From Alphaproteobacteria bacterium (lineage in GTDB: Bacteria; Pseudomonadota; Alphaproteobacteria; SP197), in NCBI GenBank assembly GCA_022823765.1, contig JAJEHK010000328.1, positions 1-41,441 of the forward strand: 41,441 nucleotides of DNA, in the 5' to 3' direction. A program made the position numbers and the translations under genes. The notes beneath the pieces are model-generated. The model was not told the origin of the DNA and made no database searches. It saw nothing but the letters and a program-made list of their open reading frames with translations. This document shows positions 1 to 41,441 of this stretch, piece after piece; the stretch's first letter is position 1, and the number at the start of each line of letters is the position of its first letter.

Positions 1-1
1 C

Positions 2-277
2 TTCATCGGCGCCCGCAGCGAGGTCGTCGAAGGGGTCATCGTCGAGAAGGGCTCGGTGCTCTCCATGGGTGTCTTCATCGGCGCCTCCACCCGGATCGTT
101 CATCGCGAAACGGGTGAAGTCGTCACCGGGCGCGTGCCCGCCGGTTCGGTGGTGGTGCCGGGTTCCCTGCCTCCGAAGGTCCCGGGCGGGCCCTCGCTCT
201 ACTGTGCCGTCATCATCAAGGAAGTCGATGAAAGGACGCGCGCCAAGACGTCGATCAACGAACTCCTGAGAGACTGA
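2..277 (+). CDS. dapD: 2,3,4,5-tetrahydropyridine-2,6-dicarboxylate N-succinyltransferase, C-terminal part
   Basis: Only the last 91 residues are present; the gene starts before the window. DapD adds a succinyl group to tetrahydrodipicolinate in the succinylase branch of lysine and diaminopimelate synthesis. The visible part has the left-handed beta-helix hexapeptide pattern ([17 protein letters not shown], then [10 protein letters not shown]) and the family C-terminal end, with [10 protein letters not shown] followed by [10 protein letters not shown]. The frame is open from base 2 to a TGA at 275-277. It converges on the minus-strand enoyl-CoA hydratase with only 7 bp between the stop codons, and no terminator hairpin is visible in that gap. 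Confidence 0.95.
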
Positions 278-284
278 ACGGCCC

Positions 285-1055
285 TCACGAGTCCGTGAAG
301 TCCGGCTGGCGCTTTTCGATGAAGGCGGCCATGCCTTCGCTCTGATCGTCGGTGGCAAAGAGGGACTGGAAGGCGCGCTTCTCGAATGCGAGACCCTCGG
401 CGAGCGAGGTCTCGAAGGCGCGGTTGATCGCCTGCTTGGCCAGACGCGTGGCGATGCGGCCATGCCCGGCAATGGCATGGGCCACCTCGAGGGCCTCGTC
501 GAGCAACCGGTCGGCAGGCACGACACGCGCCACCAGACCCGACCTTTCGGCTTCCTCGGCATCCATCATGCGCCCGGTCAGGATGAGATCGACGGCCTTC
601 GCCTTGCCGACCGCGCGGGCAAGGCGCTGCGTGCCGCCCATGCCCGGAATGACGCCGAGCCGGATTTCCGGCTGGCCGAACTGCGCGCTGTCGGCGGCGA
701 TGATGATGTCGCACATCATCGCGAGTTCGCATCCACCGCCCAGGGCATAGCCGGCAACAGCGGCGATGGTGGGTGTCCTGAGGGTCCCGAGGCGATCCCA
801 CTCGGCGAAGAGGTCCTCGCCGAAGACGGATGCGAAGTCCTTGTCAGCCATTTCCCGGATGTCGGCGCCGGCGGCAAAGGCCTTTTCGGATCCGGTGATG
901 ACCATGGCGCCGATACCGGGGTCGAGATCGGCCTCCGCCATGACGGCGACGACGTCCCTGGCGAGGCCGGTGTTGAGGGCATTGAGCGCCTGGGGCCGGT
1001 TGAGGCGGAGAAGAAGGACCTTCCCGTCGCGCTCGACGATGACGTGTTCGGACAT
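285..1055 (-). CDS. Enoyl-CoA hydratase (crotonase family)
   Basis: The product of 256 residues hydrates trans-2-enoyl-CoA to 3-hydroxyacyl-CoA. It resembles the mitochondrial short-chain hydratase along its whole length. The oxyanion-hole segment AFAAGADI lies at 59-66. GGGCELAM carries the first catalytic Glu (E110) and FGQPEI the second (E130). The C-terminal end [17 protein letters not shown] is typical of this family. It is the last gene of the minus-strand operon, starting 7 bp after the stop of the 3-hydroxyisobutyrate dehydrogenase. Its ribosome binding site overlaps that gene's end. In this setting it most likely hydrates methacrylyl-CoA or related short enoyl-CoAs from valine and isoleucine; the substrate is inferred. 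Confidence 0.93.
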
Positions 1056-1062
1056 TCCTGGA

Positions 1063-1950
1063 TCACTCCCTCATCAGTGAGCGGACATGCCGGATGACGG
1101 CCGAAAAGTCGAGATGGCCGCTGCCCGACGCCACCATGGCCTCATAGACGGAGGCTGCCATCGCTCCCATCGGGGTGGCGACATCCACCGAAGCGGCCGC
1201 CTGCTGGCTCAACCCGAGGTCCTTCGACATGAGGGCGGCCGTAAATCCCGGGGCATAGTCGTGATCGGCCGGACTCTCGGGCCCGACGCCCGGAAGGGGA
1301 CAATAGTCGTTCATCGCCCAGCACGATCCCGATGAGGTCGAGACGACATCGAACACCCGTCCGGGATCGAGATCGAGTTTGCGTGCAAGGACGAGCGCCT
1401 CGGCGACGCCGATCATCGAGACTCCGAGAATCATGTTGTTGCAAATCTTGACGGCCTGGCCGCATCCCGGGCCGCCGCACCGCACGATCGTACGGCCCAT
1501 GATGTCGAGCAGCGGACGCACGGCCTCGCAGGCGGACACGTCTCCGCCGACCATGAAGGTCAGGGTTCCGGCCTCGGCGCCGGCAATGCCTCCGGAGACC
1601 GGCGCGTCGACCGACGGCAGGTTTCGTTCCGCCGCCATGTCATGGGCCTGCCTCGCCGAGGCGATGTCGACCGTCGAACAGTCCATCAGGATCGTGTTCG
1701 CACGCAGGTCCGCCACGATCGTGCGGTAGACCGCGAGGAGGGCGGCGCCGTCCGGAAGCATGGTGATCACGACATCGTGGTCTGCGGTTGCGGCGGCCGC
1801 GCTGTCGGCGATGGCGAGACCCTTCGCACGGGCTGCCGCGCGGGCTCTCTCCGCCACGTCGTGGCCGGTGACATCGAGTCCCGCTGCCACCAGATTGCCT
1901 GCCATGGGCGCCCCCATGTTGCCAAGGCCGATGAATCCGACTGACGTCAT
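1063..1950 (-). CDS. mmsB: 3-hydroxyisobutyrate dehydrogenase
   Basis: The product of 295 residues oxidises 3-hydroxyisobutyrate to methylmalonate semialdehyde with NAD in valine catabolism. The N-terminal Rossmann motif is [16 protein letters not shown] (residues 5-20). The substrate loop DAPVSGG lies at 115-121, and the catalytic lysine is K168 in GQAVKICNN. The frame stays open about 100 codons further upstream, but the ATG at 1950 is preceded by a good GGAAGGAG site and overlaps the upstream stop as ATGA, so I take that start. The usual next enzyme, methylmalonate-semialdehyde dehydrogenase (mmsA), is not in the window. Confidence 0.93.
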
Positions 1951-2996
1951 GCTTCTCCATCTCCTTCCAGGTCGAGTTCCTCGTCGCCGAGGTGCGCGAA
2001 AAGGGCGGCGACCTCGGCGGGTGTGACATCCTCGAGACGGGCATGGCGCCAGCGCGGGCGGCGATCCCTGTCGATGATCGTCGCGCGGATGCCCTCGAGG
2101 AAGTCCGTCTGCTGCGTCGCCCGCCAGGCAAAGCGAAATTCCATGGCAAGGCAACTTTCGAGATCTGCATGGCGGCGCGCCCGGCGCACGGCCTCGAGTG
2201 CACAGGCGACCGACAGCGGCGAGTGACGCCGGATGGCGCCCAGAGCCTCGAGAGCCCATGGCGAGGACGATCTTTCCAGCCGGGCAACGATGGCCGGGCC
2301 GTCGGCCTCGGAGAACGCTTCGTCGATCTCGTCGAGGCGCGGGGCGAGGACGCCGGCGGGCGGCGTGCCGGCGAGGCCGTCGATGGCGCCGGTTCCCCGG
2401 GTCTCCAGGCCTCTTGCCAGCTCCGGGAGGCGATCTGACGGCATGAAGCGGTCGGCAAAGCCGGCAGCGATGGCGTCCGCCGGACCCATGCGCGTGGCCG
2501 TCATGGCGAGATACTCGCCCAGTCTCCCGGGCGCGCGGGACAGGATCCAGGTGCCGCCGACATCGGGGAGGAATCCGATGGACACCTCCGGCATGGCCAC
2601 CACGGTTCGTTCGGTGACGATGCGATGTGATCCGTGGGCCGACACGCCCACGCCGCCACCCATCACGATGCCGTCCATGAGCGCGACAAAGGGCTTGGGA
2701 TAACGTGCGATCATCCGGTCGAGCCGGTATTCATCGCGCCAGAAGGCGCGTCCGAAGGCGTGATCCCCACCCTTGCCGTGTTCCCACAGACCGAGAATGT
2801 CGCCGCCCGCCGAGAAGGCCCTGTCACCGCGTCCCTCGATGACGACGCCGGTGACGTCGCCGGCATCTCGCCATGTCCTGAGCACCTCGAGGAGCTCTCT
2901 CACCATGGCGTGGGTGAGGGCATTGAGAGACCCGGGCCGGTCCAGCACGAGGCGGCCGAGGCCTCCCTCGCACCATGCCTGGAGATCCTCGGTCAC
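1947..2996 (-). CDS. 3-hydroxyisobutyryl-CoA hydrolase (crotonase fold)
   Basis: The product of 349 residues releases CoA from 3-hydroxyisobutyryl-CoA, the step between the hydratase and dehydrogenase of valine breakdown. The crotonase fold shows RAFSAGGDI (59-67) and MGGGVGVSAHG (112-122). MPEVSIGFLPDVGG (135-148) holds the HIBCH-type catalytic Glu (E137) and Asp (D145). At 349 residues it is much longer than a hydratase, as expected for the hydrolase branch. The GTG start at 2996 overlaps the stop of the acyl-CoA dehydrogenase (GTGA); longer readings upstream lie inside that gene and look non-coding. It overlaps the dehydrogenase downstream by ATGA. Confidence 0.9.
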   Translation of the reverse strand: MTEDLQAWCEGGLGRLVLDRPGSLNALTHAMVRELLEVLRTWRDAGDVTGVVIEGRGDRAFSAGGDILGLWEHGKGGDHAFGRAFWRDEYRLDRMIARYPKPFVALMDGIVMGGGVGVSAHGSHRIVTERTVVAMPEVSIGFLPDVGGTWILSRAPGRLGEYLAMTATRMGPADAIAAGFADRFMPSDRLPELARGLETRGTGAIDGLAGTPPAGVLAPRLDEIDEAFSEADGPAIVARLERSSSPWALEALGAIRRHSPLSVACALEAVRRARRHADLESCLAMEFRFAWRATQQTDFLEGIRATIIDRDRRPRWRHARLEDVTPAEVAALFAHLGDEELDLEGDGEA

Positions 2997-4138
2997 GTAT
3001 CCCGGCCGGTCAGCGCGCGGCCGATGATGAGGCGCATGATCTCGTTGGTGCCCTCGAGTATCTGGTGCACCCTGAGGTCGCGCACGATCTTCTCGATGCC
3101 GTAGTCCGCGAGATAGCCGTAGCCTCCGTGGAGTTGCAGGGCGTCGTTGGCCACGCGAAACGCGGTGTCGGTGACGAAACGCTTGGCCATGGCGCACTGC
3201 ACCGTGGCATCGCCGGCGCCGTGATCGAGCTTCCACGCGGCCTGACGCAACAGGCTGCGTGACGCCTCGAGTTCCGTCGCCATGTCGGCCAGCCGAAATT
3301 GCAGGGCCTGAAACCGGTCGAGGGTCGTGCCGAAGGCGCGGCGCTCGCTCATGTAGGCGATGCTGCGGTCAAGGGCTTCCTGGGCCGCGCCAAGGGAGAC
3401 GGCGGCAATGTTGAGACGGCCGCCGTCGAGACCCGCCATCGCCTGGTGGAAGCCGGCGCCGGTCCCGCCCACGAGGTTGCCGGCCGCGACGCAGCATTCG
3501 TCCATGATCACGTCGGCCGTGGGCTGTGCCCGCCATCCCATCTTCTCTTCCAGCGCACCGAATTCGAGGCCGGGCGTGCCGGCCTCGACGACGATGCACG
3601 AGATGCCTCGCGGTCCCGCGTCGCCGGTGCGCGCCATGACGAGATAGAGATCGGCCAGTCCGGCTCCGGAGATGAAGCTCTTGGTGCCGTTGAGCACGAG
3701 AGAATCGCCGTCGTCGCGGGCGCTCGTAAGAAGTGCGGCGGCATCGGACCCGCTGCCGGGTTCGGTCAGGCAATAGGCGGCGACGAGGTCCAGCGTCACG
3801 AGTCCGGGGAGCCAGCGCGCGCGCTGGGCCGGTGATCCGTACTGGTCGATCATGGCCGCGCACATGTTGTGGATGGAGACGTAGGCCGCGATCGAGGGAC
3901 ACCCGGCGGCCAGGGCCTCGAACACGAAGGTGCCGTCGAGCCGGGAAAGGCCTGCGCCTCCGAATTCCCCGGCGACAAACAGTCCTCCCAGGCCGAGCTC
4001 TCCGGCCTCGCGAAGCAGGGACCTTGGTATGGTCCCGGCTTCCTCGAGATCCCGGGCCACGGGTGCAAGACGGTCACGTGCGAAGGCCCGGGCCATGTCG
4101 AACATGGCCAACTGTTCCGCACTCGGCTCAAGATTCAT
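2993..4138 (-). CDS. Acyl-CoA dehydrogenase, probably isobutyryl-CoA dehydrogenase
   Basis: The product of 381 residues is an FAD enzyme that forms the alpha,beta double bond in short acyl-CoAs. It shows CLTEPGSGSDAAAL (substrate/FAD loop), GTKSFISGAG, and the C-terminal HGGYGYLADYGIEK. ILEGTNEIM contains the catalytic base E362 near the C-terminus, the position used by short-chain and isobutyryl-CoA dehydrogenases. It is the first gene of a four-gene minus-strand operon with the hydrolase, 3-hydroxyisobutyrate dehydrogenase and hydratase. That context argues for isobutyryl-CoA as substrate and electron transfer to ETF, though the exact chain preference cannot be read from sequence. Confidence 0.9.
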   Translation of the reverse strand: MNLEPSAEQLAMFDMARAFARDRLAPVARDLEEAGTIPRSLLREAGELGLGGLFVAGEFGGAGLSRLDGTFVFEALAAGCPSIAAYVSIHNMCAAMIDQYGSPAQRARWLPGLVTLDLVAAYCLTEPGSGSDAAALLTSARDDGDSLVLNGTKSFISGAGLADLYLVMARTGDAGPRGISCIVVEAGTPGLEFGALEEKMGWRAQPTADVIMDECCVAAGNLVGGTGAGFHQAMAGLDGGRLNIAAVSLGAAQEALDRSIAYMSERRAFGTTLDRFQALQFRLADMATELEASRSLLRQAAWKLDHGAGDATVQCAMAKRFVTDTAFRVANDALQLHGGYGYLADYGIEKIVRDLRVHQILEGTNEIMRLIIGRALTGRDT

Positions 4139-4318
4139 GCGACGTCATTTCCGGCCGCGCCAGCGTCGATAGCTCCGGTGGTGGCCAGCACACTATTTCC
4201 CGCTCTCGATGCCGTCCACCGCAAGAGGGAGGATCGATGACCGGAACGGCTCTCTGCCTCATCGCCGCCCTTCGGCAGGCTTGCGGGCCGCTCGTTCAAC
4301 GATCCTGATCGCAGGAAG

Positions 4319-4332
4319 GGCGCAACCGCGCC
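4319..4332 (-). terminator. Weak terminator-like hairpin after the GPP34 gene
   Basis: The inverted repeat GGCGC-AACC-GCGCC lies 3 bp past the TAA stop of the GPP34 gene on the minus strand and is followed by CTTCCTG rather than a clean T run. It could slow transcription between the PiT/GPP34 unit and the valine operon downstream on the same strand. The rest of 4139-4335 holds nothing else I recognise. Confidence 0.3.
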
Positions 4333-4335
4333 TGG

Positions 4336-5019
4336 TTATCCGTCACCGGATCCCCTGGATGGAGCGCCGGATGACGGACCGTGACTGAACACCCCGGCGG
4401 CGGGCTGGATGGCGAGGTCGAGCGCGGTCAGAAAGGTCCGGCCGATCAGTTCCAGCTTGCGCACCAGACCGATGCGTTCGGCGATCCCGGCCAGTTCGTC
4501 GGCGGACAGGACATGGCCGATCAGCCCGCAGCCGTCTGCCAGCGTGACGATCACGATATCCCTCGGCTCGGGAATCGTGTCGGTCAGGAGCACGTCCCGG
4601 ATTCGTCCGAACAGCTCGCGCTCGACACTTGCATCGGCGAGGGCATAGTGCCGTGTGCCGAATATCCTGAGGAAGCGGTCATCGCTGACATCGAGGATGC
4701 CGTTGTCGACCAGGCGCGCCAGTGCGGTTTCGCGAATTGCGTCGGCGTGGTGGGTCGCATGCTCCACCCAGTAGAGCGCGTCGCGGGTCTGGTCGGATTG
4801 CGCAATCTCGACGAGTATCGGATCAAGCAGGGGATCGCCAACCGGCGCCGCGTCGATGAGGAACAGCCGCTCGGCATCGGTGTCGATGCGATTCTCCAAT
4901 GCGAGGTCCATCAGGACTGCCCCGCCCAGCGCGTAGCGGACCAGCCATTCCGGGGCCCGCGACAGCGCCCCGTCCTCGTCGCGGAGCAGGAGAAGGAACT
5001 CCTCGGCGAGCCTCATCAT
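4336..5019 (-). CDS. GPP34 family protein (GOLPH3/Vps74-like)
   Basis: The product of 227 residues belongs to the GPP34 family, whose eukaryotic members are Golgi phosphoinositide-binding proteins. Family features include LAEEFLLLLRDEDG at the N-terminus, YALGGAVLMDLALENRI, LFLID followed by PVGDPLLDPIL, LVDNGIL, and a C-terminal TLADGCGL. It has no signal peptide or membrane helix, so it is predicted to be cytosolic or peripheral to the membrane. The start is the first of two ATGs (5019) overlapping the PiT stop as ATGATGA, so it is translationally coupled to the transporter. The bacterial function of this family is poorly defined; membrane-lipid recognition is an inference from eukaryotic homologues. 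Confidence 0.8.
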   Translation of the reverse strand: MMRLAEEFLLLLRDEDGALSRAPEWLVRYALGGAVLMDLALENRIDTDAERLFLIDAAPVGDPLLDPILVEIAQSDQTRDALYWVEHATHHADAIRETALARLVDNGILDVSDDRFLRIFGTRHYALADASVERELFGRIRDVLLTDTIPEPRDIVIVTLADGCGLIGHVLSADELAGIAERIGLVRKLELIGRTFLTALDLAIQPAAGVFSHGPSSGAPSRGSGDG

Positions 5020-6284
5020 CCGGCCCCCTGAAGGAATACCGCAGACAGGACGAAGTAGAACGCAACCGCGAGCGCCGCTCCGACGGGAAGCGTCACCACC
5101 CACGATACGAAGATGTTGCGGACCACGCCCAGGTCGAGGGCGCCCACCCCACGCGCGAGACCCACCCCCAGCACGGCGCCCACCAGAGTCTGGGTGGTCG
5201 ATACCGGAAGTCCCGTGCCGCTCGCCACGACGACCGTCGACGCTGCGGCAAACTCGGCGGCAAATCCGCGGCTCGGCGTGAGCTCGGTGATTCTCCTCCC
5301 GATGGTCGCCATGACCCGGTAACCGAATGTCGCCAGGCCGACCACGATTCCGGCTGCGCCGACCAGCAGCACCCAGACCGGAACCGCCGACTTGGCGGCG
5401 ACCCCTCCGGTCGACACCACGCCCACGATCGCCGCGACAGGCCCGATCGCGTTGGCGACGTCATTGGAGCCGTGCGCGAAGGCCATGCCCGACGCGGTCA
5501 CGATCATGAGGATGCCGAACACCTTCTCGACGTCGTTGAACCGCGATTGCCCCCCTGTGGGAGATTCGAGGCTCTGGAAGCGCAATCTGTTGATGACCAG
5601 TCGGAAGATGATGGCGACGATGCCGGCCAGGAGCACCGAATACAGGATCGCCATCGGCATGCTGAGATCCAGGCCGACATGCTTGAGGCCCTTGACGAAG
5701 GTCACGGTGGCGGTCACGAGCACAGCCGCGAAGACGTAGACGGGCACATACCTTCGGGCCTGGATGGCCGGATTGTCCTTGTCGAAGATCAGCCACTGCA
5801 CGCTCAGCACCAGGAGAAACGCGATCAGTCCGGCGATCACCGGGGTGACCACCCAGCTTGCCGCGATCGTTGCCACGTCCCACCAGTGGACGGCCTCGAT
5901 GCCGATTGCGACCACGGCGAACCCGATGATGGCTCCGACGATCGAGTGCGTGGTCGATACGGGCCAGCCGAACCTGGAGGCGACCGTCAGCCAGGCGGCA
6001 GCCGCCAGAAGCGCCGACAGCATGCCGACGACCAGCAGATCGGGATCGTGCTCGAGAGCCTCGGCGTCGATGATGCCCTTGCGGATCGTCGAGGTGACCT
6101 CTCCGCCGGCAAGAAAGGCCCCGAGGAACTCGAATGTTCCGGCGATCACGATGGCGCCGCCGACCGTGATCGCGCCTGAACCAACCGACGTTCCCATCGA
6201 GTTGGCCACGTCGTTGGCGCCGATCGCCCAGGCCATGTAGAGACCGGCGGCGATTGCCGCGATCAGGATGATGGTCAGGCTCAT
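5016..6284 (-). CDS. pit: PiT family inorganic phosphate transporter
   Basis: The product of 422 residues is a many-helix membrane protein that imports phosphate (or metal-phosphate) with a cation gradient. The two PiT signature repeats are present in inverted-topology halves: GANDVANS at residues 22-29 and AHGSNDVANAIGP at 270-282. The halves flank a hydrophilic central segment (about 236-252). I chose the ATG at 6284, which starts directly at the first helix; the frame is open 34 codons further but that stretch is polar and unlike the family. Its stop overlaps the GPP34 start. No clear Pho box was found upstream. Confidence 0.93.
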   Translation of the reverse strand: MSLTIILIAAIAAGLYMAWAIGANDVANSMGTSVGSGAITVGGAIVIAGTFEFLGAFLAGGEVTSTIRKGIIDAEALEHDPDLLVVGMLSALLAAAAWLTVASRFGWPVSTTHSIVGAIIGFAVVAIGIEAVHWWDVATIAASWVVTPVIAGLIAFLLVLSVQWLIFDKDNPAIQARRYVPVYVFAAVLVTATVTFVKGLKHVGLDLSMPMAILYSVLLAGIVAIIFRLVINRLRFQSLESPTGGQSRFNDVEKVFGILMIVTASGMAFAHGSNDVANAIGPVAAIVGVVSTGGVAAKSAVPVWVLLVGAAGIVVGLATFGYRVMATIGRRITELTPSRGFAAEFAAASTVVVASGTGLPVSTTQTLVGAVLGVGLARGVGALDLGVVRNIFVSWVVTLPVGAALAVAFYFVLSAVFLQGAG

Positions 6285-6634
6285 GTCCACGGAGTAAGGC
6301 TCCCGGCTCCATCGCCGTTCGGCATGGGCATTCCAACGCACATCCGGTTCGAGTTCAACGTGCGCTTGCGCAACAGGGAAACACACCTTGCGGTCATCGG
6401 TCCCGGTCAGTCAGCCGCCCGTGCGACCGTTTCCCGGAATTCCTGGACGGCGCCGGCTCCCTTCCTGGATCACCACGCGAGGTTCCTGCCGGAAACCGCG
6501 CACGTCGTCCGTGACGTGATGCGTCAACCGGAGCCTCGTTCGCCATGGCGCCTTGTGCCGCATGTCCGCCGACCCGGTTCCACGCAAGACCGGGTGCGTC
6601 CTGCGCGGGACCCTTGCCTCACGTCCCGGGGGTG
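6285..6634. other. Non-coding stretch between divergent pit and znuA-like genes
   Basis: No convincing gene is present here; open frames lack ribosome sites and family features. Two perfect stems are visible, ACCCGGT/ACCGGGT at 6572-6578 with 6589-6595, and GGGGTG/CACCCC at 6629-6634 with 6645-6650. They lie before the likely znuA promoter and may belong to the regulatory region. Confidence 0.4.
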
Positions 6635-6662
6635 TTGCACGAAGCACCCCGTCCACTATCCT
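6635..6662 (+). promoter_or_regulatory. Candidate promoter for the znuA-led cluster
   Basis: TTGCAC (6635-6640) and TATCCT (6657-6662) are spaced 16 bp apart and match a sigma-70 type promoter fairly well. Transcription would begin near 6669, giving a leader of about 200 nt before the znuA start. This is pattern matching only. Confidence 0.33.
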
Positions 6663-6735
6663 GTGATCTTGATGGATGCGTGAACTGCACCACAGGCATC
6701 AGGATATCAGCATGGCCCCATGTCCACGCTGAGAT

Positions 6736-6845
6736 GCGGGCCTGGATGGATGACGCCCGCGACGGGTCCTGTGAGTTCCGACCCGCAAGGGGGAAGCCTG
6801 AGGGGCGGAGATAGCCAGACGAACCTGCAGGGCCTTCGCCCTGTT
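6736..6845 (+). promoter_or_regulatory. Structured mRNA leader with cobalamin-riboswitch-like motifs
   Basis: Three perfect stems follow each other: GCGGGC/GCCCGC (6736-6741 with 6755-6760), CGGGTC/GACCCG (6763-6768 with 6780-6785) and CAGGGC/GCCCTG (6828-6833 with 6838-6843). The last stem ends 11 nt before the GGAG of znuA. Between them occur, in the order known for cobalamin riboswitches, GTGAGTTCCG (6771), CCCGCAA (6782-6788), GGGAAG (6791-6796) and AGCCAGACGAACCTGC (6813-6828). The last is close to the B12 box, with one extra base. The usual P5/P6 region and the upstream AGGGAA motif are missing, so this is a degenerate or different element. The assignment is tentative. Confidence 0.35.
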
Positions 6846-6865
6846 GTTCAAACCGGAGACATATC

Positions 6866-7858
6866 ATGCAGAGTATCATGAACCTCTTGTATTCAGCGCG
6901 ATCGCTGACCGTGCGAAAGGGTCCGGTCGGTGCCGCCCTTTGCGGCCTTGCCTTCGTTTTCGTGCCCCATGCGCAGGCCACGGAAGTCATGGTGAGCATC
7001 AAGCCAGTCCATTCCCTCGTCTCCGGCGTGATGGGAGAGACCGGAGAACCCGGGCTGATGGTCACGGGCGCCGCGTCGCCCCATACCTACCAGATGCGCC
7101 CGTCCGAGGCACAGGCACTGAACTCGGCGGACCTCATAGTGTGGATCGGCGAGAACATGGAGATGTTTCTCGAGCGTCCCATCGAGAACCTCGGAGCCGA
7201 TGCCGAGGTCGTCACCCTGCACGAGGTGGCAAGGATGGAATTGCTGGAGACCCGCGAGGGCGGGCTGTGGCCCGACGAGCACGACGAGGACAAGGAAATG
7301 CACGTCGACGAGCATGACGATCACGGTCACGAGCACGGCGAGTTCGACATGCACATCTGGCTCGATCCGGGAAATGCCGGCCGGATTGTCGAAGTCTCCG
7401 CCGACGCGCTCAGTCGCACCGATCCTGACAATGCCGAGATCTATCGCGCCAACGCCGATGCGATGCTGGAGCGCATCGATGCGCTGGAATCGTCGCTCGT
7501 TGAGCAGCTTGAGCCGGTAAGGCAGCGTGCATTCGTCGTGTTCCACGACGGTTACCAGTATTTCGAACATGCATTCGGTCTCAACACCATCGGCGCCGTC
7601 GCCGTCGATCCGGGCCGCCCGCCCGGCACGAAGCGGATCGTCGAACTGCGCGCCGCCCTTGTCGAGCACGATGTCCAGTGCGTCTTCATCGAGCCCCAGT
7701 TTCCACCGGACCTTGTAGAGACCCTGATCGAGGGAACGGCCGTGCGGACCGCGGAACTCGACCCGATCGGTGTCGATTTCGAAGCCGGTCCGGACGCATG
7801 GTTCGAGACGATGCGCGCCATCGGCGACGCCATTGCCGGATGCGTGGGCGACCAGTGA
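6866..7858 (+). CDS. znuA: ZnuA-like metal ABC transporter substrate-binding protein
   Basis: The product of 330 residues captures zinc (or a similar divalent metal) in the periplasm for the ZnuB/ZnuC importer. A signal peptide ends near residue 38 (HAQATE). KPVHSL (46-51) and SPHTYQMRPSEAQ (71-83) carry metal-site histidines. The acidic/His-rich loop spans about 139-160 and is followed by DMHIWLDP (H163), FHDGYQYFE (H227) and late ELDPIG. These match E. coli ZnuA H60, H143 and H207. GGAG lies 7 nt before the ATG. The cognate ATPase and permease genes sit 6.7 kb downstream, past the permease-SPFH block. Zinc is the likeliest metal; cobalt or manganese cannot be excluded. Confidence 0.9.
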   Translation: MQSIMNLLYSARSLTVRKGPVGAALCGLAFVFVPHAQATEVMVSIKPVHSLVSGVMGETGEPGLMVTGAASPHTYQMRPSEAQALNSADLIVWIGENMEMFLERPIENLGADAEVVTLHEVARMELLETREGGLWPDEHDEDKEMHVDEHDDHGHEHGEFDMHIWLDPGNAGRIVEVSADALSRTDPDNAEIYRANADAMLERIDALESSLVEQLEPVRQRAFVVFHDGYQYFEHAFGLNTIGAVAVDPGRPPGTKRIVELRAALVEHDVQCVFIEPQFPPDLVETLIEGTAVRTAELDPIGVDFEAGPDAWFETMRAIGDAIAGCVGDQ

Positions 7859-7860
7859 AC

Positions 7861-7879
7861 CAGGTGGAGTGCACACCTG
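7861..7879 (+). other. Hairpin directly after the znuA-like gene
   Basis: CAGGTG (7861-7866) pairs perfectly with CACCTG (7874-7879) across a 7-nt loop, 3 nt after the znuA stop codon. There is no T run. It may protect the upstream message or reduce read-through into the next gene, which starts at 7996. The rest of this 137-bp gap shows nothing else. Confidence 0.35.
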
Positions 7880-7995
7880 ACATTCGACTTGCGGGAGGAT
7901 CACCTGCGGTCCCCAGAATTTGGTAGGGCTGCATCGACATCTCCAGTGCCATCGCATACCTTGTGGCACCGGGCCCCGCTGGATGAAGCGCTGTC

Positions 7996-10284
7996 ATGGA
8001 TCAACTGACGCTGTTCTTCGATTTCCTGTGGTCGTCGTTTCTCGTTCTGGCGCCCATGCTTCTCCTCGGCCTTTTCCTGGCCGGGCTGATCCATGTGTTC
8101 ATATCGCGTGAGGCCGTTCTGAAGTGGCTGAAGCAGGACAGCCTCAAGTCGGTCTCTTCCAGCGCGGCCATCGGTGTTCCCATGCCGCTCTGCAGTTGTT
8201 CGGTGGTGCCGGTCGTGGCCGAGATGCGCCGCAAGGGAGCGTCCCGATCGTCCTGCATGTCCTTCCTGATTACCGCTCCGGAGACCGGAGTGGACTCGAT
8301 TCTGGTCACCCAGGCGTTCTTCGGCTTCATTCCCGCAATCGTGAGACCCGTCGTCAGCTTCATCACGGGCGTGGTGGCGGGCATCTTCTGTATCGGGTTG
8401 ATCCGCGGTCGCGACTCGTTCGATGCGGTCGCGGAAGACGAGGACCATGATCTCCACGATCACGATCACGATCACGGTCACGGCCACTCCCACGGTCACG
8501 GTCACTCCCACAGCCATGAACCGCTTATTCCGGGTGCTGACGACTGCTATGTGAGCGGGCGCGAACTCAAGGGCTTCTTCCTGGTCTGGCTTCGCCGCCT
8601 CAGCGAGAACGTGGGGAGGATCCGGACCACGACATGGATCAAGCCGGAGTTCTACCGCGCGTACCTCGAGCCTGCCAGGGAGACGCCGTCCACGAGTTCC
8701 GAGTCGGAACGGAATCTTGGTGGCGTCACCTTCGCGACCGTCTGTCGACACATCCTGCGTTACGGCTTCGTCGACGTCGCCGACGATATCCTGTTCGCCC
8801 TGCTGGTGGGTGTCGCGCTCGGCGGCGTCATCTATCTTGCGATACCCAGCGACCTCATGGCTTACGAGTACGCGCGCTGGATCTCGTATCCCGTCATGGT
8901 CCTGGTGGGTATCCCGCTCTATATCTGCGCCTCCGCCAGCACGCCGATCGCGGCGGCCCTGGTCGCCAAGGGATTCAGTCCCGGCGCGGCGCTCATCTTC
9001 CTGATGACCGGTCCTGCCACCAACACCGGGACGATCGCCATCATCGTGAGCCAGTTCGGCGCGCGCTTTGCCTCCGTCTACGTCGGCTCCGTGGTGGCCG
9101 TGACGATGGTTCTGGGCATCGCCATCGATCTCCTCATGATCGCATTCGGGCTCTCGCTTGCCGTCAACCTGGACGCTTCCGACTCACCGGCGATCATGAT
9201 CGTCCAGTGGGGCGGCGCCATCGGGCTCATCGCGCTCATCATCTGGCGGTTCCGTGCCGGAGCGTTGAAGAGCGGATACCACGATCTGCTTTCGAACATG
9301 CGCCCGGTTTCCGTGCCGTTCAAGGCATGGTGGTCCCGCGTGACCCGCAGTGCATCGGTGACGGGGACCATCAACCCGCGCACGCCGGCCGGAAGGGCCG
9401 TCTGGCTGGCACTCGTCGCCGCATTCCTGCTGAGCGGTTTCACGGTCGTGAAGCCCGGCGAAGTCGGCTACGGACGCCTTTTCGGCGCGGTCGTGTGGAA
9501 GGACCTGCCGCCGGGCCTGCACTACCTTGCGCCCAGCCCCTTCGTCAGCGCCGACAAGTGGCCGGTCAGCGAAGTGAAATCCGTCAACAGCGGAGGCAGC
9601 TACGAGTACCTCACCGGCGATGTCAATCTCATGTCCATGTCGGTGAACGTGCAGTACCGGGTCAGCGATCCCTACTCCTATCACTATCGGACCGCGAACC
9701 CTGAACAGGCCATCGTCGACAATGTGCGCAAGGAACTCCGCAAGTTCGTGGCCGGGCGGTCCCTGGACGACCTGCTGAACGTCGAACGCGCGGCCCTGCA
9801 AACCCACATTGAAGATGTCTTCGAGGATCGTGTTCCGGGCGGCGACAACGAAGTGCTCGACACCATCGAACTCGTCAAGGTGAACCTGCTTTCCGCGAAG
9901 CCCATCGATGCAACGATGAGCGCCTTCAGGGAGGTCTCGAGCTCCCAGGACGACAGGGAACGCATCATCGTCAATGCCCAGCGCCTGCTGGTCATGGTGA
10001 TACCCCGGGCGCATGGCAATGCGGCCTACGAACTCGAGCAGGCCAAAGGGGAAGCGGCAAGGAGGACGATCACCTCCGGGGCGGAGAGCGAAGCCATTCG
10101 CCTGATCGCCGGCGTGGTTCGCCTGACACCCGAAGTCCTTCGCAACATGCTCTGGAGGGAGAAGCTGGAGGTCTCTCTCGCCGGCAGGAGCAAGATCATC
10201 GTCCCGAGCGAGGAAACCCTGAACAGGGTAGCCTTGTGGAAATCATCGAACGGCGGCGCCATGCCCATGGCGCCCCACCACTGA
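7996..10284 (+). CDS. SO_0444/ArsP-type metal permease fused to HflK-like SPFH (band 7) domain
   Basis: The product has 762 residues and two parts. Residues 1-415 form a permease of the ArsP_1/DUF318 fold, closest to SO_0444-type Cu/Zn efflux proteins. It has PMPLCSCSVVPV (63-73), a His/Asp-rich cytoplasmic loop (151-174), a second core motif CASASTPIAAA (311-321) and TGPATNTGT (338-346). Residues about 465-482 are another membrane helix, followed by a full HflK-like SPFH domain (about 483-700: VVKPGEVGYGRLFG, LPPGLHYLAP, NVQYRVSDP) and a C-terminal tail rich in charged residues. Permeases of this family usually stop near 400-450 residues. The frame is continuous with no sign of a fused assembly error. 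I infer metal transport organised on a membrane scaffold. Confidence 0.88.
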   Translation: MDQLTLFFDFLWSSFLVLAPMLLLGLFLAGLIHVFISREAVLKWLKQDSLKSVSSSAAIGVPMPLCSCSVVPVVAEMRRKGASRSSCMSFLITAPETGVDSILVTQAFFGFIPAIVRPVVSFITGVVAGIFCIGLIRGRDSFDAVAEDEDHDLHDHDHDHGHGHSHGHGHSHSHEPLIPGADDCYVSGRELKGFFLVWLRRLSENVGRIRTTTWIKPEFYRAYLEPARETPSTSSESERNLGGVTFATVCRHILRYGFVDVADDILFALLVGVALGGVIYLAIPSDLMAYEYARWISYPVMVLVGIPLYICASASTPIAAALVAKGFSPGAALIFLMTGPATNTGTIAIIVSQFGARFASVYVGSVVAVTMVLGIAIDLLMIAFGLSLAVNLDASDSPAIMIVQWGGAIGLIALIIWRFRAGALKSGYHDLLSNMRPVSVPFKAWWSRVTRSASVTGTINPRTPAGRAVWLALVAAFLLSGFTVVKPGEVGYGRLFGAVVWKDLPPGLHYLAPSPFVSADKWPVSEVKSVNSGGSYEYLTGDVNLMSMSVNVQYRVSDPYSYHYRTANPEQAIVDNVRKELRKFVAGRSLDDLLNVERAALQTHIEDVFEDRVPGGDNEVLDTIELVKVNLLSAKPIDATMSAFREVSSSQDDRERIIVNAQRLLVMVIPRAHGNAAYELEQAKGEAARRTITSGAESEAIRLIAGVVRLTPEVLRNMLWREKLEVSLAGRSKIIVPSEETLNRVALWKSSNGGAMPMAPHH
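8446..8517 (+). repeat. His/Asp/Gly codon repeat inside the permease loop
   Basis: Short tandem GATCAC and GGTCAC/CCACTC units encode a run of alternating His with Asp, Gly and Ser, residues 151-174 of the permease-SPFH fusion. Such loops bind divalent metals such as zinc, copper, nickel or cobalt. The repetitive DNA could vary in length by slippage. Confidence 0.8.
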
Positions 10285-10294
10285 GACGATCACC

Positions 10295-10320
10295 CGGGCG
10301 CCTCCGTGGAGACGCGCCCG
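10295..10320 (+). other. Strong intercistronic hairpin between permease-SPFH and HflC-like genes
   Basis: CGGGCGC (10295-10301) pairs with GCGCCCG (10314-10320), extended inside by CTC/GAG with a 4-nt loop and a 2-nt bulge. It starts 11 nt after the permease stop, and the next gene's AGGAG follows about 12 nt later. With no T run it looks like an mRNA-processing or stability element, not a full terminator. Confidence 0.45.
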
Positions 10321-10345
10321 CTACCGGAGCCGTAGGAGACTCGCC

Positions 10346-11245
10346 ATGACCAGAGGCAAACGGATTGCAGCCGTCATCGCAGTCCTGCTACTCGCCATCC
10401 TTGCCTGGGACAGCATCTACACCATTGATGAATCGCAGCAGGGCGTCCTCACCAATTTCGGCAAGATTGCAGCACCGGTGAAGGAACCGGGCCTGCATTT
10501 CAAGTTCCCCTGGCCCGTCTCGAAGGTCTACAAGGTTGACCGGCGCATCCATCCGCTCACGAACCTCAGTCAGGAGCTCATTACCGAGGACCAGAAGAAC
10601 GTCCTGGTCGACGGCTACCTGTTGTGGCGCGTCACGGACCCGATTCGCTACGTGGAATCGATCAGAACCGAGGCCAGGGCCGTCGAGCGGCTCAGCGATC
10701 TCTATCGATCAAGCGCCGGAATCGTGGTCAGCAACAAGCCCCGTGAAGTGTTCGTGAGCCTCGGCCTGGAACATCGGGACGTCTCCCTGATCTCCGGCGA
10801 GGTCCTTGATCTCGTCAAGCCGATTGCCGGGGACTATGGCATAGACGTCATGAAGATCGGCATCGTCGAGTACACCCTGCCGGCGGAAAACCGTCCCAGT
10901 GTCATTCAGCGGATGATCTCCGAACGCGCCCGAATTGCCGCACGTTACCGCAGCGAGGGAGAGGAAGCGGCCATACGCATCGAGGCCTATGCCATCCACG
11001 AGCACGAAAAGCTCATGGCCACCGCCCATGCCGAAGCCACCACCATTCTCGGAGAAGCCGAAGCCGAGGCGATGACCACGCTGGCCGCCGCGTACAGTGA
11101 AGACCCTGAATTCTACAAGTTCATCCGGGCACTCGACAGCTACGATGCGATCATCGACAAGAACACGACGCTGATACTCCCCGCCGACAGCGAACTGTTC
11201 AGGTATCTTGACGGCGACGGGATGTTGCCACCGGCACCGGAGTAG
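10346..11245 (+). CDS. HflC-like SPFH/band 7 membrane protein
   Basis: The product of 299 residues has one N-terminal membrane helix (about 7-22), an SPFH domain beginning ESQQGVLTNFGKI, and the HflC-type PGLHFKFPW. The closing pattern EDPEFYKFIRALDSYD followed by SELFRYL is a close match to the C-terminal part of E. coli HflC, with an Ala/Glu-rich coiled coil before it. HflC normally pairs with HflK in a dome around the FtsH protease. Here the partners are an HflK-like protein 12 bp downstream and the SPFH part of the permease fusion upstream; no ftsH is present. AGGAG precedes the ATG. A separate housekeeping hflKC may exist elsewhere. Confidence 0.88.
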   Translation: MTRGKRIAAVIAVLLLAILAWDSIYTIDESQQGVLTNFGKIAAPVKEPGLHFKFPWPVSKVYKVDRRIHPLTNLSQELITEDQKNVLVDGYLLWRVTDPIRYVESIRTEARAVERLSDLYRSSAGIVVSNKPREVFVSLGLEHRDVSLISGEVLDLVKPIAGDYGIDVMKIGIVEYTLPAENRPSVIQRMISERARIAARYRSEGEEAAIRIEAYAIHEHEKLMATAHAEATTILGEAEAEAMTTLAAAYSEDPEFYKFIRALDSYDAIIDKNTTLILPADSELFRYLDGDGMLPPAPE

Positions 11246-11257
11246 CGGTTCGAACTC

Positions 11258-12646
11258 ATGTCTGACACCTCTGCCGAACAACTCCCCTGGAGCACGCGCC
11301 TCATCTACTCAAGCTTTGACTGGGTGCGTGAACGCCGTCTGCTTCTGTCCCTGTCACTCGTGATCCTTGTTGTGTTCGTCGTGCTGGCCAACGGCCTCTA
11401 CGTCGTGAAAAAGGAGGAGCAGGCGGTCGTCACGCGTTTCGGCAAGGTGGTGGAGACCGACGTCCAGCCCGGCCTTCACTACGTGTTCCCGCTGATTGAA
11501 CAGGCCCACGTGCGGAAAGTCATGCGCGTGACCCGGCGAAACGTGGCAACTCAGGATGCGGACGGTAATGTCTATTTTTCGATCCTTTCGGGCGACACCA
11601 ACCTCTTCGAGGTGGATGTGGCGCTGCAGTACAGGATCGGGAATCTGAGGAACTATCTCTACGCGACTGCCGACCCGCATGCTGTGCTCGCTCTCGTCGT
11701 GCGCGAACGCCTGGTCGGCAACATGAGCAACAGCTTCATCGATCTCATATTCACCAACAACCGCGACATCATTCAAAGGCGTCTGTTCGAGGAAACCGAG
11801 GACTTTCTGGACGCCAACGACATCGGCGTCGAGTTGCTGGCGCTCAATATCGTGGGCCTGCGCCCCATCGATGAAACCGTGGCCGCTTTCCGCGATGTGA
11901 GCGATGCCATCGCCGAGAGCATCGAGACCGTGAGCGAGGCCAACAAGCGGGCGGAACGGCTCCTGGCCCGCAGCAGGGGCCAGGCTGAAGCAGTGGTGCT
12001 GAACGCCCGGGCCAGGGCGAGAGAACGCCGGGTGCAGTCCGCGAGCAGCGCGCAGGCCTTTCTGGACCTGCTGGACGCCTATCGAAACGAGCCCTCCTCG
12101 GTATCCACGACACGCTACTGGCAGAGAATGCGTGAAGTCTTCCGGGAGGCGACCCTGGCAAAGGTCAATCCGGACGACACCTCGACCATCGACATCAACA
12201 TGATCGAGAGTTTCGTGCCTGGTGTTGGCAAATTGCCCGCCGTGACCGCAGCCGCTGCGGCGCCCCTGGGGAGCATCGCCGGCGCCGCGTCCTCGATCAC
12301 GCTCGCAAGCGAGAGAGGAGCACACGGTCTCGAGGCGGTGCAGTCGGATCGTTTCCTCCTGGACGGACGGTTCCATTCTCCCATGAGCGAGCGCCATCAT
12401 CTTGGCGCTGCCGAACTGCGTTCCCTGATCTTCGACGATCTTTCCATCTTCTCTCATCGCCATGTCGCACCGACACCTGTCTGGACTGCGGTGGAGCAGA
12501 CCGAACAGCCGATGGTCGAGTCGACGGTCATCGACACGAGCGAAGAGGTCCAGAAGGGGCGGGAAACCTCGACGGCGACGACAACCGACTCATCGGAAGG
12601 GCAACACGCGTCGGCAGAAGAGAAACAAGATGGCGGCAACCATTAG
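11258..12646 (+). CDS. HflK-like SPFH/band 7 membrane protein with long C-terminal extension
   Basis: The product of 462 residues has a membrane helix at about 28-48, then an SPFH domain (KKEEQAVVTRFGKV, VQPGLHYVFP, VALQYRIGN) and a charged coiled coil. TRYWQRMREVF and an ending near DTSTIDINMIESF match the HflK family. Beyond about residue 320 there are roughly 140 extra residues with Ala-rich, then His- and Glu/Thr-rich low-complexity sequence, not seen in classic HflK (about 420 residues). It starts 12 bp after the HflC-like gene, so the two are probably co-translated as partners. Its end overlaps the next gene by 17 bp. The role of the tail is unknown. Confidence 0.85.
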   Translation: MSDTSAEQLPWSTRLIYSSFDWVRERRLLLSLSLVILVVFVVLANGLYVVKKEEQAVVTRFGKVVETDVQPGLHYVFPLIEQAHVRKVMRVTRRNVATQDADGNVYFSILSGDTNLFEVDVALQYRIGNLRNYLYATADPHAVLALVVRERLVGNMSNSFIDLIFTNNRDIIQRRLFEETEDFLDANDIGVELLALNIVGLRPIDETVAAFRDVSDAIAESIETVSEANKRAERLLARSRGQAEAVVLNARARARERRVQSASSAQAFLDLLDAYRNEPSSVSTTRYWQRMREVFREATLAKVNPDDTSTIDINMIESFVPGVGKLPAVTAAAAAPLGSIAGAASSITLASERGAHGLEAVQSDRFLLDGRFHSPMSERHHLGAAELRSLIFDDLSIFSHRHVAPTPVWTAVEQTEQPMVESTVIDTSEEVQKGRETSTATTTDSSEGQHASAEEKQDGGNH

Positions 12647-13811
12647 CCGTGTTGCCGCCCTCTTCATTGTGCTGACGGCGAGAGCCGCCTTCGACGCGTC
12701 GGCAGCGGCGCCGGGCGTCACCGAGAACTCCATCGTCTTCGGACAGAGCGGTTGCTTCAGCGGCTCCTGCGGGTATGCGGGCAACCAGTACCGCGGTGGC
12801 ATACTGACCGCGTTCCATGAATCCAACAGCGCCGGCGGCATCAACGGCAGGCAACTGGTACTCCTGGCGCTGGACGACGGCTACGATCCGGACCGGGCGG
12901 CAGCCAACGCGGACAGGTTCGTCGCCGACGACGAAGTGTTTGCCGTCGTGGGCGGTGTCGGCACGCCGACGACGGAACGCATGGCATCTATCTTCAGGGA
13001 GGAGATGATCCCCTTCGTCGGCCACCTCACGGGGGCCGAGTTCCTGAGAGAAGTCCGCAGGTATCCCAACGTGGTGAACCTGCGCGCCGGGTATTCCGAG
13101 GAAACAAGGCGCCTGGTCGAGCACTTCGTCGAGAACCTGAATGCCCGCCGGTTCGGTATCATTCATCAGGACGACTCGTTCGGTCGCACCGTGATCACCA
13201 GCTACGAGGATGCCTTGAGAGCCTTCGATCTCTCGATCCTTGCCAAGGCGGCCTATTCGCGGCACTCCCACGCCGTGCACTCGACCGTGTTCGTCATGGA
13301 AAAGGCGGATCTGGACGTCGTGTTGCTGGCCACGACTCTCGGGCCGGCCGCCGAGGTGATCAACACGTCGCGATCCCTTGGCAACGACTATGCCTTCGGC
13401 CTCCTGTCCTTTGTGGACACCGGGCTCCTCGAGGCATCGCTGGACTTCTCGGACGAACGGATCTTCCTGACCAGAGTCATCCCGGACTTCGCCAACGAGA
13501 GCAACGCGTTGGTGAGACGTTTCCGTCTCGCCCTCGACGACTACCGGAACACCGATCCGGAGGTCGTGGAGGATGTCGTGAGCCTGTTCAGCCTGGAAGG
13601 CTACATCGTGGGTCGATTCATCGTCGAAGTTCTCAAGCGCATGCCGAACGAAATGAGTCGGGAGGTCTTTCTGACAACGGCACTGTCGCGGGATCCCGTC
13701 CATATCGACGACTGGGTCATCGCCTTCGACGAGGGCAGCAATGCCGGTTCGGACTACGTGCGAATCGTCGATCTTTCCGGCTACTATTCTGAAAGGGAGG
13801 CCGCCGAGTGA
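12630..13811 (+). CDS. Periplasmic binding protein, type 1 (Leu/Ile/Val-like, Peripla_BP_6)
   Basis: The product of 393 residues has an N-terminal signal peptide (to about residue 26, SAAAPG) and a branched-chain amino acid receptor fold: NSIVFGQSGCFSG, GGINGRQLVLLALDDGYDP, VFAVVGGVGTPTT and a second lobe with SLFSLEGYIVGRF. Proteins of this type normally feed LivHMGF or act as ligand sensors, but no such transporter genes are nearby. No lipobox is visible. I chose the ATG at 12630, which places the signal peptide at the N-terminus; the frame is open farther upstream inside the HflK-like gene. Its stop overlaps the next start (GTGA). The ligand is unknown. Confidence 0.82.
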   Translation: MAATISRVAALFIVLTARAAFDASAAAPGVTENSIVFGQSGCFSGSCGYAGNQYRGGILTAFHESNSAGGINGRQLVLLALDDGYDPDRAAANADRFVADDEVFAVVGGVGTPTTERMASIFREEMIPFVGHLTGAEFLREVRRYPNVVNLRAGYSEETRRLVEHFVENLNARRFGIIHQDDSFGRTVITSYEDALRAFDLSILAKAAYSRHSHAVHSTVFVMEKADLDVVLLATTLGPAAEVINTSRSLGNDYAFGLLSFVDTGLLEASLDFSDERIFLTRVIPDFANESNALVRRFRLALDDYRNTDPEVVEDVVSLFSLEGYIVGRFIVEVLKRMPNEMSREVFLTTALSRDPVHIDDWVIAFDEGSNAGSDYVRIVDLSGYYSEREAAE

Positions 13812-14296
13812 AGAAACTCCATGACTTTTCCCTTGAAGAGACCGGCCAGGAGTGGCTCCGGGAGGGATACAAGGTCGTTGCGATGCGCCGCAACGTCATG
13901 TTCCGGATGCTCCTCGAGTCGGTTCGTCTTCTCCTCTTCGGCAATGCCGGAGGCGCTGCCCTCATTATCGGTTTCATGAGCGCCACCACGGGTGAGAACG
14001 AGGGGGCCTTCCACTGGTTTGCGCTTGCGACGGTGCTGGTCTTCGGTCTGGGCACGCTGACATCGGCGCTGAGCATGATTCTCGTCACCCTGGTTTCCAT
14101 CAAGGAGGCACACGGTGCCGAAACCGCCCTGAAACGTTTCGCCGACGGCGACGACAACAATTTCCAGGTCATGTTCAATATCGAAGGCCAGACCTGGCGC
14201 CTTGCCGACTGGAGCACGCTCACCGGTATCGTCAGCGCCGCTACCTTCATCGTGGGCGGATTGGCCGGTGTCGCGCTGCTGGTGGTGTTCTTCTGA
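13808..14296 (+). CDS. Small three-helix membrane protein, function unknown
   Basis: The product of 162 residues was not recognised as a known family. It has a charged N-terminus of about 35 residues, three hydrophobic segments (about 46-58, 68-97 and 137-161), and a polar loop between helices 2 and 3 (about 98-135) containing GADDN-like acidic residues and EGQTWRLADW. The GTG start overlaps the stop of the periplasmic binding protein gene, so the two are translationally coupled and likely act together, for example as a receptor and membrane anchor. That role is inferred from coupling alone. The gene ends in a hairpin at 14295-14314. Confidence 0.7.
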   Translation: MKKLHDFSLEETGQEWLREGYKVVAMRRNVMFRMLLESVRLLLFGNAGGAALIIGFMSATTGENEGAFHWFALATVLVFGLGTLTSALSMILVTLVSIKEAHGAETALKRFADGDDNNFQVMFNIEGQTWRLADWSTLTGIVSAATFIVGGLAGVALLVVFF

Positions 14297-14314
14297 AGAC
14301 CTCCACCGGTCTTC
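14295..14314 (+). terminator. Terminator-like hairpin after the three-helix protein gene
   Basis: GAAGACC (14295-14301) pairs perfectly with GGTCTTC (14308-14314) over a 6-nt loop. It begins within the stop codon of the preceding gene, and no T run follows. It marks the end of the SPFH part of the cluster before the 261-bp gap to znuC. Confidence 0.4.
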
Positions 14315-14476
14315 CGATTCGGATGCATGCCGCACCCGATCAGCCCAAGACTGGAAGCGTTGCGGCATTCTCCCCGACCGCAGCTTCGGATGGCTTTCCC
14401 GAGCATGAGTCCGGCCCGGCGCGCCGTGTCCTGATGGAGACGAACTGGCCGGTTCGGCAGTCTCCGATCGGGTCAT

Positions 14477-14490
14477 CCCCTCGGGAGGGG
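14477..14490 (+). other. Palindrome over the putative leader ribosome site before znuC
   Basis: CCCCTCGGGAGGGG can fold as a 5-bp stem with a CGGG loop. Its right arm, GGGAGGGG, is also the only strong ribosome-binding-like sequence ahead of znuC, and sits before an ATG at 14497. It could act as a switch on translation or as an operator. Confidence 0.35.
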
Positions 14491-14496
14491 CCACCA

Positions 14497-14568
14497 ATGA
14501 ACGAAGTAGCAGGTCCTGTCGGGCCGCGGAATCCACCTGGCTCCGGGTGCGCGAACGATGGCCGGTGA
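14497..14568 (+). CDS. Possible 23-residue leader peptide overlapping znuC
   Basis: An ATG 6 nt after GGGAGGGG opens a 23-codon frame rich in Gly and Pro that ends in TGA 8 nt inside znuC. The znuC start itself has only a weak ribosome site, so translation may be coupled through this small frame. There is no family match, and it may be chance. Confidence 0.25.
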   Translation: MNEVAGPVGPRNPPGSGCANDGR

Positions 14569-15361
14569 CGTCTCACGGACACGACCGCTGATCGAGGCGC
14601 GGGGCGTAAGCGTGAATTTCGGGCGGCGCAATGTGCTGGACAAGGTGGACATTGCCGTCCATGCCGGGGAAATCGTGACCCTGGTCGGTCTCAACGGTGC
14701 GGGCAAGTCAACGCTGATACGCGTGTTGTTCGGTATCGTCCGTCCCGACCTCGGCACGGTCGCGCGAACCCCGGGACTGCGCATCGGCTATTCGCCCCAG
14801 CACGTACACCGCGATCCGATTCTTCCGATGACCGTCCGCGGATTCCTCACTCTGGGCGCGCCGGCGCCACGTGACAGACTCGAGAACGTGCTCTCTGAAG
14901 TCGGCGCCGGCGCGATTCTCAACCACCCCCTGTCCGAAGTTTCAGGTGGAGAGCTTCATCGCGTGCTTCTTGCGCGAGCCCTGTTGCGCGAGCCCGGCCT
15001 GCTCGTGCTCGACGAACCGCTTGCGGGAGTCGATGTTGCCAGCCAGGGCGAACTCTACCAGTTGATCGCGACCATTCGGGACCGCTATGGCTGCGGTGTG
15101 CTTCTCGTCTCGCACGATCTGCACATGGTCATGGCCGCAACGGACACCGTGGTATGCCTCAACCGGCATGTGTGCTGCACCGGCCATCCGAGAACGATCA
15201 CGCGCCACCCGGAATTCGTCTCCCTGTTCGGACCGCATGTGGCGAACGCGATTGCGGTCTACCCGCACCGGCACGACCATCGCCATGACGAGCATGGCAA
15301 TCCGGTGCCGATCGATGGCGACGGTCCGACAGGGCCTGACACGTTCGGCGGACGGCGATGA
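14558..15361 (+). CDS. znuC: ZnuC-like metal ABC transporter ATP-binding protein
   Basis: The product of 267 residues energises the zinc importer. It has Walker A GLNGAGKST, a Q-loop in GYSPQH, the signature VSGGELHRV, Walker B LLVLDEPLAGVD and the switch His in SHDLHMV. The C-terminal tail is His-rich (YPHRHDHRHDEHG), typical of zinc ATPases and possibly a metal sensor. Its stop overlaps the znuB start (ATGA). It is separated by 261 bp from the SPFH block, so it may have its own promoter, though none is obvious. Confidence 0.93.
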   Translation: MAGDVSRTRPLIEARGVSVNFGRRNVLDKVDIAVHAGEIVTLVGLNGAGKSTLIRVLFGIVRPDLGTVARTPGLRIGYSPQHVHRDPILPMTVRGFLTLGAPAPRDRLENVLSEVGAGAILNHPLSEVSGGELHRVLLARALLREPGLLVLDEPLAGVDVASQGELYQLIATIRDRYGCGVLLVSHDLHMVMAATDTVVCLNRHVCCTGHPRTITRHPEFVSLFGPHVANAIAVYPHRHDHRHDEHGNPVPIDGDGPTGPDTFGGRR

Positions 15362-16164
15362 CGGAAGATTTCGTTCTGCGCGCGCTCGCGGGCGGAATCG
15401 GCGCGGCGCTCGCGGCGGGCCCCGTCGGCTGCTTTGTCATCTGGAGACGCATGGCCTACTTCGGCACGGCGCTTGCCCATGCGGTGCTTCTCGGAATCGC
15501 TCTGGGCTTTCTCCTGGAACTGGAGCCGTTCGCCGGGGTCTTCGCCATGTGCTTCATCCTCGCGGGATGCCTGATTCTTCTGGAACGCCAGCGTCTCGTT
15601 TCTCTCGACGCCCTGCTCGGGGTGCTGGCCCACGCGGTGTTCGCGGCGGGCCTCGTCGTCATCGCGTTCATGGAACGCCTGAGGGTCGACCTTGTCGGCT
15701 ACCTCTTCGGCGACATCCTCTCCGTCGGCGCGGTCGACCTGTGGCTCATCTACACCACCGCGGCCGTTTCGATAGCCGCGCTTGTCTGGCAGTGGCGCAA
15801 CCTTCTCTCCGTGACCGTCAACCGGGACCTCGCCGCAGTGGAGGGAGTGCCCGTGGAACGCGTGCGGTTCCTGCTCCTGCTCCTGCTCGCCGGAGTGATC
15901 GCGGTGGGGATGAAGATCGTCGGAATGCTTCTCGTCGTGGCGCTGGTGATCATTCCCGCCGCCGCTGCGCGCCGCGTGTCGGCAACACCCGAACAGATGG
16001 CCGTTGCATCATCGATCATCGGAATCGTCGCGGTCGTCGCTGGTCTCTTCGGTTCGCTGGAGTGGGACGTTCCGGCCGGGCCGGCCATCGTGCTCGTCGC
16101 AAGCCTGGCCTTCGCCGCGAGCCTGCTCATCCCGAGCCGCAGCCGGCAGGGCCGCGAAGACTGA
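15358..16164 (+). CDS. znuB: ZnuB-like metal ABC transporter permease
   Basis: The product of 268 residues is a hydrophobic ABC-3 family inner-membrane protein forming the metal channel. It shows the family start with GPVGCFVIWRRMAYFG, then LAHAVLLGIALG, DILSV, VEGVPVERVRF, and the coupling region MKIVGMLLVVALVIIPAAAA. Seven to eight helices are apparent. It pairs with the overlapping znuC and presumably with the znuA-like protein at 6866-7858. It is followed 121 bp later by sodC on the same strand. Confidence 0.93.
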   Translation: MTEDFVLRALAGGIGAALAAGPVGCFVIWRRMAYFGTALAHAVLLGIALGFLLELEPFAGVFAMCFILAGCLILLERQRLVSLDALLGVLAHAVFAAGLVVIAFMERLRVDLVGYLFGDILSVGAVDLWLIYTTAAVSIAALVWQWRNLLSVTVNRDLAAVEGVPVERVRFLLLLLLAGVIAVGMKIVGMLLVVALVIIPAAAARRVSATPEQMAVASSIIGIVAVVAGLFGSLEWDVPAGPAIVLVASLAFAASLLIPSRSRQGRED

Positions 16165-16222
16165 TTCCCGGAACGCCCGTTGCAGGCGGCGGCCGTCCCG
16201 TCCGTTCCCCGGCGAACGTTCC

Positions 16223-16251
16223 TTGCCGGATGGTGACGGACAGGGCATAAC
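16223..16251 (+). promoter_or_regulatory. Candidate sodC promoter
   Basis: TTGCCG (16223-16228) and CATAAC (16246-16251) are 17 bp apart in the 121-bp gap before sodC. The -10 match is moderate. Confidence 0.3.
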
Positions 16252-16285
16252 CGGTCGGAACTGTCATCTTCGGGACATCAGGATC

Positions 16286-16810
16286 ATGGACATGAAGCTG
16301 CTTCACCGGGCGATCGGCGCCCTCGTCTTTCTGATCATCGCCTCTGGCGCCTCGGCGGCCGACATGGCCTCAGCACGAATCATCAATGCAGACGGGCTGG
16401 AGGTTGGCAGCGTGACATTCCAGCAGGCTCCCACCGGCGTGTTGGTGTCGGTTGACGTCACGGGATTGCCACCTGGCGGCCATGGTATTCATCTCCATGG
16501 CGTCGGATCCTGCTCCCCCGACTTCAAGGCGTCCGGAGGCCACATCAATCCTGAAGGCGTCCCGCACGGCCTGCTCAATCCCGGGGGCGGCGACAATGGC
16601 GACCTGCCCAATCTCTATGCGGCGGCGGATGGTTCCGCACGGGCCGAGTTCTTCACCACGCGCGTGTCGCTGAAAGGCGGCGATCTGCCCGCGCTGCTCG
16701 ACACGGACGGTTCGGCTGTCATCATCCACGCCAGCCCGGATGACCACATGTCTCAGCCTATCGGCGGCTCCGGCGGGCGTATTGCTTGCGGCTTGATCGA
16801 AGGCATGTAG
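16286..16810 (+). CDS. sodC: Periplasmic Cu/Zn superoxide dismutase with altered zinc site
   Basis: The product of 174 residues converts superoxide to oxygen and peroxide in the periplasm. A signal peptide ends near residue 24 (ASGASA-AD). Copper ligands are H69 and H71 (GIHLHG), H86 (GGHINP, the bridging His) and H148 (IIHAS). The disulfide cysteines are C76 and C168, and the active-site Arg is R165. Zinc ligands H94 and D106 are present, but the third zinc His of the family is D103 here (GGGDNGDLP where others have a His). I took the ATG at 16286, with AGGA ahead and the signal peptide at the N-terminus. It sits downstream of the zinc transporter genes, which could supply its metal. Confidence 0.92.
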   Translation: MDMKLLHRAIGALVFLIIASGASAADMASARIINADGLEVGSVTFQQAPTGVLVSVDVTGLPPGGHGIHLHGVGSCSPDFKASGGHINPEGVPHGLLNPGGGDNGDLPNLYAAADGSARAEFFTTRVSLKGGDLPALLDTDGSAVIIHASPDDHMSQPIGGSGGRIACGLIEGM

Positions 16811-16880
16811 TTCCGGCCGTTCCGGGTGTGGCCGATGAGGCATTCCACCACTTTGGACCGGTAACCGAGACCGATCCGGA

Positions 16881-18290
16881 TCACCCTGCGGGCGGTCGCC
16901 TGCCCGTGAAGGGAGAGGCCTCTTCGAATGCCCTCGCGGCGCGCAGCACCAGGGCATCCCCGCCTCGAGGACCGACGATCTGCAGGCCCACCGGGGCGCC
17001 GTCTTTCGTGAAGCCGCAGGGAAGGGAGATGGAGGGCTGTCCGGTGAGATCGAACGGAAACGTGGTCGCCATCCAACCCGCCCCGCTCTGACGTTGCGTC
17101 CGCTCCCACCCATCGGGCTCCGAGCGCTCGGCGGGAAAGGGTGTCGTTCCCAGGGTGGGGAGAACGAGGAGATCATGCCGGCTCATGAGCGCTTCGAGGC
17201 GGCGGGTAAGGTCGCGGCGGCCGGCCTCGGCTTGAAGGAGATCAAGGGCGCTCAGGCGGTTGCCGCGGTCCGCCGCGGCGATGAGCACGGGTTCGTCCGG
17301 TCGCCGGGGGGCGAGGCGCCTTGCCACGGCGGCGGCGAGGGAATCGGAAAGAACGTCGGCCATTCTTGACGGATCGCCGATGTCAGCCCTGATTCGGGTG
17401 ACCCTGGCTCCGAGCGCGGTGAAGACCTCGCGGGCAGCCTTGCCGACAATGCGCCGGACTACGGGATCGACTGTGGCAAAGCCGAGATCCGCTGACCAGG
17501 CGACGCGCATGTCCCTGACACCGCGTTCGAGTCCGGTGAGCACGTCAGGCGCCGGTCCGGTGAGCGCATAGCCGTCGCGCGGATCGTGACCCGCCATCAC
17601 CGTCAGCGCCAGGGCTGCGTCGTGCACCGTGCGGGTGATCGGGCCGATGTGTTCGAGAGTCATCATCGGGCTCGCCGGCCACACGGGCACCCTGCCGAAA
17701 CTCGGCTTGAACCCGACGACGCTGCAGAAACTGGCCGGTCCGCGGATGGAGCCTCCGGAATCGGTGCCCGTGGCGATGGCGACCATGCCGGAAGCGACGG
17801 CGGCGGCCGAACCGCCGCTCGAGCCGCACGGAGTCCAGTCCGGATTCCACGGATTGCGGGTAATCCCGTGAAGCCTGCTGTCGGTGGTTCCCTTCCAGGC
17901 GAACTCGGGCGTCGTGGTCTTGCCGACGATGACGGCCCCGTGAGACCGCAGGCGTTCCACCACGATCGCATCGTCCGGCCACGGCCCTTCGGGAGAAATG
18001 GCGAGCGAACCGTTGAGTGTCGGCCAGCCCCGGGTCTCGGTGACGTCTTTGATGGCAACCGGGACGCCGTCCAGGATTCCGGCGGGCTCTCCCGCCGCCC
18101 ATCGCCTTGCCGAGGCCCGGGCGTCGCGTCTGGCGGCCCGGGCATCCACCAGCTGCCAGGCATTGAGGCGAGGCTCCTGCGCCTCGATGCGGCCGAGCGT
18201 GGCGTCGAGAACGTCCAGGGGAGTGAAGCGCTTGCTGCGGTAGCCCGATACCAGGGCCGCCGCGCTCATGTAGACGAGATCATCCGACAT
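16881..18290 (-). CDS. Amidase signature family hydrolase
   Basis: The product of 469 residues hydrolyses an amide bond of an unknown substrate. The Ser-cisSer-Lys triad is visible: K81 in VAIKDVTE, the serine pair at 157-158 in CGSSGGSAAA, and S181 in TDSGGSIRGPA. The C-terminal DLTGQPSISLPCG is typical. It is GatA-like, but no gatB/gatC is near, so a role in amino-acid amide or catabolic hydrolysis is more likely than tRNA amidation. The start at 18290 has TGGAG 7 nt upstream; a farther ATG at 18311 reads over yidC's end. It lies 27 bp after yidC on the same strand and may be co-transcribed. It converges with sodC. Confidence 0.88.
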   Translation of the reverse strand: MSDDLVYMSAAALVSGYRSKRFTPLDVLDATLGRIEAQEPRLNAWQLVDARAARRDARASARRWAAGEPAGILDGVPVAIKDVTETRGWPTLNGSLAISPEGPWPDDAIVVERLRSHGAVIVGKTTTPEFAWKGTTDSRLHGITRNPWNPDWTPCGSSGGSAAAVASGMVAIATGTDSGGSIRGPASFCSVVGFKPSFGRVPVWPASPMMTLEHIGPITRTVHDAALALTVMAGHDPRDGYALTGPAPDVLTGLERGVRDMRVAWSADLGFATVDPVVRRIVGKAAREVFTALGARVTRIRADIGDPSRMADVLSDSLAAAVARRLAPRRPDEPVLIAAADRGNRLSALDLLQAEAGRRDLTRRLEALMSRHDLLVLPTLGTTPFPAERSEPDGWERTQRQSGAGWMATTFPFDLTGQPSISLPCGFTKDGAPVGLQIVGPRGGDALVLRAARAFEEASPFTGRRPPAG

Positions 18291-18317
18291 CGCTTCTCCA
18301 GATGACGGCAACGGGGC

Positions 18318-20066
18318 CTAGTCGACGCCCTCCCGCTTCATGATGAACCATTGCTGGGCGATGGAGAGCAGGTTGTTCCACGTCCAGTAGATCACCAGTC
18401 CCGCCGGGAAGGTGGCGAAGATGAAGAGGAAGATAAGAGGCAGGAACATGAAGATCTTTGCCTGGGTGGGGTCCGGCGGCTGCGGACTGATCCTCTGCTG
18501 CAGCCACATGGTCGAAGACATCAGCAGCGGCCAGGCGCCGATCATCAGGAAGGGAGGCAGGAAGACACCGGGATCGAAGGGTAGCAGTCCGAAGATATTC
18601 CAGATTACCGTCGGATCGGGCTCGGAGAGATCCTCGATCCAGCCGTAGAAAGGTGCGTGGCGCATCTCGATGGTGACGAACAGCACCTTGTAGAGAGCAA
18701 AGAAGACCGGAATCTGCACCAGGATCGGCAGGCAGCCCGAGGCCGGGTTGACCTTCTCCTGGCGGTAGAGGGCCATCAGTTCCTGCTGCATCTTCTGCTT
18801 GTCGTCGCCGAAACGTTCGCGCAGCTCCTTCATCTTCGGCGCCAGCTTGCGCATCTTGCTCATCGAGCGATACGACTTGTTGGCCAGGGGGAAGAAGATG
18901 ATCTTGATGATGACGGTGAGCGCCAGGATGGCGAGACCGAAGTTCCCGATCGTATTCTTGAGCCACAGCAGGACGAAGAAGATGGGTTTCGTGAGGAAGT
19001 AGAACCAGCCGAAGTCCACCGCCCGGTCGAAGAGCGGGATGTTGAAGGCCTCGGCATAGTCGTCGAGCTGGGTCACGACCTTGGCGCCCGCGAACAGGCG
19101 ATCCTCGGCGGTGACCGTCGCGCCCGGAGCCACGCTGAGTGCGCTGCGGTAGAAGTCCGCCTGGTAGGTGTCCGTCGTTCCTCCCTGAAGGTGATGCAGG
19201 AAGCGGCCACGGAACGGATCGCTCTGGTCGGGTATCAATGCCACGAGCCAGTACTTGTCGGTGATGCCGAGCCATCCGTTCGGGCTGTCGAACGAGATTT
19301 CCTCCGGGTCGTCAGGGTCCGACAGATCGTCGTAGTCGATTTCCTCGAGGGTCTCGTTGAGGACCCCGATCAGCCCCTCGTGCAGGATATAGAATCCCAG
19401 CGTCGGTGGTGTCCCGTACCGCTTGATCCGGCCGTAGGGAAGAAGCGAAACCGTGTTCCCGCCCTGGTTGGTGACACTCTGGGTCACGGTGAACATGGAG
19501 TGCTCGTCGATCGCGAAGGTGCGCTCGAAGAGCAGGCCCTCCCCGTTGTTCCAGGAAATCGTGACGGGTGTCTCGGGCGTCAGCGCGACATCGCCTGCCT
19601 GCCACCTCGAGGTCGAATCCGGCAGGGTCGCACCGGAGCCCCCGTCGAGCCAGCCGAACTCGGTGAAGTAGGAGGACGGGCCTCCCACCGGCGACAGCAG
19701 GATGACGTCCGGCGAGTCCGGTCCGACCTCCATGCGGTAGTCGAGGAGTGTCAGATCGTCGATGCGCCCGCCAACAAGGGCGATGGAGCCACTCAGACTC
19801 GGTGTCCGGATGGCAATGCGGGGCGACTCCGCCAGAGCTTCGGCCCGGGTGAGTTCCCGGACGACGGGTTCCTCCACGCCGACCGAGGACGTGGAGACCT
19901 GGGGCAGGGTGGAATCGTCCTCGGTGGCGGCAAGTTCCTGCTGGCGCTCGAGGGCCTGCTGTTCCCGCTGGATTCTCGGAAGTTCGTAGAAGAACTGCCA
20001 GGCAATGAACATCAGGAGGATGATTGCCGTGGCCAGCCACACGTTCCTCTGTTCCTGGGGCATCAT
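18318..20066 (-). CDS. yidC: Membrane protein insertase YidC
   Basis: The product of 582 residues inserts and folds inner-membrane proteins, alone or with SecYEG. It has an N-terminal helix ([20 protein letters not shown]), a large periplasmic domain (about 60-350), and a C-terminal five-helix core with [30 protein letters not shown] and the [17 protein letters not shown] region. The length is usual for a proteobacterial YidC. The first of two ATGs (20066) overlaps the yidD stop as ATGATGA and is chosen as the start. It is in the conserved rpmH-rnpA-yidD-yidC order. The GTPase gene often found next (yihA/engB) is replaced by an amidase. Confidence 0.96.
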
Positions 20067-20302
20067 CGCTCGTTCGCTCTCTCGGGAACCGGATCGTAGC
20101 CGCTTCCGGCAAGGGGATGGCACCGCGCGATGCGACGGAGCGCCAGCCAGGTGCCTCTCAGTGGACCGTGCCGGCGGACCGCTTCACTGGCATAGGCGGA
20201 ACAGGTCGGCAGATAGCGGCATGACGCCGGTGTCCAGGGCGATATGCCATACCGGTAGATCAGGATGAAAGCCTGAAGCACGGATGAGGCGGCGCTTCTC
20301 AT
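20063..20302 (-). CDS. yidD: Membrane protein insertion efficiency factor YidD
   Basis: The product of 79 residues is a small membrane-associated protein that helps YidC-dependent insertion. The family core is visible: YRYGISPW and [19 protein letters not shown] (three Cys-containing positions), followed by [12 protein letters not shown]. An amphipathic N-terminal helix is likely. The start overlaps the rnpA stop (ATGA) and its stop overlaps the yidC start. Confidence 0.93.
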
Positions 20303-20649
20303 GACCGTGGCACGGCGTTCCCAAGGCGCGTCAGCGCCTTTTCGAGGTCGCCAACAAGATTGGCGAAGGGACGATCGACGGTTTCACGGCGGGCGATCAG
20401 GACATAGTCCGTTGCCCTGCGCCCGGATCGGGCGAGAACCGGCGGGGCGAGGGCTTTCAGCCGGCGCCGCGCCCGGTTGCGCAGGACGGCATTGCCGACC
20501 CTGCGGCTCGCCGTATATCCGACACCGATTGCATCGTCTTCCCGGGGCGCTGCCTGGACGATGATTCCCGGAGTGACCGCCTTCAGTCGCGTTGCCGCCA
20601 CGCGAAGATAGTCGCTTCTCCGTCTGAGGCGCACGACATCGACAGGCAT
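20299..20649 (-). CDS. rnpA: Ribonuclease P protein component
   Basis: The product of 116 residues is the basic protein subunit that helps RNase P RNA cut 5' leaders from tRNA precursors. The RNR signature is present in [13 protein letters not shown], with SRRVGNAV just before and [11 protein letters not shown] in the central strand region. The start at 20649 is 4 bp after the rpmH stop; a longer reading to 20715 would overlap rpmH and has no family match. No clear ribosome site precedes this start, so translation is probably coupled to rpmH. Confidence 0.93.
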
Positions 20650-20653
20650 GAAA

Positions 20654-20788
20654 TCAGGCTGACAGGCGCTTGCGGCCTTTCGCACGCCGGCGCGCGAGCA
20701 CGGCACGTCCGCCAACGGTCTTCATGCGGGCACGAAAGCCATGACGTCGTTTCCGGACGATACGGCTGGGCTGGAATGTGCGTTTCAC
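20654..20788 (-). CDS. rpmH: 50S ribosomal protein L34
   Basis: The product of 44 residues is highly basic and matches L34 throughout: [18 protein letters not shown], then [19 protein letters not shown] and KRLSA at the end. It uses a GTG start with GGAG 8-9 nt upstream. It leads the rnpA-yidD-yidC cluster under a strong promoter at 20842-20870. Confidence 0.97.
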
Positions 20789-20810
20789 CGTCAGGACTCC
20801 AGGCATCGGC

Positions 20811-20830
20811 CGCGCCCCGGACGGGGCGCG
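20811..20830 (-). other. Stable hairpin at the 5' end of the rpmH message
   Basis: CGCGCCCC (20811-20818) pairs perfectly with GGGGCGCG (20823-20830) over a 4-nt loop. On the minus strand it begins about 5 nt after the predicted start of transcription and ends 22 nt before the GTG. It may stabilise the message or adjust translation of L34. Confidence 0.5.
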
Positions 20831-20841
20831 AGCGGCGGTGC

Positions 20842-20870
20842 TGTATAGGTGAGGGGCCGGTTGAAGTCAA
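20842..20870 (-). promoter_or_regulatory. rpmH: Strong sigma-70 type promoter of rpmH
   Basis: Read on the minus strand, TTGACT (20870-20865) and TATACA (20847-20842) are exactly 17 bp apart. This is one of the best promoter matches in the window and fits a highly expressed ribosomal protein gene. Confidence 0.7.
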
Positions 20871-20938
20871 TGATGACATTTCCTCTCACCTGCCATGCCG
20901 CTAGTGTGTCATGTCGATGGCTGAAGCGGGGGCGTGTA

Positions 20939-21667
20939 ATGGTTCAGCAATCAACGACCGTGCGACGGCTCAGGCGACTGATCCCGGTTCTGGTGGTGGT
21001 TGCACTGCTGATTGTCCTCTTTGCCAGCGGGCTTCACAGGGAGATCAGTTTCGAGACCCTCAAGGCGCATCATGCCGAACTGAGCGCCTTCGTGGAGGGC
21101 AACCTGGTGCTGGCGGTGGTGGTCTACGTCCTGGCCTATGCCTTTCTGACAGGCATCTCGTTTCCCGCCGCCTCCCTTGTCACCCTGCTTGGCGGCTTTC
21201 TCTTCGGCTGGGTCCTTGGAACTGTCCTCACCGTTGTCGCGGCAACGGCGGGCGCGACGGCGGTGTTCCTCGTGGCCCGCACATCCATCGGCGAGGCCCT
21301 GTGGGAGCGCGTCAAGCCGTTTGCCGGCCGCATGGAGGAGGGATTTCGCGACGGCGAGTTCAACTACCTTCTCTTCTTGAGACTGCTGCCCGTCTTTCCG
21401 TTCTGGGTGGTCAATCTCCTGCCGGCCTTTCTCGGCGTGAAGACCCGCATGTACGTCATGACAACCTTCATCGGCATCATTCCCGGCACCACGGTCTACA
21501 ACGTGATCGGCGACGGTTTGAGCGAGGTGTTCGAGACCGGGGCCGAGTTCTCCCTGGAGAACGCCGTGTCGACCGAGATCGTCGTTGGCCTGGCCGGCCT
21601 GGCCGTGATCGCCCTGTTGCCTGTGGTGGTCAGGAAGATCAGGGCCCGGCGACAGGATTCCGGATGA
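20939..21667 (+). CDS. TVP38/TMEM64 family membrane protein
   Basis: The product of 242 residues is a DedA/SNARE-associated type inner-membrane protein. Helices include IPVLVVVALLIVLFAS near the N-terminus and the two core segments FPAASLVTLLGGFLFGW and FLRLLPVFPFWVVN, the latter with the conserved R/P re-entrant motif, then IGIIPGTTVYNVIG. The biochemical role of bacterial TVP38 proteins is not settled; lipid scrambling or small-molecule transport has been proposed for relatives. The ATG at 20939 was chosen because it places the first helix near the N-terminus. Its stop overlaps the start of the flavin oxidoreductase (ATGA), which suggests joint function. Confidence 0.88.
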   Translation: MVQQSTTVRRLRRLIPVLVVVALLIVLFASGLHREISFETLKAHHAELSAFVEGNLVLAVVVYVLAYAFLTGISFPAASLVTLLGGFLFGWVLGTVLTVVAATAGATAVFLVARTSIGEALWERVKPFAGRMEEGFRDGEFNYLLFLRLLPVFPFWVVNLLPAFLGVKTRMYVMTTFIGIIPGTTVYNVIGDGLSEVFETGAEFSLENAVSTEIVVGLAGLAVIALLPVVVRKIRARRQDSG

Positions 21668-23091
21668 CGACGGACCGCGACAGCGTCGACATCTGCGTCA
21701 TCGGGGCGGGTTCAGGAGGGCTCGTTACGGCTTATGCAGCATCCCACATGGGCCGCAGAACGGTGCTCATCGAGGGCATGCGGATGGGGGGCGACTGCCT
21801 CAATTTCGGCTGCGTGCCGTCCAAGGCCCTGCTTGCCGCAGGCAAGGCCGCCCACGCGATGCGCCATACGCAGTGCTTCGGGATCACGCCCCATGAGCCG
21901 GAGATCGATTTTGCGGCGGTCAACCGGCACGTGCACGACGTCATCGCCACCATCGAGCCCAACGATTCCGTGGAGCGTTACCAGAGTTTCGGCGTCGATG
22001 TCATTACCGGTCACGCCCGGTTTGTCTCGCCCAGGTCCCTGGAGGTGGAGGGGCGGACGATCCGCGCCCGCCGTTTTGTCATCGCCACGGGATCAAGGGC
22101 GGTCATTCCTCCCATCCCCGGTCTCGATTCCGTGCCCCTGTTCACCAACGAGACGCTGTTCGACAACCAGGTGCTCCCGGAGCACCTGATTGTCATCGGC
22201 GGCGGTCCGATCGGTTCCGAGATGGCCCAGGCCCATCGCCGCCTGGGCAGTCGCGTGACGGTCCTCGACATGGGCCCCCTGCTGCCCCATGACGATCCCG
22301 AACTCACCGCTGTCGTGAAGGAGAGCATGACGGAAGATGGCATCGAGATCATCGAGCACGTCGCCGTCCGGGAGGTGTCGGGAGAGGTCGGCAGGATCAC
22401 GGTTTCCTGTGAACGGAACGGCGAGGCGCTCGTCTTCGAGGGAACCCATCTCCTGGTGGCGGCCGGGCGGCGCCCCAACACCGCCGATCTCGGCCTCGAT
22501 GCGGCCGGTATCGCGCATGACCGGAGCGGCATCCGGGTGGACCGCCGGTTGCGCACCACCAACCGGCGGGTCTTTGCCATCGGCGACTGTGCGGGAGGCT
22601 TCCAGTTCACCCACCTGGCCAGCTATCACGCAGGCATCGTTATCAGGAATGCCCTGTTGCGCTTTCCGGCGAAGGTGAATCTCGGTGCCTTTCCGTGGGT
22701 GACCTACACGGATCCGGAACTGGCCCATGTCGGTCTGACCGAAGACGCGGCACGCAAGCGGCACGGGACGGTCACCGTCTTGCGGTTCCCCTGTGCCGAA
22801 AACGACCGCGCCATTGCCGAGCGCAGGACCGGAGGACTCATCAAGGTCGTGACCACACCTCGTGGCCGGATCCTGGGAGCGACCATCGTTGCCGCTCATG
22901 CCGGGGAATTGATCGCGCCCTGGGTCCTGGCGATGGGATCGGGGTTGAAGGTCGGCGCCGTGGCGGGGATGATCGCGCCTTATCCGACCTTCGGCGAGAT
23001 CAGCAAGCGGGCGGCGGGTTCCTTCTATACGCCGCGGGTGTTCGGCAAGGGCATGAAGCGCCTGGCGGGCTTCCTCGCCCGCTTCGGTTGA
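21664..23091 (+). CDS. FAD-dependent pyridine nucleotide-disulfide oxidoreductase (mercuric/dihydrolipoamide reductase-like)
   Basis: The product of 475 residues has an N-terminal FAD motif (VIGAGSGGLVTA), the redox-active disulfide C45/C50 in GGDCLNFGCVPSK, an NAD(P) motif IVIGGGPIGSEMAQ, and a second FAD motif RVFAIGDCAG. In classical relatives the C-terminal dimer interface supplies a His-Glu pair (HPT..E). Here the same place reads PYPTFGE, with Tyr440 in place of His and E445 kept. There is no extra Cys pair for Hg(II), so it is not a standard mercuric reductase. It is translationally coupled to the TVP38 gene. The substrate is unknown; a membrane-linked thiol or quinone partner is possible. 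Confidence 0.88.
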   Translation: MTTDRDSVDICVIGAGSGGLVTAYAASHMGRRTVLIEGMRMGGDCLNFGCVPSKALLAAGKAAHAMRHTQCFGITPHEPEIDFAAVNRHVHDVIATIEPNDSVERYQSFGVDVITGHARFVSPRSLEVEGRTIRARRFVIATGSRAVIPPIPGLDSVPLFTNETLFDNQVLPEHLIVIGGGPIGSEMAQAHRRLGSRVTVLDMGPLLPHDDPELTAVVKESMTEDGIEIIEHVAVREVSGEVGRITVSCERNGEALVFEGTHLLVAAGRRPNTADLGLDAAGIAHDRSGIRVDRRLRTTNRRVFAIGDCAGGFQFTHLASYHAGIVIRNALLRFPAKVNLGAFPWVTYTDPELAHVGLTEDAARKRHGTVTVLRFPCAENDRAIAERRTGGLIKVVTTPRGRILGATIVAAHAGELIAPWVLAMGSGLKVGAVAGMIAPYPTFGEISKRAAGSFYTPRVFGKGMKRLAGFLARFG

Positions 23092-23110
23092 CAAGGGAGA
23101 GGCAGGTTCC

Positions 23111-23410
23111 ATGCAGTCCATCTTCTGGCTTGCTGACACCCTTCTCAGCATCTACTTCTGGATTCTCATCCTGCACGTCATCCTGAGTTGGCTGGTTGCC
23201 TTCAACGTCATCAACGCCCGCCAGCCATTCGTCGGCCAGATCGGCCGTTTCCTGTGGCAGGTCACCGAGCCCGTCCTGGCTCCCATACGGCAGATCCTGC
23301 GCCGCCTGTTCGGCGAACTCGGCGGCATCGACCTCTCACCGCTGATCGCCCTCGTCCTGGTCGGCTTCCTGCGCCGCCTGCTGGTGGAGATGGCGGTCTC
23401 GATTCGCTAG
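23111..23410 (+). CDS. YggT family membrane protein
   Basis: The product of 99 residues has two membrane segments, WLADTLLSIYFWILILHVILS and LIALVLVGFLRRLLVEM, separated by a polar part with the family's TEPVLAPIRQILRR. YggT proteins are linked to cell division site and osmotic phenotypes, but the mechanism is unclear. GGGAGAGG lies upstream of the ATG. It follows the oxidoreductase by 19 bp and may be the last gene of that unit. Confidence 0.88.
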   Translation: MQSIFWLADTLLSIYFWILILHVILSWLVAFNVINARQPFVGQIGRFLWQVTEPVLAPIRQILRRLFGELGGIDLSPLIALVLVGFLRRLLVEMAVSIR

Positions 23411-23479
23411 CCGGGTATCCGCTTCGAGTTTCGCGAAGACGACAATCTGCCTTCAGACCCACGGGAGGAGGCTGATGCC

Positions 23480-23500
23480 GGTCGTCTTCACAAGACGGCC
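23480..23500. terminator. Hairpin between convergent yggT and GMC oxidoreductase genes
   Basis: GGTCGTCTT and AAGACGGCC form a 9-bp stem (one GU pair on the plus reading) with a 3-nt loop, 13 bp from the end of the minus-strand gene. Neither side has a long T run. The position between convergent genes suggests a bidirectional terminator. Confidence 0.4.
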
Positions 23501-23513
23501 CGCATGGGTAGCC

Positions 23514-25217
23514 TCAATGCCCGGCGGGCGTCCCCTCGGTGAAGTGGAACGTCGCATGGAAGGGCTCGAGCTGCTCCTTGCCGCGGATGAAGTCGGCGGC
23601 GCGGGCGGCGATCATCTGGGTCGGCGCATTCAGGTTCGCACAGGTGATCCTGGGCATGACCGAGGCGTCGACGACACGCAGGCCCTCGATGCCGTGAACC
23701 CGCATTTCCTGATCCACCACGGCGTCGGCATCGTTGCCCATGCGGCAGGTGCATGACGGGTGATAGTCGGTTTCCAGCAGGCTCCTGATGTAATCGAGAA
23801 TGTCCTTGTCGGTCGTTGCATCCGGGCCGGGACGAATCTCCTCGCCGCGATAGGGATCGAATGCCTCCTGCGCGATGAGTTCCCTCGCCTTGCGAACACC
23901 CCGCACGAACCGCCGGCAGTCGTCCTCGGTCGACAGGTAGTTGAAGTGAAGCTTCGGCTTGTCTGCCGGATTGGCGGATCGCAGATCGATGTGCCCGACA
24001 CTTGTCGGACGGGACTGGTCGACATGCAGCGAGAACGCCTGATCGAGCGCGATGCTGCCGTCGTTGCGAAAGTTCACGCCGGCCGGGCCGAAGTGATACT
24101 CGACGTCCGGGTAGTCCATGTCGTCACCGCTGCGGACGAGGCCGCCTGCCTCCCAGAAATTGGATGCAGCGGGCCCGCGCCGCGTCAGGATCCACTGAAT
24201 GCCGGCCGTCAGCTGGTTGACCGGATAGAGCGCCCTGGGGATCGTCATCGGCCTTGTGCAGGCGTACTTGACGATGACCGTCGGATGGTCCTGCAGGTTG
24301 CGGCCCACACCCGGCAGATCCAGTTTCACGTTGATCCCGTGCCGGCGCAGTTGATCGGCCGGGCCGATGCCTGAAAGCATGAGCGTCTGCGGCGAGTTGA
24401 TGGCGCCTCCCGAGAGGATGACCTCGCGTTCCGCTGCGACCGTCCGGCGTTCGCCGCGATACATGAACTCGACCCCCGACGCGCGGTTGCCCTCGATCAC
24501 CATCTTGTGGACCATGGCGCCGGTCAGCAGCGTGCAGTTGTTTCGCTGAAGAGCGGGCCTCAAGTGGGCCACGGCGGCGCTGCAGCGTCGGCCGTTGCGC
24601 GTGGTGCTGTCGAAGCGGGCAATGCCCTCCGGTTTGTAGGCGTTCAGGTCATCGGAGTAACCCTGATCCGACTGCCTGCCGGCTTCAAGAAAGACGTCGA
24701 AGAGAGGACTGTCGAGTTTGCCGCGCGTCGTGTTGAGCGGCCCCGATCCGCCGCGCCAGTCGCTTGCGCCCCGGTCGCTCGTTTCGCCGGCCTTGAAGTA
24801 GGGCAGGCATTGGGCGTAGCTCCATCTTGGCAGATTGAAGTCCTCGCCCCAGCGGTCGTAGTCGCGGGGATGACCGCGCATGTAGACCATGGAATTGATC
24901 GACGAGGATCCGCCGACGACCTTGCCCCGCGGCGTCTCGATGTTGCGGTCGAACGCTTCAGGCTCGTCCTCGGTGACGTAGCCCCAGTTGATCTTCGGGT
25001 CCTTGTAGACCTTGTGAACGCCCGCAGGGACATGGATCATCAAGCTGCGGTCCGGAGGCCCGGCCTCAAGGAGCAGGACCGAGTGCCGGCCGTCTTCGCT
25101 CAGGCGGTTGGCCAGGACGCAACCGGCAGATCCGGCGCCGATGATGATGTAGTCCCAGGTCGGGATGTCTGCAGGCTTCGCCAAGTGAGGTTCCTCCAGG
25201 GTGCTGGCTGTCCTCAT
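23514..25217 (-). CDS. GMC family oxidoreductase, choline dehydrogenase-like
   Basis: The product of 567 residues is a flavoprotein alcohol dehydrogenase. The FAD motif YIIIGAGSAGCVLANRL is near the N-terminus. GMC signature 1 (KVVGGSSSINSMVYMRG) and signature 2 (GGAINSPQTLMLSGIG) are intact. The active-site His is H486 in YHPSCTCRMG and the partner Asn is N530 in CANLNAPTQ. The overall match is to BetA-type choline dehydrogenases, but betB, betI and a choline transporter are absent nearby, so the substrate may be another alcohol. It stands alone and is transcribed on the minus strand. Confidence 0.88.
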   Translation of the reverse strand: MRTASTLEEPHLAKPADIPTWDYIIIGAGSAGCVLANRLSEDGRHSVLLLEAGPPDRSLMIHVPAGVHKVYKDPKINWGYVTEDEPEAFDRNIETPRGKVVGGSSSINSMVYMRGHPRDYDRWGEDFNLPRWSYAQCLPYFKAGETSDRGASDWRGGSGPLNTTRGKLDSPLFDVFLEAGRQSDQGYSDDLNAYKPEGIARFDSTTRNGRRCSAAVAHLRPALQRNNCTLLTGAMVHKMVIEGNRASGVEFMYRGERRTVAAEREVILSGGAINSPQTLMLSGIGPADQLRRHGINVKLDLPGVGRNLQDHPTVIVKYACTRPMTIPRALYPVNQLTAGIQWILTRRGPAASNFWEAGGLVRSGDDMDYPDVEYHFGPAGVNFRNDGSIALDQAFSLHVDQSRPTSVGHIDLRSANPADKPKLHFNYLSTEDDCRRFVRGVRKARELIAQEAFDPYRGEEIRPGPDATTDKDILDYIRSLLETDYHPSCTCRMGNDADAVVDQEMRVHGIEGLRVVDASVMPRITCANLNAPTQMIAARAADFIRGKEQLEPFHATFHFTEGTPAGH

Positions 25218-25603
25218 GCGCCCGGTGCATGTGCCACTGGCGATGCCGAATGCATTTGGTCGCTTCGGGCGTGCCGTCGTGAAAGGAACCTAACCACGAG
25301 TCCCTCAGTGTCTCCACAGTACCATGGTTGCATTCGAAACAGCGGCGGTGGAACTGGCGGAAGGAATCCCGGAGTTGTGACGAGGTGGTGCAGGTTAGGT
25401 GAATGGCACCTTGTCCCGGGCAGGGTCGTCGAGTTGTTCGACAGGCACCAGGAACCTCTGCAACCGGACGTGCCGGTCATGAACTTGCCCTGGGGTTCGG
25501 CTACGGGTTTCGATTGTGCGGACCGCGAGACAGGGCCTATGGTTGGAGAAGGACCAGTTCGCTGTCGCGTGCGACACCTTCAGTCCGGAAGGGAACACCC
25601 GTC
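25218..25603. other. Divergent intergenic region, no gene seen
   Basis: The stretch lies between two divergent genes. An 8-bp inverted repeat, ACCTAACC at 25288-25295 and GGTTAGGT at 25393-25400, is the only notable structure. A weak plus-strand promoter candidate is TTGTGC (25514-25519) with TATGGT (25538-25543), 18 bp apart. I could not support anything further. Confidence 0.4.
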
Positions 25604-26083
25604 ATGATTCGAACGATTTCCCTGGTGGCCGTGCTCCTTCTCAGCTTCGCAGTGCCGGCGTCCGCCGACGAAGAAGCGGACTTGAGAGCAATCTCCGAGG
25701 CATACATTCAGCACCCGGTCATGCAGCAGATGCTGGACGGGCTGCTGTCCGACGAGACCATGCGTTCCATGGCGGCCGCCCAGACACAGGGCCTTGAAGA
25801 TGTGCTGAGCGAAGACGAGATCGAAGCGATACTCACCATAGTCCTCGAGGAGATGACACGGATGCGACCGAAGATGGAGGCCCTCATGGTCGCCGCCGCG
25901 ACGCAGACCTTCGAATTGGACGAGATTCAGGCGCTCAAGAATTTCCTCGATACGGACGCTGGCGCGCGTGCGATGCTGAAGTCCGCAGCATTCACACAGG
26001 CCGTCTATGCCAATGCGGGAAGCATGTTCCAGGAACTGTCCGGGCGGATCTCGACTCGCGTCGAGGCGGTACTTCTGAAGTAG
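25604..26083 (+). CDS. DUF2059 family periplasmic protein
   Basis: The product of 159 residues has a signal peptide ending near residue 22 (VPASA-DEEA). The mature part is all-helical and acidic, with the DUF2059-like segment DEIQALKNFLDTDAGARAM, where the family usually has a short FYxSPxG-like motif. The function is unknown. GGAAGGGA sits upstream of the ATG at 25604; the open frame extends farther back but without signal-peptide features. A loose hairpin, CCCGCC/GGCGGG at 26153-26172, lies 69 bp downstream. Confidence 0.75.
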   Translation: MIRTISLVAVLLLSFAVPASADEEADLRAISEAYIQHPVMQQMLDGLLSDETMRSMAAAQTQGLEDVLSEDEIEAILTIVLEEMTRMRPKMEALMVAAATQTFELDEIQALKNFLDTDAGARAMLKSAAFTQAVYANAGSMFQELSGRISTRVEAVLLK

Positions 26084-26292
26084 CGTCGCATAACAGCCGT
26101 CCTGGCCTCCCAACTCCATCCCTCGCTCACGTCTTCATGCGCGCTCGGTTGACCCGCCAGGCAACCGGCGGGCTGTCAGCGATCAGGCGCATGAACCCCG
26201 TCATGATCGCGGATCCGGTCGAACGCCGAGGCCGGGAACTGGCGGGCTTCGTCGGTCACTGGGTGACTGTTGCCTGATCGCGCGATCCGTCC

Positions 26293-26322
26293 TTGACGGC
26301 GCGGCGCGCGGTTCATTATGGG
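26293..26322 (+). promoter_or_regulatory. folD: Candidate folD promoter
   Basis: TTGACG (26293-26298) and TATGGG (26317-26322) are 18 bp apart, 37 bp before the folD start. The rest of 26084-26358 shows nothing else convincing. Confidence 0.42.
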
Positions 26323-26358
26323 TGCCCCTCATGGAAGACAGGGAGCGGAGCGGTAGTC

Positions 26359-27252
26359 ATGGGTGAGGCAATGGTCATTGACGGCAAGGCAGTCGCCCTG
26401 AAGGTGCGCCAGGATGTGGCGGCCCGGGTGGCGCGGCTGACGGCCACCACAGGGGTGAAGCCCGGACTTGCCGTCGTGCTCGTCGGCGAGGACCCGGCCA
26501 GCGACGTCTATGTCCGGAGCAAGGGCAAGGCGACCCGGGAAGCAGGCATGGAGAGTTTCGAGTTCCGCATGCCGGCGTCTTCGACGGCCGAGGAGGTGCT
26601 CGCCAGGGTTGACGAACTCAATGCGTCCGATGAGGTCAACGGAATCCTCGTCCAGCTGCCCTTGCCCGATCAGGTCGACGAACACCAGGTCATCGATTCC
26701 ATCGACCCCCTCAAGGACGTTGACGGTTTCCATGCCATCAACACCGGCCGCCTGTCGTCAGGTCAGGATGCCATGGTTCCCTGCACGCCGCTGGGCTGCC
26801 AGATCCTGTTGCGCGAGACTCTCGGGATGGACGGCCTGAAGGGCGCCAACGCGGTGATCGTCGGCCGCTCGAACATCGTCGGCAAGCCCATGGCGCAGCT
26901 GCTTCTCCAGGATCACTGCACGGTGACGGTCGCCCACTCGCGCACCCGCGACCTGCCGGACGTGGTGCGCCGGGCCGATATCGTGGTGGCCGCTGTCGGC
27001 CGTCCCGAGATGGTGCGCGGCGACTGGATCAGGCCGGGCGCCACGGTCATCGATGTTGGCGTCAACCGCCTGGCCCGCGAGGGTGGCGGGACGCGGCTCG
27101 TCGGTGATGTCTGTTTCAGGGAAGCGGTCGACGTTGCAGGCGCCATCACGCCGGTTCCGTGCGGCGTCGGACCGATGACCATCGCCTGCCTGCTGGTCAA
27201 CACGCTTCACGCAGCGTGCCGGCAGAACCAGGTCGAGGTGCCCGAAGGATGA
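26359..27252 (+). CDS. folD: Bifunctional methylenetetrahydrofolate dehydrogenase/cyclohydrolase
   Basis: The product of 297 residues interconverts 5,10-methylene-, methenyl- and 10-formyl-tetrahydrofolate with NADP. Catalytic Y51 and K55 sit in [18 protein letters not shown], the binding segment [29 protein letters not shown] and the closing [11 protein letters not shown] (usually GGVGPMT; Cys here) are all present. GGAG precedes the ATG at 26359 by 8 nt; an in-frame ATG also occurs at 26371. It converges on argG with 4 bp between the stops. Confidence 0.95.
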
Positions 27253-27256
27253 TGGC

Positions 27257-28462
27257 TCAGCGGCGTTTGCTGGCGAGGGCAAGGCGCAGCGCATTGAGGC
27301 GGATGAACCCCTCGGCGTCGCGCTGATTGTAGACGGCATCCTCCTCGAAGGTGACGTGGGCCAGACTGTAGAGAGAATGCGGTGACTGGCGTCCGGTGAC
27401 CGTGACATTTCCCTTGTAGAGTGTCAGGCGCACCGTGCCGGAGACATGTTCCTGGCTGCGATCGATCAGCGCCTGGAGCATCTCGCGTTCCGGAGAGAAC
27501 CAGAAACCGTTGTAGATGAGTTCCGCGTACCGCGGCATGAGCTCATCCTTGAGATGGGCGGCACCCCTGTCGAGCGTCACCGACTCCATGGCCCGGTGGG
27601 CGGCGATCAGGATGGTGCCCCCCGGAGTCTCGTAGACGCCCCGGCTCTTCATCCCGATGAAACGGTTCTCCACCATGTCGACACGGCCTATGCCGTTGGC
27701 GCCGCCGAGTTCGTTGAGGCGGGCGAGCAGGTTCGCCGGCGACAGGTCCGCGCCGTCGATGGCCACGGCATCGCCCCTTTCGAAGCCGATTTCCACTTCC
27801 GTGGGAACATCCGGAGCGTCCTGAGGGGAAACCGTCCGCGACCAGACGTGATCCGGCGGGGCCGATGCCGGATCCTCCAGGACCTTTCCCTCGGCCGATA
27901 TGTGGAGGAGATTGGCGTCGACGGAGAAGGGGGCCTCACCCTGGCTGTCACGGGGAATGGGAATCTGCCGGCTCTCGGCATAGGCGATCAGCTTCGTCCG
28001 CGAGGCGAGGTCCCATTCCCGCCACGGGGCGATCACCCTGATGTCGGGGTCGAGCGCCTGGTAGCCGAGTTCGAACCGGACCTGGTCGTTGCCCTTGCCC
28101 GTTGCGCCATGGGCCACGGCATCGGCGCCGGTCTCATGGGCGATGGCGATCTGGCGCATGGCGATGAGCGGCCGGGCGATCGCCGTGCCGAGGAGGTAGA
28201 CGCCCTCGTAGAGAGCGTTGGCCCGGAACATCGGCCACACGAAGTTTGCGGCAAACTCCTCGCGCAAATCCTCGATGAAGATCTCGTTGACGCCCATCAT
28301 GGCCGCCTTGGCGCGCGCGGGCTCGAGATCCTCGCCCTGCCCGAGGTCCGCCGTGAACGTCACCACCTCGCACTTCCAGGTGTCCTGGAGCCAGCGCAGG
28401 ATGACCGACGTGTCGAGTCCTCCCGAATAGGCGAGGACGACTTTCCTGACGTCGCTCATCAT
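27257..28462 (-). CDS. argG: Argininosuccinate synthase
   Basis: The product of 401 residues joins citrulline and aspartate with ATP in arginine synthesis. The PP-loop [10 protein letters not shown] is at the N-terminus, followed by [11 protein letters not shown]-like and [14 protein letters not shown] segments. The C-terminal [27 protein letters not shown] region is complete. The start overlaps the stop of the triple-Rid gene (ATGATGA), making it the last gene of the ialB-rlmN-rid-argG run. argH was not seen. Confidence 0.96.
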
Positions 28463-29685
28463 GATTCCTTCATGGCGAAGACATCGATCTCGATCACCAT
28501 GGAATCATAGGCCAGGACCGGGAGCGGCACGCCGGTGGAGGCGGGGCCGGGGTCATGGAAATAGGAGGAGCGGATGGGCAGGTTGTCGTTGAGAGCCTCG
28601 GCGCCGCAATCGCCCTTGTAGACCGTGGTCACCTTGCACACGTCATCATAGCCGGCCCCGAGGGCCTCGAGAATGGTGCCGATATGGATCATCGCCTGGT
28701 GCGTCTGGCGCGAGAGATCGTCCGGGTGAACCGCCTTGCCCTTCCGGTCGAGGGAGACCTGGCCTCCAAGGAAGATCATGTCCCGGCATTTCAACCCGTG
28801 CTTGTAGGGGAGATGGACATGCCAGTCCCACAGGCTGTCGGGCCACACGTGGGTGCGTTCGAGACGCTCGCCGTTCTCGCCAAGCATGGCGACCATGGAA
28901 ATCTTGATAAGGACATCGCCGTCGGCATGGCGCGGGATGGGGACGCCGGTGGCGGCCGGTCCGGGCTCCTGGAAATGTGCCGCGCAGGCAAGGGCGGCTG
29001 CCTCGAAATCGGCAACGCCGGAGCCGCCGGCATACCAGCGGTTGATCTTGACGGCATCGTCATATCCGGCACCGAAGTGGCCGAGGACATGACCAACGCG
29101 CTCCATGACCAGCCGTGTCTGGGCGACGATGTCGCCCTTTGCCGCGACATGGCCATCGTCGTCCAAAGGATACTGTGCCGACACGAAGATCATGCTGTCG
29201 GACCGCAATCCCTCCACCCAGGGTGCGGCCAGAGGAGAGCCCGACCGCCCCGGAGCGATGTCCCTGCGTGTTGGCGTGCCGTCCTTGCGTCGCATGGCAT
29301 AGCCCTCGATCTCGATCGTGAGACCCTCGAAGGCGAGCCAGGGAACCGGAACGGCATTGACGGTGAGACGGCAGTCATCCGGGAGATGGCGCGCCACCAT
29401 GGCGAGCACGTCCGGCTCGTCGAGGGAGCCATCGTTGACGTAGAAAATGAGAAGCGTGACGAGGTCCTGCGGCACGCAGTCGAGGTCCTCGAGGACCCGG
29501 ACGAGGTAGGCCATCGCATTGCCGGTCTGGGTCTCGATGTCCCCGGGATTGCGGACCGCTCCATCGGGGGTGAGATCGACCTGGCCTCCCAGCCAGATCA
29601 TCGAACCACAGCGCACACCGTGCTTGTGGTTGATGGTGATCGGCCAGTTCCAGTGGTGGTCGGGCCAGCTGTGACGCTTGTCCAT
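28459..29685 (-). CDS. Triple-domain Rid (RidA/YjgF) family protein
   Basis: The product of 408 residues contains three consecutive Rid folds at about 18-131, 148-267 and 290-405. Each has the SGQ-like strand ([24 protein letters not shown]), a central helix with a hydrophobic [15 protein letters not shown] pattern, and the closing [16 protein letters not shown] and IEIDVFAM. Domains 1 and 3 also share a WPD..W.W lead-in, so they are closer to each other. Ordinary Rid proteins are about 130 residues and form trimers; this looks like a covalent trimer. Domain 1 keeps an Arg (R106) possibly equal to the substrate Arg105 of E. coli RidA; domains 2 and 3 have Thr/Ser there. It overlaps argG. Confidence 0.87.
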
Positions 29686-29692
29686 CGGTTCC

Positions 29693-30796
29693 TCACGAAG
29701 CAGGGGGCGGGGCGGATGTCATGGCGCTGCGCGCCATCTTGACGGTGTCGGACTTGAGTTGTCCGCAGGCGGCCATGATGTCCCGGCCGCGCGGACGCCG
29801 GACGGGAGCGGAGTAGCCGCCGTCGTTGACGATTCCGGCGAAGGAGGCAATCCGCCGGGCCGGGGAACATTCGAAGGGTGCTCCGGGCCAGGCATTGAAC
29901 GGAATGAGGTTGACCTTGGCCGGGATTCCCTTGAGCAGGCGAACCAGTTCGCGGGCATCTGCATCCGAATCGTTGACGTCCTTGAGCATGACGTACTCGA
30001 AGGTGATGCGTCGCGCATTGCCGGCTCCGGGGTAGGCGCGGCAGGCATCGAGAAGATCACCGATCGGGTACTTCCTGTTGAGGGGGACGAGGCGGGTTCG
30101 GACGTCGTCGTTGACCGCATGCAGGGAGACGGCAAGATCGACCCCGAGTTCCTCGCCGCATCGCTTCATCATCGGCACCACGCCCGCGGTCGACAGCGTG
30201 ATGCGCCGGCGCGACAGTGCAATGCCCTCCGGATCCATGATGATGGAAAGGGCTGTCTTGACGTTGTCGAAGTTGTAGAGCGGCTCTCCCATACCCATCA
30301 TGACGATGTTGGAGAGCATCCGTCTGCCGTCCACCGGCGCCGGCCACTCGTCGAGGGTGTCGCGGGCGAGCATGAACTGGCCGACGATCTCTCCGGGTTC
30401 AAGGTTGCGCACGAGACGCTGCGTTCCGGTGTGGCAGAACCTGCAGGTCAGCGTGCAGCCGACCTGGGATGACATGCAGAGCGCTCCGCGATCGTCCTGC
30501 GGGATGTAGACACTCTCGACGAGGTGACGCTGGTCCATGCCGAGCAGCCACTTCATGGTCCCGTCGGCGCTCTTCTGGTGGCGCACCACGCCGGGCCAGT
30601 CGAGATTGAAGGACGCCGCAAGTTTCTCGCGCAGGGCTCCCGACAGGGAGGTCATGTTCGCGAAATCGGTGACCCCGCGGAAGTAGATCCAGTGCCAGAG
30701 CTGCTTGACGCGGAACGGGGCCTCACCGAGACCGGCGACGATGTCAGCGAGTTCGTTCCGGTCCAGCCCGATGAGATTCCCTGGCGCACCTGTCAT
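29693..30796 (-). CDS. rlmN: Dual-specificity 23S rRNA/tRNA adenine-C2 methyltransferase RlmN
   Basis: The product of 367 residues is a radical SAM enzyme methylating A2503 of 23S rRNA and A37 of certain tRNAs. The iron-sulfur cysteines are C114, C118 and C121 in GCTLTCRFC. The N-terminal recognition domain contains [29 protein letters not shown] and STAGVVP follow, and the C-terminal catalytic Cys is C344 in DIMAACGQL. The start overlaps the stop of the IalB-family gene (ATGA), and the rid gene begins 7 bp after its stop. Confidence 0.95.
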
Positions 30797-31323
30797 TCGG
30801 CGCAGGTCTGGCTGATGGCGCCATAGGCGGCCGTGAAGCCAAGCAGCGAATAGGTGTCGGTGGTCACGGTGCCCCGCCAGGAGCGCCCTTCGATGACCAT
30901 GCTGACACCGGCCTTCATGGCGGTCACGAGGTCCCTGTCATCATGGCGGGTGAATGCCCAGGCGCTCTCGCCCTCGCCGAACAGGGTGAAGGTCTCGTTC
31001 CCGATCATCACCGTGACCGGCGCATTCTCCATGTAGTTGTAGCCCGTCCGGACCTGGACGACATCCCGTTCGCCCTCCGGAGAACGATGCGTGACGAGTA
31101 TCCAGATGTCGCCACGCTGGGTGTAGTTGCCTTCCGCCTTCGTCGGCTGGCTGGCGATGAAGCAGACCAGCGTGTCGCCATCGTTGTAGCCGAAGGCCGA
31201 CCAGTCCCGGAAGGTTCCCAGGGATCTCGGTTCCTCGGCCCCGGCTTCCGGCCCCGGCACGAGGATCGCGAGAACCAGCAGAAAGCTGGTGAAGATGCGC
31301 GAACTCAGGTTCATGACAGCCAT
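30793..31323 (-). CDS. Invasion-associated locus B (IalB) family protein
   Basis: The product of 176 residues has a signal peptide ([23 protein letters not shown]) and a periplasmic domain with the IalB-like pattern [19 protein letters not shown] and [12 protein letters not shown], then a late [13 protein letters not shown]. Two cysteines are placed to form a disulfide. Such proteins are common in alphaproteobacteria, including free-living ones, and the invasion name is historic. I chose ATG 31323 (GGGACGGA just upstream); ATG 31314 is an equally possible start. Confidence 0.8.
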
Positions 31324-31452
31324 TCCGTCCCGTGTCGTGGTTGTGGGTGTCGTCGCCCGGCGAAATCCATAGCACAGATCATCCCGCCGATTCACGTCCG
31401 CCCCTGCCATACTCATCTCTGTCACATTCCGCGAGGCAATGTGTGGCGAATT

Positions 31453-33405
31453 TCAGTCCTTCAGCGCCTCCAGGTTTTCGAAGAGGCTCAGGGATTCGGG
31501 ATTTGCGAGGGCTTCGGTGTTGGCCACCGGCCGCCCGTGAATGACGTGACGCACGGCAAGTTCGCTGATCTTGTTGGACCGGGTGCGCGGGATGTCGGCC
31601 ACCGCGATGATTCGTGCCGGCGTGTGGCGGGGAGAGGCGTGGGTGCGGATTCGCTGGCGAATCCTGGAGACAAGATCCTCGTCGAGTTCATGGCCCGGTC
31701 GCATGACCACGAAGAGAATGATGCGAACGTCGCCGGCAAAGTCCTGGCCGACGGCGAGGCTCTCCTGGATTTCCTCGAAGATGTCCACCTGGCGGTAGAT
31801 CTCGGCCGTGCCGATGCGCACGCCGCCGGGATTGAGCACGGTGTCGGAACGCCCGTGTATGACGGTGCCGCCGGCAGCCGTGATCTCGGCCCAGTCTCCG
31901 TGCCGCCAGACGTTGTCGAAGGTGTCGAAGTAGGCCTGGTGGTAGAGGCTGCCGTCGTCGTCGTTCCAGAATCCCACCGGCATGGAGGGGAACGGCCGCG
32001 TGCACACGAGTTCACCCGCCTTGCCGGCGGGCAGGCTGTTGCCGCGTTCATCGAAGATGTCGACGGCCATGCCGAGACCGCGCGCCTGGATTTCCCCGCG
32101 GCGCACGGCACCCTCGGGGTTGCCGAGAACGAAGCAGGAGATGATGTCCGTTCCGCCGGAGATCGACGCCAGCTGAACATCCTCCTTCACGTCTCGATAG
32201 ACGTAGTCGAAGCTCCCTGGCGCCAGGGGGGAGCCCGTGGAGAGAACGAGACGGAGATCCTCGAGATCGTGGCTCGCCGCCGGCCGGATTCCCTCCTTCT
32301 CGATGGCCGCGAAGTACTTTGCCGAAGCGCCGAATGCGGTGAACCTCTCTTCCTGGCAGAAGTCCCACAGGACGTTGCCGTCCGGCGATGCCGGATGGCC
32401 CTCGTAGATCGCCAGGGTGGCCCCCGTTGCCAGGGCGCTCACCTGCCAGTTCCACATCATCCAGCCGCAGGTCGAGAAATAGAACAGCCGGTCTCCGTCG
32501 CCGAGATCGCAATGCAGCTGATGTTCCTTGAGATGCTGGAGAAGAGTGCCTCCATGGCCGTGGACGATGCACTTGGGTGCACCTGTGGTGCCTGAGGAAT
32601 AGAGAATGGCAAGAGGATGATCGAACGGCACCTGCTCGAAGTCGATGCCGTCGTGGGGTGTCGCCATCACCTCCTGCCAGGTCACGGCATCCCGCAGACC
32701 CCCACTGTCGCAGACCGGGTCCACCCAGGGAACGACGACAACGTGTTCAATGCCGGGCATGGCCTCCAGAATCTCCGCCACCCTGGGCCTGCTGTCGAAG
32801 TGGCGGCCGCCATAGGAATAGCCATCGGCGGTGATCAGCACCTTCGGATCGATCTGGCCGAAGCGGTCGAGGACACCCCTGGTTCCGAAATCCGGTGAAG
32901 AAGACGACCACACCGCGCCCAGACTGGCCGTCGCCAGCTTGGTGACAATCGTCTCGGGCAGGTTGGGGAGATATCCCGCGACACGGTCGCCACGGCGGAT
33001 CCCCCGATTGACAAGCCAGGCACTCATGGCCGCGACGGCGTCATGGAGTTCGCGGAAGGTCAGGGCGCGCCGGCGACCGCCTTCTCCGCGGCACACGATG
33101 GCCATGGTGTTGTCGCGCTTCCGGAGAAGGTTCTCGGCATAGTTGAGGCGGGCTCCGGTGAACCAGCGGGCCCCGGGCATGGCATCGCCATTGTCGAGAA
33201 TCGTCTCCCATGTCCGGGAGGACCTGACACCGGCGAATTTCCAGAACAGCGACCAGAAGGCGGCCCGGTCATCGATGGACCAGCGCCACAGCGACTCGTA
33301 GTCCGGAATTGTCCGGCCGCATGCCTCTTCGGCCAGGCGCCGGAACTGCCTCAAGGCCGTTGCCTCCCGGCCCTCTTCGCCAGGAGACCAGAGAACGTCG
33401 TTCAT
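31453..33405 (-). CDS. aacS: Acetoacetyl-CoA synthetase
   Basis: The product of 650 residues, the usual size of the family, activates acetoacetate to its CoA thioester with ATP. It has the ANL fold: LWSPGEE at the start, the AMP-binding loop LYSSGTTGAPKCIVHGHGG, SISGGTDII with SCFVLGNP (acetoacetate-specific pocket region), GDWAEI and GRSDTVLNPGGVRIGTAEIY, and the hinge/C-terminal Lys region IPRTRSNKISE. The ATG at 33405 overlaps the phhB stop (ATGA). It recycles ketone bodies and polyhydroxybutyrate breakdown products; phaB/bdh genes are not in view. Confidence 0.93.
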   Translation of the reverse strand: MNDVLWSPGEEGREATALRQFRRLAEEACGRTIPDYESLWRWSIDDRAAFWSLFWKFAGVRSSRTWETILDNGDAMPGARWFTGARLNYAENLLRKRDNTMAIVCRGEGGRRRALTFRELHDAVAAMSAWLVNRGIRRGDRVAGYLPNLPETIVTKLATASLGAVWSSSSPDFGTRGVLDRFGQIDPKVLITADGYSYGGRHFDSRPRVAEILEAMPGIEHVVVVPWVDPVCDSGGLRDAVTWQEVMATPHDGIDFEQVPFDHPLAILYSSGTTGAPKCIVHGHGGTLLQHLKEHQLHCDLGDGDRLFYFSTCGWMMWNWQVSALATGATLAIYEGHPASPDGNVLWDFCQEERFTAFGASAKYFAAIEKEGIRPAASHDLEDLRLVLSTGSPLAPGSFDYVYRDVKEDVQLASISGGTDIISCFVLGNPEGAVRRGEIQARGLGMAVDIFDERGNSLPAGKAGELVCTRPFPSMPVGFWNDDDGSLYHQAYFDTFDNVWRHGDWAEITAAGGTVIHGRSDTVLNPGGVRIGTAEIYRQVDIFEEIQESLAVGQDFAGDVRIILFVVMRPGHELDEDLVSRIRQRIRTHASPRHTPARIIAVADIPRTRSNKISELAVRHVIHGRPVANTEALANPESLSLFENLEALKD

Positions 33406-33716
33406 CAACTCGCGGGCGCTCCCGATTTCCTGGCCGCACGGTCCATGAAGCGGGCCATCGCGATGTCGCGGCGCGTGATGCCGCCGGCATCGTGGCTCGT
33501 CAGGGTGACGTCGACCCGGTTGTAGACATTGAACCACTCGGGGTGGTGATCGACGACATCGGCGTAGACTGCGACGCGGCCCATGAAGCCGATCGCCGTC
33601 ATGAAATCACTGAAGCGGAAGGTCCTTTCCAGCGCGTCCCCGCCCTCGGACATGGTCCAGTCCTCCAGGGAGGCGAGCGCCTCGGCAAGCGCTGCCTGCG
33701 AAAGTGTGTCTGCCAT
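33405..33716 (-). CDS. phhB: Pterin-4a-carbinolamine dehydratase
   Basis: The product of 103 residues dehydrates 4a-hydroxytetrahydrobiopterin to recycle the pterin cofactor of aromatic amino-acid hydroxylases. The family core [22 protein letters not shown] holds the active-site histidines. GAGGA precedes the ATG at 33716. Phenylalanine hydroxylase is not in the window. Overlap with aacS links phenylalanine/tyrosine breakdown, whose end product is acetoacetate, to acetoacetate activation. Confidence 0.92.
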
Positions 33717-33756
33717 CGAACGTGTCCTCACCTTTCGAACCGGATTGTCCGGCGAG

Positions 33757-33785
33757 TTGGCCGTTTCGGCAAGAGAGGCTATGGT
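33757..33785 (+). promoter_or_regulatory. Promoter of the zincin gene, predicted near-leaderless
   Basis: TTGGCC (33757-33762) and TATGGT (33780-33785) are exactly 17 bp apart. Transcription would start about 33792, only a few bases before the ATG at 33795, and no ribosome site precedes that ATG. The message may be leaderless. Confidence 0.45.
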
Positions 33786-33794
33786 CCGGGCTCC

Positions 33795-34193
33795 ATGACG
33801 CGACGTTTCGGTCCAGCTCCCGACGCCGAGGAGATTGCGGCGATCGCCAGTGATGCGATCGCCATGATTCCTGACAACCTGAAGGCCCGCATCGAAGGCA
33901 TCGCCATTCTCGTGACCGAGTTCCCCGAGGCCGAAGTCCTGGACTCACTTGGCATCGACAGCGAGTTCGGTCTCCTCGGTCTCTACCAGGGAATTTCCCT
34001 CGACCAGGCCTCCGGCCACGATGTGATGGACGACCTCAACCGCATCTATCTCTACCGGCGTCCGCTCCTCGATGCCTGGGCCGAAGGCGACGACTCCCTC
34101 GAGGATCTCGTGCACAACACGATCATCCACGAGATCGGCCACCACTTCGGGTTGTCGGACGACGACATGGAACGCCTCGAAAGCGAGGGATGA
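33795..34193 (+). CDS. Minimal zincin-type metallopeptidase
   Basis: The product of 132 residues is a short cytosolic member of the zincin_1 family. The zinc motif [14 protein letters not shown] near the C-terminus has the HExxH with a following Asp, and the central [10 protein letters not shown] and [10 protein letters not shown] segments are typical. There is no signal peptide. Its substrate is unknown, and some relatives may not be active proteases. It is divergent from phhB. The ATG at 33795 is the only start that fits family length. Confidence 0.85.
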
Positions 34194-34397
34194 TGCCGCC
34201 CCTTTCCGTTCACCCGGCTCAACGGGCAACTCCGACCCTTGCAGGGGTGTTGATGACCGGAACAGGTGGATGCCTTGGGTGGAGATGTCTAAAGTAACCT
34301 CGATCTGCCTTCGCACCAGGGATTCCGGACCGGTTGATGCAGCCGACGGGAACCGGTGGCCGTTCAGGAGAATGACTTCCGAATTCGACATGGTCAG

Positions 34398-34718
34398 ATG
34401 ACAGTGCCAGGTGTGAACCCACAATTGTCGATCCCGAAAGCGGAGCTCGCTTCCTTCTGCCGGCTACATGATATCCGTTGGCTTGCACTATTCGGTTCGG
34501 CACTGCGGACGGACTTTGGTCCCGACAGTGACATTGACGTGCTGGTCGAGTTCATGGAGGGACGATCACCAGGCCTGCTCGGCATCGCCGGACTGGAAAT
34601 CGAACTGTCCGCTCTGTTCGGCGGGCGGAAAGTGGACCTGCGAACGCCCCAGGATCTGAGCCGCTATTTCCGTCAGGATGTCCTTGACAAGGCAGTTGTC
34701 CAGTATGCACGACGATGA
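34398..34718 (+). CDS. mntA: MntA-type nucleotidyltransferase antitoxin
   Basis: The product of 106 residues has the minimal nucleotidyltransferase motif GS-x10-DxD as G33-S34 and D45/D47 ([20 protein letters not shown]), and the later VDLRT strand. In studied MntA/HepT pairs the antitoxin AMPylates the toxin's tyrosine. I chose ATG 34398, giving a normal length; a GTG at 34356 is in frame but adds unlike residues. It overlaps hepT by ATGA. GC content looks lower than in the flanking housekeeping genes, hinting at transfer. Confidence 0.87.
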
Positions 34719-35026
34719 CGCGATTCGATTGCGAAGCGCTGTCCTTCGTCCAACAACGGACGCGTACTGATCTGGACACGGACCGGCAGCTGGTCCTCTC
34801 ATTGGTGAAGGACATCGAGATCATCGGTGAAGCTGCAAACGGGATTGCGGAATCGACACGTCATTCCTTTCCGGACGTACCATGGAAACAGATCATCGGT
34901 ATGCGGCATCGGCTGGTTCATGCGTACTTTGACATCAACCTCGATATCCTCTGGAGAACGGCACGGGAAGAGCTGCCGATGTTGATTGCTCACCTTGAAT
35001 CGATAGTGTCAACGGGCACGGAGTAG
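34715..35026 (+). CDS. hepT: HepT-type HEPN ribonuclease toxin
   Basis: The product of 103 residues is an all-helical HEPN (DUF86) protein. The catalytic motif Rx4HxY is complete: R64, H69 and Y71 in [14 protein letters not shown]. The Tyr is the AMPylation target in known systems. [10 protein letters not shown] and [11 protein letters not shown] match the family closely. Together with mntA it forms a toxin-antitoxin module, with toxin second and starts coupled by ATGA. The 244 bp after it (35027-35270) contain nothing I recognise. Confidence 0.88.
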
Positions 35027-35270
35027 TGGCCCTGCGGGAACATTCAGCCATATGTCCAGTCGTGACAGTTCAGGACAAATCAGGTGTTCCGCGTCTTGAT
35101 CCCCAAGGTCCCCTTTTTGCCTTCCTTGGTTGCGCAGTTTTGTGCCCTAAGAGCCTCCGGGCTGGATCGATGGTGGAGCGGTCGATTGTCGCCTCTGAAC
35201 CTGTGTCGGGTATGGCAGAAAGACTGCACCGCCCTGCCAGTACATGAGTGGGCCGCAGCGCGCGGCTGAT

Positions 35271-36641
35271 TCAAAAGGCATCCTCGGCGCGCAGCATGCG
35301 GACCGCATCACGGACCGCTTCCACCGTCACGTCGACATCGGAACTCTCCATGACGCCCGACACGTAGCCGCCGGGCGTTCCCCCCATGGTGACGCCGCCC
35401 AGCATCATGGCGAGATCGAACCGTGTGGCGAGGGGTTTCGGCAGGTGCAGCAGGTCGTCGGGCGACACGCTGGAACCGTCGAAGGAGCCCGGCACCACGT
35501 CGAGGCGCCGGGGATTGAGAAAGATGTGGAAGGACGAATGGGTTCCATAGGCGGCCCATGAGACACCGGCCTCGCTGACGACGCGGTTGATGCCGTCCCG
35601 GAGTGCGGCTGCCGAGGCGCTGGCACGCGCGCAGATGGTGCCGTCGGCGATCTGGCCCAGGGCGGCGATGCCTGCTGCGGCCGACAGAGGATTGGCGTTG
35701 AAGGTGCCGAAGTGATCGACCTTGATGCGGCCATCCCGTCGTGTGGCCTCGAAATCGAGCATGTCCATGACGTCCCGGCGCCCGGCCACAGCGCCGCCGG
35801 GAAGGCCGCCAGCCAGGATCTTTGCCAGGGCCGTGAGATCGGGCGTGATCCCGAGCGCCTTCTGGGCACCGCCCGGTGAGACGCGAAATCCGGTCACCAC
35901 TTCATCGAGGATAAGGAGCGCTCCGTGACGTTCCGTCTCGTCACGCAGGAGCCGGACGAAATCCGGATCGACCGGAACCCGGCTGAACGTGGCGCCCGTC
36001 GGTTCGATGATGGCAGCGGCGATGTCGTCGTGGGTTCGGAACGCCTCCCGCAGCGCGGTGTGATCACCGGCCTCGACGACGACGAGATCCTCCTCGATTC
36101 CCGGGACGACGCCCGCTGCATTGGCGCCGCCGCTCGAGACCCGGGCCGAGGCGACATGGTCGTGCCAGCCATGAAAATGATGGGTGAAGCGGAGTATCTT
36201 GCGCCTGCCCGTGAACGCGCGGGCGAGGCGCAGGCACATCAGGGTTGCCTCGGTGCCCGAGGAGACGAACCGCACGCGTTCCGCCGAGGGCACGAGGTCG
36301 CAGACCAGGCGGCCCCAGCGCACTTCCGCCCTGTGACCTGCGCCAAAATGGGTGCCCTCGCCAACGGCCTGCCTCACCGCCTCGACGACAGCCGGATTGC
36401 CGTGTCCAAGGATGAGCGAGCCGTGGCCACCAAAGAAGTCGACATACTCGTTGCCGTCAACATCCCACTTGCGGCTCCCCCGGGCATGATCGACGTAGAG
36501 TCCGTATGGCTCCCGGTACCGGGAATCGTGCGTCACGCCACTGGGAAAGATCCCGCCGGCCTCGCCCGCGAGTTCGCGTGAGCCCCTGGTTTTCTCGAGC
36601 CAGGAGGCGACAATCGGTGAATTGGTCTGCATGTCGGGCAT
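35271..36641 (-). CDS. Class III aminotransferase, glutamate-1-semialdehyde aminomutase-like
   Basis: The product of 456 residues is a PLP enzyme of fold type I. FPSGVTHDSR and DVDGNEYVDFFGGHGSLILGH open the fold. The phosphate-binding SSGTEATLMCLRLARA, D246 in LILDEVVTGFR and the Schiff-base lysine K274 in ALAKILAGG are all present. It is longer than HemL (about 425-430) and the match around K274 is imperfect, so a substrate other than glutamate semialdehyde is likely. The start is uncertain (36641 or 36632), with no strong ribosome site. It stands alone beside the accessory region. Confidence 0.83.
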   Translation of the reverse strand: MPDMQTNSPIVASWLEKTRGSRELAGEAGGIFPSGVTHDSRYREPYGLYVDHARGSRKWDVDGNEYVDFFGGHGSLILGHGNPAVVEAVRQAVGEGTHFGAGHRAEVRWGRLVCDLVPSAERVRFVSSGTEATLMCLRLARAFTGRRKILRFTHHFHGWHDHVASARVSSGGANAAGVVPGIEEDLVVVEAGDHTALREAFRTHDDIAAAIIEPTGATFSRVPVDPDFVRLLRDETERHGALLILDEVVTGFRVSPGGAQKALGITPDLTALAKILAGGLPGGAVAGRRDVMDMLDFEATRRDGRIKVDHFGTFNANPLSAAAGIAALGQIADGTICARASASAAALRDGINRVVSEAGVSWAAYGTHSSFHIFLNPRRLDVVPGSFDGSSVSPDDLLHLPKPLATRFDLAMMLGGVTMGGTPGGYVSGVMESSDVDVTVEAVRDAVRMLRAEDAF

Positions 36642-36770
36642 CGGGTTCACACGTCTCTGATCCCGGTCATGGTATCGCCAGGCCGGCACCCATAGAACAC
36701 CTCATGGCGGATTTCAGCTCCTTGTCAGCGGCCACGACTGGCTTCTTCAAAACGGTGCCATCGCAAACGT

Positions 36771-36883
36771 CATGACCGAGAGGATCGGAGCAGTGGTTCA
36801 CAGCTCCGGCAGAACAACAACCTGACGTCCGGACTATTTGTTGTGTGTGGCCGATCGCCTTGGCACAGGACCGCGATATGCCG
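36771..36883 (+). repeat. Repeat copy 1 of a structured non-coding element flanking vapBC
   Basis: This stretch aligns without gaps to 37836-37948: by eye 52 of 73 bases match over 36811-36883, and about 75 of 113 over the full length. Conserved blocks are AGAACAACA, TGTGTGGCCG, GCACAGG and TGCCG. GGCA/TGCC (36862-36865 with 36879-36882) keeps a stem at the position of the longer one in copy 2. No gene overlaps it. It probably belongs to a decayed mobile element. Confidence 0.6.
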
Positions 36884-37012
36884 CTTGTCGTCATGGTCAC
36901 CGCAGAACCCGTGGAGTGGATACCGGCCATGTTGATGAGCATGAGGCCCTGACGTGCATGCGCTCGTCAACGACACCATGAACTGATTGATGTGCCTCCG
37001 TCATGTCATCAC

Positions 37013-37062
37013 ACTTGTCACACCACCTCTCATGATGTATCTTACTCTCGACTTACTTGTCA
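37013..37062 (+). promoter_or_regulatory. vapBC promoter with ACTTGTCA direct repeat (possible operator)
   Basis: TTGTCA (37015-37020) and TATCTT (37038-37043) are 17 bp apart and make a good sigma-70 promoter for vapB. ACTTGTCA occurs at 37013-37020 and again at 37055-37062, 42 bp apart (four helical turns), bracketing the promoter. AbrB-type antitoxins bind their own promoters, so these may be operator half-sites. Confidence 0.5.
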
Positions 37063-37081
37063 GTGGTCCGAGGAGATTAAC

Positions 37082-37357
37082 ATGGCTGTGCTTGACAAGC
37101 TCACCACCACCGTCTCGACGAAGGGTCAGGTCATTCTGCCCAAGGCGGTCCGCCAAGCGCTCCGCTGGCACGCCGGAACCCGACTGACGGTCGAGAACAC
37201 CGCCGACGGTGTGCTGCTCAGGCCCGAGCCCGCGTTTGCTGCAACCCGACCTGAGGATGTCTTCGGATGCTTGGCCGGCGATGTTGTCCCCAGATCCCTC
37301 GCTGACATGGAGGCGGGTATTCTGGAAGAGGCACGGCGTCGCCATGCGCGCAGTTGA
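37082..37357 (+). CDS. vapB: AbrB/SpoVT-type antitoxin (VapB)
   Basis: The product of 91 residues has the swapped-hairpin AbrB DNA-binding fold at its N-terminus (TVSTKGQVILPKAVRQAL, then GTRLTVENTADGVLLRP) and a C-terminal toxin-binding region with LADMEAGILEEARRR. A clean GAGGAG lies ahead of the ATG. The stop lies 14 bp inside vapC, so the pair is co-translated. It neutralises the PIN toxin and most likely represses its own promoter. Confidence 0.92.
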   Translation: MAVLDKLTTTVSTKGQVILPKAVRQALRWHAGTRLTVENTADGVLLRPEPAFAATRPEDVFGCLAGDVVPRSLADMEAGILEEARRRHARS

Positions 37358-37730
37358 TACCAACGTCGTTGTCAGATACCTGACCGGCGACGATCCTGAC
37401 CAGGCTGCCAGAGCGAGAGCGGCAATCGGTGCGGGAGATATCTTTGTGAGTACGACCGTCCTGCTCGAGAGTGAGTGGGTACTGCGCAGTGTCTACGGAT
37501 TCGACGGTAGGAAGGTCGCAGCGGCTCTGCGCGCCTTCTTGGGGCTTCCGGGTGTTACGGTTGAGAGCCCAGTTCTTCTGGCCGAAGCCCTTGCCAGAAC
37601 TGAAACCGGAATGGACTTCGCTGATGCGCTTCACCTCGGCGCAGCCGCCCATTGCGAGACAATTCTCACGTTCGACCGCAAGTTCATCGAGTCCGCAAGC
37701 GGTTTGTCCGTCAGGGTATCGGAACCCTGA
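37344..37730 (+). CDS. vapC: PIN-domain ribonuclease toxin (VapC)
   Basis: The product of 128 residues has the PIN acidic residues D5 (AVDTNVVVRYL), E44 (LLESEWVL), D94 (DFADALHLG) and D111 (TFDRKF), which bind Mg and cut RNA. The full-length family fold is kept, so the toxin appears intact. The ATG at 37344 overlaps vapB. The pair lies between two copies of a diverged repeat. Confidence 0.92.
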   Translation: MRAVDTNVVVRYLTGDDPDQAARARAAIGAGDIFVSTTVLLESEWVLRSVYGFDGRKVAAALRAFLGLPGVTVESPVLLAEALARTETGMDFADALHLGAAAHCETILTFDRKFIESASGLSVRVSEP

Positions 37731-37835
37731 GTCCCGTTCGGTCTGCCGAAACGCCCGAGCCGCATTCGACAAGTTGACATCCCGATTGACACGTCACATG
37801 TCGTGCGCCCGTGTCTTCCGTGATCAACACCACGT

Positions 37836-37948
37836 CATGATCGGGCGGGATGGGGCCGCGGCCCACGGTGGCCGTAGAACAACAGCCCGACCTTCGGGCT
37901 GCTCATCATGTGTGGCCGGTCGGGGTAGCACAGGGTGGCGGTGTGCCG
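37836..37948 (+). repeat. Repeat copy 2 of the structured non-coding element
   Basis: Same orientation as copy 1 at 36771-36883. It contains a 7-bp hairpin AGCCCGA/TCGGGCT (37884-37890 with 37894-37900). A nested hairpin follows, GGTCG + GCACA pairing with TGTGC + CGACC (37918-37922 and 37928-37932 with 37942-37951). It lies 49 bp before the possible transposase start at 37997. Size and position resemble the non-coding end of IS110-type elements, which encodes a guide (bridge/seek) RNA; this comparison is from memory, not a search. Confidence 0.55.
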
Positions 37949-37996
37949 ACCTTCGGAAACCATGAGAGATCCCGGGGCGATGGGGATCGTCGCGAT

Positions 37997-38069
37997 ATGG
38001 AAGTGGTTGCTGGTAGGGATGTGTCCCAGACCCTTGTGGGCGTTGACATCCGCCGCTTGAGGTATCGAG
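37997..38069 (+). pseudogene. Possible N-terminal remnant of an IS110-type transposase
   Basis: An ATG opens MEVVAGRDVSQTLVGVDI, which recalls the VAGIDVSK start of IS110 (DEDD) transposases, including the first catalytic Asp (D8). Likeness stops after about 12 residues and the frame then runs into the end of thpR on the other strand. Treated as a short relic. Confidence is low because the match is short. Confidence 0.28.
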
Positions 38070-38612
38070 TCAGGGGTACAGCAGATACTCCTGGATCATG
38101 CGGTAATGGGAACCGTCGCTGCGCCGATGGCTCTCGTGAAGGGCGAAGGAGCGGATCTCGAATGGCGGAGATTCAAGCAGGTTGTTGGCGGCCACGAAGT
38201 CACCGACGTGGCGGGGCGAGGCGCCCTTGAGACGGGCGAGGGTGATGTGAGGATGGTACTTGCGTTCCCGCGGCGGAACGCGCAGCTGCGCCAGCAGGCC
38301 TTCCACCCTGTGGTGCAGCGCCACCAGGTCGTCGTGCGGACGGACTCCGGCATAGAGAAGGCGGGGATCGCGCCGCTTGCCGAAGAAGCCGACCCCCGAC
38401 ACGCAGAGCGTGAACGCAGGATGACTGACAGTGGCAAGGGACTCGCAGATCTCGTCGGCCAGCATGGCTTCGATCTCGCCCAGGTAGCGCAGCGTGATGT
38501 GCATGTTCTCTGCCGGCACCTGCCGCCCGCCCGGGATTCCGCCACCCAGTGCCGCCAGTCTTTCGGCAATGGTCGAAGGCACAGAGACGGCAATGAAGAG
38601 AGGCGGCGTCAT
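38070..38612 (-). CDS. thpR: RNA 2',3'-cyclic phosphodiesterase (ThpR/LigT family)
   Basis: The product of 180 residues has the two HxTx motifs of the 2H phosphoesterase fold: H38/T40 in MHITLRYLG and H122/T124 in HPHITLARL. It opens 2',3'-cyclic phosphates on RNA; a reversible 2'-5' ligase activity is known in relatives. The ATG at 38612 overlaps the tesA stop (ATGA), so it is the second gene of that unit. Confidence 0.93.
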   Translation of the reverse strand: MTPPLFIAVSVPSTIAERLAALGGGIPGGRQVPAENMHITLRYLGEIEAMLADEICESLATVSHPAFTLCVSGVGFFGKRRDPRLLYAGVRPHDDLVALHHRVEGLLAQLRVPPRERKYHPHITLARLKGASPRHVGDFVAANNLLESPPFEIRSFALHESHRRSDGSHYRMIQEYLLYP

Positions 38613-39241
38613 GGTCCGGCAGTTGCACGTTCGAGAAGCCGGATTACATATGGCACCATTCTCTCGACAATCACCTCAACGCCCCGGGCGTTGGGGTGGA
38701 TGCCGTCATCCTGGTTGAGTGACGGGACCATCGCCACACCATCGAGGAAGAACGGATAGAGAATGACTCCATGCTGATCGGCGAGTTCAGGGTAGATGGC
38801 ATCGAAGGCGGCGACGTAGTCGGCGCCGAGGTTGCGCGGTGCGGCCATGCCGGCCAGCAGCACCGGAATGTTCCGCTGTCCGAGAACCGAGAGGATGTGG
38901 TCGAGGTTTGCCCGGCTGACGCCCGGATCGATACCCCTCAGGGCATCGTTGGAGCCCAGGGCCACGATCGCCGCGTCCGCACCGCCGGCAAGGGCCCATT
39001 CCAGGCGTGCCAGCCCACCGGTCGTGGTGTCTCCGGACACACCCGCATCGATGAACCGGACGTCTCGTTCCAGCAGGTCCAGGGCGGCGCCGAGACGGGC
39101 GACAAAGCCGTCGGCGGCGGGAAGGCCGTAGCCCGCCGTCAGACTGTCGCCGAGCGCCAGGATACGGATTTCGGCACTTGTCGCGGGGGCGCTCGCCAGG
39201 AGGCCCGCGACCAGAATCACCATGCGGCCAACGTGTCTCAT
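38609..39241 (-). CDS. tesA: SGNH-hydrolase type esterase/lysophospholipase (TesA/arylesterase)
   Basis: The product of 210 residues has a signal peptide (to about residue 23, PATSA-EI) and the four SGNH blocks: S33 in GDSLTAGYG, G70 in GVSGDTTTGG, N98 in LGSNDALRG, and D179/H182 in DDGIHPNARG. It is a periplasmic esterase or thioesterase. It is divergent from ybbA with only 5 bp between start codons, the same neighbourhood as tesA-ybbA-ybbP in E. coli. An internal ATG at 39223 is an alternative start that would give a shorter signal peptide. Confidence 0.92.
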   Translation of the reverse strand: MRHVGRMVILVAGLLASAPATSAEIRILALGDSLTAGYGLPAADGFVARLGAALDLLERDVRFIDAGVSGDTTTGGLARLEWALAGGADAAIVALGSNDALRGIDPGVSRANLDHILSVLGQRNIPVLLAGMAAPRNLGADYVAAFDAIYPELADQHGVILYPFFLDGVAMVPSLNQDDGIHPNARGVEVIVERMVPYVIRLLERATAGP

Positions 39242-39246
39242 CCGCG

Positions 39247-39920
<674 letters not shown>

Positions 39921-39924
<4 letters not shown>

Positions 39925-41441
39925 TCACCCTGGCCTGGACCATCGCCCGGCGAAATCTCAAAGGCGGCAGGAGGAGGTTCCTTCTGGCCGTCTTCGCCCT
40001 TGCTCTCGGGGTGACGACCATTGCGGGCGTCGGCAGTTTCGGCGCTGGGCTCGTGGAGAGCCTGCGCGAGAACGGGCGTGTCATCCTGGGCGGCGACATT
40101 GCGTTGCGCACGACGTTCACACCGCCAGACGAAGTTGAGATCCGGTGGCTGGAAGCGCGTGGCGCGCTGTCGCGGTCAGCCGATCTCTTCGCCATGGCGC
40201 GACCATCGGAAGGCGAACCTCTTCTGGTGAACCTGCGGGCCGTCGATGACAGCTGGCCACTCTACGGCGAGGCGCTCATCGATCCCCCGAACCCGCTCGA
40301 CCATGCCCTTGCGGAGGGCGCCATCGTCGACAGGGATTTTCTCGAGAACACCGGCCTTGACGTCGGCTCGTCGTTTTCCCTGGGGGAGACTGAGGTTCCC
40401 ATCGTGGCAACCCTTGTCGACGAGCCTGATAGGGCGAGTGCTCCCTTCCGTCTCGGCCCACGGGTCATCCTGTCGCTGGACCGGCTGGATGCTGCGGGTA
40501 TCGCCGGCACGGGCAGCCTCGTGCGTCACCTCGTGCGCATCAGGCTCGATGATGTCGGCAATGTGTCCGGGATCATCGCCGACCTGCGGCAGACCTTTCC
40601 GGACGCGACCTGGCGCATACGCAGTGCCGATGACGCCAATCCGTCGCTGCGCCGGTTTCTCGAGCGTCTTTCCCTCTTCATTACCCTGGTCGGCCTGACG
40701 GCCCTCCTGATCGGGGGTATCGGCATGTCCAGTGCCGTCACCACCTATCTCGCGCGCCAGGTGCCGGCTATCGCCACCCTGAAGTCCCTGGGCGCCTCGC
40801 AGAGGCTGGTTCTCACGAGCTATCTCCTCGAGATCGCCATCATGGCCGGATTCGGCATCGCCGCCGGGTTGATCGCGGGGGCTGTCCTTCCGGTCCTGGC
40901 AGCCGGACTGGCGGGCGAGGCGCTGCCCGTCTCCATCGCTGCGGACATACACCCAGGACCACTTCTCATTGCCGCGGCCTGCGGCATCCTCATCACACTG
41001 GTCTTCGCATTGCCACCACTCCTTCGCACGAGGGAAATCTCTCCGGCCAGTCTGTTTCGTGTCACCGGGCTTCCAGGCACGCCGCTCCGCCCGCGCGACA
41101 GGCTGATGATCGTTCTCCTGGCTGCCGCCGTGGTGGCAATTGCCATCATTGCCGGCAACGAGCGTCTCTTCGCTGCCCTCTTTTGTGCCGCCATCCTTGC
41201 CGTTCTCGTGCTGTTCCGTCTTGTCGGCCAGGGACTGTCCCGACTGGCGCGATTCGCCGGCAGGCCGCGCCTTGTGGCCTTGCGTCTGGCACTCGCCAAT
41301 CTCCATCGTCCGGGAGCGGGGACGGTTCCGGTGTCCGTGGCGCTCGGAACCGGGCTTGCCGTTCTCGCGGTCATCGCCGGTGTCGAGGCGAATCTTGCGA
41401 GAGAGCTCGAGGTCGCCTCCTCCCGCAAGGTTCCGGCCTTC
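39921..41441 (+). CDS. ybbP: YbbP-like FtsX-domain ABC permease, N-terminal 507 residues
   Basis: The gene runs off the window; the frame is open to the last base. The first helix is LAVFALALGVTTIAGVG after an arginine-rich start (ARRNLKGGRRR). A large periplasmic domain follows (about 45-245). Then come the FtsX helices with LFITLVGLTALLIGGIGMSSAV, the coupling segment QVPAIATLKSLGAS, and later helices with LLEIAIMAGFGIAAG. The second half of the duplicated fold is starting at the edge. Family members are about 800 residues. The GTG start overlaps the ybbA stop. Confidence 0.9.

Follow-up and report, generated by a model that had tools for sequence, protein, structure and literature searches.

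A conserved five-gene cassette built around a permease–SPFH fusion lies beside zinc importers in bacteria of about ten phyla

The window analysed here, a 41,441-nt stretch to whose positions our coordinates refer unless another locus is named, contains a conserved unit of five genes (7996–14296) headed by a fusion of an SO_0444-type Cu/Zn permease with an HflK-like SPFH domain. The same five genes occur in the same order in 58 loci, and a zinc importer lies beside 50 of them, which strongly supports the earlier proposal that the SPFH block has a common, zinc-related function. We interpret the unit as a homeostasis cassette for zinc (or divalent metals), in which an SPFH dome would surround an exporter, opposite an importer, and buffer or partition zinc; this interpretation is held with about even confidence.

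The sequence-only reading had described nine plus-strand genes at 6866–16810. Pfam and NCBIfam profile scores confirmed that all nine exist and carry the domains named for them (Table 1), but the conserved unit is limited to five. The GTGA overlap reported within the SPFH block was located at 13808–13811, between the receptor gene and the gene for the 162-aa protein; the spfh3 and receptor genes overlap by 17 bases, and znuC and znuB are joined by an ATGA overlap. For each znu gene the corresponding equivalog was the best model, with scores narrowly under the cut-off (ZnuA 239/268, ZnuC 297.6/306 and ZnuB 276.9/284 bits). In the window the SPFH block does separate znuA from znuCB, as described: ZnuA, an ABC ATPase and an ABC-3 permease are all encoded at one locus that the cassette splits. 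This arrangement is confined to the genus (the window, L083 and L116). The suggested role of SodC and oxidative stress is unsupported because almost all loci lack SodC; among the 58, sodC was matched in the window and L083 alone.

Directly upstream of znuA, on the minus strand (4336–6386) and outside the nine-gene row, lie genes for a PHO4-family permease and a GPP34 protein. The true start of the GPP34 gene is probably at MMRLAEE, and this gene overlaps the end of the PHO4 gene. Homologues of PHO4 and GPP34 are found beside many cassettes that have ABC-type zinc importers. PHO4 or Na/Pi transporters are near 26 loci, mostly those of the ABC type, and two members of the PHO4 homologue cluster (L085 and L125) match PF01384. 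At L110, a GPP34-like segment shares one frame with P450-like sequence.

Table 1. Genes of the cassette locus and its flanks in the window, and CDF–SPFH fusions at two other loci.
Feature	Position	Strand	Profile score or remark
GPP34 (GOLPH3-like) protein	4336..5103 (ORF limits)	-	PF05719 129.3 bits
PHO4-family (phosphate or sulfate type) permease	5016..6386	-	homologues clustered from 15 sources, the window among them
znuA, zinc ABC importer receptor with His/Asp-rich loop (context gene)	6866..7858	+	PF01297 226.9 bits
Core gene 1, SO_0444-type Cu/Zn permease + HflK-like SPFH fusion	7996..10284	+	ArsP_1 154, NF033936 321.7, Band_7 41.4 bits
Core gene 2, hflC2, HflC-like SPFH protein	10346..11245	+	TIGR01932 171.9 bits (cut-off 134.4)
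Core gene 3, spfh3, HflK-like SPFH protein with conserved C-terminal extension	11258..12646	+	Band_7 50 bits
Core gene 4, periplasmic type-I receptor (Peripla_BP_6), no own ABC transporter	12630..13811	+	PF13458 149.6 bits
Core gene 5, 162-aa membrane protein of an undescribed family	13808..14296	+	no Pfam or NCBIfam match
znuC, zinc importer ABC ATPase (context gene)	14558..15361	+	ZnuC equivalog 297.6 bits
znuB, zinc importer permease (context gene)	15358..16164	+	PF00950 231 bits
sodC, Cu,Zn superoxide dismutase (neighbour outside the conserved unit)	16286..16810	+	PF00080 134.9 bits
CDF exporter + HflK-like SPFH fusion, Aquibium oceanicum plasmid	L156, 7287..8834		heads an HflK–HflC–HflK trio; annotated only as HflK
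CDF exporter + HflK-like SPFH fusion, genome G1134	L193, 9099..10724		heads an HflK–HflC–HflK trio

The fusion protein comprises 762 residues, with the permease spanning about residues 1–420, followed by one transmembrane helix and the HflK-like SPFH domain (residues about 468–740). The permease matches the SO_0444 family model NF033936 over residues 12–416, above the cut-off of 300 bits, and retains the CSC motif and the CAS-type motif of the second half, which are common to fused and stand-alone SO_0444 permeases. Because these motifs are kept, the fused permease looks functional. A His-rich loop (about residues 149–175 in the window) is situated between the two permease halves; it is present in all intact fusions, with a median of 13 histidines, whereas it was found in 0 of 30 stand-alone permeases, which also have no SPFH domain. 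At five loci of the Nitrospinota type (L119, L120, L122, L125 and L129) the fusion has about 130 additional C-terminal residues; this addition is of low complexity, rich in G, K, H and E, and expected to be periplasmic.

The SPFH part of the fusion was confidently modelled by AlphaFold, and its best Foldseek match was HflK, the best fold matches being HflKC–FtsH structures. In a profile comparison it matched E. coli HflK (7vhp, E 2.3e-26), and the score against the HflK equivalog TIGR01933 is 119.8 bits (cut-off 159.4). The permease half was modelled poorly (mean pLDDT 57.9) and is unreliable; hence, our topology relies on charge distribution and on homology to HflK. Given the positive charges that precede the last transmembrane helix, the loop before this helix is predicted to be cytosolic, the SPFH domain periplasmic, as in HflK, and the His-rich loop cytosolic. 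Long HflK open frames encountered elsewhere (531–891 aa) were dismissed as further fusions; each is a canonical HflK preceded by a spurious frame.

The two genes that follow encode further SPFH proteins. The hflC2 product scores above the cut-off of the HflC equivalog, whereas the spfh3 product scores 129.8 bits against the HflK model, under its cut-off of 159.4. Outside the HflK-matching part, the C-terminal extension of spfh3 carries a conserved motif at about residues 364–405 (12347–12475) with H, ER, RSLIFD and SIFSHRH elements, possibly a docking or metal site. The fourth gene encodes a protein with the Peripla_BP_6 fold of LivJ-type receptors, most closely related among solved structures to 4kv7 (E 2.3e-63) and 3lop; the cassette contains no LivFGHM-type genes. 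The 162-aa protein forms a new family: neither the window copy nor any of 39 homologues gave a significant Pfam match, and its model of three long helices (pLDDT 78) had no significant match in the PDB.

The SPFH proteins share their fold, the HflC/HflK pairing and the expected periplasmic topology with the HflK/HflC–FtsH system. They differ from it in forming separate clades, in being three, and in that one of them carries a transporter. A reading built on this likeness is that the cassette encodes an HflKC-type regulator of FtsH that acts in zinc transporter turnover, with the fused permease as a decoy or sensor. It would agree with the HflC equivalog score, with the HflKC–FtsH fold matches, and with a genome that has one FtsH (contig C115) and a separate canonical HflK/HflC pair (contig C211). 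On the other hand, the block contains no FtsH gene, in agreement with the sequence-only reading, and a permease that keeps the motifs of its stand-alone counterparts, including CSC, looks functional. We consider this reading highly unlikely.

An alignment of three fusions, scanned against 84,980 species genomes, returned the 58 distinct loci; because the scan depended on two peptide patterns, WIKPEFY and NMLWREK, relatives without both would have been missed. Nearly all loci encode full-length fusions, with 56–92% identity. Wherever the contig reaches and is intact, the order is fusion, hflC2, spfh3, receptor and 162-aa protein, so that three consecutive HflK-, HflC- and HflK-like genes occur in the cassette loci as in the window. 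The genes are tightly spaced, with 4-base overlaps common at several junctions, and the genomes sampled have one copy each. L124 and L136 are disrupted. In-frame stops in the best-match frame were observed at L096, L097, L120 (spfh3) and L136 (receptor), and may represent assembly errors or decay.

The loci belong to metagenome-assembled genomes (MAGs) of about ten phyla, with labels of Alpha- and Gammaproteobacteria, Latescibacterota, Bryobacterales/Terriglobia, Gemmatimonadota, Dadabacteria, Nitrospinota, Binatia, Deltaproteobacteria and Opitutia. The distribution is patchy. The fusion was found in one of 398 Pseudomonadota genomes, the window's own, whereas about a tenth contain a stand-alone SO_0444 permease; within the window's genus, 3 of 10 genomes have the fusion. 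Around a Gemmatimonadota bearer the pattern is all-or-none: the 162-aa protein scored about 280 bits in 16 of 194 genomes, and nearly all others gave nothing. Cassette proteins were not found beside stand-alone SO_0444 copies in the regions examined; in G415, a Band_7 gene adjoins a stand-alone permease on the opposite strand. In the fusion tree most phyla are grouped once or a few times, with 10 label changes against a minimum of 8, which fits few transfers followed by vertical descent. The patchy distribution and the high identity across phyla lead us to infer that horizontal transfer carried the cassette from phylum to phylum long ago and that inheritance within lineages has since prevailed. 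No copy was found in plasmid, phage or viral collections, and carriage on such elements was rejected.

The zinc importer within the fetched flank is of the ABC (ZnuA) type at 26 of the 58 loci and a ZIP transporter at 24, and no locus has both. The eight loci with neither are mostly truncated contigs or disrupted loci. Assuming two importer loci per 4.5-Mb genome, chance would account for about 0.9% per locus, so pairing by chance is negligible. Neighbourhood comparison did not bear out a tie to znu specifically: since 24 loci have a ZIP transporter and no znu genes, the constraint is "a zinc importer" and not "znu". The importers vary in sequence, strand and position (znuB is 29–96% identical to that of the window, and the L126 importer is AztB-like), and from this variation the association of cassette and importer probably arose several times. 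A ZnuD-like TonB receptor adjoins the cassette at four or more gammaproteobacterial loci; for the four tested, the best model was ZnuD, under the strict cut-off. In the Dadabacteria loci L117, L118 and L121, a ZnuA-like receptor, an ABC-3 permease, a Na/Pi cotransporter and CzcCBA all lie within 10 kb of the cassette; a Dadabacteria bearer has a small genome of 1.8 Mb.

The cassette neighbours are mostly importers but include exporters as well: CzcA-family RND pumps are near 24 of the 58 loci and P-type ATPases near some. Together with the efflux character of the SO_0444 and CDF families, these neighbours would suit metal detoxification, in which an exporter on an SPFH scaffold clusters the efflux machinery and the importers are chance or regulon neighbours. 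We regard detoxification as distinctly unlikely, because exactly one importer type near 50 loci is far beyond chance and because the related trio of Pseudomonas aeruginosa, described below, responds to zinc shortage and not to excess.

A role of the fused permease's family in Zn/Cu tolerance is known only for Shewanella, where SO_0444 is required for growth under Zn or Cu stress (PMC3219624). A second exporter family is joined to SPFH proteins in the same manner. On a plasmid of Aquibium oceanicum (NZ_CP018172) and in a gammaproteobacterial genome (G1134), a CDF exporter is fused to an HflK-like domain (PF01545 + PF01145), and the fusion is followed by an HflC-like and then an HflK-like gene, as in the cassette. 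These trios differ in the fused domain, which is CDF (PF01545) and not SO_0444, and no receptor or 162-aa protein was recognised in them; the Aquibium cluster includes a PPIase, a His-rich P-type ATPase, PCu(A)C and SCO. The CDF–SPFH fusion was rejected as a common gene, with no full-length match in 385 genomes of the class and 398 of the phylum. The HflC members of the CDF trios and hflC2 form their own clade, apart from canonical HflC (support 99/96), and HflK members were not resolved. As judged from this tree, the cassette trio is orthologous, through the HflC clade, to the CDF trios.

A further parallel is the P. aeruginosa trio PA2439–2437 (HflK/HflC/HflK-like; PaFlo5–7), which lies in the hmtA cluster PA2434–PA2439 (PMC13086221). 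The trio rises 9–14-fold with hmtA in a znuA mutant or under zinc depletion (PMC4542158), its promoter is bound by Zur in EMSA (PMC8531726), and its proteins are raised under zinc depletion (PMC11761036); its deletion in strain PA14 had mild effects (PMC13086221). Like the cassette, it is a three-SPFH operon that adjoins a zinc transporter and has a patchy, probably horizontally spread distribution, with a Zur link to zinc starvation (PMC4542158, PMC8531726, PMC13086221). Unlike the cassette, it has no permease fusion in that description, a P-type ATPase takes the place of ZnuABC or ZIP, and neither a receptor nor a 162-aa partner is mentioned; the likeness is drawn from this published description. 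Upstream of the fusion start at L086 (about −222) and L093 (about −193) we identified near-perfect Zur-type palindromes, TGTTATTTTATAACA and TTTTATAATATAACA, each matching the box at 13 of 14 positions. Weaker Zur-like palindromes occur at other alphaproteobacterial loci. The window itself yielded no Zur-like box, and the score averaged over all loci equals that of shuffled sequence.

In a different reading the cassette would serve auxiliary zinc acquisition, with the permease transporting inward or passing its substrate to the importer, the receptor capturing a zinc–ligand complex, and the SPFH cage acting as a scaffold or shield for the importer in zinc starvation. The importer neighbours (ABC, ZIP, ZnuD) at 50 loci and the Zur-bound, zinc-depletion-induced trio beside the importer HmtA would fit such a role, and the set of one binding protein and two membrane proteins, one small and one large, is reminiscent of secondary transporters that depend on a binding protein. 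It conflicts with the origin of the fused domain in an efflux family (PMC3219624), with the efflux character of the alternative CDF domain, and with the CzcA pumps. We consider acquisition somewhat unlikely. Direction is nevertheless the strongest doubt on the reading of an exporter under an SPFH dome, because the neighbours and the P. aeruginosa regulon suggest acquisition, while both fused domains come from efflux families; an exporter induced by zinc starvation would be odd, and outward transport by the fused permease is presumed from family members only.

In the homeostasis reading that we prefer, the three SPFH domains would co-assemble into a periplasmic HflK/HflC-like dome covering the part of the membrane in which the permease sits. 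Zinc would be collected or sensed by the His-rich loop, which is probably on the cytosolic side, and moved outward under the dome by the permease; ZnuABC or the ZIP importer would bring zinc in. When zinc is scarce, such an exporter–importer pair could buffer it or divide it between cytosol and periplasm. A small ligand would probably be sensed by the receptor and the 162-aa protein, which would gate the complex. The membrane compartment that the sequence-only reading had envisaged is plausible from the homology to HflK/HflC; that the cassette balances zinc uptake and release, as also suggested there, would follow from this model, as would zinc regulation. A stronger version, which we judge unlikely, is a true metal compartment: a closed periplasmic SPFH cage with an exporter (SO_0444 or CDF) in its wall, gated by the receptor and the 162-aa protein, and transferred among symbionts of many phyla. 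If so, envelope proteins may be metallated inside it, or zinc stored for re-import.

Seven loci belong to sponge symbionts by published record (PMC5649159, PMC8941161): four originate from Aplysina aerophoba (L092 bin65, L095 bin129, L116 bin56 and L125 bin107; PMC5649159) and three from Petrosia ficiformis specimens 277c/287ce (L091, L102 and L105; PMC8941161). The MAGs named RHO, CO and APA appear to match the sponges of PMC8163846. Sponge association is likely for many of the 58 loci. The Plut bins are presumably coral-derived.

The permease–SPFH fusion and the 162-aa family are new, and the spread is wide and patchy; zinc-linked HflK/HflC trios are known but barely studied. Bacterial SPFH proteins, which are poorly understood, thereby gain a concrete client, as metal transporters of two unrelated families are fused to them, and the cassette offers a reason for the HflK/HflC trio within the P. 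aeruginosa zinc-starvation regulon. Enclosure of transporters by SPFH domes thereby becomes testable. A five-gene trait shared by about ten phyla, whose bearers are largely host-associated, hints that zinc is contested inside sponges and points to a new organisation of zinc transport in the cell envelope.
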